Origin: Opitutaceae bacterium
GTDB lineage: Bacteria; Verrucomicrobiota; Verrucomicrobiia; Opitutales; Opitutaceae
Direction of reading: 5' to 3'
Length of the DNA stretch: 64,000 nucleotides
Assembly: GCA_014376585.1 (NCBI GenBank)
Contig: JACMRG010000312.1
Location: 1-64,000, forward strand
The notes under the pieces were generated by a model. It made no database searches. It saw only the letters and a list, made by a program, of their open reading frames with translations, and was not told the DNA's origin. The position numbers and the translations under genes are program-made. This document shows, piece after piece, positions 1 through 64,000 of this stretch (the first letter of the stretch is position 1; every line of letters begins with the position of its first letter).

Positions 1-369
1 CGTAGATGCGCACGGCGAGATACGCGGCGACGGTCGAGACGACGAGCGCCCAGACCATCCACTGGCCAAGAAATTTGCCGAGGACCGGCACGCCGGTGGG
101 TCCAATGGTCACGTGGGCGACGGGACGCTCGCGGTATTTTTGCAGCATCGCCTCGCTGCCCATGTCTTTCATCTTCGAGCAAAATGAGGCGAAATAGCGA
201 CTGGGCACAGGATTGCCGGCGCGGATCGCCGCGCGCACGGCATCTTCATTCGCGAAGCCATTATAGTCGGAGGCGTGCCACCTTATGACCATATGAAGGA
301 TGGAGCTGACGATAAAAACGACCACAGCACTGAGCAGGATTGGCAGCCCAGGGAGAGCAGGATATTCAT
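1..369 (-). CDS. Small membrane protein, 3' end beyond window, start region frame-broken
   Basis: The minus strand carries a readable protein whose C-terminus runs off position 1. The part I can follow has a transmembrane stretch (LPILLSAVVVFIVSSILHMV), then a loop with WHASDYNGF and a conserved-looking MKDMGSEAM motif, then a second hydrophobic stretch near the window edge. The layout resembles a family of short uncharacterised inner-membrane proteins with two or three helices and an HxSDY motif; that is from memory. The only good start, ATG at 369-367 (MNILLSLG), is out of frame with the body. One base is missing, or two are extra, between about 345 and 352. In the body frame the open reading continues upstream without a clear start. 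The function is unknown. Confidence 0.55.
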
Positions 370-750
370 GCGAAAAGTGATCGACGAAGAAACGGGGCTG
401 CGGATCAGTGGCTTGTGCTGAGAGCGAACACCGTGGCGAAGATATTCAGGGCCGGGCGGCCGAAGGGAGCAGGCGGGAAAGTCGCAGGCGTTTCGGTTGC
501 TTGCGTCGCTTGCTTTCGTGATGGCGAGGGACGGTTCGAGTAGGTTGGGGGAAAGCACAATTGATATTCGGATACCCGAGCCGCTGGGGTGTTGTCCTGC
601 TGGTGGAATGAGCGCTAAATGCGCTTCCGCTGGAACGCCCATTTGATCGCTCGGTCTGCCTCACACGAAACCCTTAGACTGTGCGCTGACTTTTCGGCCC
701 AGATCAAAGGCGTCCACCGCCGCCGATGCGGCAGTAACAGGAAACCCTAG
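370..750. other. Intergenic stretch, nothing recognised
   Basis: Short overlapping open frames occur on both strands, but none has a start signal, a recognisable motif or coding character. The stretch probably holds the promoters of the two flanking divergent genes. I see no clear -35/-10 pair. Confidence 0.4.
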
Positions 751-1311
751 TTGAAAACGAACATGAACAAGAACGAAAAAGATCTCAATCATCAGCAGAA
801 GAAGGACAAGTCGCGCAACCCTGATCCTATCACGGGCGCGCCCGGTTCTCATCCGGTCGGCACGGGCGTCGGCGCGGCTATCGGCGGAGCGGCCGCGGGT
901 GCGGCGGTCGGCACGGTTGCCGGTCCGGTCGGAACTATCGCCGGCGCGGCCGTCGGTGCGATCGTGGGCGGGTTGGCCGGCAAGGGCGTGGCGGAGAAAA
1001 TCGATCCGACGCGTGAGGATGCCTACTGGCGCAAGAGCCATGGCCAGCAGCTCTACGCCAAGAACCGTCCCTATGACGACTACGCACCCGCCTACCGCGT
1101 GGGCTACGAGGGCTACGGGCAGTATGGCGCCGACGGCAAAACCTTCGACGAGAACGAGGCCGATCTCCGCCGGAACTACGAAAAAAACCCGGGCAAATTG
1201 TCTTGGGACGAGGCGCGAGTGGCGAGCCGCGCCGCGTGGTCAAAATTGGGCAAAAAAGATCCTGCGGAGCCTTACGCCGATACGTATGGCAATCCGCGCA
1301 AGGACAGCTGA
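751..1311 (+). CDS. Glycine-zipper protein (DPITG..HPVGTG type)
   Basis: A 186-residue hydrophilic protein. An N-terminal Lys/Asn/Gln-rich segment leads to DPITGAPGSHPVGTG (about residues 25-39). A roughly 40-residue Gly/Ala-rich stretch with GxxxG spacing follows (about 40-80), typical of glycine-zipper segments. The C-terminal half is Tyr/Asp-rich (EDAYWR, NRPYDDYAPAYRVGYEGY). I recall similar uncharacterised proteins in Proteobacteria and other phyla, often near stress genes; the role is unknown. The TTG at 751 has AGGA eight bases upstream, which favours it over ATG 763. The gene stands alone and is followed by a strong terminator. Confidence 0.8.
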   Translation: MKTNMNKNEKDLNHQQKKDKSRNPDPITGAPGSHPVGTGVGAAIGGAAAGAAVGTVAGPVGTIAGAAVGAIVGGLAGKGVAEKIDPTREDAYWRKSHGQQLYAKNRPYDDYAPAYRVGYEGYGQYGADGKTFDENEADLRRNYEKNPGKLSWDEARVASRAAWSKLGKKDPAEPYADTYGNPRKDS

Positions 1312-1369
1312 CGAGTCCCGCGACATTCACGCGAGCTGCGTGCCGGCGTTTTGTTAAGGACGAAAAACT

Positions 1370-1400
1370 ACCGCGTGAATCGCGCGGTGCTTTTTGTTTT
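1370..1400 (+). terminator. Rho-independent terminator
   Basis: A six-base-pair stem (ACCGCG, 1370-1375, with CGCGGT, 1383-1388) has a seven-base loop and is followed by GCTTTTTGTTTT. It lies about 60 bases after the stop of the glycine-zipper gene. Confidence 0.85.
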
Positions 1401-1770
1401 GCGGGCATGGTCCAAGATTTGGAACCGGATTCAGAAATGATGCGCGGGGCGTGAGTCCGCCCACGAGGCTCGTAGGGTCGTTTCCGAGCTCGCTGGAGAA
1501 ATGGGGCGCTTGAGTTCGTTGCGTCTGCCGACGACGGGTTTACCACGAAGGTTAGAAGCTGAGCCCGCCGTCTGACCCCGAACCCCACGGAAATCAAAAT
1601 CAGGAATCCTGCTCCGTGTTCGAATGGCCGGTGGAATTCCAAGGAGGCCCATCCAGGGGCGTAACTCGTTTGGCGCGCGCCCGAAAAAGTTTTTCGTGAC
1701 GGGTCCGCAACGCCTTCGGTCATGTGTTGGGAGATTGTGAGACTCCCGTGGTCCGATCCCTTTCATTCCC
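1401..1770. other. Intergenic stretch without a recognised gene
   Basis: I recognise no coding frame. A GGGAG...CTCCC hairpin lies near 1730-1752 and shares the 12-mer GAGACTCCCGTG with 9940-9951. It may hold the promoter of the following gene. Confidence 0.4.
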
Positions 1771-2436
1771 ATGAACACCCCATCCCCGGGATCCAAACTT
1801 CGCGTCAATTGCTTCTCGGTTTCCCTCGACGGCTTCGGTGCCGGACCGCGGCAGGATCCGCAAAATCCGCTCGGCGTGGGCGGCGTGGCGCTCCCGGGTG
1901 GTTTTTTCCGACGCGCACGTTTCAAACGATGGTTGGCGGCGCGGACGGCACGACGGGCATCGACGATGATTTCGCGGTGCGCGGCATGCCCGGCGTCGGG
2001 GCGTGGATTCTTGGGCGCAACATGTTCCGGCCCGATCCGAGGCGAGTGGCCCGACGACCAATGGAAAGGGTGGTGGGGCAACAATCCTCCGTATCACACG
2101 TCGGTGTTTGTCCTCACCCACCATCCGCGCGCCCCGCTCGTGATGGAGGGCGGCACCACGTTTCACTTCGTGACGGATGGCATCCACGCGGCGCTGAGCC
2201 GCGCGTGTGAGGCCGCCCAAGGCAAGGACGTGCGTCTCGGTGGGGGAGTCGCGACGATTCGCCAGTATCTGCAGGCCGGGTTGATCGACGAGATGCACCT
2301 GGCGGTGTCACCGGTGCTCCTTGGCCAGGGTGAAAACCTCTTCGCCGGCCTGGACCTGCCCAAGCTCGGCTATGAACGCACCGAGCACGTGCCCTCAGCC
2401 AGCGCCACGCACGTCGTCTTCACTAAACGCGCCTAA
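1771..2436 (+). pseudogene. RibD C-terminal/DHFR-like reductase, two compensating frameshifts
   Basis: The gene begins MNTPSPGSKLRVNCFSVSLDGFGAG, like stand-alone RibD_C-domain (dihydrofolate-reductase-like) proteins. The ending, with MEGGTTFHFV, the GGGVATIRQYLQAGLIDEMHL region and SPVLLGQGENLF, is equally typical. The middle part is in another frame: WFFPTRTFQTMVGG...GAWILGRNMF reads only in the +1 frame between about 1893 and 2026. One base is lost (or two gained) near CTCCCGGG at 1891-1898, and one extra C lies near 2027 (TTCCGG). Net frame is restored, so one continuous ORF of 221 residues survives with about 45 wrong residues inside. Either the gene is decaying or the assembly carries two indel errors. 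The intact family binds NADPH and reduces a pterin-like or other small substrate. Confidence 0.8.
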
Positions 2437-2552
2437 GAGCTACCCGCAGATCGGGCCCTTAGACCTCGACCACGAGTTAGGGGCTGCCCCCCTCTTGCTG
2501 ATCCGAGATGCACTGCGTGATGAGCTTTAGGCTCGTGATAATTGAACTGCTT

Positions 2553-5500
2553 TCAATCGCCCGGAGTATCTAAATCTAAGAACTCGAAGCGTGCCTCACG
2601 GAGCAGGTGCTCGCGAGCCTGCTCTGCAAGCACTCTGGTTGAGTCATTAACACTGAAGAGACCGGCCCTGAGGATAGGTTTAACTTTATCAGTTTGAAGG
2701 TAGATGTAATCTTCTTTCTCGAGACCACGGATCAGTTTTGAGAAACACTCTACGACTAAATCGCGGTTTGCGGGTAGGGATTCGACTAAACTGTTTAATT
2801 TAATCCCTATGCCGACGTCACGTCCCGCACTTATATCTAGAATTTCGGAGAATGTCTTGAGGCGCCACGAGATATTTAAGCACTTTGCATCTAGCCAAAA
2901 AGTATAGGCTGATAATTCCTCTTTATTTCCCTCTGCGATTCGCCAGTTCGCAAATGAAGTAATTCGATTTTTAATTGATTCCTCTACTTCTTCTTGTGCG
3001 TTACGTAATAACCGACCGATATGATCAAACAACGCGGCCCACTTTTTAGGCTGCGATCGTGTTCGATTGTAAAACATTTCGAGCATACTGCCTTCGCCTT
3101 TTAGTGGATAGAGGCCCCAAAGATAAAACATGAACAGATGCTGTCCCAAGCTATCGACCCAATCCCGATTTCCGTCCTCATTCGATTGGGAGTCAAACTG
3201 ATCTAATGCGTATGCGTAATCCTCTCTAAGTAGCTCAAATGGACGTTTGTAGGGATTGTTGAAACGAATATAAGTCCTGAATGCATCAGTCCATGCCTGT
3301 TTGTTCGCGCGTGGGAAAAGTAGTGCCCGATGTTTTGAGGCCCACGCCGCGTCGAGGGTGATTAGATTGGGAAATTGGCGTCCGAAAAGAGCATATTCGG
3401 CAAATGTAATGGGCAGTCGATCTACGACCATGAGTCGTTGATCTAAAATATCTCCGACTTCAGAAACGGGATCATCTGGGATACTGCGGCGGATCCAAAA
3501 CCCTAAACCTATAACTGCCTCCAATGCGATACCTCTGGGGTTATTGATAGCGTCGCTGAGGGGATCCCGGCGATTTAGGATCGTGGTCACACCGTCGTCC
3601 AAACGGGAGTCCCTTTGAACGCAGATCAGCCTGAGAAGGTCCGCTATTTTTTTTCGATAACTGAGCGGTGTGTTCGCATCTTTAGACACGCATATCTCCA
3701 AAAAATCGATCACGCCACGCCGCACCGGATTCCACGCAGGCCTGTCACTGGATTCTTCATGAGGGCGATCAGTTCTGTCATCTTCGTCAATTTCTCCAGG
3801 TTTCGTGAGCACCCATTGGCATAAATCAAAGATCTCGCTGAGATATAGAAAATTGTTGTTTTTAGTCTCCTCACTCACGGCGCGTATTAGGAAACGGACA
3901 TAGATCGGACGTGCTATGCGTTCCCGATTTTTGAACCAAAATTCAGCTCGTGTAGATTCAAGAAGGACCTTGCTACGCAGGACGGTCTCGAAGGCGGATG
4001 CCAATGCAGAAATGTTGATTTCAATTAGCCAATTCTTCGGATCGCGTAGCGAATTTTCCCAATCGTTAATATATTCAAGAAGTTGTTCGTCGGATAAAAC
4101 GGCTAATTCTTCAATTGATTGCGGGCTGCGATATGAGACGAATCCGCTCTGTGCAATTCCTGTAGGTGAATAGTCTTCATCAGATATTGTTCCGTCGGCT
4201 TGTTCGCTTAACGCATCGAAACGCTCTCTATATTTTCCAAATAGAATTGGTGAAAATGGCTGCAGTTGCTTGCGATGAAAATAGTCTATGCGTTTTTGAA
4301 ATGTATCCTCGCTGAAATAGCTTCCCATCGCTTGACGCGATTCAGGCTCCGAGGGGCCACTTATAATGGCGTCAAATATTGTCGTTTTTTCTGCTTCCGA
4401 GAGCAGCGAATTTCCCCAGAGATCGCATGCTCTATGAATCATTTTTTGAAGTTCGTAGTGGTATTCCCATTTATGATAATATGGATAGGCGAGAATGAGT
4501 TCGCGAATCCAAGGATTAAGCTGCTCAGAAGTGAATTCGGAATAAAGGTGTTCGCGTAAGCGTTCAAAAATTGAAATACTGTGGGCCCTTAAGGCTGCAT
4601 CCAGAGGTTGTATATATTCTGGTTTATCTCGATATAATTTTTCGCAAGCGTCGGTGAGAACATGAACAAGGGCGGCGTCGGTAGTTTCATTTTCAACAGG
4701 CCCTGCTAATTTGCGGCACCACACTTCAGAGTAATCTTTCAGGAAGTCACTGCCATCTCCGTAGGCATGTCTAAGCCGAACCATGGACGCTACTGCATCG
4801 ATAAGCAGGCGTCCTGTTTCATAGGGTTTTTCTTGTGCTAAATGCCTCACGCCTTGATTCAGAACATCGCAATAACTCCATTGCTCGAAACGAGGGGCCG
4901 CAGCTTTTCCATCTATCCCAGATTTAAATTCTACAATATTGATAAATAACGCTATGGTTTGTGCTGAATTGATGCTCTCCGAGAACTGTGGCCACTTTAG
5001 TAATCTGATCACGATATCCGATCTCCAATGAGGTTCATTTAAAAAAGCTTTAATGGTTTCGTTGAAAATACTGATCGAGTTTGGGTGATCGAGTTTGATG
5101 ATGGTCGCTATCAGGGAGCTCAAAACCTGCGGATTCTGGGTAGGCGGTAGATTGCTAATTATTTTGAAGACCGCATCCCTATCTCGCTCGCATACATTCC
5201 ATAGATACTGTGCTGGCGGCCAAAGAGGAAACCTTCGCGCACCATCTGATTGAGTCTCAACATCTGAGATATTATCGAAAAGATCGGCTGAAATTAGGAA
5301 GGGAATCCAGAATGGATCTGTAACTGTATTGAAGAAATATTGGTAACTCTCGCCTCGTTGTCTTAATATTGCTGTAAGCCTGGATATTTCCAGTTCCGTG
5401 GCGCCGATACCTAGGGTGACTATGGCACGTATTTCGTCTAGATTTTCGGTTGCCGATAAGTTCAGTTTTTCTGACGCCTCGTCTTGCGTGCTGATGTTCG

Positions 5501-6095
5501 GCGCTAAGGCGGATTTTATTTTTGAGATGTAATCTTCGATTCTAGAAAAATGAACCAAATGCTTTCTGCTCGTGCATGCTTTAATGAAGTCTCCGTCGTG
5601 GCCTACGACGGCTATCCTCACTTTGTTTTTCTTTTGATAGTCGTCGATGGCGCTTAATATGAACGCATCTGGAAATTCACGTGGTTTCTTTTCAGAAAAG
5701 GGAGCGATCTCAGAAAAATACCAGTGGGAGATTGTCTCCATATCTCCCGCTAATGGCAGCGACTCGGCCTTGAAGTGAGACTTAAATTTCTCCCATTGCG
5801 AGTTAAGCTCTGCTTCACAATCTGCTTCAATCTGAGCAGGCGAAAGCGCGATTTTGGTGCTGAGTGTATCGAAAGGATGCTTGTTTAAAGCGTCTTTTAT
5901 ATGTTTTGCGCACTCTTTGGCGCGGCGCGAAAAATGACGCTTTAATTCACGCTCCATCATGAGCGGAACTAGGATTCGAAGCGCTTGTGGGCGAAATTCG
6001 GATATTAAAGCTTGGAATTCTTTAGTGCTGAAACGCAGATCGTTTCTTTTGAAGACTTCAGTGTCGATATAAAGCGTTAGAGGGGTGTAGCTCAT
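2553..6095 (-). CDS. Large PIN-domain protein (PIN_12/DUF4935-like) with long helical C-terminal region
   Basis: 1180 residues. The N-terminal ~190 residues look like a PIN-type RNase domain of the DUF4935 kind. Acidic residues sit at the expected places: D11 (LYIDTEVF), E48/E50 (PLMMERELKRH), D143 (FPDAFILSAI) and D167/D169 (VVGHDGDF). The remaining ~980 residues are mostly helical with no motif I can name. WPPAQYL near residue 290 and a C-terminal leucine-rich block remind me of the HEAT-like tails of large bacterial STAND/NTPase-type defence proteins, but I see no Walker motif here. The gene is markedly more AT-rich than its neighbours and uses many A/T-ending codons, consistent with horizontal transfer. 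It stands alone between a frame-broken reductase gene and a glycosidase remnant. A nuclease role is inferred; targets and partners are unknown. Confidence 0.75.
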   Translation of the reverse strand: MSYTPLTLYIDTEVFKRNDLRFSTKEFQALISEFRPQALRILVPLMMERELKRHFSRRAKECAKHIKDALNKHPFDTLSTKIALSPAQIEADCEAELNSQWEKFKSHFKAESLPLAGDMETISHWYFSEIAPFSEKKPREFPDAFILSAIDDYQKKNKVRIAVVGHDGDFIKACTSRKHLVHFSRIEDYISKIKSALAPNISTQDEASEKLNLSATENLDEIRAIVTLGIGATELEISRLTAILRQRGESYQYFFNTVTDPFWIPFLISADLFDNISDVETQSDGARRFPLWPPAQYLWNVCERDRDAVFKIISNLPPTQNPQVLSSLIATIIKLDHPNSISIFNETIKAFLNEPHWRSDIVIRLLKWPQFSESINSAQTIALFINIVEFKSGIDGKAAAPRFEQWSYCDVLNQGVRHLAQEKPYETGRLLIDAVASMVRLRHAYGDGSDFLKDYSEVWCRKLAGPVENETTDAALVHVLTDACEKLYRDKPEYIQPLDAALRAHSISIFERLREHLYSEFTSEQLNPWIRELILAYPYYHKWEYHYELQKMIHRACDLWGNSLLSEAEKTTIFDAIISGPSEPESRQAMGSYFSEDTFQKRIDYFHRKQLQPFSPILFGKYRERFDALSEQADGTISDEDYSPTGIAQSGFVSYRSPQSIEELAVLSDEQLLEYINDWENSLRDPKNWLIEINISALASAFETVLRSKVLLESTRAEFWFKNRERIARPIYVRFLIRAVSEETKNNNFLYLSEIFDLCQWVLTKPGEIDEDDRTDRPHEESSDRPAWNPVRRGVIDFLEICVSKDANTPLSYRKKIADLLRLICVQRDSRLDDGVTTILNRRDPLSDAINNPRGIALEAVIGLGFWIRRSIPDDPVSEVGDILDQRLMVVDRLPITFAEYALFGRQFPNLITLDAAWASKHRALLFPRANKQAWTDAFRTYIRFNNPYKRPFELLREDYAYALDQFDSQSNEDGNRDWVDSLGQHLFMFYLWGLYPLKGEGSMLEMFYNRTRSQPKKWAALFDHIGRLLRNAQEEVEESIKNRITSFANWRIAEGNKEELSAYTFWLDAKCLNISWRLKTFSEILDISAGRDVGIGIKLNSLVESLPANRDLVVECFSKLIRGLEKEDYIYLQTDKVKPILRAGLFSVNDSTRVLAEQAREHLLREARFEFLDLDTPGD

Positions 6096-6369
6096 TTGGG
6101 AAATGCGAAAGCAGGGTTAGATACTTCGGGTGGTTGCACGACACGGGTAGTATGTTACTTCCCAGTTGAATTTTGAGGGTGAGCTGGGATTCCAGAAGTG
6201 CAATGACTTATGAATCATTTCGTGGTCACTCGTGTCGCGCTCTCTAGTCGTTTGTTGCCTATTACGTCAATTTTGAGTGCTGCCGCTATATTGTCAGCGC
6301 TTGCGCCAAATATGAGCCCAATCTGGTCTGGCTTAAATTGAGCGTAAGAGTCTCCCCATGTTCACGGCG
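6096..6369. other. Upstream region of the PIN gene
   Basis: Moderately AT-rich sequence without a convincing ORF on either strand. It presumably contains the promoter of the minus-strand PIN gene. I see no partner antitoxin-sized gene. Confidence 0.4.
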
Positions 6370-6725
6370 TTGCTCGAGACACAATAGCTCAAAAGTCGGA
6401 TGTTTAAAGCGCGCCACGGCAGCCCGCTCTCATTGACGATTTCGATTTTCCAGCCGGCGGGCGTGTGGAGGCGGTAGTCGAGGCGGCCGTCTTTTCTCGT
6501 CCATTCGAGTTCGATGAAGCCGTCGGGCGTGAGGACGCGGCCGCGGCAGGAATCGAGTTTAACGCGGCGAAACCGACGGTGAGGCGTTTGGCGGGGAGAT
6601 CGACGGTGCGGAGGCCGAGCCCGTCTTGGAGGAGCACGTGCGCGGCGTGCGAGGCGAAGCGTGGTTGCCGCTCGCGGAGGGGCGGTCGTTTTCACAAAGG
6701 CGTGCCGCGGGTATCCGAGCTTTGA
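6370..6725 (-). pseudogene. Remnant of a glycoside hydrolase C-terminal domain (alpha-L-rhamnosidase-like)
   Basis: On the minus strand, pieces in different frames resemble the end of a GH78-type enzyme. They are a segment ENDRPSASGNH, then HVLLQDGLGLRTVDLPAKRL, then CRGRVLTPDGFIELEW and YRLHTPAGWKIEIVNESG. The last two look like the C-terminal beta-sandwich that follows the catalytic barrel. At least two frame changes separate the pieces, and no upstream catalytic part is present. The family assignment comes from memory of the motif order and is tentative. Confidence 0.4.
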
Positions 6726-6813
6726 CAGCGGGCGCGGCGATTTTAACCCTACTGGAACATCGCTGGAGCCGGCATGACCGTAGGCCGTTATGCGTCGCAT
6801 ACCCTTAACCAAA

Positions 6814-8733
6814 ATGAACCTAAGCTTTGAAATCACCTCTCGTGAGTGGCTGCGCGTGCTGTGCCTGGCTTTGATGCTCGCAACAGGGCCGTCCCACGCC
6901 GCCGATACGCCTGCGCTCCCCGCCGCCGCGAACGGCGCTGCGCCCGGCGACAAGGATGCGATCGTCTCGCCCACGCCGATGAAAATCGAAACGGTTGATG
7001 GCGCGGGCGCAGCCGGGCAATTAGTCGTCGCCCCCCAAGTGATCAGCTCCGATTCGCGCTCCGATCTTATCTACACGATCACCGAACAGCCATTGCATGG
7101 CCGGGTGGGGTTGTCGGGCGGCGTCGACGCGGACTTCTTCAAAAATCAAATCGCGCGCCTCGGTTATTTTGCGTATCGATCCACGGAAGGTTATGCGGGC
7201 GAGGATTCGTTTGCCTACACGGTGCGCAGTGAAACGTCCGGCCTCGTGTTCAAGAACACGGTGGTGGTGACGGTGGCGCCGCCGCCCGCGGTGGTCATGG
7301 GAAAGTTCGAGGTCGGCGCCAGTCGTGAGAACGTTACCAATAATGTCCGCGCCGTCGTGCTCACGACGCGTCCGAATTCCCCGGTCACGCAAAAGGTGCC
7401 GAACCACGAGGAGTTCATGACCCCGACCGACCGCGCCGTCATCGTCGCACCGAGGATTGCCTACGTGCTCGACGACAAAGCGAAACCGCAGAACGGAGCC
7501 GCCCGACTTGATCGCGCCACGGGTGAACTCACGTATGCGCCCAACCCAGGCTTCATCGGCGAAGACCGGTTCAAATATTACACGGTGGACGAAAACAATC
7601 CGGCCCTCGGGTTGGAGAATTCCGTCACGGTCAGCGTCGAGCCGCTCCGCAGCGCGAAACACGTGACGGTTGATCGTTCGCGTAGCCGGGAGGTTGACCT
7701 CGTGTTCGTCATCAATAATTCGCCCTCGATGGCGGCGCACCAGAGCCGGATCGCGGCGAACCTGAAACGCTTTCGCGAACTCTTCGACGCGCGCGCCCTC
7801 GACTACCGGATCGGCGTGCTCACGACCGATTTCGTGAATGCGGTCGCGACCCGCCGGCCCGACGATCAGCCCTACTTTAAAGAGGTCCGCTCCGCAGCAG
7901 TCGATCCGGCCGGCAAGCCGGTGGTCGATGGCCGCGGCCGCCCCAAGCAGGTGACCAAGCGCGTTGCGAGCAACGGCACGCTCGTGACGCTCCCCGCGTT
8001 GGCCCAGCCGTGGGTCACGCCGACGACACCCGACGGCGTCTTCGCCGAGTTGGTGCAGGTCGGCACCAACGGCGACAGCAACCGCACGGCGTTTACCTCC
8101 GTGTATAATTTCGTCGCGGGTTATTATAACAAGCAGCACACGTTCCTGCGACCCGACGCTACCACGATCGTGGTCTTTTTCATGGACGAGGAGGAGACGC
8201 GCATGGCTACGTGGAAGGAACAAACAAACGGTCCCCGCCAAGCCGAATGGATCGAAGACGGAAAACTCCCCGATCTGCTGAACCAGTATAACGCGCGCAC
8301 TCCGAAACAACGCCAGACGCTCGATGGCTACATCAACACCTGGGTTTTGCGGCCCTTCATCATCGCCAAGGGCAACAAGCGCGGAAAAATCGAGATGCAC
8401 GCGGTAGTTTCACCGGGCAACCTTTCGCACCGGCGGGCGGCTGAACTCACCGGCGGCACGGTGCTGAACATCGAGTCTGATTTCTCCGGTCCGCTGGCCG
8501 CGCTGGGCGACCGCATCGCCGACACGGTGGCCGTGGCGCTCGAGCCTGTCGGCCCGGCCGCGACGTTCTACCAAAAGAGCCTGCGCGTGCTGGTGAACGG
8601 CCAGGAGGTGCGCCCCGACCCGCAGAACGGTTGGATTTACGACGCGCTCACGCACAGCATCCGCTTCCAAGGCGCCGCGAAGAAGCAGGCGTTTCTAGCC
8701 AAGATCGACATCACTTACGAAGAGCACATGTGA
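6814..8733 (+). CDS. Exported protein with cadherin/Ig-like repeats and a degenerate vWA domain
   Basis: About 639 residues from ATG 6814; an ATG at 6790 is in frame but would lengthen the signal peptide oddly. The N-terminal signal peptide (WLRVLCLALMLATG...SHAA) is followed by two repeats of the kind FAYRSTEGYAGEDSFAYTV and LTYAPNPGFIGEDRFKYYTV, as in bacterial cadherin-like/Big-type tandem domains. From about residue 295 a von Willebrand A-like fold begins (VDLVFVINNSPSMAAHQ). Its MIDAS DxSxS has Asn in place of the first Asp, so metal binding is probably weakened. A later VVFFMDEEET strand fits the same fold. It probably acts in the periplasm or at the cell surface; the ligand is unknown. 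Confidence 0.75.
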   Translation: MNLSFEITSREWLRVLCLALMLATGPSHAADTPALPAAANGAAPGDKDAIVSPTPMKIETVDGAGAAGQLVVAPQVISSDSRSDLIYTITEQPLHGRVGLSGGVDADFFKNQIARLGYFAYRSTEGYAGEDSFAYTVRSETSGLVFKNTVVVTVAPPPAVVMGKFEVGASRENVTNNVRAVVLTTRPNSPVTQKVPNHEEFMTPTDRAVIVAPRIAYVLDDKAKPQNGAARLDRATGELTYAPNPGFIGEDRFKYYTVDENNPALGLENSVTVSVEPLRSAKHVTVDRSRSREVDLVFVINNSPSMAAHQSRIAANLKRFRELFDARALDYRIGVLTTDFVNAVATRRPDDQPYFKEVRSAAVDPAGKPVVDGRGRPKQVTKRVASNGTLVTLPALAQPWVTPTTPDGVFAELVQVGTNGDSNRTAFTSVYNFVAGYYNKQHTFLRPDATTIVVFFMDEEETRMATWKEQTNGPRQAEWIEDGKLPDLLNQYNARTPKQRQTLDGYINTWVLRPFIIAKGNKRGKIEMHAVVSPGNLSHRRAAELTGGTVLNIESDFSGPLAALGDRIADTVAVALEPVGPAATFYQKSLRVLVNGQEVRPDPQNGWIYDALTHSIRFQGAAKKQAFLAKIDITYEEHM

Positions 8734-8766
8734 GTGTCGCGCCGGAAGGCGGGAAGTTGACGGTCC

Positions 8767-8848
8767 AGAGTTGAAAGTTGAAGGATCGACTCCTTCGGGC
8801 CCCCGCAGCCTCGGTCTTTCAACTCGGGGCTTTCACTTTTCAACTCCT
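8767..8848. repeat. Inverted AGTTGAAAGTTGAA / TTTCAACTC repeat
   Basis: GAGTTGAAAGTTGAA (8768-8782) is answered by CTTTCAACTC and TTTTCAACTC (about 8816-8846) in inverted order, separated by GC-rich sequence. It sits between the vWA-like gene and the site-2 protease gene. A related direct run occurs inside icd (13112-13152). It looks like a small dispersed repeat. Confidence 0.55.
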
Positions 8849-8903
8849 CCTTGCTGCCCGCGCAGAGGTTGCACTCTGGCGGTCGGGCTGTTGCCGTTCG
8901 CAC

Positions 8904-9815
8904 ATGTTGCCGACCCAGCAGGGATCGTTTCGTTTATTTCGCTTCAAGGGGATCGATGTCCACGTGCATTGGTCGTGGTTCGTCGTAGCCGTTTACTCGG
9001 TTTCCGGCCGCCTGCCCAATTACGCGTCGCCGGTGTGGGCCGTGCTCGAATACCTCATGTTGTTTGCCACGGTGCTGCTCCATGAGTTCGGACACGCGCT
9101 GGCGTGCCGTCAGGTGGGCGGCAGCTCGAGTCAGATCGTGCTGTGGCCGCTTGGCGGCGTGGCCTACGTGGCGCCACCGCCGCGACCGGGTGCGACGCTG
9201 TGGAGCATCGCGGCCGGTCCTCTGGTCAACGTAGCGTTGCTGCCCGTTTTGCTCGGCGTGCTTTATGTCTGCCGGGCGACGGGGGCGGTTGAGGCAAATC
9301 CCGACCTGGCCCATTTCCTCCGAGCGGTCATCGTCATGGATGTCAGCCTGCTTGTGTTTAATCTGCTGCCGATTTACCCGCTCGATGGGGGACAAATTCT
9401 ACGGTCGCTGTTGTGGTTTCCGCTGGGTCGCGCGCGCAGTCTGAAGACGGCGACGGTCATCGGATTGATCGGCGGAGTGGGGGTAGTGGCGCTCGCGGTC
9501 TGGTGGCAATCGCTGTGGACGGGGGTCATGGCGTTGTTCCTACTCTCGCAATCCTGGCGCAGCTTCAAGGAGGCCGGGGCGTTGCGGCAGATTGAACAAT
9601 TGCCGCGCCGACCGGGCTTCACGTGTGTCGTCTGTCACGCGGCGCCGCCGATCGGCAACTACTGGGTGTGCCCGGCGTGCAACGGCACCTTCGATCCGTT
9701 CGCGACGGCGGCAGTGTGCCCGCACTGTCAGACGGGGCTCGCACTCACCGCCTGTCCCGATTGCCATAACGCCCGGCCGCATTCCAGCTGGGACGCGTCG
9801 ATCGTCGATGTGTAG
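8904..9815 (+). CDS. Site-2 protease family (M50) membrane metalloprotease with zinc-ribbon tail
   Basis: 303 residues from ATG 8904; the longer in-frame start at 8778 would add a non-conserved leader made of repeat sequence. The zinc-binding HEFGH lies at residues 60-64 in a hydrophobic helix, and the distal ligand motif NLLPIYPLDGGQ puts D161 in place. This arrangement is typical of SpoIVFB/FtsH-neighbour-type M50 proteases that cleave substrates within the membrane. About four to five further helices are visible. From residue ~230 the protein is soluble and has four CxxC pairs (CVVC, CPAC, CPHC, CPDC), most likely two zinc ribbons. They replace the CBS domains seen in some relatives. The substrate is unknown. 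Confidence 0.9.
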   Translation: MLPTQQGSFRLFRFKGIDVHVHWSWFVVAVYSVSGRLPNYASPVWAVLEYLMLFATVLLHEFGHALACRQVGGSSSQIVLWPLGGVAYVAPPPRPGATLWSIAAGPLVNVALLPVLLGVLYVCRATGAVEANPDLAHFLRAVIVMDVSLLVFNLLPIYPLDGGQILRSLLWFPLGRARSLKTATVIGLIGGVGVVALAVWWQSLWTGVMALFLLSQSWRSFKEAGALRQIEQLPRRPGFTCVVCHAAPPIGNYWVCPACNGTFDPFATAAVCPHCQTGLALTACPDCHNARPHSSWDASIVDV

Positions 9816-10538
9816 GCGAAGCCAGCCAGAGCGTGGCGAACGCCGCACGTGCGGACCGACCGGGGAAGGGGGCATGTCGCGGAGAAAATTCCGCGGGACG
9901 CAGGGCGACAAGCGTCGAATAGCGGGAGCCGGTCCACCGAGACTCCCGTGCGGTCCCTAATTGAGTCCGGGGAAGATGCGCCAATCCGAACGTGAGAGGG
10001 TAACGGTCGCGGTCCGGACACAATCAAGGAAAAATCTTCGGACCCGTGTCTAGTGGAGCGTTCGTAGCTCGTGAAGATACAGGACTGGAAAAACCGGCGA
10101 ATATCCTATGAAAACGATCATCGCCATCGCCTCATATTGGCCGCATCACGGCGACAACCTGATCGGGAGAGCCTTCGACCATGCGACAAAAACGTGGTCC
10201 CGCGCACCTTCGCTCAACCCAAATAGGAGAAAGCGCAGCGCATCGGGCGGTGATGTGGCGGCGAGCTTCGCCGGCGGAAGGTATCGGATGAGCCGGCTGA
10301 GCATGTCGGGTAACAGCAAACTGCTGTAAACGCTGATGGCCGCCGAGCTGTCGATTAATACCGCTTTTGGACTTTTTCGGCGGTGCTAGGTGAACGCAAG
10401 CGGCTGTTCGGGAGCGGCGTGCCGCCACGCGGTCTCACTTTGGCCGAGAAGCAGAGAACGCCCAAGGGCTTCCTCATCACTACCCATCGGCTGGGTCGAA
10501 GGAAAAAAGGCAATGCATGCTGACCCGCAAAGGAAAGA
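9816..10538. other. Long non-coding stretch
   Basis: About 720 bases without a believable gene. A 73-residue frame at 10108-10329 has no start signal or family features. A CGGGAG...CTCCCG hairpin lies near 9928-9948, and GTCCGGGGAAGAT (9965) is partly complemented by ATCTTCGGACC (10034-10044), suggesting possible RNA secondary structure. I could not match it to RNase P, SRP RNA, tmRNA or an intron. Confidence 0.4.
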
Positions 10539-11957
10539 TCAGGCCGGTTTCCGGCGGCGCCACGCCCAAGTGAGGGAGAGTCCGCCGAGGCAGGCGGCAT
10601 AGGTCGATGGCTCGGGAATCGCGGCGGCGGCGAAGGAGAGTTGGCCTGAGCTGGAGATGGACGCGAGGTAGTTGGTCGTGTCGTAGCCGGATAGCGTCAG
10701 CGAGCTGAACGACGTGCTGCCGAACCCACTGAAGATCTGGTAGGCACTGGAGTAACTGAAGCCGGCTCCGCCAGTATCGAACGTGATCGTGCCGCCGCTG
10801 AGCCCCAAGATGCCCGAGCCCACGCTGACGATCTGGTCGTAGGAACTGCCAAGAGTGAGGGTCAGAGTGCCCCCGGACATCGAGAAGTTCTGACCGGCGG
10901 TGAGGGTGAGGCTGCCGGCGCTATTGTCGTTCAGCGAGAGGGCTCCCCCTGAGAATATGATGTGGCCGCCGACGGTGGTGGCAGCAACCGAGGTGGCGAG
11001 GGCACCACCAGTCACGATCAGCGCCCCGGTGGCGGCTTGCAGCGTGATCGCCGAACCAAGGGTGAGCGTCCCGCTTTCGACCGTGGTGTTTCCCGTGTAT
11101 GTATGGGCACCCGGGCCATCGTTGGTTCTGGCGAGGCTGAGGCCCGCACCGCCGGTGGTTTCGCCGATGCTGCCGCTAAAGGTGGTGGTGCCGGTATTGG
11201 TGGTGAGAGTTCGAGTGCCGGTCAAACTGACCGCCCCGCCAAACTCGAGGTTGTAGCCGAGGTCATTTTTGAGGGTCGGGTTATTCCCGAAAATGACCGG
11301 GTTGGTGAGCTTGTTTGCACCGGTGAGGTCCGTGCCTGCCTTGATCGTATTGGGGCTGCCGGCGTCGAAATTAAGCGTGCTGGTGCCGAAAGCGGAAGCG
11401 TTGCCCATGATCGTAGTGCTGTTGTTATTCCACTTTGTGATGCCGGTGTAGGTGTTCGCGCCGTTGAGCACAAACGTGCCGGTATTGTTAAGGCTTACAG
11501 TGATACTGTTGGTGCTCGAGAGGACTCCGTTTGATGGTCAACACCTGGTTGGAGGCAGATGTGCCTGCTGCGTGGCATTGCTGGCAGCGCCGAAGACGAC
11601 GTTGGTATTGATGGCCGCCGTCGCTCCGGCGGTGCCGGTGTTCAAGAAGAGGGCCTGACCCGTGGAAAGGACCGTCACCGTGCCGCCACTGCTGGAGAGC
11701 GTCCATCCGGCGCTTGTAAATCGGAGGGCCAGAACGGTGATATCTGCGGTTAGGGTGGGCTGAACGAGCTTCCCCGGGCTGTTAAAGAATGCGGTGTTGG
11801 CCGTGGTGGGAGCCGAGCCGCTGACCCAACTGGCGCCGGCGTTGAAATCGGTGGAGGCGTTGCTCCAAGTGAGGCTCTGGTCGGTGGCGGGGTGGGCGAA
11901 GAAAGCGAGACACGAGGTGGTCGCCAAGCGAACGTGGCGCGCACTCAAGCGTGCCAC
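10539..11957 (-). pseudogene. PEP-CTERM protein with autotransporter-type beta-strand repeats, double frameshift
   Basis: The N-terminal part (GTG start 11957; cleavage region near FFAHPATDQSLTWSNA) and the long C-terminal part are in the same frame. A short piece around 11530-11570 is shifted. Reading TSASNQVLTI, then NGVLSSTNSITVSLNNTGTF restores the expected repeat, which needs one indel near 11562-11572 and one extra A near 11529-11532. The body has the Gly/Thr/Ser-rich beta-solenoid repeats seen in passenger-like exported proteins (for example NTTVESGTLTLG). The C-terminus has PEPSTYAACLGG, a hydrophobic stretch and WRRRKPA, a textbook PEP-CTERM sorting tag for exosortase processing. It is presumably a surface or extracellular-matrix protein if functional. 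Confidence 0.85.
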
Positions 11958-12215
11958 GCGCGGCGATAACCATGCAACCGACCGAGCAATAGTGAACAGC
12001 AGAGTCAGCGCGCGGATAACCTTTCGGCACGAATCGACCGGAGCTGAAGCGCTGCTTCAGAATTCAAACGACCCGGGAATGCTCATCAAAAACCCTAGAC
12101 CGGAGACAAGCGTGGTGGCAGTTTCCGACGGCGGATCATCAGCACTGTTAAAGTGCCGGCAATGAGGATGCGTGGGGGCGCGCCGCCGGGCGCGACCCGT
12201 CATCAACGGAGAGGG

Positions 12216-14558
<2,343 letters not shown>

Positions 14559-14646
14559 TCAAAAGCAATTGCTGTGGAGAGCATGTGGCGCGCTGATGCA
14601 CGGGCGAAACGGAGACGGGGAAATGCGCGCGGGGAGGCGCGAATGT

Positions 14647-15747
14647 TCAGGCCGTGATCGTCTCTAGCGAGCAACCGTCGGCGACGGTGTTGGGCGTCTC
14701 ACAGTTGGGGCGGGCGATCACGCCGGGGTAGGGCTCGGGGGCAAATTCGCGCGTGGGCTCGGCGAGGAGGTGGCGGTCGCAAACGGCGAAGAGCTCGGTC
14801 TCGGTCTCGGTGCGGCGCATGGCGTGAAGAAAGGCGCCGTCGGCGTCCACGCTCTGGCCGACGAAGTTGAGGTATTTCTTCATCTTGTTCACGTGGTAAC
14901 GCTCCTCAAGGTCAGGGCGCTGCGTCGCGCGGTAGAGACGCTCCACATAATCGCGGGCATCGGCGAGGGTGAGGCGCATGACGGGCCGGCCGGCAAAGAT
15001 CTCGCGGCACTGGCGGAAGATCCAAGGATTGCGAATGGCGTGGCGGCCGATCATGACGCCGGCGGCGCGGGTTTCGCCGATGACGCGATGCGCGGCGGCG
15101 GCGGAGGTGACGTTGCCATTGGCGAGGACGGGGCAGCGGACGCGAGAAACGGCGTGGGCGATGAAATTGTAGTGCACCTCGCTGCGATACATCTCCTTCA
15201 CGGTGCGGCCGTGAACGCTGAGGAGATCAACGCGGTGCTCGTTGACGAGATCGAGCACGCGGTCGAAGTGGCGCGTGTCCTCGAAGCCGATACGCATCTT
15301 GACCGTGAAGAGACCGGGCACGGCGGCGCGGAGGGCGGCGAGGATTTCGCCGATTTTTTCGGGATCGCGCAGCAGGCCGCCGCCGACGTTTTTCTTGTAA
15401 ACCTTGGGCGCGGGACAGCCGAGGTTGAGGTCGATGCCGGCGATGGGGTGGCGAAGCAGTTCATCGACCGTGCGGGCGAGGTGCGTGACATCCTCGCCGA
15501 TGAGCTGGGCGAAGACGGGGCGGCCCGTGACGTTCTCGTCGATGGAGCGGAGAATGTGTTTCTCGGGACGCGACATCGAGTGCACGCGGAGAAATTCGGT
15601 GAAGAAATAATCGGGCGCGCCGTAATGGGCGACGACGCCCATGAAGGCGAGGTCGGTGACATCCTGCATCGGTGCGAGCGCGGTGAGCGGCTGCGCGGGC
15701 AAGATGGCGGACGGCAGCGTGGTGGAAACGGCGGGAGCCACGGTCAC
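14647..15747 (-). CDS. tRNA-dihydrouridine synthase (Dus family)
   Basis: 366 residues. It is an FMN enzyme that reduces uridines in the tRNA D-loop to dihydrouridine. Family blocks are visible: LAPMQDVTDLAF at the N-terminus (FMN phosphate loop), DLNLGCPAPKVYKKNVGGGLL (catalytic Cys in the GCP motif), TVKMRIGFEDT, LLSVHGRTVKEMY, VLANGNVTSAAAA and GVMIGRHAIRNPWIF. The subfamily (DusA/B/C) is not certain; the spacing is closest to DusB/DusC-type sequences. The GTG start overlaps the TGA stop of the upstream nuclease-domain gene (GTGA), so the two are translationally coupled. Confidence 0.93.
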   Translation of the reverse strand: MTVAPAVSTTLPSAILPAQPLTALAPMQDVTDLAFMGVVAHYGAPDYFFTEFLRVHSMSRPEKHILRSIDENVTGRPVFAQLIGEDVTHLARTVDELLRHPIAGIDLNLGCPAPKVYKKNVGGGLLRDPEKIGEILAALRAAVPGLFTVKMRIGFEDTRHFDRVLDLVNEHRVDLLSVHGRTVKEMYRSEVHYNFIAHAVSRVRCPVLANGNVTSAAAAHRVIGETRAAGVMIGRHAIRNPWIFRQCREIFAGRPVMRLTLADARDYVERLYRATQRPDLEERYHVNKMKKYLNFVGQSVDADGAFLHAMRRTETETELFAVCDRHLLAEPTREFAPEPYPGVIARPNCETPNTVADGCSLETITA

Positions 15748-16232
15748 TTGTCGTCGTCGGAATCCGAGCCGGACGAATCGTCGCTTTCCTCGGCTTGTTG
15801 TTTCAACACGCGCTCGAGGACCTCGGACATGTCGTCCACGTTGTCGAAAACGGCGTGAGCGACGTAAAGCGGGCGCTTGTGCTGAAGGGAGAGGACGATC
15901 GAATCGCTGGGACGCGCGTCGATCTCGATGATCTTGCGACCGAGCTCGTTTTCCATGCGGAGCAAAATGCGGGCGAAGAATGTGCCCTCGCGGGCGTCGT
16001 TGATGACGACGTGCTCGAGCTGGGCGCCGAGACCGAGGAGAATGCTGCCAATGAGATCGTGGGTGAGGGGGCGCTCTTTCTTTTCGCCCTTGAGCGTCAT
16101 CTGGATGGCGTTGCCGACGGAGTGGTCGACGTAGATGACGAACGTTTTTTCGTCGTTGCCGATGAACACGGCACAGCCGTTGGCGGTGGGCATGACGCCC
16201 TTGATGGCGACGGTGACGACGTCTGGTTTCAT
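15744..16232 (-). CDS. Bifunctional nuclease-domain protein (BFN/DUF151)
   Basis: 162 residues from ATG 16232. The DUF151 domain spans about residues 5-130, with AVFIGNDEKTFVIYVDHSVG, RPLTHDLIGSILLGLG and RKIIEIDARPSDSIVLSLQ typical of the family. The C-terminal tail is acidic and Ser/Asp-rich (EESDDSSGSDSDDD). Plant members have reported DNase/RNase activity; bacterial members are poorly known, so the activity here is inferred. It lies between lpxI (62 bases upstream) and dus (overlapping), probably one transcription unit. Confidence 0.88.
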   Translation of the reverse strand: MKPDVVTVAIKGVMPTANGCAVFIGNDEKTFVIYVDHSVGNAIQMTLKGEKKERPLTHDLIGSILLGLGAQLEHVVINDAREGTFFARILLRMENELGRKIIEIDARPSDSIVLSLQHKRPLYVAHAVFDNVDDMSEVLERVLKQQAEESDDSSGSDSDDDK

Positions 16233-16294
16233 GGGAAAAACGTGTTGGGCGGACGCGAAAAGCGCAAGCCGCGGGGGAGACGCGGCGAGCGAAC

Positions 16295-17146
16295 TTACTT
16301 GAAGCCGAAGAGGCTGATGCCGTTTTTCCTGGCGGCGACGAGGACGGCGGGCTTGTCGAGAATCAGGACGCGGCCGGTTTCGAGCGCGGCGGCGGTGATG
16401 CCGGCGGCTTTCATGGTTTCGAGCGTGCGCAGGCCGAAGCACGGGACGTCGAAGCGAAAATCTTGGCGGGCTTTTACGGTTTTGACGAACAGGGTTTCGT
16501 CGGTCTTGAGCGTGCCGGCGCGCGTGAGCATCGCATCGGTGCCCTCGTAGGCCTCGACGGCGAGGACCGTGCCCTTACGCACGACGCAGCCTTGGCCGAT
16601 GTCGAGGCGGGCGCATTCTCGGGCGATTTGGATACCGTGGTCGATATAGTCCCGGTCGATGGGAAATCCGCGACCGGTCATGTTGCCAGTGGTGGCGAGT
16701 TGGTCGTCGAGGAAGGCGCGGGCGTCGAGCAAGGTGACGCCGATGGCGGCGATTTCTTCGGCGATGGCGCCGAAGATGGTCTCGGCATTGCGGCGCTTGA
16801 GGGAAGCGAGGATGCGGACGGCCTTCAGATCGGGGTGGAGGCCTTTGAAAAGTTTGCGCGGGGAAATCTGGCCGGCCATGTAGGCGCTGCCGGCGCCGAG
16901 GTCTTCGAGAGCGCGAAGCATTTTGCCGACTTGGCCGACGAGAATCGTGCGTTGGTCGGCGGGGGCGAAGGTGGCGACGAGTTCGGCGGCGGGTTCTTCC
17001 TCGAAGGCGATCAGGCGAAGAGGAATGCCCGCGCGGCGGATGGCCTGCGCGACGAGTTGTGGATAGAGCCCCTGGCCGGCGATGAGCGCGATGGGCTTGG
17101 TGGGATCGAAGCCGGACGGGAGAAAGGCAGAAGGTGCGGAAGCCAC
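16295..17146 (-). CDS. lpxI: UDP-2,3-diacylglucosamine pyrophosphatase LpxI
   Basis: 283 residues, GTG start. It hydrolyses UDP-2,3-diacylglucosamine to lipid X in lipid A synthesis at the cytoplasmic membrane, in bacteria that lack LpxH. The family (formerly DUF1009) is recognised by IALIAGQGLYPQLVAQAIRR at the N-terminus, ILVGQVGKMLRAL, and AIEE-type helices. The C-terminal domain carries VVRKGTVLAVEAYEGTDAML, then FDVPCFGLRTLETM and LETGRVLILDKP. It heads the lpxI / DUF151 / dus cluster just downstream of the terminator that closes the polysaccharide operon. It implies a lipopolysaccharide outer membrane. Confidence 0.95.
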   Translation of the reverse strand: MASAPSAFLPSGFDPTKPIALIAGQGLYPQLVAQAIRRAGIPLRLIAFEEEPAAELVATFAPADQRTILVGQVGKMLRALEDLGAGSAYMAGQISPRKLFKGLHPDLKAVRILASLKRRNAETIFGAIAEEIAAIGVTLLDARAFLDDQLATTGNMTGRGFPIDRDYIDHGIQIARECARLDIGQGCVVRKGTVLAVEAYEGTDAMLTRAGTLKTDETLFVKTVKARQDFRFDVPCFGLRTLETMKAAGITAAALETGRVLILDKPAVLVAARKNGISLFGFK

Positions 17147-17205
17147 GGTGGAGGGTCGGAGGTTGCGAGAGTGCGGCGGCGGAATGAAGCCAAATACGCA
17201 GACGC

Positions 17206-17231
17206 AAAAACGCCGCGCGAGGGGCGCGGCG
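17206..17231 (-). terminator. Rho-independent terminator closing the polysaccharide operon
   Basis: On the minus strand an eight-base-pair CGCCGCGC/GCGCGGCG stem with a five-base loop is followed by TTTTT. It lies about 30 bases after the stop of the Wzc-like gene and before lpxI. Confidence 0.85.
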
Positions 17232-17260
17232 CTGAAGGAGACCAGAGGTCTATGAGGTGG

Positions 17261-19429
17261 TTAACTCTGGGCGCCGTAATATTTTTTATAACTCCGGTAA
17301 TAGCGGTAGTTGGAATAATACTCGATGCGGCGCGGTGAGAGACCGTTGAGCACAATGCCAAGGACTTCGTTTTTGCCGCGGTGGAGCGCCTTGATATAAA
17401 GTTTGATGTGTTTGCGGAAGGCCCGATTGAAACGGCAGACGTAAACGACTTCGTCGATGCGCTCGGCGATCAGGAGGGAATCGGTAACGGCGCCCATCGG
17501 TGGCGAGTCCACGACGACGAGATCGTAATGTTTCTTGAGGCGCTCAAGGAGCTGGCCGAAAAGAGGATTCTCGAGGAGTTCGGTGGGGCTCTTGGAGCGA
17601 CCGCCGGAAGTGAGGAGGGAAAGATTGTCGCCGACTTTAATGATGCCAAGGTTGACGTCCCGCGTGAGGTCGGCGTCGAGGTTGCCACCGGCTTCGAACC
17701 ACGGAATGAGGCCGGCGTTGTTCTGCTGTTTGAAATGGCGATGAAGCATGGGACGGCGGAGATCGCAGTCGATGAGCAGGGTGCGCTTACCGTGGCGCGC
17801 GAAGCTGCCGGCAAAATTGCAGGAGATCAGGGTTTTGCCCTCGCCCGGGATCGTGCTGGTGATGAGCACGGATTTCGGGAAATCGAGTTTCGAGTGGATC
17901 TTCGCCGAACTGTAAACGCTGAGAAAGGCTTCGACGCCCGGCGCCTGACTGCCGTCGAGCACGAGGGAGTAGCGGTCCTCTTCCTTGATCGTGTTAAGAT
18001 TGGGAATGATACCGAGGAGGTTGACGCCGATGAACGACTCGACGTCCCACGAGCTCTTGACGCGGTCGTCGATGAAGCTGAGGGCGAGGGCGACGCCGAT
18101 GAACACGATCACGCCCAGGCCGATGGCGCTGCGGGTGATGCGCTGGATGTTGGGCGAATAGGGAGAACCGGGAACGGTCGCGCGGTCGAGCGGGTGAAGC
18201 GGGATGGACTCCAGGGCTTTGGTGGTGGCGGTCTCGTTGAGGCGGCCGAGAATCGTGAGGTAGTTGGTCTTGGAGGCGTTGGCGCGGTTCTGGAGCGCGT
18301 CGAAATCCACCCGGAGTTCGCGCAGACGGAGCGCCTGTTGCTCTTGTTTGGCGTATTCGGACTCAAGGGTTTTTACGGTCTGGCGCGCTTCGGCCAGACC
18401 CGCGGCGATATCAGCGATGGCGTCCACGATGGCTTGGTCGAGATGCTCCTGCGTGACGGCGATGTTGTTGGCGACGTCGATCAATTTCGGGTGCCGCTCA
18501 AGGTAACGCTCGGCTAAGAGCGACTGTTTTTGCTGCAGGTCATTGAGCTGGGTGCGGAGACTGGCGACCGCGGGGCGTGTCGAGATGGCCGATACCTCGA
18601 GGATTTTTTTGTTCTCCTTGCGGTAGGTTTCGATCTGTTGGGCCAGATTTTCCAGATTGAGGACGGCGAGGCGGGCGTTGGTCAGGTTGGTATTGATGGC
18701 CATCATACCGGTGGTGACCATGTCGGAGCTCTTATCGAGGGAGATGAGGTTGTTGGCCCGCATGTAGGCCTGAAGCTTGTCCTCGTCGGCCTTGGATTCT
18801 TTCTCCAGTGTGGCCGCACGTTCGCGGAGGAAAGAGAGAGCGTCGTCGTTCTTGCCGCCGAGGATGGCCTGCAGATATTTCATGAACTGCTCTACATAGG
18901 CGTTGGCCACGAGAGCGGCGGCTTCAGGATCTTCATGGCGGACGGTGATGCTGATGAGAAGACTGTTGCGGATAGAATCAATGCTGACGCCGCCCATCAA
19001 ACCGTCGGCGCGCTGAGGAGTTGGGACGGTTTGCCCCGGGAGCACTTTCTTGAGCGCAGGACGGTGGAGGATTTTGATTTGGTCGGGCGTGAACGATTCC
19101 GCGACGCGGGTCCGCATGCGTTGGCTGTTAAAAACCTGAAGGTTGGTGTTGAGATCTATATCCGAGCGAACGGTCTGGTCCACCACGCCCTGTGCGGTGA
19201 CGATCGAATCCGGTTTTTCGAACTGCATCGTCGCCGTGGCCGAATACATCGGGATCTCGCGAGACTGGTAGTAGCCCATGCTGATCGAAACGATCAGGGC
19301 GAGGGGCAGGGCAATCCACAGGCGTTCACGCAGGATGATGTAATAATCACGCAGCGTGCGACGCTCGACCGCATCCTCCTCAGCGGGAGGAGGCGGCGAT
19401 GGGGGGTTGTTCTTGGAAGCTTCGGCCAT
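17261..19429 (-). CDS. Wzc-like polysaccharide co-polymerase / tyrosine autokinase
   Basis: 722 residues. An N-terminal Wzz-type domain is flanked by membrane helices (about residues 33-50 and 440-460) with a long coiled-coil periplasmic part between them. The cytoplasmic kinase domain follows: Walker A in STIPGEGKTL (about residue 525), Walker A' LLIDCDLRRP and Walker B LVVVDSPP. The C-terminus is a Tyr cluster (EYYSNYRYYRSYKKYYG), the usual autophosphorylation tail. Such BY-kinases control chain length and export of capsule or exopolysaccharide with a Wza-type channel. The Wza-like gene lies directly upstream, 11 bases away. No polymerase, flippase or glycosyltransferase genes lie in this operon. 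Confidence 0.94.
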   Translation of the reverse strand: MAEASKNNPPSPPPPAEEDAVERRTLRDYYIILRERLWIALPLALIVSISMGYYQSREIPMYSATATMQFEKPDSIVTAQGVVDQTVRSDIDLNTNLQVFNSQRMRTRVAESFTPDQIKILHRPALKKVLPGQTVPTPQRADGLMGGVSIDSIRNSLLISITVRHEDPEAAALVANAYVEQFMKYLQAILGGKNDDALSFLRERAATLEKESKADEDKLQAYMRANNLISLDKSSDMVTTGMMAINTNLTNARLAVLNLENLAQQIETYRKENKKILEVSAISTRPAVASLRTQLNDLQQKQSLLAERYLERHPKLIDVANNIAVTQEHLDQAIVDAIADIAAGLAEARQTVKTLESEYAKQEQQALRLRELRVDFDALQNRANASKTNYLTILGRLNETATTKALESIPLHPLDRATVPGSPYSPNIQRITRSAIGLGVIVFIGVALALSFIDDRVKSSWDVESFIGVNLLGIIPNLNTIKEEDRYSLVLDGSQAPGVEAFLSVYSSAKIHSKLDFPKSVLITSTIPGEGKTLISCNFAGSFARHGKRTLLIDCDLRRPMLHRHFKQQNNAGLIPWFEAGGNLDADLTRDVNLGIIKVGDNLSLLTSGGRSKSPTELLENPLFGQLLERLKKHYDLVVVDSPPMGAVTDSLLIAERIDEVVYVCRFNRAFRKHIKLYIKALHRGKNEVLGIVLNGLSPRRIEYYSNYRYYRSYKKYYGAQS

Positions 19430-19440
19430 TGAGAGTGGGG

Positions 19441-20088
19441 TCAGATAACGCGCTCGGGCACATAAATAATGTCATCGGGCTCAAGCGTGAGCGAACTATC
19501 TTCGGCCCGAGCATCTTTTTTGCCCCGAAGGATGCTCTCGACGTCGTAGTTCTTCGTCGAAGTCGAACCATCAGCTTGGATGCGGGTGACCCGCACGGCG
19601 GTGCCCTTGGCGGTGTCGGTGAATCCGCCGGCCTTACCGACCAGTTCCAGCAGGCTCATCGGTGACTCCAAGGGGAGTGGGTAGCGTGCGGGAATTTTAA
19701 TCTGGCCGCCGATCGTGACCTCGCGGGGAGCATAATCCTCGATAGTGACCGTGACTTGGGGGGTGCGGAGAAACCGGCCTTCACGGTAGGCGTTTTCGAT
19801 GGCGCGCTCGGCTTGGTTGACGGTCAAACCGGTGACGCGAACCTCTCCAACCAGCGGTAAGTTAAGCGTGCCTTTGCTATCAACCCGGCTGGTCCGCGTC
19901 AGGTCTTCATCGAAAACACTGACGCCCAGTTTATCAGAGCTGCGAATAGAGTAGGTGATTGATTTCCTGGCGGTGGTCTTCGCAGGGGCGGCCACTTGCG
20001 CGATGAGACCGGAGCCGAGTGATAGCAGGGCCACCATGCCGGCCAGGAAGCGAAGCATACGGAAAAAAGAGGAAGCGGCGGAGTTCAT
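19441..20088 (-). CDS. Polysaccharide export protein (Wza-like, Poly_export + SLBB domains)
   Basis: 215 residues from ATG 20088. A signal peptide (FLAGMVALLSLGSGLIAQ) is followed by the Poly_export domain (YSIRSSDKLGVSVFDEDLTRTSRVDSKGTLNLP split over strands; PLVGEVRVTGLT). An SLBB-like part comes next (VTIGGQIKIPARYPLP, LLELVGKAGGFTDTAKGTAVRV), and the protein ends in LEPDDIIYVPERVI. It is shorter than E. coli Wza (about 380 residues), with a single SLBB repeat and no C-terminal outer-membrane helix that I can see. It is therefore closer to the short exopolysaccharide-export type. It presumably forms the outer-membrane/periplasmic part of the exporter with the barrel protein upstream. Confidence 0.9.
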   Translation of the reverse strand: MNSAASSFFRMLRFLAGMVALLSLGSGLIAQVAAPAKTTARKSITYSIRSSDKLGVSVFDEDLTRTSRVDSKGTLNLPLVGEVRVTGLTVNQAERAIENAYREGRFLRTPQVTVTIEDYAPREVTIGGQIKIPARYPLPLESPMSLLELVGKAGGFTDTAKGTAVRVTRIQADGSTSTKNYDVESILRGKKDARAEDSSLTLEPDDIIYVPERVI

Positions 20089-20093
20089 GATTT

Positions 20094-21251
20094 TTACCAG
20101 CGGGAGGAAGCGCCCAAGCTCCACGAACTGCGCTCGAAATCGGAGGAGCCCGCGTTCGACCAATTTTTCATGTAGCTGTAGCTGAGATTGGTTTGGAGGT
20201 GTTGGGAATAGACGTAGCTCACGCGGGCGCCCCAGTCAAAACTGGTGTCCTCGCGATGCACGCCCGTGCCGGGGATGAGTCCGCCGCGGCCCAGGAAACG
20301 ATTGTTTCCGTAACCGGTGTTTGCTCCAAAGGTGATTTTGGCACTGTAAGCGTATTGAAAGTCTAGGCCGGCCGTGGTGACGTCGATCGAGGTGTCGCTG
20401 GCGGTGGTGGAAAAATCTTTGGCCACTTTGCCGGTGAGAGTGGTCTTCTTGTTAAAGGCGTAAGAGACCGCGGCGCTGGCCGTGGTGGAACCGTAGGAAG
20501 CGCCCCCAACGCCATCACTGGGAGTGCGGACCTGATAACCAACGCTGACGGTGCCGTTCACGCGCGGGATGATGCGACCGCTCAGACCGACATTGAAGGC
20601 TTGGTCGGTGTCTTGCGTATTTCGCGAGCTATTGCTGAAGCGAAAACGGTAGCCGGCGAACAGATCGCGTTCGTTGCTTAAAATGTAGAACAGATTGATG
20701 TTGGCGCTGTAGCTTGCGAGATCGACGAAAGCGGGATTATCGACGTATTTGATCAGACTATAGCCAAGGCCGCCCGAGAGCGAGTAACGCTCGATGATCG
20801 GATAGTGGACATTCAGGCCCGCGTTATAATTCCAAGACGTGTTGCGCGTGTTCAGCGCGGCATCGGCGCGACTCTGGCGTTGGGCAGAGAGAGTCAGTGC
20901 GCCGGTGGTGCGGCCGGTCTGCTTCGTGAACTCGGCCGCGAAGCGGGGGTTTTGGAAATTTTCACCGCGAAACCGGTCAAATTGTGAGATGTCGACACCC
21001 ACGCTGGCATTGACTGCGATCCAGCCTGCTTTCCGGGTGTATTCAACCGCCAATCCGCCGCTATAGACATAGTCACTGCCACCGCCGCTGCTGGCGAAAA
21101 TATTGGAATCTTGGGTCACGCCGACCGATCCGGTCACATAAATGCGATCGGTGCCGTCATTGAGTTTGACCAATGCGCTGGCCTGCTGCGTCAGCAAAGC
21201 CACACAGATGGAGACGGCAAAAATGGGGCGCTGATAAACCGAAAACGGCAT
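20094..21251 (-). CDS. Outer-membrane beta-barrel protein of the polysaccharide operon
   Basis: 385 residues. A signal peptide (FAVSICVALLTQQASA) precedes alternating-hydrophobicity strands throughout, with many aromatic residues. It ends SSWSLGASSRW, a terminal aromatic typical of outer-membrane barrels. Strands such as LSGGLGYSLIKYVDN and TNLSYSYMKNW alternate in and out. It lies five bases before the Wza-like gene and after a FecR-like gene, the arrangement seen in exopolysaccharide loci where a barrel protein serves the export channel. I do not recognise a more precise family. Confidence 0.8.
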   Translation of the reverse strand: MPFSVYQRPIFAVSICVALLTQQASALVKLNDGTDRIYVTGSVGVTQDSNIFASSGGGSDYVYSGGLAVEYTRKAGWIAVNASVGVDISQFDRFRGENFQNPRFAAEFTKQTGRTTGALTLSAQRQSRADAALNTRNTSWNYNAGLNVHYPIIERYSLSGGLGYSLIKYVDNPAFVDLASYSANINLFYILSNERDLFAGYRFRFSNSSRNTQDTDQAFNVGLSGRIIPRVNGTVSVGYQVRTPSDGVGGASYGSTTASAAVSYAFNKKTTLTGKVAKDFSTTASDTSIDVTTAGLDFQYAYSAKITFGANTGYGNNRFLGRGGLIPGTGVHREDTSFDWGARVSYVYSQHLQTNLSYSYMKNWSNAGSSDFERSSWSLGASSRW

Positions 21252-21285
21252 GAAATGACAGTCTGTAACTGGCGTGGAATCGTGA

Positions 21286-22278
21286 CTACCCGGGGAGTCG
21301 TGATGTGCTCACCGGATTATTCGTCGGTGGCGCTTGCGGCACGACTTCCACGGGCACGATCTCCGTCACCGTTGTGACAACGGGCACGTTGGGCCCGGAC
21401 GTGCTGCCGGGAGAAATTATGTTGATGGGCGACTTGCGGCTGGCGTTGCCATCGGGTGCGTCGAAAGCATTGACACTGTCTGAAGCGGCGGCTGGCTCGC
21501 CGGCCGCCTGGCCTTCATTAATCACCTTTTCGCGGACTTCAAAATACACCGTCTTCTTGGCCATGCAGGCCAGAGTGACTTTTTCATCCAAAGCCTGACG
21601 TTCATTTTCAGGGATTTTCTGAATCGAGACTGAACTTGGTTGGCCGGGAGCCCCGTTTCGGATAATGGCCTGCTCGCCTGCTTTCAACGTTTGACCACCG
21701 AGATCAAGGTCCCCCCCTTTTACCGTGCTGTCGCCCTCGATCATGGAAATTTTGGTTTCGCGGTCACCGGCGGCAATGACGATACGCTTGCCGCGGATAT
21801 TCACACTGCCTTGCGCGGTGTTGTAAGTCATGTTGCTGCCGGCAACCAGCTTGCTGGTGCAAAGGCCAACCGAGCCGCGGGCGACAAATGCGCGTGTCTG
21901 TGAAATGGACGGTTCCACGTCCATATCCGTGCGATTCGGGGTGAACGGCTCCTGAGCAAACGTTTTGATTTCGACGCGGGTGTCTTCATCAAAATAACCG
22001 CCGGTGCCGTTCGAAAACACCATGGCGTTATTCGATTTTGACTTGGTCTCGATGACAGTGCCTTGGGCATTATAGACGGATTTTTTGGCGAGATCGTCGA
22101 TTTTTTCCCCCGTGTCGATTTGGGCCTCACCATTCAAATCCGCGACGTAGAGCTTGCTGCTGGGATTTTTTTTCTTCGAGGCCGCTGCAGCGGGCGTAGT
22201 GATCAATGCGACGGAGCAGAGGAGAACGCTGCCGAAAAAAGCCGCCGAAAGGACCGGTGCGAACTGGTGAAATTTCAT
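21286..22278 (-). CDS. FecR-domain periplasmic protein
   Basis: 330 residues with a signal peptide (LSAAFFGSVLLCSVALITTPAAA). A FecR-like domain covers about residues 75-200: VETKS-type strands, MVFSNGTGGYFDEDTRVEI, ARGSVGLCTSKLVAGSNMTY, NIRGKRIVIAAG and GGQTLKAGEQAII. The rest is a low-complexity tail rich in Val/Pro/Ser. Unlike the sigma-factor regulators, it has no anti-sigma helix and no sigma gene beside it. It is the first gene of the polysaccharide-export operon, so a role in the periplasmic assembly of that system is likely but unproven. Confidence 0.82.
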   Translation of the reverse strand: MKFHQFAPVLSAAFFGSVLLCSVALITTPAAAASKKKNPSSKLYVADLNGEAQIDTGEKIDDLAKKSVYNAQGTVIETKSKSNNAMVFSNGTGGYFDEDTRVEIKTFAQEPFTPNRTDMDVEPSISQTRAFVARGSVGLCTSKLVAGSNMTYNTAQGSVNIRGKRIVIAAGDRETKISMIEGDSTVKGGDLDLGGQTLKAGEQAIIRNGAPGQPSSVSIQKIPENERQALDEKVTLACMAKKTVYFEVREKVINEGQAAGEPAAASDSVNAFDAPDGNASRKSPINIISPGSTSGPNVPVVTTVTEIVPVEVVPQAPPTNNPVSTSRLPG

Positions 22279-22324
22279 GGGAAATGGAAATGGGCCAAGA
22301 GTTGAGGACGAGAGAGTTCTGATT

Positions 22325-22352
22325 TCAGAATTAGGTATAAGGCCCTATACGA
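22325..22352 (-). promoter_or_regulatory. Palindromes upstream of the polysaccharide operon
   Basis: Two short palindromes lie side by side in the 105-base gap after leuS: TTCTGATTTCAGAA (about 22318-22331) and GTATAAGGCCCTATAC (about 22336-22351). They may be operators or a weak terminator of leuS. There is no T-run. Confidence 0.35.
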
Positions 22353-22383
22353 CGCAAGGGGGATATCTACTCATTCATGTGGT

Positions 22384-24987
22384 TCACGCGACGACCAAAT
22401 TTAGGATTTTGCCGGGCACATAGATAATGCGGACAACGCTCTTTCCCTCCAAGTGTGGCGCCACCTTGGGATTGGCTTGGGCGAGGGCAACGGCGTCGGC
22501 TTGAGGCAGTCCGGTGGGAACAAGTTGGTCACCGCGATGCTTGCCGTTGACCTGAAAGACGAGCTTCACCTCGGTCACGGCCAATTTGGCCGGATCGAAG
22601 GCGGGCCAAGGGGTGGCTTGTATAGAGGATTTGGCGTCACCGCCGCCCAGGCGGGCCCAGAGTTCTTCGGCGAAGTGAGGTGCGAACGGTGCTAGCAGTT
22701 GCAGGAAAGTGAGCACGGTGGCACGGCTGGCCCGCGGCGCTTTTTGGAGCGCGTTGGCAAAGATCATCATCGAGGAAATCGCGGTGTTGAACCGCATCCC
22801 CTCAATGTCGTCGCCGACCTTCTTAATCGTTTCGTGGAGAAGCTTCGTGAGTTCCGGCGCGTCGGCGAAGGCGGCGTCGGTGGAAATCTTCGGGCTCATC
22901 TCGCCGTCGATGGTGAGACACTCCCGCCAGATTTTATGGAGAAAGCGGTGGACGCCCTCGATCTGCTGCATGCTCCATGGTTTCATGGCCTCAAGCGGCC
23001 CGAGAAACATGAGATAGAGACGCAATGTGTCGGTGCCGTGGGAGGCGATGATCGTGTCGGGGCTCACCACATTGCCGCGGCTCTTCGACATTTTTTCACC
23101 GTCCTCGCCGAGGATGATGCCTTGGTGGAAAAGCTTCGTGAACGGCTCGACCTGCGGCACGACGCCGAGGTCGAAGAGCACCTTGTGCCAGAATCGGGCG
23201 TAGAGCAGGTGCAGCACGGCGTGCTCGGCGCCGCCGACGTAGAGATCGGGGACGCCCCAGTATTTCAGCGCTTCGGGGGAGGCGAACGTGGCGGCGTTGG
23301 TCGGATCGGTGAAGCGCAGATAATACCAGCACGAGCCGGCCCACTGCGGCATGGTATTGGTCTCGCGGCGGGCGCGGACCCACGCGTGGCCGACGGGGCG
23401 TGACTCGCTCGCGGGAACGGCCGCACCGGTCTCGACGTCGAACCAGAGTTCGAGCCACGGCGTGACGTTGGCGAGCGGGCTCTCGCCGTTGCCGCTCGGA
23501 AGATAGGTTTCGACGGACGGCAGCTCCAGCGGGAGCGCGGTCGGCGGGAGCGGCAGCGCGTAATGCGTGACGCCTTCGCTGGTGTAGGTGACGGGCGCGC
23601 TCGGCACGTCGCCCGGGCGCGCGGCGGCGGCGCGGGCGTAGTCGGCGGCGTTGACCCAGACGATGGGGAACGGCTCGCCCCAGTAACGCTGGCGCGAGAA
23701 GAGCCAGTCGCGGAGTTTGTAGTTGATGGTGGCCGAGGCGACGCCGCGGGCGGCGAGATCGGCGGTGATTTTCGACTTTGTATCGGCCCAAGGCAGGCCG
23801 GTGTAGCCATCGGAGTGGACGAGATTGCCATCGCCCACGTAAGGCAGTTTGGATGTGCCGGCGCAGTTGGCGGAGTGATCGGTCGGCTCGATGACCTGGA
23901 TGACGGGCAGGGCGTATTTGACGGCGAACTCGTAGTCGCGTTCGTCGTGCGCGGGCACGGCCATGATCGCGCCGGTGCCGTAGCCCATGAGCACGTAGTC
24001 GGCGACCCAGATGGGAACGCGGGCGCCGTTGATGGGATTGATCGCGAAGGCGCCGCTACAAACGCCGGACTTGTCCTTGGCGAGATCGGTGCGCTCGAGG
24101 TCGCTCTTACCGGCGGACTTTTTGCGGTAGTCTTCGATGGCGGCTTTTTGTTCGGACGTGGTCAGCGCATTGACGAGCGGATGCTCGGGCGCGAGGACCA
24201 TGTAGGTGCAGCCGAAAAGTGTGTCGGGGCGCGTGGTGAAAATCTTCAGCGGGCCGAGGGCTTCGCGCTCAAGTTTGAAGAGAATCTCAGCGCCTTCGCT
24301 ACGGCCGATCCAAGCCTCCTGCATGCGCTTGGTGGAGTCGGGCCAATCGACGGCTTTTAAGTCGGCGAGCAGGCGCTCGGCGTAGGCGGTGATGCGGAGC
24401 ACCCACTGGCGGAGATTGCGGCGTTCAACGGGGAAACCGCCGACCTCGCTCTTGCCGTCGGTGACCTCCTCGTTGGCCAAAACGGTGCGGAGCTCAGGGC
24501 ACCACCAGACGGGGCGCTCATCGACGTAGGCGAGGCCACGCTTAAAGAGCTGGAGGAAAATCCACTGCGTCCAGCGAAAATATTTTGGGTCGGTCGTGTC
24601 GATCTCACGGTCCCAATCATAGGAGAAACCGAGGGCTTTGATCTGCCGCTTGAAGTTGACGATGTTGTTCTGCGTGTTCGATGCCGGATGCGTGCCGGTT
24701 TTCACCGCATGCTGTTCGGCGGGCAGGCCGAAAGCATCCCAGCCAATGGGGTGCAGGACGTTAAACCCTTTGGCGCGTTTGTAGCGCGCGATGATGTCGG
24801 TGGCGGTGTAGCCCTCGGGGTGTCCGATGTGGAGGCCGGCGCCGGACGGGTAGGGGAACATGTCGAGCACGTAGTATTTCGGCTTCGACGAAGTCTGCTC
24901 GGCGCGAGCGGTGTGGTTTTCCTCCCAGAAAGATTGCCAGTGAGGCTCGATCTCTAGGAAGTTGTATTCTTTGCACTGGGTAGCCAT
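22384..24987 (-). CDS. leuS: Leucyl-tRNA synthetase
   Basis: 867 residues from ATG 24987; an upstream TTG at 24999 is in frame but unneeded. It charges tRNA-Leu with leucine. HIGH lies at residues 53-56 (GLHIGHPEGY) and KMSKS at about 632-636 (EKMSKSRGN). Also present are the CP1 editing domain (FTTRPDTLFGCTYM; GYGTGAIMAVPAHDERD), the catalytic DWLFSRQRYWGEPFP segment and a C-terminal anticodon-binding helical domain. The length and domain order are normal for a bacterial enzyme. The start codon is only three bases from the divergent GTG of the Deg-type protease gene, so the promoter of each must lie inside the other gene. Confidence 0.98.
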   Translation of the reverse strand: MATQCKEYNFLEIEPHWQSFWEENHTARAEQTSSKPKYYVLDMFPYPSGAGLHIGHPEGYTATDIIARYKRAKGFNVLHPIGWDAFGLPAEQHAVKTGTHPASNTQNNIVNFKRQIKALGFSYDWDREIDTTDPKYFRWTQWIFLQLFKRGLAYVDERPVWWCPELRTVLANEEVTDGKSEVGGFPVERRNLRQWVLRITAYAERLLADLKAVDWPDSTKRMQEAWIGRSEGAEILFKLEREALGPLKIFTTRPDTLFGCTYMVLAPEHPLVNALTTSEQKAAIEDYRKKSAGKSDLERTDLAKDKSGVCSGAFAINPINGARVPIWVADYVLMGYGTGAIMAVPAHDERDYEFAVKYALPVIQVIEPTDHSANCAGTSKLPYVGDGNLVHSDGYTGLPWADTKSKITADLAARGVASATINYKLRDWLFSRQRYWGEPFPIVWVNAADYARAAAARPGDVPSAPVTYTSEGVTHYALPLPPTALPLELPSVETYLPSGNGESPLANVTPWLELWFDVETGAAVPASESRPVGHAWVRARRETNTMPQWAGSCWYYLRFTDPTNAATFASPEALKYWGVPDLYVGGAEHAVLHLLYARFWHKVLFDLGVVPQVEPFTKLFHQGIILGEDGEKMSKSRGNVVSPDTIIASHGTDTLRLYLMFLGPLEAMKPWSMQQIEGVHRFLHKIWRECLTIDGEMSPKISTDAAFADAPELTKLLHETIKKVGDDIEGMRFNTAISSMMIFANALQKAPRASRATVLTFLQLLAPFAPHFAEELWARLGGGDAKSSIQATPWPAFDPAKLAVTEVKLVFQVNGKHRGDQLVPTGLPQADAVALAQANPKVAPHLEGKSVVRIIYVPGKILNLVVA

Positions 24988-24990
24988 CGC

Positions 24991-26352
24991 GTGAAACAAT
25001 CCATAGTTAGTCTTTCATTCCCTCGGTCAACCTTCGCCTTCTTGGCGGGGGTTTTACTGGCTTTCGCCGCTCCGGCAGAGGCGGCGATGAGCAAGGGATT
25101 TAACCAATTACTCGACGCGGTCGTGCGCATCGACGTGCGCGAAGTCGCCTTCGAATCGGGTGCGCGACGCTATGCCGCCAGCATTGGATCGGGCGTGATC
25201 TTGTCCGCCGACGCCCTCGTGCTGACCAACGCCCACGTCGCCAGTCCGCGCGCGGTGGAGCTTTCCATCACGCTGTCCAATCTGGAGCGCGTCAGCGCCA
25301 AGCTTGTCGGGTGGGACCACTGGACCGACCTCGCGCTTTTGCGGATTGATGTCGCCGACGCCAAGCGTCGCGGTCTGAAATTCGCCACGGCCGAGTTTGG
25401 CGACAGTTCCAAGTTGTTTCCCGGCCAGACGGTGTTCGCGGTCGGCACGCCACACGGTCTCACGCGCACGGTCACGCGCGGCATCATCTCCAATAACAAC
25501 CGCTATTTCGAGGACACCACGGGCGTGAACGGTTACGAGACCGGCGCGTTTAACACGTGGCTGCAGACCGACGCCGCCATCAATCCCGGCAACTCGGGCG
25601 GTCCGCTCGTCAATGAAGACGGGCGCGTCGTCGGCATCAATTCGCGCGGTTATTTGGGCGCGAACAACCTCGGCTTCGCCATCCCAGCGGCCATTGCGAA
25701 AAAGATCGTCGCGGGTCTGGTGCAGGATGGCGCGATCACCCGCAGCACCATCGGTCTCGTGCCCGGGGCGCTGCAGGATCTGGAGAACTTCTACTCGCTC
25801 GCACTCAACACCGGCGTGCTCATCAACAGCATCGCGCCCGGTTCGCCTGCGGCGCGCGCGGGGCTGCGTGGTGGCGATATCCTGCTCGCCATCGACGGAA
25901 TCAAAGTGGACGGACGGTTTCCCGAGCAACTGCCGCCGATTCAAAACCTGATCGCGAGCCAACCCGTGGGCGCGAAGCTGAAACTTACCTACAGACGCGG
26001 CGCGCAGATCGCGGATGTCATCGTGGTTACCGAAAAGCTAGAGAGTAGCGTAGGCGAAGAATGGGCCCTCGAAAAATGGGGCATGAGTGTTCGAAAGGTC
26101 TCCCGCACCTACGCACGCGTAAACCAGCTCACGAGTGATGCGGGCGTGATCGTGCTCGGCGTGCAATCGGGATTTCCGGCGGAGGTCGCGGGGCTCTCGC
26201 GCGGAGATATTATCACGAAAATTAATCAGCAACCGGTAGAGTCGCTTGCGGTCGTTCAAGCGGCTCACACGGCGTTTGAGGCCAAGCCCGCGCCGACGCT
26301 TCTCGAAGCGCAGCGCGACCGCCGTGTGTCGCTCTACATTCTTAAGCCATGA
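24991..26352 (+). CDS. Deg/HtrA-type serine protease with two PDZ domains
   Basis: 453 residues. An N-terminal signal peptide (FAFLAGVLLAFAAPAEA) precedes a trypsin-like domain with a full triad: H82 (LTNAHVASP), D113 (WTDLALLRID) and S202 (NPGNSGGPL). Two PDZ domains follow, at about residues 265-340 (NTGVLINSIAPGSPAARAGL) and 380-450 (GVIVLGVQSGFPAEVAGL). The composition fits periplasmic DegP/DegQ-type quality-control proteases. The start is GTG 24991; no ATG precedes the signal peptide. The stop overlaps the start of the next gene (ATGA), so the pair is co-translated. Confidence 0.95.
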   Translation: MKQSIVSLSFPRSTFAFLAGVLLAFAAPAEAAMSKGFNQLLDAVVRIDVREVAFESGARRYAASIGSGVILSADALVLTNAHVASPRAVELSITLSNLERVSAKLVGWDHWTDLALLRIDVADAKRRGLKFATAEFGDSSKLFPGQTVFAVGTPHGLTRTVTRGIISNNNRYFEDTTGVNGYETGAFNTWLQTDAAINPGNSGGPLVNEDGRVVGINSRGYLGANNLGFAIPAAIAKKIVAGLVQDGAITRSTIGLVPGALQDLENFYSLALNTGVLINSIAPGSPAARAGLRGGDILLAIDGIKVDGRFPEQLPPIQNLIASQPVGAKLKLTYRRGAQIADVIVVTEKLESSVGEEWALEKWGMSVRKVSRTYARVNQLTSDAGVIVLGVQSGFPAEVAGLSRGDIITKINQQPVESLAVVQAAHTAFEAKPAPTLLEAQRDRRVSLYILKP

Positions 26353-27737
26353 AACGTCTCTGTCTGTTTATCGTCGCAATGATTTCGCTGACGGCGCTTC
26401 GCGCGGCCGAATTGCCCGCGCTCTGGGCCGAACGGCTCAAGAGCGTGGTCGCGGTCGAGTATTTCACGGAGACCGAGACGGACCGCCGGCCGAGCGTGGC
26501 CTACGGCGTCGTGGTGGATGCGCAGGGCACGATCATTTTGCCGTCCGCCGCTATTGATCCGCGTGCAGTGCCGTCCCAGTTGAAGGAGTTTAAAGTCTAT
26601 CTCCCCGGTGATCCCGCGAGCGCCACGGCGGAGTATTTAGGACAAGACGCGCTCACGGGTTGGCATTTTGTGCGTGCGGAGGAACGGCTGCGCGCGCAGC
26701 TCACGCCGATCACGAAATTTGCTTCGGCCAGCGCGACACCGGAGCCCGCGCTGGCGGAGGACGTTTGGGGTATCGGCCTGCGCAACAAGGACGAAGATTT
26801 CACGCCTTATCTGCTGAAAAGTCACATCGCGCTCATCCAGTCGCTGCCGCAACGCACGGCCATCGCGCAGCACGAAGTCGCCGGGCCCGGGTTGCCGGTG
26901 TTCAATCGCGAGGGCGTGTTCATGGGGCTGGCGGCGACGTCGTTTGGGCAGACGTTTTTGCAATTTTCGCGCTCGGAGCGCGGTGGCTCACCGACGATGC
27001 TGATCAACGTCGAAGAGAGCAGCGCGTTTCAGGTCGCTGAAGAAGTTCTGCCCTATCTCGGCCGCGTGCCGAAGAACGCTTTTGGACGTCCGCTGGCCTG
27101 GCTCGGCGCTTATGGCTTCGAACCGATGGACCGGGAGGTCGCGAAGTTTTTGAAACTCGAATCGCAGTCGGGCGCGGTCGTGAGTGAAGTGCTCGAAGGC
27201 AGCCCGGCGGAGAAGGCGGGGATGCAAGCGCGTGATATCGTGCTCGCGATTAACGGCCAGCCTTTGCCGCGGTTTAAGCCCGACCGCGTGGTCGTGAGCT
27301 ACGTCGAGCGCGAGGTCGAGCGGCGTGCGCCCGGCGACACGCTCACCCTCACGGTCCTGCGCGGGGCTGAGCGCGTGGATTTGAAGGCGACGCTGGGCGA
27401 CGAACCGAAGCTCATGCGCGAGGCGGCGCGGAAATATTACGAACGGCTCGGGTTCACGGCGCGCGAGTTTGTCTACGGTGATGCCGTAGCGCGGCGGGTG
27501 AAAGTGGCCGAGGGTTCGGGCGTAGTCGCGCACTTCGTGAAGCCGAACAGTCCGGCCGCGATTGCGGGTCTGCGCACCGACGACTGGATCAAGGAAATAG
27601 ACGGCGTGGAGACGAAGTCGTTCGAAGCCGCAACCGAGAAACTCGCCGCCACCGAGGCGGATACGCTGCGATCTGAATTCGTGTTGCTCGTGAGCCGCGG
27701 CGGTGAAACCGCAGTGCTCAGAGTGAAACTCAAATAA
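26349..27737 (+). CDS. Catalytically dead Deg/HtrA paralogue with two PDZ domains
   Basis: 462 residues, signal peptide LFIVAMISLTALRA. The fold follows the protease next door, but the triad is gone. The NAHV position reads IILPSAAI, the Ser loop reads PGLPVFNREG instead of GNSGGP, and the Asp region reads GWHFVRAEE. Two PDZ domains remain, at about residues 260-330 (GAVVSEVLEGSPAEKAGM) and 380-450 (GVVAHFVKPNSPAAIAGLR). The ATG overlaps the upstream TGA. A regulatory or substrate-delivery partner of the active protease is the simplest reading; this is inference. Confidence 0.88.
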   Translation: MKRLCLFIVAMISLTALRAAELPALWAERLKSVVAVEYFTETETDRRPSVAYGVVVDAQGTIILPSAAIDPRAVPSQLKEFKVYLPGDPASATAEYLGQDALTGWHFVRAEERLRAQLTPITKFASASATPEPALAEDVWGIGLRNKDEDFTPYLLKSHIALIQSLPQRTAIAQHEVAGPGLPVFNREGVFMGLAATSFGQTFLQFSRSERGGSPTMLINVEESSAFQVAEEVLPYLGRVPKNAFGRPLAWLGAYGFEPMDREVAKFLKLESQSGAVVSEVLEGSPAEKAGMQARDIVLAINGQPLPRFKPDRVVVSYVEREVERRAPGDTLTLTVLRGAERVDLKATLGDEPKLMREAARKYYERLGFTAREFVYGDAVARRVKVAEGSGVVAHFVKPNSPAAIAGLRTDDWIKEIDGVETKSFEAATEKLAATEADTLRSEFVLLVSRGGETAVLRVKLK

Positions 27738-27758
27738 CGGACAACTCGCGCGAGATCT

Positions 27759-28355
27759 ATGTTCACAGGCATCGTAGAAGAAACCGGTCGGGTGGTCGGC
27801 TTTTCCCAAGGTGGAGTGTCGTGGCGCCTGCAAATCGCCGCGCGCGCCGCGCTCATGGATGCGGCGTTGGGCGACAGTATCGCGGTCAACGGCTGCTGCC
27901 TGACGGTGGCGGCATTCGGCGCCGATCATCTGATCTTCGACGTGTTGGAAGAAACGCGTCGGCTCACGAATTTTTCGAATCTTGCGGCTGGCTCGCCGGT
28001 GAATCTTGAGCGCAGCCTGCGGTTCGACGGCAAGGTGGGCGGACATTTTGTATCCGGTCACATCGACGGGCAGGGTGTGATCGAAGTTTTGGAGCTGCGC
28101 GGCAAAGATACTTATCTGCGCGTGCGCACGCCGGCGGGCAGCGGACGCTATCTGATTCCGAAGGGCAGTATCGCGCTGGATGGCATGTCGCTGACGGTGG
28201 CGGAAGTGGACGGCGACGCCCTAGCGGTCTGGTTGATTCCCACGACGTTGGAGGTAACCAATGTGGGGGCGCGGCGCGTGGGCCAAAGCGTCAATTTGGA
28301 ATTCGACTTGCTCGGCAAGTATGTGGAGAAGTTTTTGAATATTCGCCCCGTCTAA
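27759..28355 (+). CDS. ribE: Riboflavin synthase alpha subunit
   Basis: 198 residues; dismutates two 6,7-dimethyl-8-ribityllumazine molecules to riboflavin. It starts with the family signature MFTGIVEETG and has two lumazine-binding repeats. The first is DSIAVNGCCLTVAAF with FDVLEETRRLTNF; the second is GSIALDGMSLTVAEV with IPTTLEVTN. The ligand loop GGHFVSGHIDG is present between them. It lies 20 bases after the PDZ protein gene. The FAD-forming enzyme RibF is encoded elsewhere in the window (53738). Confidence 0.97.
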   Translation: MFTGIVEETGRVVGFSQGGVSWRLQIAARAALMDAALGDSIAVNGCCLTVAAFGADHLIFDVLEETRRLTNFSNLAAGSPVNLERSLRFDGKVGGHFVSGHIDGQGVIEVLELRGKDTYLRVRTPAGSGRYLIPKGSIALDGMSLTVAEVDGDALAVWLIPTTLEVTNVGARRVGQSVNLEFDLLGKYVEKFLNIRPV

Positions 28356-28363
28356 CCGTTTCA

Positions 28364-29266
28364 ATGCGCACCGCTCTCAACGTTCTCACTGACGAGCTTC
28401 GCCGTTTGAAAACGGCGGGGATCAAGTCGGTCAGCGTCTCCGAGGCGAGCCTGGTGGCGTTGCGGGCGGTGATTCGCCGGTCGAGCGCGTCGGTCGCCCG
28501 CGCCAACGCCCCGGGCTTTGCCGCCGCGGCGATTTCACGGACGGCCGCGTCGGTGGCGGCCCCTGGGACCCGGCCGAAAGCCAGCCTTTTGCCAGCTCCG
28601 CCGAAAGTGGTGCTGCCGGACGGTGACAAGGCGACGCGCTGGGCGGCATTGCTCGCAATGGTAACCAACGACCCCGTGTGTGTCTCGCACGCGCGGCTTG
28701 GAAAAAAAGTGGTCCTAGGTGTCGGTAATCTTGACGCGCAAATCATGTTTGTGGGCGAGGCGCCGGGGGCTGAGGAGGAATTGCAGGGTGAGCCGTTCGT
28801 CGGCCCGGCCGGCCAGTTGCTGACCAAAATGATCGGCGGGATGGGACTGAAGCGCGCGGATGTTTACATCGGTAATATCATGAACTGGCGGCCGGAGCTG
28901 CCGGTGGGGCCGAGTGGCGCGCAGGTCGGCAACCGCCCGCCGACGGACGAAGAAATGGTTTATTGCCTGCCTTTTATCCGCGCGCAGATCGAAATCGTGC
29001 AGCCGGCGTTGTTAGTCGCGCTCGGCTCGACCGCGGCGCAGGGGCTACTGGGATTCGGAACGTTTAAAACGCTCGGAGAAGTCCGGGGCAAATGGGGCGA
29101 GTTTGGCGGCAAACCCCTCATGGTCACTTACCACCCGAGCTATCTGCTGCGGCCACCGGTGGACAACCGCAAGAAACGCCTGGTGTGGGAAGATCTGCTC
29201 AAAGTGATGGAGCGGGCCGCGCTGCCCATCTCGGACAAACAACGCAGCTTCTTTTTAGAAAAGTAA
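28364..29266 (+). CDS. Uracil-DNA glycosylase, family-4-like
   Basis: 300 residues. An Ala/Arg-rich N-terminal extension of ~80 residues precedes the glycosylase domain: motif 1 VGEAPGAEEELQGEPFVGPAGQ (about residue 128), VYIGNIMNWRPELP, CLPFIRAQIEIVQPALLVALGS and motif 2 TYHPSYLLR (about residue 255). It should remove uracil from DNA. Classical family-4 enzymes bind [4Fe-4S] through four Cys. Here I see only one before motif 1 (DPVCVSH) and one in EMVYCLPF, and the usual KCRPP is NWRPE. The cluster is therefore probably lost or altered. The gene sits between ribE and the glucan operon. Confidence 0.9.
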   Translation: MRTALNVLTDELRRLKTAGIKSVSVSEASLVALRAVIRRSSASVARANAPGFAAAAISRTAASVAAPGTRPKASLLPAPPKVVLPDGDKATRWAALLAMVTNDPVCVSHARLGKKVVLGVGNLDAQIMFVGEAPGAEEELQGEPFVGPAGQLLTKMIGGMGLKRADVYIGNIMNWRPELPVGPSGAQVGNRPPTDEEMVYCLPFIRAQIEIVQPALLVALGSTAAQGLLGFGTFKTLGEVRGKWGEFGGKPLMVTYHPSYLLRPPVDNRKKRLVWEDLLKVMERAALPISDKQRSFFLEK

Positions 29267-29267
29267 T

Positions 29268-30773
29268 ATGAATTCACGTTTCATCCGTTTCATGCTCGGC
29301 TTCGGCGCACTGCTTATTTTGGTCCGTGCGCATGCCGCCGAGGCGATGTTTGATTTCGAGGTTTTGCGCTACCGGGCAAAGGTCCTCGCGGCCAAACCCT
29401 ACATGGCCCGCCCGAGCCGCGTGCCGGAAAAATTGCGCAAGCTGACCTACGATCAACACCGCAATATCCGCTTCAACCACGCGCAGTCTTGGGGGCGGCG
29501 TGAGGGCCTGCCATTTCAACTCCAGTTCTTTCACCCCGGTTTTATTTTCAACCAGACGGTGCAGATTTCCGAGCTGCGCGACGGCGAGGAAACGCCGATT
29601 CCGTTTTCTCCCCGGCTTTTCGATTACGGAAAAAACAACGTCGGAGACGTGCCGGAAGACATGGGTTTTACGGGGTTCAGGATGCTTTATCCGTTGAATC
29701 TGTCCGGTGACGAACTGGGGGCGTTCCAAGGCGCGAGCTACTTCCGCTTGCTCTGCCAACAAGCCGTCTACGGCCTCTCGGCGCGTGGCCTCGCCATCAA
29801 CACCGGCGAACCGGGCGGCGAGGAGTTTCCCATGTTTGAAGAGTTTTGGGTGCAACGTCCTGCGGTGGACGCCAAGGAGATCGTGCTCTTCGCGCTGCTG
29901 GATAGTCCGAGCGTTGCCGGCGCGTATCGTTTCACCATCCGTCCCGGCGCGGATACGGTTGCCCAGGTGAAAGCGGTGCTTTACGCGCGCAAAACGATCA
30001 AAACGCTCGGAATCGCGCCGCTCACCAGCATGTTTTGGCACGGCGAAAACTCGGGATCGACTGAGGGAGATTTCCGGCCCGAGGTCCACGATTCCGACGG
30101 GCTGCTCGTCAACCACAGCGGTGGCGAGTGGCTCTGGCGGCCGCTCACGAATCCGTCGGCGATTCGCAGCGTGGCCTTTGGGGACCGCAATCCGCGGGGT
30201 TTCGGCCTCTTGCAACGGGACCGGAAATTTTCCAGCTATGAAGACTTGGAGGCGAACTATCACCGGCGTCCCAGCGCGTGGGTCGAATTTATCGGATCGT
30301 GGGGCAGCGGCTCCGTGCGGCTGGTCGAATTGCCGACGCCGGATGAGACCAACGACAATATCGTCGCTTTCTGGGCGCCCGACCAACTGCCGGCGGTGGG
30401 CGAACCCATCGAATTTGAATACCGGTTGCACTGGTTCATCGATCAAATCCGCCCGCCGGCCGGACTGGCTATCGCCACACGTCGCGGCCACTCCAAGACA
30501 AACGAGCCCGATTTGGAGCGCTTCGTTATCGATTTCGACGGCGCCTACCTCAGCAATAAAGGATCCGATCCGTTGATCGAGCCGGTGGTTTCGGTGGGCG
30601 ACGGAGCGAAACTGGTGCATGCGGCAGTGCAAAAAAATCCCTACAATGGCACGTGGCGGGTGGCTTTTGCCCTCCGCGCCGACGGAAGTAAGCGGCCGGT
30701 GGAACTGCGTTGTTTCGTGCGCAAGACGCCTCATGTCCTTACCGAAACTTGGACCTATTTATGGCAACCTTGA
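29268..30773 (+). CDS. opgG: Periplasmic glucan biosynthesis protein OpgG/MdoG
   Basis: 501 residues. The signal peptide (FMLGFGALLILVRAHAAEA) is followed by the OpgG fold. The N-terminal beta-sandwich has LTYDQHRNIRF, FFHPGFIFNQTVQI, FRMLYPLN and GASYFRLLCQQAVYGLSARGLA. The Ig-like C-terminal domain contains NPRGFGLLQRDRKFSSYEDLEA and GRIEL-type strands. OpgG acts in the periplasm on the backbone of osmoregulated periplasmic glucans made by OpgH. The stop of the glycosylase gene is only one base before this start. opgH follows after one intervening gene. Confidence 0.95.
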   Translation: MNSRFIRFMLGFGALLILVRAHAAEAMFDFEVLRYRAKVLAAKPYMARPSRVPEKLRKLTYDQHRNIRFNHAQSWGRREGLPFQLQFFHPGFIFNQTVQISELRDGEETPIPFSPRLFDYGKNNVGDVPEDMGFTGFRMLYPLNLSGDELGAFQGASYFRLLCQQAVYGLSARGLAINTGEPGGEEFPMFEEFWVQRPAVDAKEIVLFALLDSPSVAGAYRFTIRPGADTVAQVKAVLYARKTIKTLGIAPLTSMFWHGENSGSTEGDFRPEVHDSDGLLVNHSGGEWLWRPLTNPSAIRSVAFGDRNPRGFGLLQRDRKFSSYEDLEANYHRRPSAWVEFIGSWGSGSVRLVELPTPDETNDNIVAFWAPDQLPAVGEPIEFEYRLHWFIDQIRPPAGLAIATRRGHSKTNEPDLERFVIDFDGAYLSNKGSDPLIEPVVSVGDGAKLVHAAVQKNPYNGTWRVAFALRADGSKRPVELRCFVRKTPHVLTETWTYLWQP

Positions 30774-30810
30774 ACGCGATGCTGAACCTCTTGCAGATTT
30801 CCACCCCGGT

Positions 30811-31404
30811 ATGAATTCAGGGCCAGTCATTTTATTGCCGGGAGAATTCCGCCCGGCGACAGGTTCGATGGAAGCGTGGAACGCCGCCTACGTCCGGGTC
30901 GAAGACTACCTGCGGGCCCATCGCATCCACAACCGGCTGCATCAAAGCCGGCTCATTCAGGATATATTGGAGCGCGCAGCGCAGCGCCACGCCGCCCAGC
31001 CCACATTGGATCCGACGACGCTCGCGGCGGAGGAAACTGAAACGCTGATGGATGCATGGTTTGCCGCCGTCCTTACTCCCAGCGGTCATGCCCAAGAACG
31101 CATCGCCATCGACGGGCGTCTGGCGTTGCTGCTATGCGACGGGCCGGAAAAATGGCCCTATGCCTTCCTCGACGAGAAAAATATTCCGGCGGAATTCAGC
31201 ACGGCGTTAAAGGCGAGTTCGATGCAGGCCGGGCCGGATATGGTAGTTTCCAGCATGGTGCCGCGGCCCATCGATCTGGGCCCGATCACCGAGGCGGCGG
31301 GCGAAACGCTGGAGCGTTTCGAACAATGGCCCATTCTACGCACGTTGTTTTTGTGGCTGATTTTCACCTCGGCGCTGGCGGGCATTTTCTACGCGACCCG
31401 TTAA
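30811..31404 (+). CDS. Unknown protein between opgG and opgH, single C-terminal membrane helix
   Basis: 197 residues from ATG 30811 (38 bases after opgG); an in-frame ATG at 30733 inside opgG is possible. It is mostly soluble and helical, with Leu/Ala/Glu-rich stretches (DYLRAHRIHNRLHQSRLIQ; EERIAIDGRLALLLCDGP-like segment). A Pro-rich linker (VPRPIDLGPIT) leads to one C-terminal helix (TLFLWLIFTSALAGIFY). I know no family. Its position, and an opgH one base downstream that is shorter at its N-terminus than E. coli OpgH, suggest it may supply the function of the missing N-terminal region or anchor OpgG to the synthase. Confidence 0.75.
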   Translation: MNSGPVILLPGEFRPATGSMEAWNAAYVRVEDYLRAHRIHNRLHQSRLIQDILERAAQRHAAQPTLDPTTLAAEETETLMDAWFAAVLTPSGHAQERIAIDGRLALLLCDGPEKWPYAFLDEKNIPAEFSTALKASSMQAGPDMVVSSMVPRPIDLGPITEAAGETLERFEQWPILRTLFLWLIFTSALAGIFYATR

Positions 31405-31405
31405 C

Positions 31406-33556
31406 ATGCGTGTTTTTCTCAACGACCAGATGAACGTCCGGCGGCTGAACCGCCGGCGCTTTCTATTCTTTTCCGCCATTTTCGGGCTCACCAGTTTGGC
31501 CACCTGGTTCATGGCGGATCTGCTGTGGCGCGACGGTATCAGCGGTCTGGAGTTCATCTTGCTCGGCCTTTTCGTGATCCTTTTTGCCCATATCGCGGCG
31601 GGTTTTTGCACGGCGCTCGTGGGTTTCTACGTCCTGAATCGAGGCGGTGATAGTTGCCGTATCACCGGAACCATCGGTCCGGATGAGGAGGTGCCACTCG
31701 CGTCCACGGCCATCGTGATGCCCGTTTTCAACGAAGACGTGAGCCGCGTGTTTGAGGGACTGCGGGTGATTTACCGCTCGGTGCAGGAGACCGGGAAGCT
31801 GGAGCATTTTGATTTCTTTATCCTGAGCGATTCGAACCGGCCCAATCAGTGGATTCAGGAAGAAGTCGCTTGGGTGGAGCTGTGTAAACAAGTAGGAGGC
31901 TTCGGGAAGATTTTTTACCGCAAACGCCGGCACCAGATTAACAAGAAGGCGGGTAATGTGGCCGATTTTCTCCGGCGCTGGGGCAAGAACTACCGTTATA
32001 TGGTCGTGCTCGATGCGGATTCCATCATGACGGGTCGGGCGCTTGTCCAGCTGTCGGCGCTCATGGAAAAAAACCCTCAGGTGGGCATCATCCAGACCGC
32101 GCCGCGCATCGTTAACGGCGAGACGCTTTACGCTCGTTTGCAATCGTTCGCCAACCGGCTTTACAGCCCGCTGTTTCTTGCCGGGCTCAACTACTGGCAA
32201 CAGCACGACGGCAATTATTGGGGGCATAACGCGATCATCCGCATCCAGCCGTTCATTGAACACTGCGCCTTGCCGGACTTGCCCGGCAGCGAGCCTTTTG
32301 GCGGGCGTATTCTGTCGCATGATTTCGTCGAGGCGGCGCTGATGCGCCGGGCGGGTTGGGCCGTGTGGCTCGCGGGCGATATTGAAGGAAGTTTCGAAGA
32401 AGGACCGCCCACTTTGATCGAGAGTGCGAAGCGTGATCGGCGCTGGTGTCAGGGGAACATGCAGCACGCCTGGCTGCTGACCGCTCGCGGCTTTTGGCCG
32501 GCCAATCGGTTTCATCTATTGATGGGAGTGATGGCCTATGCGTCGTCACCGCTTTGGCTCCTGTTTCTTGCGCTGAGCACCATTCACGTTTTCGGGTTGG
32601 TGGCGCACCCGGCAATCGCAGGGATGCTCCGGCCGGAAGATGTGACCTCTGTGTTTGGCTACATGATCGAGGTGCCGGAAGCGCTGACGCTCTTCACCTT
32701 CACTATGCTGCTGTTGTTTCTGCCCAAGATCGTGAGCGTGATCCTGACGTTGGGAAATCCTGAGGCTTTGGGGAGATTTGGTGGACGGGCCGGTCTCGTG
32801 CTGAGCGCGATCACGGAGACGGTGCTCTCGGCCTTACTCGCGCCGATGAACATGCTGTTCAACGCCAAGTTCGTGCTTTTCACGTTCCTCGGACAAGGCG
32901 TGGGTTGGGTGACCCAGCAGCGCGGCGGCGATGAGGATGGCACGGATTGGCGTGAAGCCATCATCACGCAGGGCGGTCAGACGCTGTTTGGCGTGATCTG
33001 GGGCGTGTGCTCTTTCATTATTTCGCCCGCATTTTTTTGGTGGCTCAGCCCGGTGCTCGCCGGATTGGTGTTGTCCATTCCGGTTTCGATTTTTCTGAGC
33101 AAAACCAGTTTCGGACGGCGGGCGCGAGAAATGGGGATTTTTCTCACGCCGGAGGAGACGCATCCGCCCTATGAGCTGAAGCGCCTGCAGCAAAACGTGT
33201 CGGCGTGCTACCGGCATTTGCCGCCGTTTGAACCGCTGCGGGCAGACTACGGCCTGATGCAGGCGGTGCTCGATCCCTACATCAACGCCATGCACGTATC
33301 GTTGTTGCGGCAGCGGCGGCCGAGCGAAGAAGCGCGGGAATGGTTCGCCCACTTGCGGCTGCGGCTGCTGCGCGACGGACCGGCGAAATTCACGAGCAAG
33401 GAGAAAATGGCGCTGCTGCTCGACGCAGAGTCGATGATCTGGCTGCACCGCGAACTTTGGAGTTCGCCCGCCGGGGTGATTGCCGACTGGTGGCGGCTCG
33501 CAATGCGCCAATACAACGTCCTGACGGCGGCTCCGACGACCGCGCTCTACCGGTAA
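31406..33556 (+). CDS. opgH: Glucan glucosyltransferase OpgH/MdoH (GT2)
   Basis: 716 residues. Two N-terminal helices (about 19-40 and 47-77) precede the GT2 domain. It has IVMPVFNED (about 103), a DAD motif in VVLDADSIMTG (about 201), SHDFVEAALMRRAGW with the acceptor Asp/Glu, and RRWCQGNMQHAWLL (about 344). Four or more helices follow. It polymerises the beta-glucan backbone of osmoregulated periplasmic glucans from UDP-glucose at the inner membrane. It is about 130 residues shorter than the E. coli enzyme, chiefly at the N-terminus. It forms an operon with opgG and the unknown gene. Confidence 0.95.
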   Translation: MRVFLNDQMNVRRLNRRRFLFFSAIFGLTSLATWFMADLLWRDGISGLEFILLGLFVILFAHIAAGFCTALVGFYVLNRGGDSCRITGTIGPDEEVPLASTAIVMPVFNEDVSRVFEGLRVIYRSVQETGKLEHFDFFILSDSNRPNQWIQEEVAWVELCKQVGGFGKIFYRKRRHQINKKAGNVADFLRRWGKNYRYMVVLDADSIMTGRALVQLSALMEKNPQVGIIQTAPRIVNGETLYARLQSFANRLYSPLFLAGLNYWQQHDGNYWGHNAIIRIQPFIEHCALPDLPGSEPFGGRILSHDFVEAALMRRAGWAVWLAGDIEGSFEEGPPTLIESAKRDRRWCQGNMQHAWLLTARGFWPANRFHLLMGVMAYASSPLWLLFLALSTIHVFGLVAHPAIAGMLRPEDVTSVFGYMIEVPEALTLFTFTMLLLFLPKIVSVILTLGNPEALGRFGGRAGLVLSAITETVLSALLAPMNMLFNAKFVLFTFLGQGVGWVTQQRGGDEDGTDWREAIITQGGQTLFGVIWGVCSFIISPAFFWWLSPVLAGLVLSIPVSIFLSKTSFGRRAREMGIFLTPEETHPPYELKRLQQNVSACYRHLPPFEPLRADYGLMQAVLDPYINAMHVSLLRQRRPSEEAREWFAHLRLRLLRDGPAKFTSKEKMALLLDAESMIWLHRELWSSPAGVIADWWRLAMRQYNVLTAAPTTALYR

Positions 33557-33589
33557 GCCCGGGCATGTAGGGCCGGCCTATGCTCGGGG
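33557..33589. terminator. Hairpin between convergent genes
   Basis: CCCGGGCAT...TAGGCCGGCCTA...ATGC forms a long near-perfect palindrome just after opgH and about 10 bases before the end of the HPt gene. It lacks a T-run, so it is at best a bidirectional pause or terminator structure. Confidence 0.45.
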
Positions 33590-33594
33590 CCGTC

Positions 33595-33954
33595 TCAGGC
33601 CGTGAAATACATGCGCAGCGCCGCCTGCGCGTTCGTGAACTCGACTTTGACGGCGGCGAGATCAGGGGCGAGCCCACCGAGGCCATTCGTGCGTGAGTCG
33701 TGCTCCAATTTTTCCGCGAGGGCGCGCAGACGAAGGGTGCCGAGGTTGGAGGAGCTGCCCTTGATACTGTGAGCCGCACGCGTGAATGTCGGGATGTCAC
33801 CGGCGGCGAAGCACTGATCGAGTTCGGCGATTCGCTGCGGGGTATCCTCCAAGAAAATGGTGATGATCTCGCGCAAAAACTCGTCGTTGTCGCCGGGGGT
33901 GAGCGCGCGAAGGTTTTCGATTGCCTCGGGGTCGATGAGAGGGAGCTCAGACAT
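33595..33954 (-). CDS. HPt (histidine phosphotransfer) domain protein
   Basis: 119 residues from ATG 33954. It consists of a single HPt domain with the phospho-accepting His at H62 in AAHSIKGSSSNLG; the helical pattern before (LREIITIFLEDTPQRIAELDQC) and after it is typical. It would pass phosphate between response-regulator domains. It lies 102 bases after the GspE-like ATPase gene, at the end of a signalling cluster with a REC-histidine kinase and a response regulator. It probably works with them. Confidence 0.92.
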   Translation of the reverse strand: MSELPLIDPEAIENLRALTPGDNDEFLREIITIFLEDTPQRIAELDQCFAAGDIPTFTRAAHSIKGSSSNLGTLRLRALAEKLEHDSRTNGLGGLAPDLAAVKVEFTNAQAALRMYFTA

Positions 33955-34056
33955 GGGCGAGAGAATTGCCGCGAATCCAACGACTGCAAATCGGAACGAG
34001 CTGAAAAGATGGCTCACTAGCGCCGCGGGGTTGCGTTTGGGCGGACGGCCCGGCGC

Positions 34057-35763
34057 TTAGGTAGCCCATTCCGGCGCGGTGCTGGCTTCGATTTCGTCGA
34101 TGGTGGTCAGACCGAGCAGAACTTTTTTCAAACCGTCGTAGCGCAGGGGTTTGTAACCCACTTTGGCGGCGGCGCGGGTGATTTCCTGGGCGCTGCGGCC
34201 GTCGGAAATGAGCGCGCGGATTTCTTCGGTGATAAGCACGAGTTCGTGAAAGGCGATTCGGCCCTTGTAACCGGAGAATCGGCATTTCTGACAGCCCCGA
34301 CCGCGGTAAAAAGGGACGTCACTGAGACCTTCTTCCTGGAAATATTTAGCGAGAATTTCACGCGACGGCTGGTAGGCCTCTTTGCAATTTTCGCAGATGC
34401 GTGCCGCGAGCCGCTGCGCGAGAACACCGATAACCGAGGGCGCGACCATGTAAGGTTCCACACCGATCTCGATTAAGCGCACGATGGCCTGTGGAGCGGT
34501 GTTGGTGTGCAGCGTGGCGAAAACCACGTGGCCGGTGAGGGCGGCTTCGGTGGCGATCTTGGCGGTTTCCAGATCGCGAATTTCGCCGATCAAAATGGCG
34601 TCCGGATCCTGACGCATGAGCGCGCGGAGGACGTTGGCGAACTTAAGGTCGATGTGGGAATTGATCTGGGTCTGCGTGACGCCGGCGAGCTGGATCTCGA
34701 TCGGATCCTCGATGGTGGAAATATTTATGTCGGGGCTGTTAATCTCGTTCAACGCGGCGTAAAGCGTGGTCGTCTTGCCAGAGCCGGTGGGCCCGGTGAC
34801 AAAGAGGATGCCGTTGGGGTTTTTGATAAGGCGGCGGAACGGCTGGAGGATGGTTTGCGAGACCATCATTTTATCAAGCGTGAGCATGGTCTTCTTGCCG
34901 CTCATCGCGAGGACACGTATGGCAGCTTTCTCACCGTAGGCGGAGGGAATCGTGGAAACGCGGAAATTGGCCGTCTGCGCACCGACGGGCATAGAGAAAC
35001 GACCGTCTTGGGGGAAACGCGATTCGGAGATGTTGAGGCCACTCAGGATTTTGATGCGCGAGATGAGCGCCCGGTGCAGTTTGCGCGAGTAGGTGAGGAT
35101 TTCGCGGAGATTGCCGTCAATGCGGAAGCGGATGCGCGACTGCGTCTCTTGCGCTTCGACGTGAATATCCGTCGCGCGTTCGCGCATCGCAAAGTAAACA
35201 ACTTCGTCGAGGATTTGGACGAGGGCGTTGTTCTCGGCGAGCTGGGCGAGCATGTCGCCCGCGATTTCGGGTTTGTCGAAAAGACTGGAGCGGTCGAGTT
35301 CGTTGAGACTGTCTTCCAGATTTTTTTCGGTGGAATAGTGAATCGCGATGGCATCCTCTATTTCGCGGGGCATCGCGAAGACCGGGCTGACGGGTATCTG
35401 GGCGATCAGGCTGAGTCGTTTTACGAGGTCGGCATCGCCGGGTGCGGCCATCGCGGTGGTGAGCACACCGTCGATAATGTAGAGGCCGATGGCTTTCGCT
35501 TTCTTCGCGACCTCGGCGGGAATTTTCTCGACGGCCTCATCGGTGATGGTCGAGGCGAAGGGGTCGACGTAGGCGACGTTCATCGCGTCGGCCCAGAAAC
35601 GGCAGGCTTCATCTTTTGACGCCAATTTGTCGTTGATGACGGACTGCAGCAGTTCCACGCCGTCGCCGTGGCGGGCGACGAGATCCGCCAGTTCGGTTTT
35701 GAAATCGAAATTGGGCAGGGCCCGCAGCCGCTCAACGAAGACCTTACTGTTTCGATTTCGCAC
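34057..35763 (-). CDS. GspE/PilB-family secretion ATPase
   Basis: 568 residues if started at GTG 35763; no ATG lies near the start. An N-terminal T2SSE_N-like domain (GDGVELLQSVINDKLASKDE; MNVAYVDPF) is followed by the ATPase core: Walker A GPTGSGKTT (about 323), Asp box FRIDGNLREIL, Walker B PDAILIGEIRDLETA and His box ATLHTNTA. A C-terminal zinc motif is formed by CENC and CQKC. Such ATPases power type II secretion or type IV pilus assembly. No pilin, GspF or secretin genes are nearby; the neighbours are two-component proteins instead. The start overlaps the end of the 68-residue gene by about 20 bases in another frame. Confidence 0.93.
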   Translation of the reverse strand: MRNRNSKVFVERLRALPNFDFKTELADLVARHGDGVELLQSVINDKLASKDEACRFWADAMNVAYVDPFASTITDEAVEKIPAEVAKKAKAIGLYIIDGVLTTAMAAPGDADLVKRLSLIAQIPVSPVFAMPREIEDAIAIHYSTEKNLEDSLNELDRSSLFDKPEIAGDMLAQLAENNALVQILDEVVYFAMRERATDIHVEAQETQSRIRFRIDGNLREILTYSRKLHRALISRIKILSGLNISESRFPQDGRFSMPVGAQTANFRVSTIPSAYGEKAAIRVLAMSGKKTMLTLDKMMVSQTILQPFRRLIKNPNGILFVTGPTGSGKTTTLYAALNEINSPDINISTIEDPIEIQLAGVTQTQINSHIDLKFANVLRALMRQDPDAILIGEIRDLETAKIATEAALTGHVVFATLHTNTAPQAIVRLIEIGVEPYMVAPSVIGVLAQRLAARICENCKEAYQPSREILAKYFQEEGLSDVPFYRGRGCQKCRFSGYKGRIAFHELVLITEEIRALISDGRSAQEITRAAAKVGYKPLRYDGLKKVLLGLTTIDEIEASTAPEWAT

Positions 35764-35950
35764 GGCGGGGGGCTTTGAAGAGTTTTCCGATCTCGTTCTG
35801 GTCGAGTTTCTCCATGGCGAAAAGGCCGGTGGTGCGCTCAAGCCTGAGTTCGGCGAGCATTTGCGGCAGGGAATAGCGGACTTCGGCCAGTTCGGCCGGT
35901 TTGAGATTGGGTGCGAACTGGTCCGAGGGGGAAGTGGCGGGTCGGTTCAT
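35744..35950 (-). CDS. 68-residue protein upstream of and overlapping the GspE-like gene
   Basis: MNRPATSPSDQ is followed by RYSLPQMLAELRLERTTGLFA and QNEIGKLFKAPRR. The ATG lies six bases after the stop of the response-regulator gene (35957), so it is well placed in the operon. It ends in TAA at 35744 inside the start region of the ATPase. The mid-protein SLPQMLAELRLERTTG looks like a folded helical segment, and the gene reads like a real protein. I know no family. The overlap suggests translational coupling, or a frameshift that once joined it to the ATPase. Confidence 0.65.
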   Translation of the reverse strand: MNRPATSPSDQFAPNLKPAELAEVRYSLPQMLAELRLERTTGLFAMEKLDQNEIGKLFKAPRRAKSKQ

Positions 35951-35956
35951 GCGGAT

Positions 35957-36352
35957 TTAATCTGATTCGGTCAGGTCAAAGTTGGCCTCGATGGTTTCCA
36001 AGAGCGCTTTGGCGATTTCCTCTTTGGGCGTGTCTTTGCGGATGTAGTTGAGCGCGCCGAGTTCAGAGGCCTCTTCGATGGTTTGGCGCGTGACGAGAGA
36101 GGTAAGCATGACGACCGAGCATTCCGGATCGAGCACATGGAGCTGTTTGAGCGTTTCGAGGCCGCCGAGCTTGGGCATATTGACATCGAGCAGCACAAGG
36201 TCGGGGCGATGCTCGGCATACATTGCGAGGGCTTCTTCGCCGTTGCTCGCTTCGAGCAATTTGGGAACACAAATCTGGCGCAGGACCAGACCGATGAATT
36301 TACGGATGTGGGCCTCGTCATCGACGAGCAAAATGGTGCCTTTGAATTTCAT
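35957..36352 (-). CDS. Single-domain response regulator
   Basis: 131 residues from ATG 36352, a CheY-like receiver with no output domain. The acidic pocket is D11/D12 (ILLVDDE) and the phospho-acceptor is D56 (LVLLDVNMP). Thr/Ser in VVMLTSLV and Lys in NYIRKDTPK complete the switch set. The start overlaps the stop of the upstream kinase gene (ATGA). It is expected to receive phosphate from that kinase and may pass it to the HPt protein or bind the ATPase. Confidence 0.95.
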   Translation of the reverse strand: MKFKGTILLVDDEAHIRKFIGLVLRQICVPKLLEASNGEEALAMYAEHRPDLVLLDVNMPKLGGLETLKQLHVLDPECSVVMLTSLVTRQTIEEASELGALNYIRKDTPKEEIAKALLETIEANFDLTESD

Positions 36353-37491
36353 GGGGAGCAGGGAAGGGTGACGCGAAACTCGCACCCAAGTTGGGGGAGG
36401 TTTTGCGCCGAGATCGTGCCGCGGTGGGCGGCGATGATTTTGCGGCAAATGGCGAGCCCGAGTCCGGTGCTTTTTTCACCGGCGGTAGGTTTGGCTGAAA
36501 GTTTGCTGAAATCTTTAAAGAGTTTGTCATGCTCCGCGTCGGGAACGCCGGGGCCCTGATCCTTGACGGAAAAACCGCGCACCCCCGGACCGGTGTGCAA
36601 CTCCACAGTTATGGTGGAGCCAGGCGGCGAATACTTCACGGCGTTACTGATAAGATTATCGGCGACCTGGCGGATTTTGGCGGAATCGATAAGGGCAATT
36701 GAAGACTCGACGAAGGCGGACATCACGATCCGCGTATTTTTCTTGGCGGCTTCGATATTGTTCAAAAAGACGGATTTTCCGAGCAGTGCAGCGAGATTGT
36801 CAGGTTCAAGCTGCAGTTTAAGTTCGCCGGCCTCGATCGTCGCGACGTCAAGCAGCTCGTTGACGAGGTCGAGCATGGACTGGCTGGCGCTGTGGATGGT
36901 TTTGACCAAGTCCAATTGGTCCGGCGTCAATTGGCCGACGGTGCCGTCGGTCAGGAATTCAGCGAGGCCTCGAATAGATGCGAGAGGATTCCTTAGATCG
37001 TGGGCGGCCATCCCGAGAAATCGATTTTTTGCGGCGTTGGCTTTGCTCAATTGATCGACGAGCAATTTCTGCCGTTCGACCAGAATCTGACTGTGCATGT
37101 GCGAACGAATCCGGGCAAGCACCTCCTTCGGCTTAAAAGGCTTGGGCAGGTAGTCGACTCCGCCGGCGGCCAGCCCTTGCACCACATCATCAGACTCGCT
37201 CTTGGCGGTGATGAAAATCACGGGAGCCGTATCGACGCCGTAGATTTTTTTGAGGCGCCGGCAGGTTTCGAAACCGTCGATGCCGGGCAGCATCACATCC
37301 AGCAGAACCAGATCGGGCGGCGATTTTGCGTAGATTTCCAAAGCGGCCTCACCCGACTCGACTTCGATCAAGACATAGCGGTCACCTCGAAGTATTCCGC
37401 TCAAGATGCGCAAATTGATCCGATCATCGTCAACGACGAGAATCCTTCGCCCGGCGAGATCAATATCTGGCAAAGAGGAAAATGGTTCCAT
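36349..37491 (-). CDS. REC-HisKA-HATPase sensor kinase (hybrid, receiver first)
   Basis: 380 residues. An N-terminal receiver domain (D21-D23 in VVDDDR; phospho-acceptor D65 in LVLLDVMLPG; K117 in YLPKPFK) is joined through a coiled coil to the dimerisation helix with H164 in AAHDLRNPLASI. The ATPase domain has N, G1 and G2 boxes (ADNLISNAVKYSPPG; VKDQGPGVPD; STGLGLAICRK). It has no membrane helix, so it is cytosolic. It heads the signalling cluster that includes a response regulator, the secretion ATPase and an HPt protein. The sensed signal is unknown. Confidence 0.95.
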   Translation of the reverse strand: MEPFSSLPDIDLAGRRILVVDDDRINLRILSGILRGDRYVLIEVESGEAALEIYAKSPPDLVLLDVMLPGIDGFETCRRLKKIYGVDTAPVIFITAKSESDDVVQGLAAGGVDYLPKPFKPKEVLARIRSHMHSQILVERQKLLVDQLSKANAAKNRFLGMAAHDLRNPLASIRGLAEFLTDGTVGQLTPDQLDLVKTIHSASQSMLDLVNELLDVATIEAGELKLQLEPDNLAALLGKSVFLNNIEAAKKNTRIVMSAFVESSIALIDSAKIRQVADNLISNAVKYSPPGSTITVELHTGPGVRGFSVKDQGPGVPDAEHDKLFKDFSKLSAKPTAGEKSTGLGLAICRKIIAAHRGTISAQNLPQLGCEFRVTLPCSP

Positions 37492-37687
37492 GGGTTTCGT
37501 GTAAAATACGACTGCGCTGGTCTTGAACTCGAAAATTGTTTGCTAAGCTAAGACACGCAAGGGCGGTTTTAATCCTTTGGGATCATCAGTGGGAAATGTT
37601 TTTATCATTCGTATCATAAAAGGGGGATATGTTGATATTACGCTTGCTTGAGGCATTGAGGGTGATTTGGTCCATGTTCTCATACTT

Positions 37688-38911
37688 ATGGCTAATACAT
37701 TTGTTTTCTCCTCCGAGTCCGTTGGCGAAGGTCATCCGGACAAAGTTGCCGATCTCATTTCCGACAGCGTGCTCGATGCATGCTTGGCAATCGATAAAAC
37801 CAGCCGCGTCGCCTGCGAGACGTTCGTTAAATCGAACATCGTCGTGGTCGGCGGCGAAATCACCATTCCGAAGCTTCAAGACAAGAAGACGGGCAAAACC
37901 AAGGCGCTCGAGGAAGCCATCAATCTCGGCAAAATCATCCGCGATGCGATCCGTCACATCGGCTACACGAACGACGACGATGTGTTTCATGCCGACACCG
38001 TTTTCATCAATAACTACCTGACCGCTCAGTCCGCCGATATTTCCCAAGGCGTAGATGCCAAAAAGGTCGAAGGTAAGAAGACCGCCGAGCAGGGTGCCGG
38101 TGACCAAGGCCTGATGTTCGGCTACGCGTGCAGTGAGACACCCGAGTTGATGCCCACGCCGGTCATGTTCGCCCACCGTCTCGGTAGCGAGCTCACCAAA
38201 ATCCGCAAGAGCGGCAAGGTGAAGTGGCTCCGCCCGGATGCGAAGTCGCAGGTCTCTGTCCGCTATGTGGACGGCAAGCCCACCGAGGTGGTCAACGTCG
38301 TCATCTCCACGCAGCACACGGCCGATGTGGCCCACTCTGAAATCGAGTCGTTCCTCATTGAGAACGTCATCAAGAAGGTCATCCCAGCCTCGATGCTGAA
38401 CGATAAGACCGAGTATCTCATCAACCCGACCGGTCGCTTCGTAGTCGGCGGCCCGCAGGGCGACTCCGGTCTGACCGGCCGTAAGATCATCGTGGATACC
38501 TACGGCGGTTGGGGTCGTCACGGCGGCGGCGCCTTCTCGGGCAAAGATCCGTCCAAGGTTGGCCGTTCGGCCGCCTATATGGCGCGCTGGGTAGCCAAGA
38601 CCATCGTCGCCTCCGGTCTCGCTTCCATTGCCGAACTCCAAGTCGCCTACGCCATCGGCCATCCGAAACCCGTCAGCGTTTACGTCGACACTTTTGAAAC
38701 TGGAATTGTGCCTGACTTCGTCATCTCCGAGGCCGTGCAGCAGGTGTTCAGCTTCAAGCCGGCCGACATCGTCAAGCAGCTCAACCTGCTCCGTCCGATT
38801 TACCGCGAGACGACCAACTACGGGCACTTCGGCAAAGCCGGCCTCCCGTGGGAAATCACCAACAAGTCCGCCGCCCTCAAAGCCGCGGTCAAAGCCCTCA
38901 CCAAGAAATAA
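37688..38911 (+). CDS. metK: S-adenosylmethionine synthetase
   Basis: 407 residues from ATG 37688. It makes S-adenosylmethionine from methionine and ATP. Signatures are [14 protein letters not shown] (residues 13-26), the [12 protein letters not shown] loop, and [22 protein letters not shown] in the C-terminal domain. The reading frame runs directly into ahcY with a 29-base gap, forming a methyl-cycle operon. The leader of nearly 200 bases back to the divergent kinase gene is AT-rich for this genome. I recognise no S-adenosylmethionine riboswitch in it. Confidence 0.98.
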
Positions 38912-38940
38912 TCTCTCCCGCGCTCACGCGCACTTTTCCC

Positions 38941-40371
38941 ATGGCCAAATCCTCTTCCACAAAGCCCAACGCCGACTTCCACGTCAAAGACATCACGCTC
39001 GCTGACTGGGGCCGCAAAGAACTCAACGTCGCCGAGCACGAGATGCCCGGCCTTGTCTCGCTCCGTAAAAAACACGGCGCAAAGAAGCCCCTGAAAGGCG
39101 TTCGTATCACCGGTTCGTTGCACATGACGGTTCAAACTGCCGTGCTCATTGAGACGTTGGTCGAACTCGGCGCCGATGTGCGCTGGGCTTCGTGCAATAT
39201 TTTCTCCACCCAAGATCACGCCGCTGCCGCTATCGCCAAGGCCGGCGTCCCCGTCTTCGCTTGGAAAGGTGAGACCCTCGAAGAATACTGGGACCTGACT
39301 TGGAAAGCCGTGAGCTTCCCCGGCGGCAAAGGCCCGCAGATGGTCGTCGACGATGGTGGGGACGTCACGTTGCTCCTTCATAAGGGATACGAAATGGAGC
39401 TTGGCAGCGATTGGATCAGCTCCGCTTCCGGTTCTCACGAGGAGCAGGTCATCAAAAACCTCCTCAAGAAGATCGGCAAAGCCCAGAAGGGCATCTTCAC
39501 CGCGATGGTGAAAGACTGGCGCGGCGTCTCGGAAGAGACCACTACCGGCGTTCACCGCCTCTACCAGCTCTACGAACAGGGCAAGCTCCTCGTTCCGGCG
39601 ATCAACGTTAACGATTCCGTCACGAAATCGAAATTCGACAATCTCTACGGCTGTCGCGAATCCCTCGCCGACGGTCTGAAGCGCGCCACCGACGTCATGA
39701 TCGCCGGCAAAGTTGCCTGCGTGTGTGGCTACGGTGACGTGGGCAAAGGCTCCGCGTTCTCCCTGAAGGGCTTTGGCGCCCGCGTCATCGTTACCGAGTT
39801 CGACCCCAGCAACGCCCTCCAGGCCGCGATGGAAGGCTTCGAGGTCAACACCCTCGAGAGCACGCTCGGCACCGCCGACATCTACGTTACGACGACGGGC
39901 AACAAAGATGTCATCACGCTCGAGCACATGGCGAAGATGAAGGACCAGGCTATCGTCTGTAACATCGGCCATTTCGACAACGAGATCCAAGTGGACCGGC
40001 TCTACAAGGCGAAGGGCGTCAAGCGCACGACCATCAAACCGCAATACGATCAATTCGTATTCCCAAGTGGTAATACGATGTATCTCCTCGCCGAAGGCCG
40101 CCTCGTAAATCTCGGCTGCGCCACCGGCCACCCGTCGTTCGTCATGTCGAATTCCTTCACCAATCAGACGCTCGCCCAGCTCGATCTCTGGAAGAACAGG
40201 GATACTTACAAGGTCGGCGTTTACCGTCTTCCGAAGCATCTCGACGAAGAAGTCGCCCGTCTCCACCTCGAGAAGATTGGCGTCAAACTGACCGTCCTTT
40301 CGAAGTCGCAGGCCGAATACCTCGGCGTGCCGGTCGGTGGTCCTTACAAGGCCGACCACTACCGCTACTAA
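38941..40371 (+). CDS. ahcY: Adenosylhomocysteinase
   Basis: 476 residues from ATG 38941. It hydrolyses S-adenosylhomocysteine to adenosine and homocysteine, relieving product inhibition of methyltransferases. Seen are [35 protein letters not shown], the NAD loop [10 protein letters not shown] (about residue 263), [16 protein letters not shown] and the C-terminal KADHYRY. The length fits the longer form with the ~40-residue insert. It lies 29 bases after metK. A strong terminator follows. Confidence 0.98.
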
Positions 40372-40407
40372 GCGGATCGCGGTTCTCGCGCCGCTCTCCA
40401 AAATTCA

Positions 40408-40445
40408 AGAGCGCAGGTCCCGGAAGGGGCGGCGCTCTTTTTTTA
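40408..40445 (+). terminator. Rho-independent terminator after ahcY
   Basis: AGAGCGC (40408-40414) pairs with GCGCTCT (40432-40438), and a run of eight T follows. It ends the metK-ahcY unit. Confidence 0.85.
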
Positions 40446-40446
40446 C

Positions 40447-40814
40447 CTTAAATCGAGACCGGTGCAGAGCAGATGGGAGTTTTATCGGCGCTGCGTTCAA
40501 CTCAACCACCCCTTGGGCGAAGGCCGGTGTGCTCGCGTTGACTTGAATTGGTCCGGTTGCCCTCTGCCGGGATGAAGCCGACGCATTCACCCTGGTGCGG
40601 GGCACTCAGTTGGATTTTCACGGCGAGACAGGCCGAGCGAAAGTGGTGGTTCACGGTGATTTAAGTCCGGAAAATATCGCCGCTTCGAAATGTGTATCGT
40701 GAATCTTTATCAGCATGTGCACCACGGCTGAAGAAAAATATCGCTGACGCCGAAGCCAGGCGCGCGACCGCAGTGACGGTGCGGCGCGGATCAAGGAAGG
40801 CGATTGGCGGGGAG
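40447..40814. other. Intergenic stretch without a recognised gene
   Basis: No coding frame I can support. The stretch separates the metK-ahcY unit from the convergent end of the acetylesterase gene. Confidence 0.4.
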
Positions 40815-42119
40815 TTAACTGCCGTCGGGTCTGACGGTGCTCGCCTGTGGGCTCGCAGGCATTTTGAAATCGGCGACGGCGTCCGGCTTCGTAGGGTCGA
40901 AGGGGATCGCGTCGGCGGCAAGATGCTGGGCGAGATCGAGCTTCGCGGCGCGGATGCCGGCGACGACGCATTTCGCGAGTTCGTAACTGCCGTAATTGTT
41001 GTGATGCGTGCCGTCTTGGAAGGCGGAGCCGATCTGCATCGGACCGAGCGCTTCGTAGAACTGTGCGCTCAGGGCGTTAAGGTCGATCAGCGCGACTTTC
41101 TGCTCGCGGGCGACCGAGCGCACGGCCTCTGGGTAGTGACCGAGGGTGTTCTGAATTTTGCCAGCACCATCGAGACTTTTACGGTGCATAGAGGTGACGA
41201 GCACGGGAATGCCACCATGGGCGCGAGCGGCGGCGACGAAGCGTTCGAGATCGGCTTTGTAAGACGTAAAGGCGCCGATGCCGACGCCCCGCTCCTTCAT
41301 GTCGTTGTGGCCATATTGAATGAAAAGGTAGTCGCCGGGCCGCATCACGCTCACGACTTTGTCGAGGCGCCGCGCGCCGAGAGAGCTGCGCAACGACTCG
41401 CCGGATTGGGCGTGGTTGGCGACAGCGACGCGATCGTCGAAAAAACGAGGGAGCATCTGGCCCCAGCTGTTCCAAGGCTCCTTGGGTTGATCGCACACGG
41501 TGGAATCGCCGAGGAGGAAAACGGTCGTCACATCTTCGACGCGGGTGATCTCAAGCGCGCTGACGCAAGGGTGGGGACCGTTGAACTCAAGGGTGAGTTT
41601 GTCGTCCCAGTTGACGAGTTCGGAGGTGAGTTCGCGTTCCTTCAGGCGCACCACGCCGCCAGTGCTGATCTTGGCCGTGCGCACGCTGACGTTGAAGGTG
41701 CGCGTGATAAATTGTCCCGGTTTCGTCTGAACGGCCTCAAGCATGAGCCGACGCAGTTCGGCCTTGATGGTGGTGTCGCTCTCGTGGGTGGCGTCGCCCA
41801 GAGTAACGGTCACGCGGTAGTTGCCTTCGGGCAGGGCGACGGAAAATGAAAACGGGTCTTGGCTGGAAATGGAATTTTTGAGCGACGCCCCCCGACCCGG
41901 GTGATCACTCGTCGTCAACTTCGCTCCGAGTTCGAAACCATAGCCGCGCGTGGCCGAGTAAATATCGGCGGGCTGAACCGGCGTATGAACGGGTGAACTC
42001 GAGGTTGCTCCGAAATCAAATACCCGCGAAGCCGCAGCGGCGTAGCCTTCCGCCGCACTCACACTGAGAACCCCCATCAAGGTCAGGGTCGCGACAATTT
42101 GGCGGCGTAGCACAGTCAT
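40815..42119 (-). CDS. SGNH/GDSL-type acetylesterase (rhamnogalacturonan acetylesterase-like)
   Basis: 434 residues from ATG 42119. A signal peptide (VATLTLMGVLSVSAAEGYAAA) is followed by a beta-rich module that begins FDFGAT and may bind carbohydrate. The SGNH domain has GDSTVCD (catalytic Ser), NHAQSGESLRS (block II), QYGHNDMKERG (block III) and DGTHHNNYGSYEL (Asp/His block V). The order fits CE12 pectin (rhamnogalacturonan) acetylesterases. The decayed rhamnosidase-like remnant at 6370-6725 is compatible with pectin use, but no other pectin genes are present. Confidence 0.92.
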   Translation of the reverse strand: MTVLRRQIVATLTLMGVLSVSAAEGYAAAASRVFDFGATSSSPVHTPVQPADIYSATRGYGFELGAKLTTSDHPGRGASLKNSISSQDPFSFSVALPEGNYRVTVTLGDATHESDTTIKAELRRLMLEAVQTKPGQFITRTFNVSVRTAKISTGGVVRLKERELTSELVNWDDKLTLEFNGPHPCVSALEITRVEDVTTVFLLGDSTVCDQPKEPWNSWGQMLPRFFDDRVAVANHAQSGESLRSSLGARRLDKVVSVMRPGDYLFIQYGHNDMKERGVGIGAFTSYKADLERFVAAARAHGGIPVLVTSMHRKSLDGAGKIQNTLGHYPEAVRSVAREQKVALIDLNALSAQFYEALGPMQIGSAFQDGTHHNNYGSYELAKCVVAGIRAAKLDLAQHLAADAIPFDPTKPDAVADFKMPASPQASTVRPDGS

Positions 42120-42296
42120 AAGAATAATGGAGGGAGTTTGCTGATGGCACCTTGGGCGCCGATTTCGGCTTGGCACTCTCCCTAAGGTCTGACCGTCAGA
42201 AAGTGGTTCGAGATCTGGAATCGGCGGTCACTTCGGTTACGGAACATAGTTTTTGCCTGGTTGGCACCAACGTCCGGACCTGGGGTCGGTAGTGCC

Positions 42297-42500
42297 ATGT
42301 CCATCGACAAAGAAAGCAATGGTCTGCCGACAGTGAACGTCCAGCGGCGCACGACCAAGGTGAACCTCTGGATGGTTATGGCCGTCTTGTTCTTCTTCGC
42401 GGTGATGACGCTGGTTGCTTTTAGGATATCGCGGGAAACGCCCTCTCCGGGCGCGGATAAGCGGGCACCGGCTGAAACAAATGCCATCCCAAAGCCATGA
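42297..42500 (+). CDS. Small single-helix membrane protein
   Basis: 67 residues from ATG 42297. A basic N-terminal part (VQRRTTKVN) precedes one helix (LWMVMAVLFFFAVMTLVAF) and a Pro/Ala-rich tail. The stop overlaps the ATG of the next gene by ATGA, indicating co-translation. I recognise no family. A tail-anchored partner of the exported protein that follows is possible. Confidence 0.65.
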   Translation: MSIDKESNGLPTVNVQRRTTKVNLWMVMAVLFFFAVMTLVAFRISRETPSPGADKRAPAETNAIPKP

Positions 42501-43309
42501 CCCGAAGGGTTGGGGTTTGGTTAAATAATAGCTTTTCAATGAAAATTTCCGAACGGAGAGCCCTTGTGGTGGGCAATGGATGGAGCAGCGATTGGGGACC
42601 GCGCAAGCTGGCCGGACTAATTGTAGTCGTGAGCGTGATTTCTGGTGGTGATGTGCGCGCGGACACACCGCAGTTGCTGGAGAAGGCGATCACTCAATGG
42701 GCCGAGGGGCGGGAAGATCTGGCCTTCACGCAGCACACGCGATTTTTGTTCGACGACGGCAAAATCAAAGAGGAGCGCATTGAGCGCTACGATCCCTCAC
42801 AGCCCGACAGCCGACGTTGGCGGTTAATTGAAATCGATGGGCTACCCGCGACCGAGGCGCAGCGCGAAAAATGGGAGACAACCAAAAACGGAAAACCGAG
42901 AAAGAAGGTCGTCAAGCCGCCGGCCGACTACCTCGATCTTGAGCGGGCGCTGTTGGTGGACGAAACGTCCACGAGTGCACGTTTCAACGTTGGTTTGCGA
43001 CCGGAGGCCGCGCGGTTGCTCGCCGTCGAAAAAATTGCCGTCGTCATCACGGTCGAAAGGGAGAGTGGGCGCATCTCTCGCATCGCCGCCAATCTACGCC
43101 AGCCGATCCGCGTGCTGCTCGGGTTGGCCCGGATTACGGACTTGGATATCGACGTCCGTATTGAACCGACTGGCCAGTCGTCACCCCAACAGGCAGGTCA
43201 GGTTCTGACGGGGAGCACGGCGCGGGTGACGATGTCGAAGCTGGGTTATCCGATGGAATACACGTGGAGCGATTTCGAGCGCGTGGCTTCCTATCGCGAG
43301 CGCGACTAG
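42497..43309 (+). CDS. Exported protein of unknown function
   Basis: 270 residues from ATG 42497, which overlaps the stop of the small membrane protein gene (ATGA); a second start at 42539 is possible. A hydrophobic stretch (KLAGLIVVVSVISGGDVRA) near residue 40 looks like a signal peptide. The rest is beta-rich with charged strands (LAFTQHTRFLFDDGKIKEER; ALLVDETSTSARFNVGLRPE). The fold recalls LolA-like outer-membrane-associated proteins only loosely; I would not assign it. Confidence 0.7.
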   Translation: MTRRVGVWLNNSFSMKISERRALVVGNGWSSDWGPRKLAGLIVVVSVISGGDVRADTPQLLEKAITQWAEGREDLAFTQHTRFLFDDGKIKEERIERYDPSQPDSRRWRLIEIDGLPATEAQREKWETTKNGKPRKKVVKPPADYLDLERALLVDETSTSARFNVGLRPEAARLLAVEKIAVVITVERESGRISRIAANLRQPIRVLLGLARITDLDIDVRIEPTGQSSPQQAGQVLTGSTARVTMSKLGYPMEYTWSDFERVASYRERD

Positions 43310-43340
43310 CCGATCCTTTGCTCTGATTCTTCCGGCACCC

Positions 43341-45050
43341 TTACCGCTGGAATTTTTTCCGACCCTGATAGTCGTGGACAAAAATACTAATCACCAGCCA
43401 GAAGCTGCCCGCGGCGGCGGCGAGAAAGCAGAGGATCGCCAGCCCGGGGAAACCGAAAAGCTGAAACGGTGTCGCGACGCGCATGAGGAGAGACGCGCCG
43501 ACGATCAGTCCGGCCAACACGATGCCCATGGTGATGCGGTTCGCGATCTTCTCCATGCCGTCCATCACGAGTTTGGCGTCGGAAGCTTTTACTTTTACTT
43601 CCAACTCGGAGTTGGTGACTGCGTCCATGATGCGGTTGAGCCGCGACGGCAGGCCCGAGGTGAAATCTTTCATTTCTAACAGCGTGCTGTAGATGTTCCC
43701 CTGCGTGAGTTCTCGGCGCAGGCGCTGCGACATCAAGGCGGAGACGTTACGCCTGATGGATGCGTTGGTATCGAACTCTGGGTCCAGAACGCGGCCCACT
43801 TCGTCCAGTTGCAGCATGGTCTTCCCGAGCAGCACCAGTTCACTGGGAACGATAAGACCGCAATCTTGGGCGATGCCGCTGACTTCGAGCACCGAGCGGC
43901 CGACGTTGAGCTGCTCCAAGCCCTGATCGCGTCGCAGGGCGACCAGCTGGGTGATGCGCCGTCGGAAATCTTGCGCTTTAAATTCTTCCAATTTTTCGCT
44001 CATGCGGATCGCAACCTCTGCGGCGGCCTCGCCGTTGCCTTCACTGATCGCGACCAGGATTTTCAGGAGCCCCTCCTGCATGGCGGGTGCCGTGTGGCCG
44101 ACCATCCCCAGATCGATCAGGGCGATGCGGCCGTCGTCAGTGATGAAGACGTTGCCGGGATGAGGATCGGCGTGAAACATGCCGTCTACGAGCACTTGCT
44201 GCAGATACGCTTTAAACAGCTCCTCGGCCAGCGGTGCGCCTTTAAGGTCCATTCGAGCAAGCGGACTGAGCGAGGTGATTTTCCGGCCCTGCACTTCGTC
44301 CATCGTCAGGAGGGATCGAGTGTAATAGTCCGGCACGGGCTGCGGCACTTGGATGAGTTTGAATTCCCTGAGGTTTTTACCGAGGGTGATGAGGTTGTGG
44401 GCTTCGCGCTCGTAGTTGAGCTCCTGCTGGATCGCCAAACGGAACTCTGCCAGAATGACGAGAAATCGGTGCCGACGTCCGAGCGCAGTGTGCCCGTCGA
44501 GAAAGGCCGCAATCTGTTCGAGCACCTCGAAGTCCTCCGCGATTTGCTGGCGGATTTTCGGACGCTGCACCTTCACGACCACGGCCCGGCCGTCGCGCAA
44601 CTTCGCGCGATGCACCTGGCCCAGCGAGGCAGCGGCCATCGGCTCAACTTCAAAGAGTGAAAACGCCTTGGAGACTCTGACGCCCAATTCGGTCATGACA
44701 ATTTCCTCCACCTCGGCGTAGGGAAACGGTTTTACTTTATCCTGCAGCCGCGCGAGTGCCTTCAAATAGGCGTCGGGCAGCAGATCCGGGCGACCGGCGA
44801 GCACCTGACCCAGCTTCACGTAAGTCGGCCCCATCGCCTCCAAATCATCCGCCAGATGCTCGGGTGAAGCTTCGCCGGTGGCGGGCGGGGTGTTCGCTGG
44901 TGGGGACGGCTGGTCACCGGCGGGAGCGGATTCATCGACGCCGAAGCCTTCCTCGGAACTCATTTGCTGCACCAAGTCGGAGCGGCCGTATTTCCAAAGC
45001 AGAGCTACAATTTGCCGGTAACGTTTGAGATGAGATGCTGAGAATTTCAT
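43341..45050 (-). CDS. AarF/UbiB-family protein kinase-like ATPase
   Basis: 569 residues from ATG 45050. The ABC1 domain has the Ala-rich nucleotide loop AAASLGQVHRAKLRDG, VVVKVQRPKI (catalytic Lys), and the GMFHADPHPGNVFITDDGRIALIDLGMVG block (catalytic and metal Asp). The preceding KLGQVLAGRPDLLPD motif is the KxGQ signature. Two C-terminal helices (GIVLAGLIVGASLLM; GLAILCFLAAAAGSFWLV) anchor it in the membrane. UbiB-type proteins act in quinone synthesis or lipid handling. No ubiquinone genes are nearby, so the substrate is open. Confidence 0.93.
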   Translation of the reverse strand: MKFSASHLKRYRQIVALLWKYGRSDLVQQMSSEEGFGVDESAPAGDQPSPPANTPPATGEASPEHLADDLEAMGPTYVKLGQVLAGRPDLLPDAYLKALARLQDKVKPFPYAEVEEIVMTELGVRVSKAFSLFEVEPMAAASLGQVHRAKLRDGRAVVVKVQRPKIRQQIAEDFEVLEQIAAFLDGHTALGRRHRFLVILAEFRLAIQQELNYEREAHNLITLGKNLREFKLIQVPQPVPDYYTRSLLTMDEVQGRKITSLSPLARMDLKGAPLAEELFKAYLQQVLVDGMFHADPHPGNVFITDDGRIALIDLGMVGHTAPAMQEGLLKILVAISEGNGEAAAEVAIRMSEKLEEFKAQDFRRRITQLVALRRDQGLEQLNVGRSVLEVSGIAQDCGLIVPSELVLLGKTMLQLDEVGRVLDPEFDTNASIRRNVSALMSQRLRRELTQGNIYSTLLEMKDFTSGLPSRLNRIMDAVTNSELEVKVKASDAKLVMDGMEKIANRITMGIVLAGLIVGASLLMRVATPFQLFGFPGLAILCFLAAAAGSFWLVISIFVHDYQGRKKFQR

Positions 45051-45272
45051 GTAAAAAGGGGCGGGCCCGTGAGCCGTGATGGGCAAGCGGCTGGGCTCGG
45101 GTTGGTGAACGGAATGAACAGGGACGGGAGACCCGTGATTTGCCTCATGGCTCCCCGCGGCCGTTGATTGTCATGCGCTGATCGCGCATCTGGGTTCGCG
45201 GTGGAACTGAAACGGTGGTCAGCGTTCCAATTCGCCAACGAAGCCTCCTTCGCCAAAATCATACCCCATTTT

Positions 45273-45593
45273 ATGTTCAACGCGGCCAAAGATGCACTGA
45301 CCAGCCGGGCGGCCGTAACGTGGGCTAATAATTTGATCGCCCGCTACGGCGAAGTTCAGCATTTGAAAATCGATTCACGCCTCAAGACGCTTGAAGTCTC
45401 CTGCCAGCTGAAGGGCGAAGTCACGCCCATCACGGTGAGAATTGAAAACTACCTCGTGGAAACCGAGGGGGACAAACGATTCCTGCGCGCGTCCCGCTTC
45501 ACTTGCACGCGTCCGTGGTTGCAGGCCGTGCTGTCCGATCACGGCCCAAAGCAGCGAATTGAACTGCCACCTTGGGCGGCAGCGGCGCTTTGA
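45273..45593 (+). CDS. Small conserved-looking protein of unknown function
   Basis: 106 residues from ATG 45273, with TTTT upstream and no Shine-Dalgarno. MFNAAKDALTSRAAVTWANN opens with an amphipathic helix. Beta strands such as HLKIDSRLKTLEVSCQLKG and PITVRIENYLVET follow, resembling a small OB- or lipid-binding-like sandwich. It ends just before the tRNA-Ser gene on the other strand. I do not know the family. Confidence 0.7.
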   Translation: MFNAAKDALTSRAAVTWANNLIARYGEVQHLKIDSRLKTLEVSCQLKGEVTPITVRIENYLVETEGDKRFLRASRFTCTRPWLQAVLSDHGPKQRIELPPWAAAAL

Positions 45594-45600
45594 GGCAGTC

Positions 45601-45688
45601 TGGCGGAGAGGGAGGGATTCGAACCCCCGGGACCTTTCGGCCCAATGGTTTTCAAGACCATCGCGATAGACCACTCTGCCACCTCTCC
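45601..45688 (-). tRNA. tRNA-Ser (anticodon TGA)
   Basis: On the minus strand GGAGAGG...CCTCTCC forms the acceptor stem with G73 and an encoded CCA at 45603-45601. The anticodon stem is ATGGT/ACCAT with loop CTTGAAA, anticodon TGA, for UCA codons. A long variable arm (GGGCCGAAAGGTCCC) and a T-loop GTTCGAATC are present, as expected for serine tRNA. Confidence 0.97.
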
Positions 45689-45838
45689 GGAACCGGCTGC
45701 GGAAGCTTCGTGCTCAGCCTGCGGCTTTCAATCGCGTTTTTTGCCGAGACAGACCTGCAAGCGTAATCGCGGTGAAACTCGTCCTCGACATTCCTGGTCG
45801 CGAGTTGCCGGCGTTAGCTGTTGAAGACAAGGTGGAGT

Positions 45839-46312
45839 GTGGCTTCGCAAAAGCATCTTCTGGTCGATGGCGCGAATATCCTGCACACGTGGCCGGAACT
45901 GCGCGCGTTGCTCCGTCGCGAACGCACCGCGGCGCAGGCGAGGCTCATGAGTGAGTTATCGGCGGCCCACGATAGTGAGGGAGTCCGCGTTACCGTGGTG
46001 TTTGATGGCAGCGGGGCTGAACTTGAGGTGACCTGCCCGGGCGGGCTGCAGACGTTTGCGGTGGTGCGCACGCCGAGGGGCATGACGGCCGATGATTTTA
46101 TTGAGCGTTGGGTAGGCCGAGCGGATGAGCCCGCGGCATGTTGGGTCGCGACAGGCGATGTAGGCGAAGGACGCACGGTCGCCGCACTCGGTGCGCAATG
46201 GATCACCCCGGACCAGCTGGCGGCCTGGACGCGGCGAGCAGCGGGCGGTCTTGATGCGAAACTTGCTGGACGCGGCCGCGAGAATGACCGGAAGTGGCAG
46301 CGCCGGTCATGA
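45839..46312 (+). CDS. YacP-like NYN-domain protein
   Basis: 157 residues from GTG 45839; a longer in-frame TTG at 45821 is possible. The NYN/PIN-like domain starts with LLVDGANILHTWPEL and continues with VRVTVVFDGSGAELEV, VVRTPRGMTADDFIERWV and ACWVATGDVGEGRTV. The acidic residues are placed as in YacP/Rae1-type RNases. It presumably cleaves RNA on or near ribosomes. It is co-translated with the downstream DUF2851 gene (ATGA overlap) and stands two genes upstream of nusA. Confidence 0.85.
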   Translation: MASQKHLLVDGANILHTWPELRALLRRERTAAQARLMSELSAAHDSEGVRVTVVFDGSGAELEVTCPGGLQTFAVVRTPRGMTADDFIERWVGRADEPAACWVATGDVGEGRTVAALGAQWITPDQLAAWTRRAAGGLDAKLAGRGRENDRKWQRRS

Positions 46313-47541
46313 ATAAACCCATCGCGAGCGTTGCGGAAATGCAGGGAACTTACGGGGCGTATTCGTTTTCGGAGCACCTATTGCAAAAAATCTGGCTCCG
46401 AGGGGATTTTGACCGTGCGGGTGCCGTAACCATGTCGGGTGAACGGGTGAAGATTTTGCACCCCGGACAGTGGAACCGGCTCGGCGGTCCGGATTTTAAG
46501 AATGCCCGACTGCAAACGGGCGATGGGCCTGAGATTTTCGGGGATGTCGAATTGCACCTGCGGGCAGAAGACTGGGCCGCGCATCGGCACGCCAAGGATC
46601 CGGCTTATGCTCGGGTTGTGTTGCACGTCGTGCTATTTCCGCCTGCCGCGGGATACGTTACGCGAGACGGATTCGGAGCAGTAATTCCGATGCTTCCGCT
46701 GCTGACGCTGCTCCGACACGACTTGGAAGAGTTTGCCGCGGACGAAGCGATTGAGCGGCTGGCAGCGCGTCCGGTGGGACGGATCGTGGAGGAGTTGGGC
46801 GCGCTTCCGTTGGCTGAACTTACGGCGCGGCTACGCAGTCTCGCCGGTGCGCGTTGGCGGCAGAAGGTTCACTTCGCGCGGTTGCGGGTGCAACGGCTGG
46901 GATGGGACGCGGCGTGCCACCAGACGGCGCTGGAAATTCTCGGCTATCGGTTTAACCGTTCGCCGATGCTGCGCCTCGCCGCGCGGTTTCCGCTGGAATT
47001 GTGGTCATCGGGCCAAGTAACTGTGGAGACTTTGCTGGCGGCGGAGTCCGAGGCTTGGAGTTTGCAAGGGGTGCGGCCGGCGAACCAGCCGCGCACGCGT
47101 CTGACTCAATATAAGGCTTGGGCGCACTCTCGGCCCGACTGGCCAAAGCGGCTCGTTGCTCCGGGTGAAATTTGGCCACAAGTTTCCGCGGAAGCGGCGA
47201 CGCGGGGCGTGCGTCGCGAGCATGGGTTTGGGCGCTGGGGGGCTAGATTGGCCGACGAAGTCTGTGGTGGGGCGGTGGGTGGAAGCCGTTTCGAAACACT
47301 GATGGTTGATGGGTTACTTCCGCTGGTGGCTGCACAGGGAACGATGGAGGCAGAATTATTTGGCGCGTGGTTCCACTGGTTTCCAGGCGACCTACCACCG
47401 CTGATGACGCAAGCTTTGCGCGACCTCGGGGTTGTGACGTCGAAGCAGCAACCGGCGATCAATGGATTTGCGCAGGGTTTGTTGGGCTGGTGGTGGCAAC
47501 GGGAGGCCACAACTGCTACCTCCGAGGGGCGCGGGGCTTGA
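46309..47541 (+). CDS. DUF2851 family protein
   Basis: 410 residues from ATG 46309. Motifs of this uncharacterised family are KIWLRGDFD, VKILHPGQWNRLGGPDFKNARL, GDVELHLRAEDWAAHRH, HVVLFPP and ALEILGYRFNRSPMLRLA. It has no signal peptide or membrane segment, so it is cytosolic. It is co-translated with the NYN-domain protein and ends inside the promoter region of nusA. The family function is unknown; pairing with a nuclease-like protein could be meaningful. Confidence 0.85.
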   Translation: MNKPIASVAEMQGTYGAYSFSEHLLQKIWLRGDFDRAGAVTMSGERVKILHPGQWNRLGGPDFKNARLQTGDGPEIFGDVELHLRAEDWAAHRHAKDPAYARVVLHVVLFPPAAGYVTRDGFGAVIPMLPLLTLLRHDLEEFAADEAIERLAARPVGRIVEELGALPLAELTARLRSLAGARWRQKVHFARLRVQRLGWDAACHQTALEILGYRFNRSPMLRLAARFPLELWSSGQVTVETLLAAESEAWSLQGVRPANQPRTRLTQYKAWAHSRPDWPKRLVAPGEIWPQVSAEAATRGVRREHGFGRWGARLADEVCGGAVGGSRFETLMVDGLLPLVAAQGTMEAELFGAWFHWFPGDLPPLMTQALRDLGVVTSKQQPAINGFAQGLLGWWWQREATTATSEGRGA

Positions 47542-47567
47542 CAAACTTTCGGCGCCTTCGGTAAGTT
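47538..47567 (+). promoter_or_regulatory. Sigma-70-type promoter of nusA
   Basis: TTGACA (47538-47543) is followed after an 18-base spacer by TAAGTT (47562-47567). It overlaps the stop codon of the DUF2851 gene. Transcription would start near 47573, just before the leader hairpin. Confidence 0.6.
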
Positions 47568-47601
47568 TCGAGGTTCAATCAACCACACTTTGCAAAAAGG
47601 T

Positions 47602-47626
47602 GGGCCCTGCGGCCCGCTTTTTTTTT
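47602..47626 (+). terminator. Leader terminator/attenuator before nusA
   Basis: GGGCC (47602-47606) pairs with GGCCC (47611-47615), extended by GTG...CGC positions and followed by a run of nine T ending 17 bases before the nusA ATG. It lies downstream of the nusA promoter, so it can only act within the nusA leader or stop read-through from DUF2851. NusA itself modulates intrinsic termination. Confidence 0.7.
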
Positions 47627-47642
47627 CCTTAAATATCACACT

Positions 47643-48866
47643 ATGAGCAGCGAAATTCTGTCCGTTCTTGAATACATGGAGAAGGAGAAGGGTATTCCGC
47701 GCGCGGACATGATCTCCACGATCGTGAACGCGTTAAAGACTGCCGCGCTGAAGGGCATTAACTCCGGCCAGGAGCTTAAGATCGATATCAACCCCAAGAA
47801 TGGTCAACTCCACGCTTGGTCCGTGCTGAAGGTCGTCGACTCCATCGGCAACCCCAAGACGGATATCCACGTCGAGAAAGCTCAGGCCTTCAAGCCCGGC
47901 GCAGTCGTGGGTGACACCATTGAGCGCGAGATAGATCCCTCTTCTCTCGGCCGAATTGCCGCCCAGACGGCGCGCCAAGCGGTAATGCAGCGTTTGCGTC
48001 AATTTGAGAAGGACCGGATCTTTGACGACTTTAAGGATCAAATCGGTAACATCGTTACCGGCACCGTGCGTCGGCGTGAGCGCAACGATATCTTCATCGA
48101 TTTGGGCAAGGCTGAGGCCGTCATGCCCGGCAAAGAGCAAGTTCCCGGCGAGGAATATCAGCCCGGCGACCGGATTCGTTGCATTCTGCTGGAAATCGAG
48201 AGCACCCCACGTGGCCCCGAAATCATTCTCAGCCGCGCGAGTCCCAAGTTTGTTCGCCGTCTCTTCGAGCTCGAAGTGACCGAGATCGCCGACGGCACCG
48301 TTAAGATCGAGGCGTTTGCCCGCGAGCCCGGTTACCGCACCAAGATCGCGGTCACCAGCACGGATCAGAAAGTGGATCCGGTCGGCGCTTGTGTCGGCGC
48401 TCGTGGAGCCCGCGTGAAGACGATCGTGCGTGAGTTGAACGGCGAGAAAATCGACATCGTTAAATACTACGCCGATCCCAAGGAGATGATCATCGAGGCC
48501 TTCAAGCCCGCCACTCCGCGCGAAATCATCATCGACGAGAAATCGCATCGCATCCTTCTGAAAGTCGCGACGGACGATCTCGCCATCGCCATTGGTCGCA
48601 AGGGCCAGAACGCCCGTCTGACCTCACGTCTCATCGGCTGGCGTCTGGACATCGAGGAATTCAAGGCCGCGGGCGACAATCCCCGCGAGACTGCGATCAA
48701 TGTTCTCTGTAAGACCTTTGGTTTTGATCCCGCCATTGCCGGCCGTTTGGTCGATATGGGCATCAACTCGCCCGCCGCCTTCGAGGGCGTCGCGTCTGAA
48801 GATCTCATTGGCGGCGGATTCACCGCCGAGGAAGCGCAGGACATCATCGTTCGCGTTTCGAACTAA
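47643..48866 (+). CDS. nusA: Transcription termination/antitermination protein NusA
   Basis: 407 residues. The order is an N-terminal RNAP-binding domain ([18 protein letters not shown]), S1 domain (about 130-195, [20 protein letters not shown]), and KH1/KH2 ([43 protein letters not shown]). A C-terminal helix-hairpin-helix segment ([17 protein letters not shown]) follows. NusA binds RNA polymerase and nascent RNA at pauses and terminators. It heads the nusA-infB-rbfA-nrnA-truB-ribF cluster; rimP is not the upstream neighbour. An attenuator-like hairpin precedes the ATG. Confidence 0.97.
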
Positions 48867-48898
48867 GACACTCTACACTTACACCGCCGCCGCACTGA

Positions 48899-51502
48899 AT
48901 GAGCACCCGCATCCACGAACTCGCGAAGCAATATAACCAAGAGCCCAAAGAACTGCTCGCTTGGCTCAAGGAACGCGGCTTCGTGTCGGCGGACACTAAA
49001 TCGGTCTCAAGCACCGTCAGTAAGATCTACTTCGACGAGCTGGAAAAAGAGTTCGGCACCAAGGCGGTTCCGGTCGCACCGGCGGCTCCGGTGGTCGCCC
49101 CCGTGGTGGTTGCGAGCAACGAGCCGTCCAAAGTTAACATTCCCGCCGGTGTTTTCGTAAAGAGCACACAGGACTTGGCCCGCGAAAGAGAGGCGGTCGC
49201 TGTAGCCAAGGCGGCCGCGCTCAAACCGGCGATAGCTGCGCCTGTGCCCGCGCCGACGGCGCTCGCTGCTCCTGCGCCAAAGGCTCCGGCGCCATTGCCC
49301 CCACGTCCTGTCTCAGCTCCTCCGGTTGTGGCTATGCCCGCACCCATGAGCAAGGCTCCGAGCGCACTGCCTACGTTGCCACCACGTGTCACTTCAGCGC
49401 CGGCGCCGATTTCTATCCCGCCCTTGCGGGCGCTGCCTACGGCTCCAGCGCCGGCTGTCGGTCCCGCCCCGGTGCCTGCACCGATTGTCGTTTCGCCCGC
49501 TCCGGCAGCGGTTATCGCTTCAGCGCCGATTGCGCCTCCGGCGATCAGCAAGGCGCCCAGTGCTTTGCCCTCGATGCCGATTCGTCCCGGCTCGTCGCCG
49601 ATCAAGGCCCCTCCACTTCCGGGCGCGATGCCCGCGACGGCTAGCGCCGCTGCGGCCAGTTCAGCCTCAGTCACCGTCACCCAAGTTGGCGATGTGAAGC
49701 TTATCAGCATGAAGCCGCCGGTGATCGTGCGCGATTTCGCCACGGCGCTGGGCATGCGGCCGTTTCAGCTAATTTCCGAGCTGATGCAGATGGGCATTTT
49801 TGCCGCGATCACGCAATCGCTCGACGAGACCGTGGCGGCCAAGCTCGCGGAAAAACACGGTTTCATGCTTGAGGTGAAGCATCGCGGTGATCCGGCGGCG
49901 GTTCAGGCCCAGAAGGAAAAAGAGAAAAAAGAGAAGAAGCTCGTGGTCGAAGACGACACCAAGGATCTCGAGACGCGTCCGCCCGTGGTTTGTATTCTGG
50001 GTCACGTGGACCACGGCAAAACCTCGCTGCTCGACGCCATCCGCAAGGCCGACGTCGCGGCGGGTGAGGCTGGCGGTATCACGCAGCACATCGGCGCCTA
50101 CCAGATCGATTTCAACGGCCGCAAGATCACCTTCCTCGACACGCCCGGTCACGCGGCCTTTACGAAGATGCGTTCCCGCGGTGCCAGCGCCACGGACGTG
50201 GCGATTCTCGTGGTCGCGGCCGACGACGGCTTCATGCCGCAGACCGACGAGGCGCTTAAGATCGCTCTCAACGAAAAGCAGATCCACGCCGACAAATTCG
50301 CGCTGCTCGTCGCCGTCAACAAGATGGACGTCAAGGGCGCGAATCTGGATCAGGTCAAAGGTCAGATGCAGCAGCGCAACATCGCTCCCGAAGATTGGGG
50401 TGGCGAGACCGTGACTGTTCCGGTTTCCGCGATCAAGGGCACCGGTATCAACGAGCTGCTCGAGATGATTCTTTTGCAGGCGGACGTGCTGGAGTTGAAA
50501 GCCAACCCGAAAGCCGAGGCCAGCGGGGTGATCATCGAGTCTCAGGTTGACGTGGGCCGCGGTCCGCTCGCGACGGTCATTGTGCAGCGCGGCACGCTCC
50601 GTGTCGGTGATGCTATCGTTTGCGGCCCGAATTGGGCCAAGGTGCGTGCGATGTTCGACGATCAGGGCAAGCCACTCAAAGAAGCGCCACCGTCGACCCC
50701 GGCGCGCGTGATCGGCTGGACCGGAACGCCGGACAGCGGAGCCACCTTTAAAGTCGTCAAAAATTCCCGCGAGGCCGAGAAGCTTGCGGAGGAGGAGCAA
50801 TACCGCCTCAAGAAAATCACCACGACGGCCGATGCGACGCCGAAGGAAATGTCGGTTGATACTCTCTTCGCTAACATCGCCGCTACCCAGCAGAAAGTGC
50901 TGAAGCTTGTCATTAAAACCGATGTATTCGGTTCTACCGAGGCCGTCCGCAACATTCTCGAAGGAATCAAGAGCTCCAAGGTTTCCCTAGAAATCGTGTC
51001 CACAGAAGTCGGCATCATCACGAAGAACGACGTGCTTATGGCCGGTGCGGCCGGCTCGGTCATCATCGGGTTCAATACCAAGCTTGAGAACGGTGTTACG
51101 CCGCTCGCCAAACACCACGGCGTGCGCATCGAAACCTACGCGATCATCTACGAACTTGGCGACAAGGTGCGCGAGATGATGGCCGACCTGCTTGATCCCG
51201 ATCTCAAAGAAACAAAGACCGGCGTAGCCGAAGTCCGCGCCACGTTCCCGTTGGCCAAGGGTTTTGTGGCCGGCTGTCTCGTCACCGAGGGAAAGATCAA
51301 CCGCAACGCTTCCGCGCGCGTCCGCCGCGGGAAAGAAATTCTGCACGAAGGCAAGATCGGCACGCTCAAGCGCTTCAAGGACGATGCGAACGAAATTCGC
51401 GCCGGCCTCGAGTGTGGCATCAAACTCGATGATTTCAACGGTTACCAGAAGGGCGATCTCATTGAATGCTTTGAGGTGCAAAAAGTCCGGGCTGCGCTTT
51501 AA
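48899..51502 (+). CDS. infB: Translation initiation factor IF-2
   Basis: 867 residues, 32 bases after nusA. An IF2_N domain (IHELAKQYNQEPKELLAWL) is followed by a ~200-residue Ala/Pro linker with internal repeats (SKAPSALPTLPPR and SKAPSALPSMPIR). A second IF2_N helix set follows, then the GTPase with G1 GHVDHGKTS (about 367), G3 DTPGHAAF and G4 NKMD. The C-terminal domains that bind initiator tRNA are complete. It places fMet-tRNA on the ribosome. It starts without a Shine-Dalgarno, like its neighbours. Confidence 0.98.
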   Translation: MSTRIHELAKQYNQEPKELLAWLKERGFVSADTKSVSSTVSKIYFDELEKEFGTKAVPVAPAAPVVAPVVVASNEPSKVNIPAGVFVKSTQDLAREREAVAVAKAAALKPAIAAPVPAPTALAAPAPKAPAPLPPRPVSAPPVVAMPAPMSKAPSALPTLPPRVTSAPAPISIPPLRALPTAPAPAVGPAPVPAPIVVSPAPAAVIASAPIAPPAISKAPSALPSMPIRPGSSPIKAPPLPGAMPATASAAAASSASVTVTQVGDVKLISMKPPVIVRDFATALGMRPFQLISELMQMGIFAAITQSLDETVAAKLAEKHGFMLEVKHRGDPAAVQAQKEKEKKEKKLVVEDDTKDLETRPPVVCILGHVDHGKTSLLDAIRKADVAAGEAGGITQHIGAYQIDFNGRKITFLDTPGHAAFTKMRSRGASATDVAILVVAADDGFMPQTDEALKIALNEKQIHADKFALLVAVNKMDVKGANLDQVKGQMQQRNIAPEDWGGETVTVPVSAIKGTGINELLEMILLQADVLELKANPKAEASGVIIESQVDVGRGPLATVIVQRGTLRVGDAIVCGPNWAKVRAMFDDQGKPLKEAPPSTPARVIGWTGTPDSGATFKVVKNSREAEKLAEEEQYRLKKITTTADATPKEMSVDTLFANIAATQQKVLKLVIKTDVFGSTEAVRNILEGIKSSKVSLEIVSTEVGIITKNDVLMAGAAGSVIIGFNTKLENGVTPLAKHHGVRIETYAIIYELGDKVREMMADLLDPDLKETKTGVAEVRATFPLAKGFVAGCLVTEGKINRNASARVRRGKEILHEGKIGTLKRFKDDANEIRAGLECGIKLDDFNGYQKGDLIECFEVQKVRAAL

Positions 51503-51586
51503 GCTGAAGTTCCTGCCCGTCGGGAATTTTAACTGAAGCTGCTACGACCGTCATATTCCCGACTCGCCTACTAGGCCCCGCATCCC

Positions 51587-51991
51587 GTGAGCAACCGCAC
51601 CGTCCGCATCAACGAGCTCATTCACCGCGAGCTTAACGACATCCTGCGCCGCCGTTATCAGACCGAAGCGGTGGCGATCACTGTGACCGAGGTGCGAATT
51701 TCGACCGATCTGCGCGACGGCAAAGCCTTTGTCGCCATCCTTGGTGACGACGAACTCATCATTCGCCGCATGGCTTGGCTGCGCCGGCAGGCTCGTGATA
51801 TCCGCGCGGAACTCGCCCTGCGCATCACGCTTAAGTTTTTGCCGAAGCTGACCTACGCGATCGACGAGACGACCCCGCGCAGCGCAAAGGTTCTTCAGAT
51901 GCTTGACGATATGGTGAAGGCAAACCCTTCGCTCGCCGAGCTACCGACTCCTCCGACGGCGGAGCCCGCCCCACCGTCCCCGACGCCCTGA
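51587..51991 (+). CDS. rbfA: Ribosome-binding factor A
   Basis: 134 residues, GTG start. The RbfA KH-like fold is shown by VRINELIHRELNDILRRRY, VTVTEVRISTDLRDGKAFVA and LKFLPKLTYAIDETTPRSAKVLQMLD. A Pro-rich tail ends the protein. It assists maturation of the 30S subunit. It lies 84 bases after infB and one base before the DHH phosphoesterase gene, all in one operon. Confidence 0.94.
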   Translation: MSNRTVRINELIHRELNDILRRRYQTEAVAITVTEVRISTDLRDGKAFVAILGDDELIIRRMAWLRRQARDIRAELALRITLKFLPKLTYAIDETTPRSAKVLQMLDDMVKANPSLAELPTPPTAEPAPPSPTP

Positions 51992-51992
51992 C

Positions 51993-53009
51993 GTGGAGCG
52001 TTACTTTCCAGCCCTTGCGGAGGAATTTATCCGCCTGCGTGCGGCGCTGGTGGGCAAGTCGGTTGCTGTCGTGGGTCATGCCCGACCCGACGGCGATTGC
52101 ATTGGATCGCAGGTAGCCTTGGCGCGTGTGCTCTCGGCGTTGGGGCACGACGTCATTTGCGTGAACGCTGATCCCGTGCCGCGGCGACTGGAGTTTCTCA
52201 CCCGGGGCATGGTCTTTTTGGGCCCCGAAGGTGTGCTGGCCCGGGCGGAGCGGCGCGTGGCGGTGTTCGTGGATTGCGCCGATCATGCCCGCGGTGGCGA
52301 GCGTTTGAAGGTGAAATTCCCGCAACCGGTTGGCGTGGTTGACCACCATCTCTCCAATGCCGGCTACGCTGCGCTGAATCTCATCGATACGGCGGCAGCG
52401 GCGACCTGTGAGATTCTCGCGGGGCTTTTTTTCGACGCGGGGGTGATGTTCGACGCGCAGACAGCCCAGGCGCTTTACACGGGAATTTTGACCGACACGG
52501 GCCAATTTCGCTTTGGCGCGACGTCGCGTCGCTGCTTCCTCATCGCGGGAGAACTTGTTGCGCGCGGGGCTAATCCCGCCGAGGCCGGGTTTGAACTCTA
52601 TGAGCGGGAGACGGTCGGCAAACTGCAGTTGCTCCAGCGCTTCCTCGCGTCGCTGCACCTCGAGTGCGGCGGGAAGGTTTGTATCGGCACCTTGCCGGAC
52701 GGAATTTTCGCCGAGACCGGCACCACGGTTGAGGATACGGAAGGTCTCGTCGACTATGCGCGCAGTATCGAAGGCGTGGAAATCGGCGTGCTCATCGAGG
52801 CGCGTCCCCATGGAGCGGTGAAAGCGAGCCTGCGGGCGAAGAATCCCGCTTATCGCGTTGATCGTATCGCGGCGCAGTTCAACGGTGGCGGTCACGCCTG
52901 CGCGGCGGGACTTAACCTCAAGTCCGGGGCCGAGGATTTTTATCCGCGTCTCGTCGCCGTGCTCGCGCAAAGTCTCGCCCAAGTCGCCGCCAACTCTGTT
53001 TCTCCCTGA
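51993..53009 (+). CDS. DHH/DHHA1 phosphoesterase (NrnA-like)
   Basis: 338 residues from GTG 51993. The metal-binding blocks of the DHH family are GHARPDGDCIGSQ (H29, D33, D35), VDCAD, VDHHLSN (about residue 115) and LYTGILTDTGQFRF. The C-terminal DHHA1 domain has the substrate-binding NGGGHACAAG. Such enzymes degrade nanoRNAs, pAp or cyclic dinucleotides. The placement between rbfA and truB is common in bacteria for NrnA-like proteins. It is coupled to both neighbours with gaps of one and three bases. Confidence 0.93.
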   Translation: MERYFPALAEEFIRLRAALVGKSVAVVGHARPDGDCIGSQVALARVLSALGHDVICVNADPVPRRLEFLTRGMVFLGPEGVLARAERRVAVFVDCADHARGGERLKVKFPQPVGVVDHHLSNAGYAALNLIDTAAAATCEILAGLFFDAGVMFDAQTAQALYTGILTDTGQFRFGATSRRCFLIAGELVARGANPAEAGFELYERETVGKLQLLQRFLASLHLECGGKVCIGTLPDGIFAETGTTVEDTEGLVDYARSIEGVEIGVLIEARPHGAVKASLRAKNPAYRVDRIAAQFNGGGHACAAGLNLKSGAEDFYPRLVAVLAQSLAQVAANSVSP

Positions 53010-53012
53010 GCC

Positions 53013-53741
53013 ATGTTACTGCCCGCCAAAGATCTCGACGGTATCCTGCTGGTAGACAAGCCGGCCGACCACACCTCGCATGACGTAATCGCGCGCCTGC
53101 GCGGCAAACTCCGCATGAAAAGGATTGGCCACGCAGGCACCCTCGATCCGATGGCGACGGGGCTGCTCGTGGTGCTCGTCGGCAAGGCGACGTCGGTTTC
53201 GCAGTATCTGATAAGCTTGGACAAGGAATACACCGGCACGATCAAGCTTGGGGTGACCACCAATTCACAGGACGCCGATGGGGAAGTGCTCGTGACCCGG
53301 CCCGTGCCGCCGATGTTGACCGAGGCCGACGTGTTGGCTGCGATTAAAACGATGATCGGTGATCAATACCAGATGCCGCCGATGTTTTCCGCGATCAAGA
53401 TCGACGGCGTCCCGCTCTACAAACTGGCGCGCAAGGGCGAGGAAGTCGTGCGCGAGCCCCGCTTCATTCGCGTGATGAGCTGGGAGCTGACGCGCTTCGC
53501 GCCGCCTGAACTCGATTTCCGTGTGCGCTGCACGAAGGGCACCTACGTCCGCACCTTGGCGCACGATCTCGGCGAGAAACTGGGCTGCGGCGGACATCTC
53601 GCGGCGCTGCGTCGCACCGCGACGGATAAGCTCACTCTCGAACGCGCGCTCACGATCGACCAGATCAACGCACTCACATTGCCGGAGATTGAAAAACACC
53701 TGCTGCACCCGCGAGACGTGGTGCCAAGTATCGCGTTGTGA
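53013..53741 (+). CDS. truB: tRNA pseudouridine-55 synthase
   Basis: 242 residues. It isomerises U55 in the T-loop of tRNAs. The start [21 protein letters not shown] and the catalytic [14 protein letters not shown] with D45 are characteristic, as are [10 protein letters not shown] and [12 protein letters not shown]. Its stop overlaps the GTG of ribF (GTGA). It is a little shorter than E. coli TruB because the C-terminal PUA-like part is minimal. Confidence 0.97.
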
Positions 53742-54682
53742 ACCCGCCCGCGCAGTCCGCCGGCCTCGCACACGCGGAGCTCCCCTCGCGGCCGTTGCAC
53801 CTTGCGATCGGAATTTTTGATGGGGTTCACCTTGGGCATCGCTCCGTAATTGAGGCGGCGGTGCAGTCCGCGCGGCGCAGCGGCGGCGTGGCGGCGGTGC
53901 TGACTTTTTCGCCACATCCCAGCGTGTTGTTTCGGCCACGGGATCCCACCCCGCTCATCATGGGGTTGGAGACCAAGATCGCTCTGCTGCACGGATTGGG
54001 CGTCGAGGCGGTGATCGCGGAACCGTTCACGCCGGACTATGCGAAGATCGAGGCGGAGGATTTTTTGCCGCACCTGCGCCGCTATCTGCCGCAACTCGCG
54101 GCGGTTTACGTAGGAGAGAATTGGCACTTCGGACGCGGGCGGCGCGGGGATGCGGCGATGTTGATCGCGGAAGGGCGGCGGCTGGGCATTAACGTTTTCA
54201 GTGCGCCGCGCGTAAGTTTCGATGGCGAGCCGATCAGCAGCACGCGCATCCGCGGTTTGCTGGCGGCGGGCGAAATGATGACGGCCAACACGCTTTTGGG
54301 TCACACGTATTCGGCCACGGGCACGGTGACTCGGGGTAAGCAATTGGGGCGGACGATTGGTTTTCCCACGCTCAATCTGGCGTGGTCGCCCGGCTTGCGG
54401 CCCAGGCTGGGAGTTTATGCGGCGCGCGTGATTGGCGCGAAATCGACGACTGCACTGCCGGCGGTGGCCAACTACGGTATGCGGCCGACGGTGGAAATGG
54501 CGACGGAGCCGCGACTGGAGACGCATGTGCTAGGGGCCTGTCCGTATGATGCTGGCGATAAAATTACGGTGGAATTGCTGCGCTTCTTGCGGCCGGAGAT
54601 GAAGTTCGTCGGATTGACTGAATTGCAGTCGCAGATCGGGCGCGATGTGGTGACGGCGCGCGCAGAATTTTCCTTGCCCTAA
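53738..54682 (+). CDS. ribF: Bifunctional riboflavin kinase / FAD synthetase
   Basis: 314 residues, GTG start coupled to truB. The N-terminal nucleotidyltransferase has [14 protein letters not shown] (residues 24-37), [24 protein letters not shown] and [12 protein letters not shown]. The C-terminal kinase has [20 protein letters not shown] and NYGMRPTV. It converts riboflavin to FMN and FAD. It is the last gene of the translation operon, just before tRNA-Val. Confidence 0.97.
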
Positions 54683-54721
54683 AGCGTGCGACTCGCGTTA
54701 TTCCACCCTCAGGTTTTTAGG

Positions 54722-54798
54722 GGACTTTTAGCTCAGTTGGTTAGAGCGTTTCGTTGACATCGAAAAGGTCACTGGTTCGAGTCCAGTAAGGTCCACCA
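54722..54798 (+). tRNA. tRNA-Val (anticodon GAC)
   Basis: GGACTTT pairs with AAGGTCC as acceptor stem with one G-U pair. A D-arm AGCTCAGTTGGTTAGAGC is present. The anticodon stem is TTTCG/CGAAA with loop TTGACAT, anticodon GAC, and the T-arm is ACTGGTTCGAGTCCAGT. The CCA at 54796-54798 is encoded. Confidence 0.96.
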
Positions 54799-54919
54799 TC
54801 TCCGGCGAGCGCCGGGTGTGAAATCGGGTTTCAGAGGGAAACTGTTCGGTTGAGGTTTATCGGGGTTGGTCGAAATTGGTGGCCGATGCGAACCAACAGC
54901 AAACCACTTAGCGAACCAG

Positions 54920-55288
54920 ATGCGAAACGGACTCGTAACGCCGACGGCGTGCTCCGAGCGCCGTGATCGCACCAGCCAGTTTCTCGTGCAGTGGCGCGAG
55001 TGGGTTTTTGAGCCCGTGGGCGGCAAGAGCGCGCGCCGACTCAAGACCGAGGCTTTCGGCACGGCGGCACTCCGGGATGCCCGCGCGGCGGATATCCGGG
55101 CAAACATCGCCGAGGGCGTGCCCGCGTCGCGTCTTCCCAAAGCCGTTGCGTCGACATCAGAGGATATATCAGATTTTACCGCAGCTTTTGCTTCTATGCC
55201 CAAAAAAGCCGTGGTATCCATGAAGAAAATACCGTCCTACTGCGCTCAGCTGAAAGAGGACTTCGCTTCTTTATTTGTCCGGCGATAG
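54920..55288 (+). pseudogene. Integrase-like N-terminal stub next to tRNA-Val
   Basis: About 122 residues. The segment FLVQWREWVFEPVGG, SARRLKTEAFGTAALRDARA and DIRANIAEG resembles the N-terminal arm-binding (AP2-like) domain of tyrosine integrases. The catalytic domain is absent: after ASRLPKAVA the frame continues only for ~40 unrelated residues to a stop. The position about 120 bases after the tRNA 3' end fits an old integration site. The assignment rests on motif memory and is tentative. Confidence 0.35.
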
Positions 55289-55610
55289 CTCCACTGTCGG
55301 CGCGGTATTTAGACCCATCACCCGCTCGGAGATTGTCCGTTGCAATCACGGGAGGCTGGGCTTGGGCGACTTGGGTGCGTATAGTCTGCCGGACGACGGC
55401 GGCGATGAGTCCATCCTTATTCTGGAAATGGCGGGGGAGCGTAGCCTCGTTGACCCCGGCGGTGCGGCTGATCTCGCGAGTGGTGGAACTGGCCAGGTCA
55501 TAGCGGCCAAAGACCTTCATGGCAGCCGCCACAAGGCGCTGACGCGGCGTGTAGATTGGCAAAACGTTTTGTGGTGCTGGAGAAAGTTGTGAAGTGACGG
55601 ACGCACACAC
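55194..55610 (-). pseudogene. Truncated TetR/AcrR-family regulator
   Basis: 138 residues. The N-terminal helix-turn-helix is clear: TPRQRLVAAAMKVFGRYDLA, STTREISRTAGVNEATLPRHFQNKDGLIAAVV. The usual ~120-residue ligand-binding domain is missing. After TIRTQVAQAQPPVIA the frame degenerates and stops, overlapping the end of the integrase-like stub on the other strand. It may still bind DNA but is probably a remnant. The GTG start faces recN. Confidence 0.7.
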
Positions 55611-55647
55611 CGCTTGAAAGCGGGCAGCTTTGTGACCTCATAACGCC

Positions 55648-57309
55648 ATGCTTCAATCGCTGAGGATTCGGAATTTGGCCCTGCTGGAAGAAGTTTCGCT
55701 CGATTTCGAGGCGGGATTCACGGCGGTGACCGGCGAGACCGGGGCAGGGAAGAGCATCTTGCTTGGCGCCTTGAGCCTGCTCGCGGGTGAGCGGGCGGAT
55801 AAAACCATCATCCGCCAGGGCGCCGCGGCGTGTGAGGTGGAAGCGGCGCTTTTTTTCGCCAAGGCGAAGGGTATCGACGCGGTGCTGGCCGAACTGGAGT
55901 TGCCGGCGTGCGAAGACGGGGTGTTGATTTTGAAGCGGAGCGTGCCGCGCGAAAAGGCGCCAAAGATTACGATCAACGGGAGTCTGGCGACGTTGGCGGC
56001 GTTGCAGCGACTCGGAGAACATTGGGTGGACTTCCATGGACCGAGCGAGCCGCGGCGCTTACTCAAGGATAGTTGCCAGTTGGAACTGCTCGATTTGTTC
56101 GGGCGGGCCGGTGGAGCGCTGAAAGCTTATCAGGAGAATTACGGCGCTTGGCGCGAACGCGTCGCCGAACGGACGAAGATTCTTGGTGAAACCAAGCTGT
56201 CGCCGAGCCAGATCGAATTTCTGCAGAACCAGCTCACGCGCATGGAAGCGCTGGCGCTGACGAGTGAGGCGATCGAGGCGCTGGAGCGTGACTTTTCCCG
56301 GATGAATCGCTCGCAGGAATTGATCGAGCTGACGCAGGCGCTGACGAATGGCCTGACGGGCGATGATGGCGTGCAGGGGCGCGTGGCAGGCTTGTTGAGG
56401 GAGGCGCATGCGCTCGAGGAAATTGATTCCGCGAGCAAGCCGTTGGCCGAGCGGCTGGCGGCGGCGGCGATCGAGCTCAACGATCTCGGCTCGGAGTTTT
56501 CGTCGCTGGGCGCGGAGTTGCAGTTTGATACCGAACAGGCGGAGCAGCTCACGGGGCGGATGAACACGTGGCTGGAGCTCAAGCGTAAGCACGGCGGCGA
56601 CGTGACGGTGGTGATCGAGGCGCGCGACGAACTGAAAATGCGACTCGAGGTGCAGGGTGATCTCGAAGGCGCGCTGGCGCGGCTGGAGAAACAGATCGCG
56701 GACGCGGAACGGGCGATGAAGAAGGAGGGATTGGCGTTGCGCGCAGTTCAAGAGAAGGCGGCGAAGGAGTTGGCAAAGGTCGCGGCCAAGGGCATCGCTC
56801 AACTCGGCTTCAAGAAGGCGGATTTTCAGATTCGCGTCGTGGTTCTACCGCAACCGAGTCCAATGGGTGACACGGGGTGCGAGTTTTTGTTTTCACCGAA
56901 CGTCGGCGAGGCACCGTTACCGTTGAGCCGGATTGCTTCGAGTGGAGAACTGGCGCGGGTGATGTTGGCGCTGAAGACGGTGCTGGCGGATCTCGACGAT
57001 GTGCCGTTGCTCGTGTTCGACGAGGTGGACGCGAACGTGGGTGGTGAGATCGGGCGCGTGGTCGCCGAAAAGATGGCCGGCATCGCGAAGAATCACCAAG
57101 TGCTCTGCGTAACGCACTTGCCGCAAGTGGCGGCGCAGGCGGCTTCGCATCTGGTCGTGACCAAGGACCAATCCACGGATCGCGCGGTCGTGGGCATTGC
57201 GCCGATCCAAGCGAACCGGAAAGCGCGGGTGAGCGAGCTGGCGCGCATGCTCGGTGACCGCACGGCAAAGAGCGCGCTGGCGCACGCGGAAGAGCTGCTG
57301 GGGAAGTGA
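55648..57309 (+). CDS. recN: DNA repair protein RecN
   Basis: 553 residues, an SMC-like ATPase for double-strand break repair. The Walker A GETGAGKS lies at residues 29-36. Two coiled-coil arms span about 150-370. The signature segment RIASSGELARVMLALK is followed by Walker B LLVFDEVDANVGGEIG and the His switch CVTHLPQVAA. The length is normal. It starts 37 bases from the truncated TetR gene on the opposite strand. Confidence 0.96.
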   Translation: MLQSLRIRNLALLEEVSLDFEAGFTAVTGETGAGKSILLGALSLLAGERADKTIIRQGAAACEVEAALFFAKAKGIDAVLAELELPACEDGVLILKRSVPREKAPKITINGSLATLAALQRLGEHWVDFHGPSEPRRLLKDSCQLELLDLFGRAGGALKAYQENYGAWRERVAERTKILGETKLSPSQIEFLQNQLTRMEALALTSEAIEALERDFSRMNRSQELIELTQALTNGLTGDDGVQGRVAGLLREAHALEEIDSASKPLAERLAAAAIELNDLGSEFSSLGAELQFDTEQAEQLTGRMNTWLELKRKHGGDVTVVIEARDELKMRLEVQGDLEGALARLEKQIADAERAMKKEGLALRAVQEKAAKELAKVAAKGIAQLGFKKADFQIRVVVLPQPSPMGDTGCEFLFSPNVGEAPLPLSRIASSGELARVMLALKTVLADLDDVPLLVFDEVDANVGGEIGRVVAEKMAGIAKNHQVLCVTHLPQVAAQAASHLVVTKDQSTDRAVVGIAPIQANRKARVSELARMLGDRTAKSALAHAEELLGK

Positions 57310-57320
57310 GTAAAGTCGCC

Positions 57321-57340
57321 GCGCCGGGAGGTCCCGGCGC
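57321..57340. terminator. Hairpin between convergent recN and ccsA
   Basis: GCGCCGGG (57321-57328) pairs perfectly with CCCGGCGC (57333-57340) around AGGT. There is no T-run. It lies in the 56-base gap between two convergent stops and may act in both directions, or be a REP-like unit. Confidence 0.45.
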
Positions 57341-57365
57341 TACCTCGGACTCCGGCACTACCCGT

Positions 57366-59279
57366 TCAGGCGGTTTGGAAGCTGCGCCACTTATTAAGCG
57401 GGCGCAGGGCGAGGGCGATCAGGATGAGTTGGCTCGCGATGAAGATTGAGAGCGCCGTGAAGGCGGCGGCGGTGAAACCGTAACTGTGGAGGCCGACGCC
57501 GAGCATGTTGGTGCCGAACCAACTCCAGCTCGTAACGATGTTACCGAAGATCGCGAGGGCCATGAGGCCGCGCGCCTTGATGAGCCCGCCCCAGCGGGCG
57601 TGGAGGATGAGCGCGTTCCAAAGGACGATAATGAGCGCGCCATTCTCTTTCGGGTCCCATCCCCAGAACCGGCCCCAGGATTGATCGGCCCAGATGCCGC
57701 CAAGGACGGTGCCGACAAAACTGAAGAGCGTCGCGAAGCAGACGATGCCGTAAACCATGCGCGCGAGTGAATCGGCGGTGGCCTTGTCGAGCGAGCGGGT
57801 GAGCGAGCCGCGCAGGATGTAAATGATGGCGAGGAAGCCGGCGAGGAAGGTGGCGGCGTAACCGGTCGAGACGATGACAACGTGCGTCGCGAGCCAGAAG
57901 TTGGAATCGAGGACGGCCTGCATCATTTCCAACGTATCGCCGCTGAGGGAGAGATGGTGGGCGATGAGGAGCGTGGCGAAACCCGTGAGGCCGGCGGCGA
58001 CGCTGCCGATCGCGTTTTTATAGATCGCTTCGAGGATGAGGCAGAGGCCGACGGAACCCCAGCCGATGAAGAGCGCCGAGGAATAGAGGTTGGTAACGGG
58101 CGGACGGCCTTCCAGCCACATGCGCGTGGCGATGCCAACGGTGGTAGCGAGCCAGGCGAGGGCGACGAGGTAAAAAGCGGAGCGGGCGAGGGGCTCGGGC
58201 CATTTGAGCCACGAGAAAATCGCAAGGAGGAAGGCGGCGACGTAGAGCGTCATGCTCGCATAGAAGGGCTCTGCGGCGTTGAAGCGGACTTCCGCGTGGG
58301 TTTTCTGCATCTGTTTACCGAAGCGTTTGCCGACTTGGGCGCTGTAGAGGTCGATTATTTTGTTGAACTGCTCGGGCTGGTTTTGGCGCCATGCATAACT
58401 CAGTCCCGCGAAGGCCAAAACGCTGGGATCAACCGTGCCGCGCTGGAAAGAACCGAGCAAAGACTGCCCGGTGGTCATCCACGCGGTATCGTCGGTCACC
58501 TCCGTCGCGGGCGGAACTGCGAGGATGTTGGTGACCTCCGACATGAAGAGATACCGTTGGCCAAGCTCGATCGTGGCCTTGGCCAGTTCGGCATCGTGCG
58601 GCTGACCGGTTGATTTGGCTCGGACGGCGGCGACGCCGGTCGGCAGAAGCTTTTGGAAACTTAATAGCTCGCCGAGAAAGTCGTCTGAAGTTGGGGGCGC
58701 GAGGGTGTGCTTGAGCTGCTGGTATTGGACGAGCGAGCCGTAGAGTTGGATGACGGCGTGCTGAAAGGGCGTGCGGACGGCGGCTTCGACGGGGCGGGCC
58801 AATTTCGCCTGACGCTCGAGTTCGGGGATTTTGGAACTGATTTTTTCGTAGGAGAAACGAGACCTCGAAGAAGGAAGAAAACCCAGCACGGCAAAAAACT
58901 GTTTGGCAGAACTGGTATACCGCACTTTGGCGTCATCCTCCGTGATGCCCATGAGCGTAAGTAAATCCGGTGAATCGATCCGGAAAACGGGATACGTGTC
59001 GGCCTTGGCGGATGAGAAGAAAACATTCGTCATCCATTCGGCCGGGGATTCTGTCTGCGGGGCGCTTTCCGCGGCATCACCGACACGTTGCCGTCCCTGA
59101 AATTGCAGCAGAGAGCTGCGGGCCACGGTATCGATAGGTTTTAGGCGCCCGTTGAGCAGGACCGGGAGTTCGCCAAAGCCCACAAAATTGAACGACGAGG
59201 CGGGGCGCGCGGGCAGGAATTTACCAACAAGATAGAGGGCGCCGAGAACGAGGACGACGAGAGGGATGAATTTTTTCAT
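57366..59279 (-). CDS. ccsA: Cytochrome c biogenesis protein CcsA/ResC (System II)
   Basis: 637 residues from ATG 59279. The N-terminal half has one helix (PLVVLVLGALYLVGKFL) and a long periplasmic part. The C-terminal half has at least eight helices with the tryptophan-rich WGRFWGWDPKENGALI motif (about residue 534) and His residues at helix ends (ATHVVIVSTGYA; LIAHHLSLSG; LHSYGF). With ResB it moves heme and attaches it to apocytochromes c at the outer face of the inner membrane. The start overlaps the stop of resB (ATGA). Confidence 0.93.
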   Translation of the reverse strand: MKKFIPLVVLVLGALYLVGKFLPARPASSFNFVGFGELPVLLNGRLKPIDTVARSSLLQFQGRQRVGDAAESAPQTESPAEWMTNVFFSSAKADTYPVFRIDSPDLLTLMGITEDDAKVRYTSSAKQFFAVLGFLPSSRSRFSYEKISSKIPELERQAKLARPVEAAVRTPFQHAVIQLYGSLVQYQQLKHTLAPPTSDDFLGELLSFQKLLPTGVAAVRAKSTGQPHDAELAKATIELGQRYLFMSEVTNILAVPPATEVTDDTAWMTTGQSLLGSFQRGTVDPSVLAFAGLSYAWRQNQPEQFNKIIDLYSAQVGKRFGKQMQKTHAEVRFNAAEPFYASMTLYVAAFLLAIFSWLKWPEPLARSAFYLVALAWLATTVGIATRMWLEGRPPVTNLYSSALFIGWGSVGLCLILEAIYKNAIGSVAAGLTGFATLLIAHHLSLSGDTLEMMQAVLDSNFWLATHVVIVSTGYAATFLAGFLAIIYILRGSLTRSLDKATADSLARMVYGIVCFATLFSFVGTVLGGIWADQSWGRFWGWDPKENGALIIVLWNALILHARWGGLIKARGLMALAIFGNIVTSWSWFGTNMLGVGLHSYGFTAAAFTALSIFIASQLILIALALRPLNKWRSFQTA

Positions 59280-60439
59280 GCGGCGACGGCTGCGATCTTG
59301 CGGCGGCGGGCGATGAAGGCGACGAGGTGAATGCCGAACTGGATGAGGAGCCCGAGGGTCATCAAAGTGCAGGCGATGTAAGGCATCTGCCAACTGGGAT
59401 TGCGGACCACTTGGAGGATGGTGGTTTTTGGACCGTCGAAGCTGGCCTGATAGAAGGTGAGACCGGCGTAGCGCAGCGGGTTGTTCATGTAGATGAGCAC
59501 TTCGCGGTCGTCCCGGCCTTCAGGGGTGTTGAGGCGGATGCGGCTGGAGTAATTTTTCGGGATAGCGGTGCCCGCATAACGATCGTTGGAGAATTTCAGG
59601 AGCGTGAGTGAAAACGGCTTGTAGTTGCGCTCATACCGGAGGGCGATTTTCCAGCTGCGACCGGCGTATTCGAACCGTTGCGGGGGCATGCCCGGATTGG
59701 CGTAGACGAGCCAGGTGCCGATCAAACCGTCGGCGCCGACGAGTTCGACGTAGGCGGCGGGAAGATTACGCTCGTCTTGTTTGTAGGTGAGCGGGAGCGG
59801 CACGACGCCGACTTGCAGGCCGATACCCTTGGTCGCGTGGGAGGGAGTGGGCGCTTTCGAATCGTTCTCGGGAATCGTCGCGTTGGGGTAGTAAAGCTTG
59901 GGGACGATGCGAAAGGGGAGTTTGGCGTGCTGGATGGCTTCGCCGCGGGCGAGGATTTTTTCGGGAATCACGACGACGTCATCGAAAGCGGCGTCGGTGG
60001 TTTCGGTGACGGCGAGTTCGTTGAAGCGGTAACTCTCGGAGTAGTTTTTGGACTGGCCCTCGTCGAGACGGAGGGCGAATTCCTCCTGCCAGAGGCCGGT
60101 GAGGAGTTCGCCAATCAGTAGAATGATAAGGCCAACGTGCGTGAGCCAGATGCCGGATTTCTTGGCGCTTAGTTTGAAGCGATAAACTTGCGCGCTGATC
60201 AGGTTGATCAGCAGAAAGCCACCGATGAGGTAGCCGCCGGGGAAGACAGGGACGGGGATGTCGCCGACGCGCCACAGGACAAACAGCGAATGAAAATATT
60301 TCTGCTGAACGGCCCAGATGCCGAGGTTTACCTGGTCGACGGTCGCGGCGAAGATGAGGATGATGGACAGCGCGAGGAGGACGATGGTGAGCTTCAGCGA
60401 AACGAAAAAGTCGCGGAACTGGCGGGTGACTTCGTTCAT
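59276..60439 (-). CDS. resB: Cytochrome c biogenesis protein ResB/Ccs1 (System II)
   Basis: 387 residues from ATG 60439. Helices lie near residues 15-32 (LTIVLLALSIILIFAATVDQ), 70-85 and 95-112 (THVGLIILLIGELLTGLW). A long periplasmic domain follows, and a last helix is near the C-terminus (PYIACTLMTLGLLIQFGIHL). The ATVDQV and GIWLTHVG segments are typical. Partner of CcsA, coupled by an ATGA overlap. A lipoprotein gene precedes it with a stop-start overlap at 60436-60439. Confidence 0.9.
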   Translation of the reverse strand: MNEVTRQFRDFFVSLKLTIVLLALSIILIFAATVDQVNLGIWAVQQKYFHSLFVLWRVGDIPVPVFPGGYLIGGFLLINLISAQVYRFKLSAKKSGIWLTHVGLIILLIGELLTGLWQEEFALRLDEGQSKNYSESYRFNELAVTETTDAAFDDVVVIPEKILARGEAIQHAKLPFRIVPKLYYPNATIPENDSKAPTPSHATKGIGLQVGVVPLPLTYKQDERNLPAAYVELVGADGLIGTWLVYANPGMPPQRFEYAGRSWKIALRYERNYKPFSLTLLKFSNDRYAGTAIPKNYSSRIRLNTPEGRDDREVLIYMNNPLRYAGLTFYQASFDGPKTTILQVVRNPSWQMPYIACTLMTLGLLIQFGIHLVAFIARRRKIAAVAA

Positions 60440-61074
60440 GGCGTGGCGCCGGCGGCGCGGACGGTTTGGAGGAAGGCGGCGAACGCGGCCTGCTCGCGGG
60501 CGACGAGCGGGGCGGGGCCGGAGAGTTTGAAGAACCACGTGGCGCCGTTCACGGGGATGATAGCGCCGAGCACGCGGAGCGGGGCGGCGGGCGTGCCGCC
60601 GGTGAAATCGGCGACGGTAAGGTGGAGATTGTTAGAATCGACGTGAGTGGTGGCCGTGGCGAGTTCCGCAGCGGCGAGCGGGGCGAGCTGGATCTGGCCG
60701 CGCCAGCGGTTGACGTTGGCGAGATCGCCGCCGACGTCGCCGGGGAAGGCGGTAATGGAGAAATCGGCGGTGGCACCGGCTTCACCGGAAATGGCGTAGC
60801 TGGCTTTACGCATGGCGGAGGCGGGCTTGGCGGTCCAGTGTGCGGGGGCGCTCCAGATGAGGCCGGGGCCGTCGGGGGTGGTGTGGGCGGAGTTGGCCAT
60901 GCTGGCGCCGGGGCTCGCGGGGGTTGGCGTGGCGGGCGTTGAAGCGGTGGACGTGGCCGCGGGCATTACAGGGTCTTTTTCCTTCGGCACGCGGTAGCTC
61001 GCGATCTTGGGATCGCGGCAGGCGGAGAGCAGGAGCAGGGCGACCGCGGCGAGGGGTGGCAGACGAGAACGCAT
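60436..61074 (-). CDS. Putative lipoprotein of the cytochrome-c maturation operon
   Basis: 212 residues. The signal has a lipobox (LLLLSAC, Cys at about residue 19). A Thr/Ala/Pro linker leads to a domain with IWSAPAHWTAKPASAMRKASY and ATADFSITAFPGDVGGDLANVNRWRGQ split by strands. Its stop overlaps the resB start by ATGA, so it is part of the System II operon, though I know no function for it. The WSAP..W and GDVGG..NVNRWRGQ motifs look conserved. Confidence 0.78.
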   Translation of the reverse strand: MRSRLPPLAAVALLLLSACRDPKIASYRVPKEKDPVMPAATSTASTPATPTPASPGASMANSAHTTPDGPGLIWSAPAHWTAKPASAMRKASYAISGEAGATADFSITAFPGDVGGDLANVNRWRGQIQLAPLAAAELATATTHVDSNNLHLTVADFTGGTPAAPLRVLGAIIPVNGATWFFKLSGPAPLVAREQAAFAAFLQTVRAAGATP

Positions 61075-61346
61075 GAGAGTGGACAGCTATCCGGTGGGCG
61101 CGGGAAAGTTCAACCCTATCTGTGCAAGTATCAGCAGGAGGCGCGGGGTTGGATTAGAAACCGGTGGCGGCCGCCGAATTTAAGGCCGCGTTTCGCCTGA
61201 GTTAGTTCGAGGCCGCCAAGGCATTGTTGGGGCAACTTCCGCGCGCAATAGAAGCCCGGCGAGCCGTGGCGTTCGCCTCCCGCACACCCTGCGGGCGTGG
61301 GATGCCCAGCGTGGAGAAAAATGGATCGGGCGGGTGACGCCGGCGC

Positions 61347-62678
61347 CTACTGTTTTAGAATCGTAAAGGAATCACGGATCTCGCCCTTTTCGTTGAGGAA
61401 GGTGAAGTCGAGTTTGAGGGCGTCGATGTCGAGCACGCTGGAGCCGATTTCGTTGAGCGAAACGAACATCGCGGGATGGCCGAGTGGAACGGATTTGGGG
61501 CCGGCGTGGCCGGCGCTTCCGGTGACGACGGAGACTTCGCCGGCGTGGGCGGTGCGGGTGCGGGGCTTGGTGTAGGCGCCTTTGCCGGCGGGGCGGCCGT
61601 CGCCGGGTTGCTTGATGAAAGCCGGGTCCCACGTGGAGCTTTTACCGTAGTGGCCGTCGATGAAGTAGGAGCGTTCATAAACGTGTGAGTGGCCGGTGAC
61701 GACGAGATCTACGCCGCCCGCTTCGAGAATGGGGAGGATCGTGGCGCGCATGTCGTTCATCCGGCCGGCGGAGTCGCTGTCTTGGTCGGAATCGTGCGTG
61801 CCCTTCGTGTAAGTGGGGTGATGGAAGAAGGCGACGATCCAGTCGCGCGTGGTGGCGGCGAGATCGGCGCGGAGCCATTGCGCCATGGCGCCTTCGGCAG
61901 AGCGGTCGCTGTCGTGCGAGTCGAGGCAGATGAAGTGAATGTTGGCATGATCAAAAGAGTAGTAGGCCTCGGTGCCGGAGGGAACGCCGCCAACCTGGCC
62001 GAGGGTCGGCAGGGTGAAGATGTCGTAGTAAACGCCAGACTGGGTGACGGAGTTGGCGCTTTTGGCATCGTGGTTGCCGAGAGCGGGCCAGAGCGGGGAC
62101 GTGCGCAGGGTCTTCGGATACATTTCAAAGATGGCTTTTTGGTAATCCGAGTCAGTGCCCTCGGGGTAGGCATTGTCGCCGAGGAGAAGCCAGAGATCGG
62201 TGGCGCGGTCGCCCGTGAATTTGTAATATCCGTCGCGCACGTCGGACTGCTCGGCAGACTTGGTGCCGGGATCGCCGAGGACCCAGACGCGGGTGGGTTT
62301 GGCGGGGCCAGGCACGGGGGGAGTTACGAAGCTGCTGATCAAACCCTTGGGCGCGGCGTCTTCGCTGGCAGTGGCGGTGACCGGTTTGTCGTTGCCCGTG
62401 ATCGGCACGTAAAAATAGCGGGTGCCGGGCTGCAGCTTGGGGAGGTTGACGATATGCTCGGTGCCAATGCCCTCAGCCTTGGCCGTGAGGGTGAGTTCCT
62501 TGGGGTCGAGGCCGTAGCGAACCACCGAGGCCTCGGTGACGTCGGTGCGCCAGCGGATAACCAAGCTCGTCGGCGTGGGGAGCTGGAGATAGGGGCCGCG
62601 AGTGATCGTGGTCGCCGCTTGGGTGGACAACGCGGCGGTAAGCAGGACGACGAAGGTGAAACGGTGACGGAGGCGCAT
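61347..62678 (-). CDS. Purple-acid-phosphatase-like metallophosphoesterase
   Basis: 443 residues. A signal peptide (FTFVVLLTAALSTQA) is followed by an N-terminal fibronectin-like domain with RGPYLQLPTPTSLVIRWRTD and LQPGTRYFYVP. The metal-binding blocks are VLGDPGT, LLLGDNAYPEG, ALGNHDA, VAFFHHPTYTKG and VTGHSHVYERSYF, the five motifs of purple acid phosphatases. It should be exported and hydrolyse phosphate monoesters, helping scavenge phosphorus. It has its own upstream region; the TPR gene lies just upstream. Confidence 0.93.
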   Translation of the reverse strand: MRLRHRFTFVVLLTAALSTQAATTITRGPYLQLPTPTSLVIRWRTDVTEASVVRYGLDPKELTLTAKAEGIGTEHIVNLPKLQPGTRYFYVPITGNDKPVTATASEDAAPKGLISSFVTPPVPGPAKPTRVWVLGDPGTKSAEQSDVRDGYYKFTGDRATDLWLLLGDNAYPEGTDSDYQKAIFEMYPKTLRTSPLWPALGNHDAKSANSVTQSGVYYDIFTLPTLGQVGGVPSGTEAYYSFDHANIHFICLDSHDSDRSAEGAMAQWLRADLAATTRDWIVAFFHHPTYTKGTHDSDQDSDSAGRMNDMRATILPILEAGGVDLVVTGHSHVYERSYFIDGHYGKSSTWDPAFIKQPGDGRPAGKGAYTKPRTRTAHAGEVSVVTGSAGHAGPKSVPLGHPAMFVSLNEIGSSVLDIDALKLDFTFLNEKGEIRDSFTILKQ

Positions 62679-62693
62679 GGTAGATTTTAATTA

Positions 62694-63500
62694 TTAAGAG
62701 GAAGGGGTGATGAGAGCGGTGAGTTGGGCAGTGAGCAGCCGAGTGGGCTCGCCGGCGCGGAGCCAATCGGGCAAACGACCGAGCGCGGTGAGTGCGGCGG
62801 CGTAGGCGGCCCGGGCTTCAGTGCGACGGCTGAGGGAGGTGAGGAGATCGCCGCGGCGTTTGAGAAAGAGTTCGGGGCGTTCGGCGGTGGCGGCAAGTCC
62901 GGCGAGGCGGGCGAGGGCGGCATCGGTGCGGTGAAGCGAAAGTTCCAAGGTGAGAGCGCGCTCGACGAGGCCGGGCGCGGGGCCGAGACGCGTGATGCCC
63001 GCGTTGAGGTCGGCGAGGGCGGCGGCGGGTTCGGAGATGAGGGCGTTCGCCTCAAGCCAGAGTTCGGGTTTGGGTTCGGGGATCGCGGCGAGGGCGGCAC
63101 GGAAATCGACGAGGGCGGCGGACGAATTGTCATTTAGGACGAAGGCGCGGGCGCGGAGGAGGCGGGCGGCGGGATCGTCGGGCTGCCTTTGGAGGATGGG
63201 ACTGAGGGTTCCGATGGCGGCGCGGTAGTCGCGGCGGGCGAGGTGATATTCGGCCCACGCGAGCGGGAGTTCGGACAGGCGGGGAGCAATTGTTTCCGCG
63301 CGGTTCAGATCGGCAAGCGCCTCTTCCCAGCGCGTGTGTTCGACGTAGCACAGGGCACGGCGAACATGGAGTTCGGCGGAGGCGGGGCTCGTGTTGATAA
63401 TCTCGGTGAGATCGTTGATGGCGACCTCGGTGCCGGGGTGGGCGGGGGCCAGGGTGCCGGCCGTGGCTAGGATTAGGAAGCAGCGCGCAGTCCGGAGCAT
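62694..63500 (-). CDS. TPR-repeat exported protein
   Basis: 268 residues from ATG 63500. A short signal (CFLILATAGTLAPA) precedes about six tetratricopeptide-like units, for example AELHVRRALCYVEHTRWEEALADLNRA, LAWAEYHLARRDYRAAI and LFLKRRGDLLTSLSRRTEARAAYAAA read across repeats. It lies 15 bases upstream of the phosphatase gene, probably in the same operon, and may scaffold periplasmic proteins. Confidence 0.85.
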   Translation of the reverse strand: MLRTARCFLILATAGTLAPAHPGTEVAINDLTEIINTSPASAELHVRRALCYVEHTRWEEALADLNRAETIAPRLSELPLAWAEYHLARRDYRAAIGTLSPILQRQPDDPAARLLRARAFVLNDNSSAALVDFRAALAAIPEPKPELWLEANALISEPAAALADLNAGITRLGPAPGLVERALTLELSLHRTDAALARLAGLAATAERPELFLKRRGDLLTSLSRRTEARAAYAAALTALGRLPDWLRAGEPTRLLTAQLTALITPSS

Positions 63501-63681
63501 GGCGTAAATCGTGGTGGCGGTGGGGGCGACGGCAAGGGCGGGGACGTGTCGGACCGGTGACGACTCCCAGCCAGACGTATTTCTAACCGAATGGTTACAC
63601 TTCACCCTTGGACGGTCCGCCGCATCCCAGCACGCTGGCGGAGCGTAGTAGTCTAAGCAGTTTCTTTCCCCCACCTCATCC

Positions 63682-64000
63682 ATGAAAAATATCTCACGGT
63701 CGTTTTGGTTATCGGGCGCATTGTTCGCCCTCGTCGCATCGGCTTCCGCCCAAATTGTCGAGTTTCGCGCCACGATCAACGCGGCGCAGGAAGTGCCCAC
63801 TAATCCCTCGGCGGCGACGGGCTCAGCTATTATGATCTATGATGTAGCGTCCAACACGTTTGATCTCGTCGTGAGCATCAGCAACTTCCCGGCCACGCTC
63901 GCTTCTTCGCACATCCACGAGGGCGCGTCGGGGGTGAACGGCCCGGTTGTCACCAACTTTGGCGGCGAAGCGGTTTACACGCGCAACGGCTCGACACTGA
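63682..64000 (+). CDS. CHRD-domain protein, 5' part only
   Basis: The frame from ATG 63682 stays open to the window edge (106 codons seen). A signal peptide (FWLSGALFALVASASAQ) is followed by a CHRD domain: FRATINAAQEVPTNPSAATG, IMIYDVASNTFDLVVSIS and SSHIHEGASGVNGPVV. CHRD domains occur in exported bacterial proteins, often together with PEP-CTERM tags; the missing C-terminus may carry one. It diverges from the TPR gene across a 181-base region. Confidence 0.85.
   Translation, partial: MKNISRSFWLSGALFALVASASAQIVEFRATINAAQEVPTNPSAATGSAIMIYDVASNTFDLVVSISNFPATLASSHIHEGASGVNGPVVTNFGGEAVYTRNGSTL

Follow-up and report, generated by a model that had tools for sequence, protein, structure and literature searches.

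What does a protein of 1180 residues do for a cell whose genome carries its gene as a solitary block of AT-rich DNA? This question is raised by the window (the whole stretch of 64,000 nucleotides that was analysed), in which the gene stands alone, with 1180 open codons and zero internal stops. Its G+C content is 45.0%, against 60.5% (sd 2.0%) in stretches of the same length from the rest of the window, a distance of approximately 7.7 sd. A sequence-only reading had described it as an isolated AT-rich gene for a PIN-nuclease protein, and this description holds. The features discussed below are the following:

2553..6095, minus strand: the whole gene, PIN_12 domain plus DSR1-type sensor; ATG start, 1180 aa, based on the open reading frame call and full-length homologues
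5516..6095, minus strand: residues 1-193, the PIN_12 nuclease domain through to its end; Pfam covers 8-170 (E 4.3e-21)
5436..5515, minus strand: low-confidence linker from effector to sensor, residues ~194-219 (pLDDT <50 at 198-212)
2556..5435, minus strand: DSR1-type sensor tail, a helical HEAT-like solenoid, residues 220-1180, based on the Dsr1 match, hhalign, AlphaFold2 and fold search
1771-2436: flanking RibD_C-like open reading frame, part of which is out of frame when compared with intact copies of ~237 residues in relatives
6336-6974, minus strand: flanking stub with a weak match to the C-terminal part of alpha-L-rhamnosidase (E 6e-4, under the Pfam cut-off)

The N-terminal part had been read as a DUF4935/PIN_12-like nuclease with a complete acidic set, and the profile search bears this out. 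The whole PIN_12 profile (PF16289, positions 1-172) is matched with 76.5 bits, well over the cut-off of 32, and the acidic residues that a PIN domain should have are all there (D11, E48/E50, D143 and D167/D169), which places the protein in PIN_12 both by the Pfam gathering score and by its acidic residues. When 11 PIN_12 sequences are aligned (ten proteins with a PIN domain joined to the tail and one separate PIN_12 protein), D11, E50 and D143 never vary and D167/D169 hardly do, and a metal-dependent nuclease activity is predicted for the domain.

RNase toxins of the VapC type usually have the PIN fold, and small PIN_12 proteins occur on plasmids and, at one locus, alone (L007, 364 aa), which makes it conceivable that the protein is a toxin of a toxin-antitoxin system or an RNase active in general stress, restrained by a partner and devoid of phage sensing. 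We consider this account improbable: no small partner gene lies beside the window copy or most of its homologues, and the small PIN_12 proteins have the catalytic domain in common with the window protein but lack the DSR1-type tail. This tail, of about 1000 residues, is related to a known defence family, and effectors have been exchanged on it.

The nature of the tail is thus central to the argument. The sequence-only reading had announced nearly 1000 helical residues with no NTPase motif, and the tail does consist of approximately 960 residues that are helical in the AlphaFold2 model (past residue 210 the pLDDT lies mostly at 80-94), while no Walker A motif and no NTPase family were detected in the protein by motif scan, Pfam or NCBIfam. 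The tail falls in no Pfam or NCBIfam family, and single-sequence and profile searches of the PDB gave nothing significant. The profile search nevertheless leaves it no orphan, as model PDLC04166 of PADLOC (Dsr1) matches residues 650-1046 with E 1.6e-15, and homologous tails match the Dsr1 profile from position ~302, directly after its SIR2 part, to beyond 1000. For a profile-profile comparison (hhalign), six SIR2-fused DSR1 proteins of 1224-1286 aa from Pseudomonadota genomes were used, those scanned scoring >2200 bits over the full length of the main Dsr1 model (PDLC02183). The tail family aligns with them over 428 columns with E 1.9e-7, and on this basis the tail is a distant but real relative of the C-terminal region of DSR1, with an identity to the PDLC02183 type of 17% in the profile alignment. 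As for the fold, structure prediction gives a helical solenoid whose nearest PDB neighbours are importin-type HEAT solenoids, generic in character and with low TM-scores. The earlier suggestion that the tail recalls the HEAT-like sensors of STAND proteins therefore stands with respect to HEAT; the likeness to STAND proteins is only indirect, and by sequence the tail is related to DSR1. No relatives of the tail were found in viral contigs or phage records.

The window protein can accordingly be placed among known systems. It resembles DSR1 (PADLOC PDLC04166, PDLC02183 and PDLC04167) in size, in having an N-terminal effector followed by a helical C-terminal region of ~900 residues, and in the homology of that region. 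It differs in that Pfam finds only PIN_12 at its N-terminus, and the SIR2 domain, the catalytic part with which DSR1 depletes NAD+, is absent; its tail is also distant from the PDLC02183 type. As the SIR2 domain was tested for and is absent, the protein is not DSR1 as defined, and is instead built like DSR1 and related to it through the sensor. DSR2 of Bacillus subtilis 29R, which senses the tail tube protein, likewise combines an N-terminal effector with a helical HEAT-type sensor, but its effector is a NADase, and no DSR2 chain was recovered for the window tail by PDB profile search or among the 50 best fold matches. The anticodon nucleases PrrC and RloC also have a nuclease effector, and some PIN-tail genes, like prrC, belong to type I restriction operons; these nucleases, however, carry an ABC ATPase, whereas the window protein has the PIN catalytic set, no ATPase and no hsd genes beside it. 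Nor does it contain the central NTPase with Walker motifs that characterizes STAND/Avs proteins. The sequence-only reading had regarded a single-protein sensor-nuclease as a new arrangement, which is too broad, given that DSR1 and DSR2 already unite sensor and effector in one protein. What looks new is the replacement of the SIR2 NADase by a nuclease, together with the exchange of effectors on this sensor; in the literature searched (a scope without preprints and most subscription papers), no paper joining PIN_12/DUF4935 to a DSR tail and no DSR protein with a non-NADase effector were found.

Taken together, these observations point to a one-protein anti-phage system with the layout of DSR1, in which a PIN_12 nuclease takes the place of the SIR2 NADase and which most likely acts by abortive infection. 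We give this reading a probability of roughly two in three; the sensing of phage, the trigger, the substrate and the protection are inferred from sequence and analogy. The parts that sequence comparison establishes are the two domains, their conserved fusion, the homology between the tail and DSR1, the existence of close tails with other effectors and the linkage of some copies to restriction operons. In DSR2 the SIR2 domains form the core, and the NADase is released when the helical arms capture the tail tube protein of the phage (PMC11263360, PMC10981675, PMC10973363). By analogy, the solenoid tail would hold back the PIN domain as long as the cell is uninfected and would bind a product made by the phage; this binding would free or dimerise the PIN domain, which might then cleave nucleic acid of the host, the phage or both, with RNA as the likeliest target, so that phage multiplication would stop at the cost of cell growth. 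The foreign base composition of the gene counts in favour of this model. Against it counts the resemblance of the tail to DSR1 and not to DSR2, the source of the tail-tube precedent (the literature searched yielded no trigger for DSR1), as do the weak AlphaFold2 model of the PIN part (pLDDT 30-80), the fold search that returned generic HEAT solenoids and not DSR2, and the position of the window copy, without defence neighbours and between damaged genes.

This last point deserves attention. The earlier description of both flanks as decayed is fair for the RibD_C-like reading frame, which shows frame damage, and for the rhamnosidase stub, although sequencing error may be the cause of the damage, in an assembly of 435 contigs. 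No defence genes were recognised among the window neighbours inspected. The possibility that the copy is a relic, transferred in and deprived of its function, draws on precisely these circumstances (damaged flanks, a gene alone, no defence-type neighbours), and we hold it to be very improbable, considering that 1180 codons have stayed open and that all acidic residues and conserved columns have been kept. The way in which the gene may have arrived has also been considered. A clean empty site was not found among relatives, in which both flanking genes are present and never adjacent to each other. Insertion linked to a tRNA was rejected, the nearest tRNA lying at 45601. An inverted repeat of 20 nt (17/20 matching) connects window positions 2554-2573 and 6117-6136 within the AT-rich block, its left arm coinciding with the 3' end of the gene and its right arm lying 21 nt before the gene start; as the ends of an element it was set aside, being near chance (approximately 0.5 such pairs are expected by a hand estimate).

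The distribution of the protein has been explored at two scales. Among 388 genomes of the phylum, seven contain a match, and two of these matches, in genomes other than that of the window, are PIN-tail orthologues of full length. A single scan across approximately 85,000 species genomes yielded 38 tail loci in over ten phyla, and PIN_12-tail fusions amount to ten proteins from five phyla. Full-length homologues are 43-44% (L002/L020) or 38-39% (L004/L026) identical to the window protein, and orthologues that repeat this architecture in 1190-1200 aa occur in five phyla, which means that the architecture in the window is not a product of chance. The tails are accompanied by the following effectors:

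PIN_12 fused to the tail: L017, L019, L020, L024, L026, L027, L030, L048, L049 (broken frame) and the window protein
pP_pnuc_1-like domain fused to the tail: L018, L022, L028, L031, L032, L036, L042, L046, L047 and the more distant L053
two-gene form, in which the gene of a ~212-aa protein (R and H invariant) overlaps the tail gene: L023, L025, L029, L033-L035, L037-L041, L044, in many phyla
SIR2_2 gene directly upstream of the tail gene: L003, L005, L045, L054, in Verrucomicrobiota

The second of these domains has a short match to pP_pnuc_1, the 'predicted pPIWI-associating nuclease', and a domain of this kind accompanies the tail, fused or separate, at 20+ loci. The gene of ~212 residues overlaps the tail gene at 13 loci and is fused to it in L043; two of its proteins were tested and no Pfam family exceeded the cut-off. 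The fused and separate forms have G43, A44, R65 and H176 invariant and are only ~18% identical, which makes a common origin likely as judged from sequence. The domain is helical, resembles pP_pnuc_1 only distantly and has R65 and H176 as invariant residues; a fold search gave it no significant match. The four loci with an upstream SIR2_2 gene represent a DSR1-like system laid out as two genes, SIR2 and tail. In Nitrosomonas sp. Nm132 (G392; L030, L105), a PIN-tail protein is encoded in one genome together with a complete DSR1 of the SIR2 type.

Effectors have evidently changed places on closely related tails. The tail nearest to that of the window (L003, same bacterial family) is 46% identical over 976 columns, and 5 nt separate its gene from a preceding SIR2_2 gene, whose product has the motifs GAGxT, TTNFD and HG. 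The tail gene begins at the equivalent of window residue 213, within the low-confidence linker; blastp finds no match between the window protein and this SIR2 protein. In a phylogeny of 34 tails, built under the simple LG+G4 model and with a bootstrap that had not fully converged, the window groups with L003 with support of 100/100, and both group with the SIR2-paired L045 with 96/95. Forcing all PIN tails into one group gives a worse tree (AU p 0.018, from a quick tree under a mixture model), and the four effector labels require at least 8 changes on the 34-tail tree. The window PIN domain is 39-49% identical to other PIN domains and its tail 37-43% identical to their tails, so the domain is about as diverged as the tail and no direction can be assigned to the swap between the window and L003. 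A second case is provided by L020 and L018, which share an hsdR-hsdM-hsdS-AAA_15 cassette (hsdM 92% and AAA_15 71% identical). The PIN-tail protein of the former and the pP_pnuc-tail protein of the latter have tails that are 67% identical, counted from residue 191 up to the C-terminus, and unrelated effector domains; a single slot of the cassette holds a PIN-tail gene in one genome and a pP_pnuc-tail gene in others.

The surroundings of the homologues offer no conserved housekeeping context, and the earlier inference of a mobile defence gene gains from the match of the tail to a defence family, Dsr1, and from several homologues in type I restriction operons or near defence genes (an AbiGi-like gene near L017, a TIR gene near L030). 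Three PIN-tail genes lie inside type I operons, in this order:

L013: hsdR, AAA ATPase, hsdM, hsdS, PIN-tail (4-nt overlap), HNH nuclease (4-nt overlap)
L011: hsdR, hsdM, hsdS, PtuA-like AAA_15, PIN-tail
L027: hsdM, hsdS, PIN-tail 12 nt on, HNH gene

In L018, L028 and L051 the same place is held by pP_pnuc-tail genes, and L023 has hsdS just upstream. In MAGs of several phyla (L018, L028, L051, L011), conserved type I genes are followed by a PtuA-like AAA_15 gene and then by the effector-tail gene, which AAA_15 overlaps in L018.

With genes placed as closely as a 4-nt overlap with hsdS or a 12-nt gap behind it, the tail could be watching the cell's own type I enzyme, and the PIN domain could serve as a fallback, set free once that enzyme is knocked out by an inhibitor from the phage, as happens with PrrC and EcoprrI (PMC2610378). 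This reading fits some loci and not the majority, as most tail loci, including that of the window, have no adjacent type I genes and the SIR2-paired tails lie outside such operons; as a general explanation we find it unlikely. Passenger genes are, moreover, common in restriction-modification loci without functional coupling.

The tails joined to PIN, SIR2 and pP_pnuc-like domains are related to one another, with 46-70% identity. At least three different killing parts are thus exchanged among relatives on one sensor, which points to a general-purpose infection detector. The existence of a version with a nuclease suggests that this sensor can drive more than one killing chemistry, and hence that the system is defined by the tail and not by SIR2; models for defence finding that demand a SIR2 domain overlook the PIN-tail version. 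The pairings with PIN, SIR2 and pP_pnuc-like domains are natural domain swaps that make the sensing by the tail and the release of the effector testable. A wider proposal, whose chances we see as evenly balanced, is that the DSR1-type tail is a general infection sensor on which unrelated effectors (SIR2 NADase, PIN nuclease, the helical R/H domain related to pP_pnuc_1 and perhaps haloarchaeal STAND ATPases) are exchanged, fused or split, some copies guarding a type I restriction operon. If true, DSR would be the bacterial, NTPase-free counterpart of those receptor families whose death domains can be swapped.

In archaea, STAND ATPases may carry a DSR1-type sensor as well. Haloarchaeal plasmid proteins of ~1500 aa (L009:4240-8772 and L010:2563-7014) contain tail-like sequence with 21-30% identity to the window protein, and that of L010 has a weak nSTAND_NTPase5 match (E 9e-4, under the cut-off).
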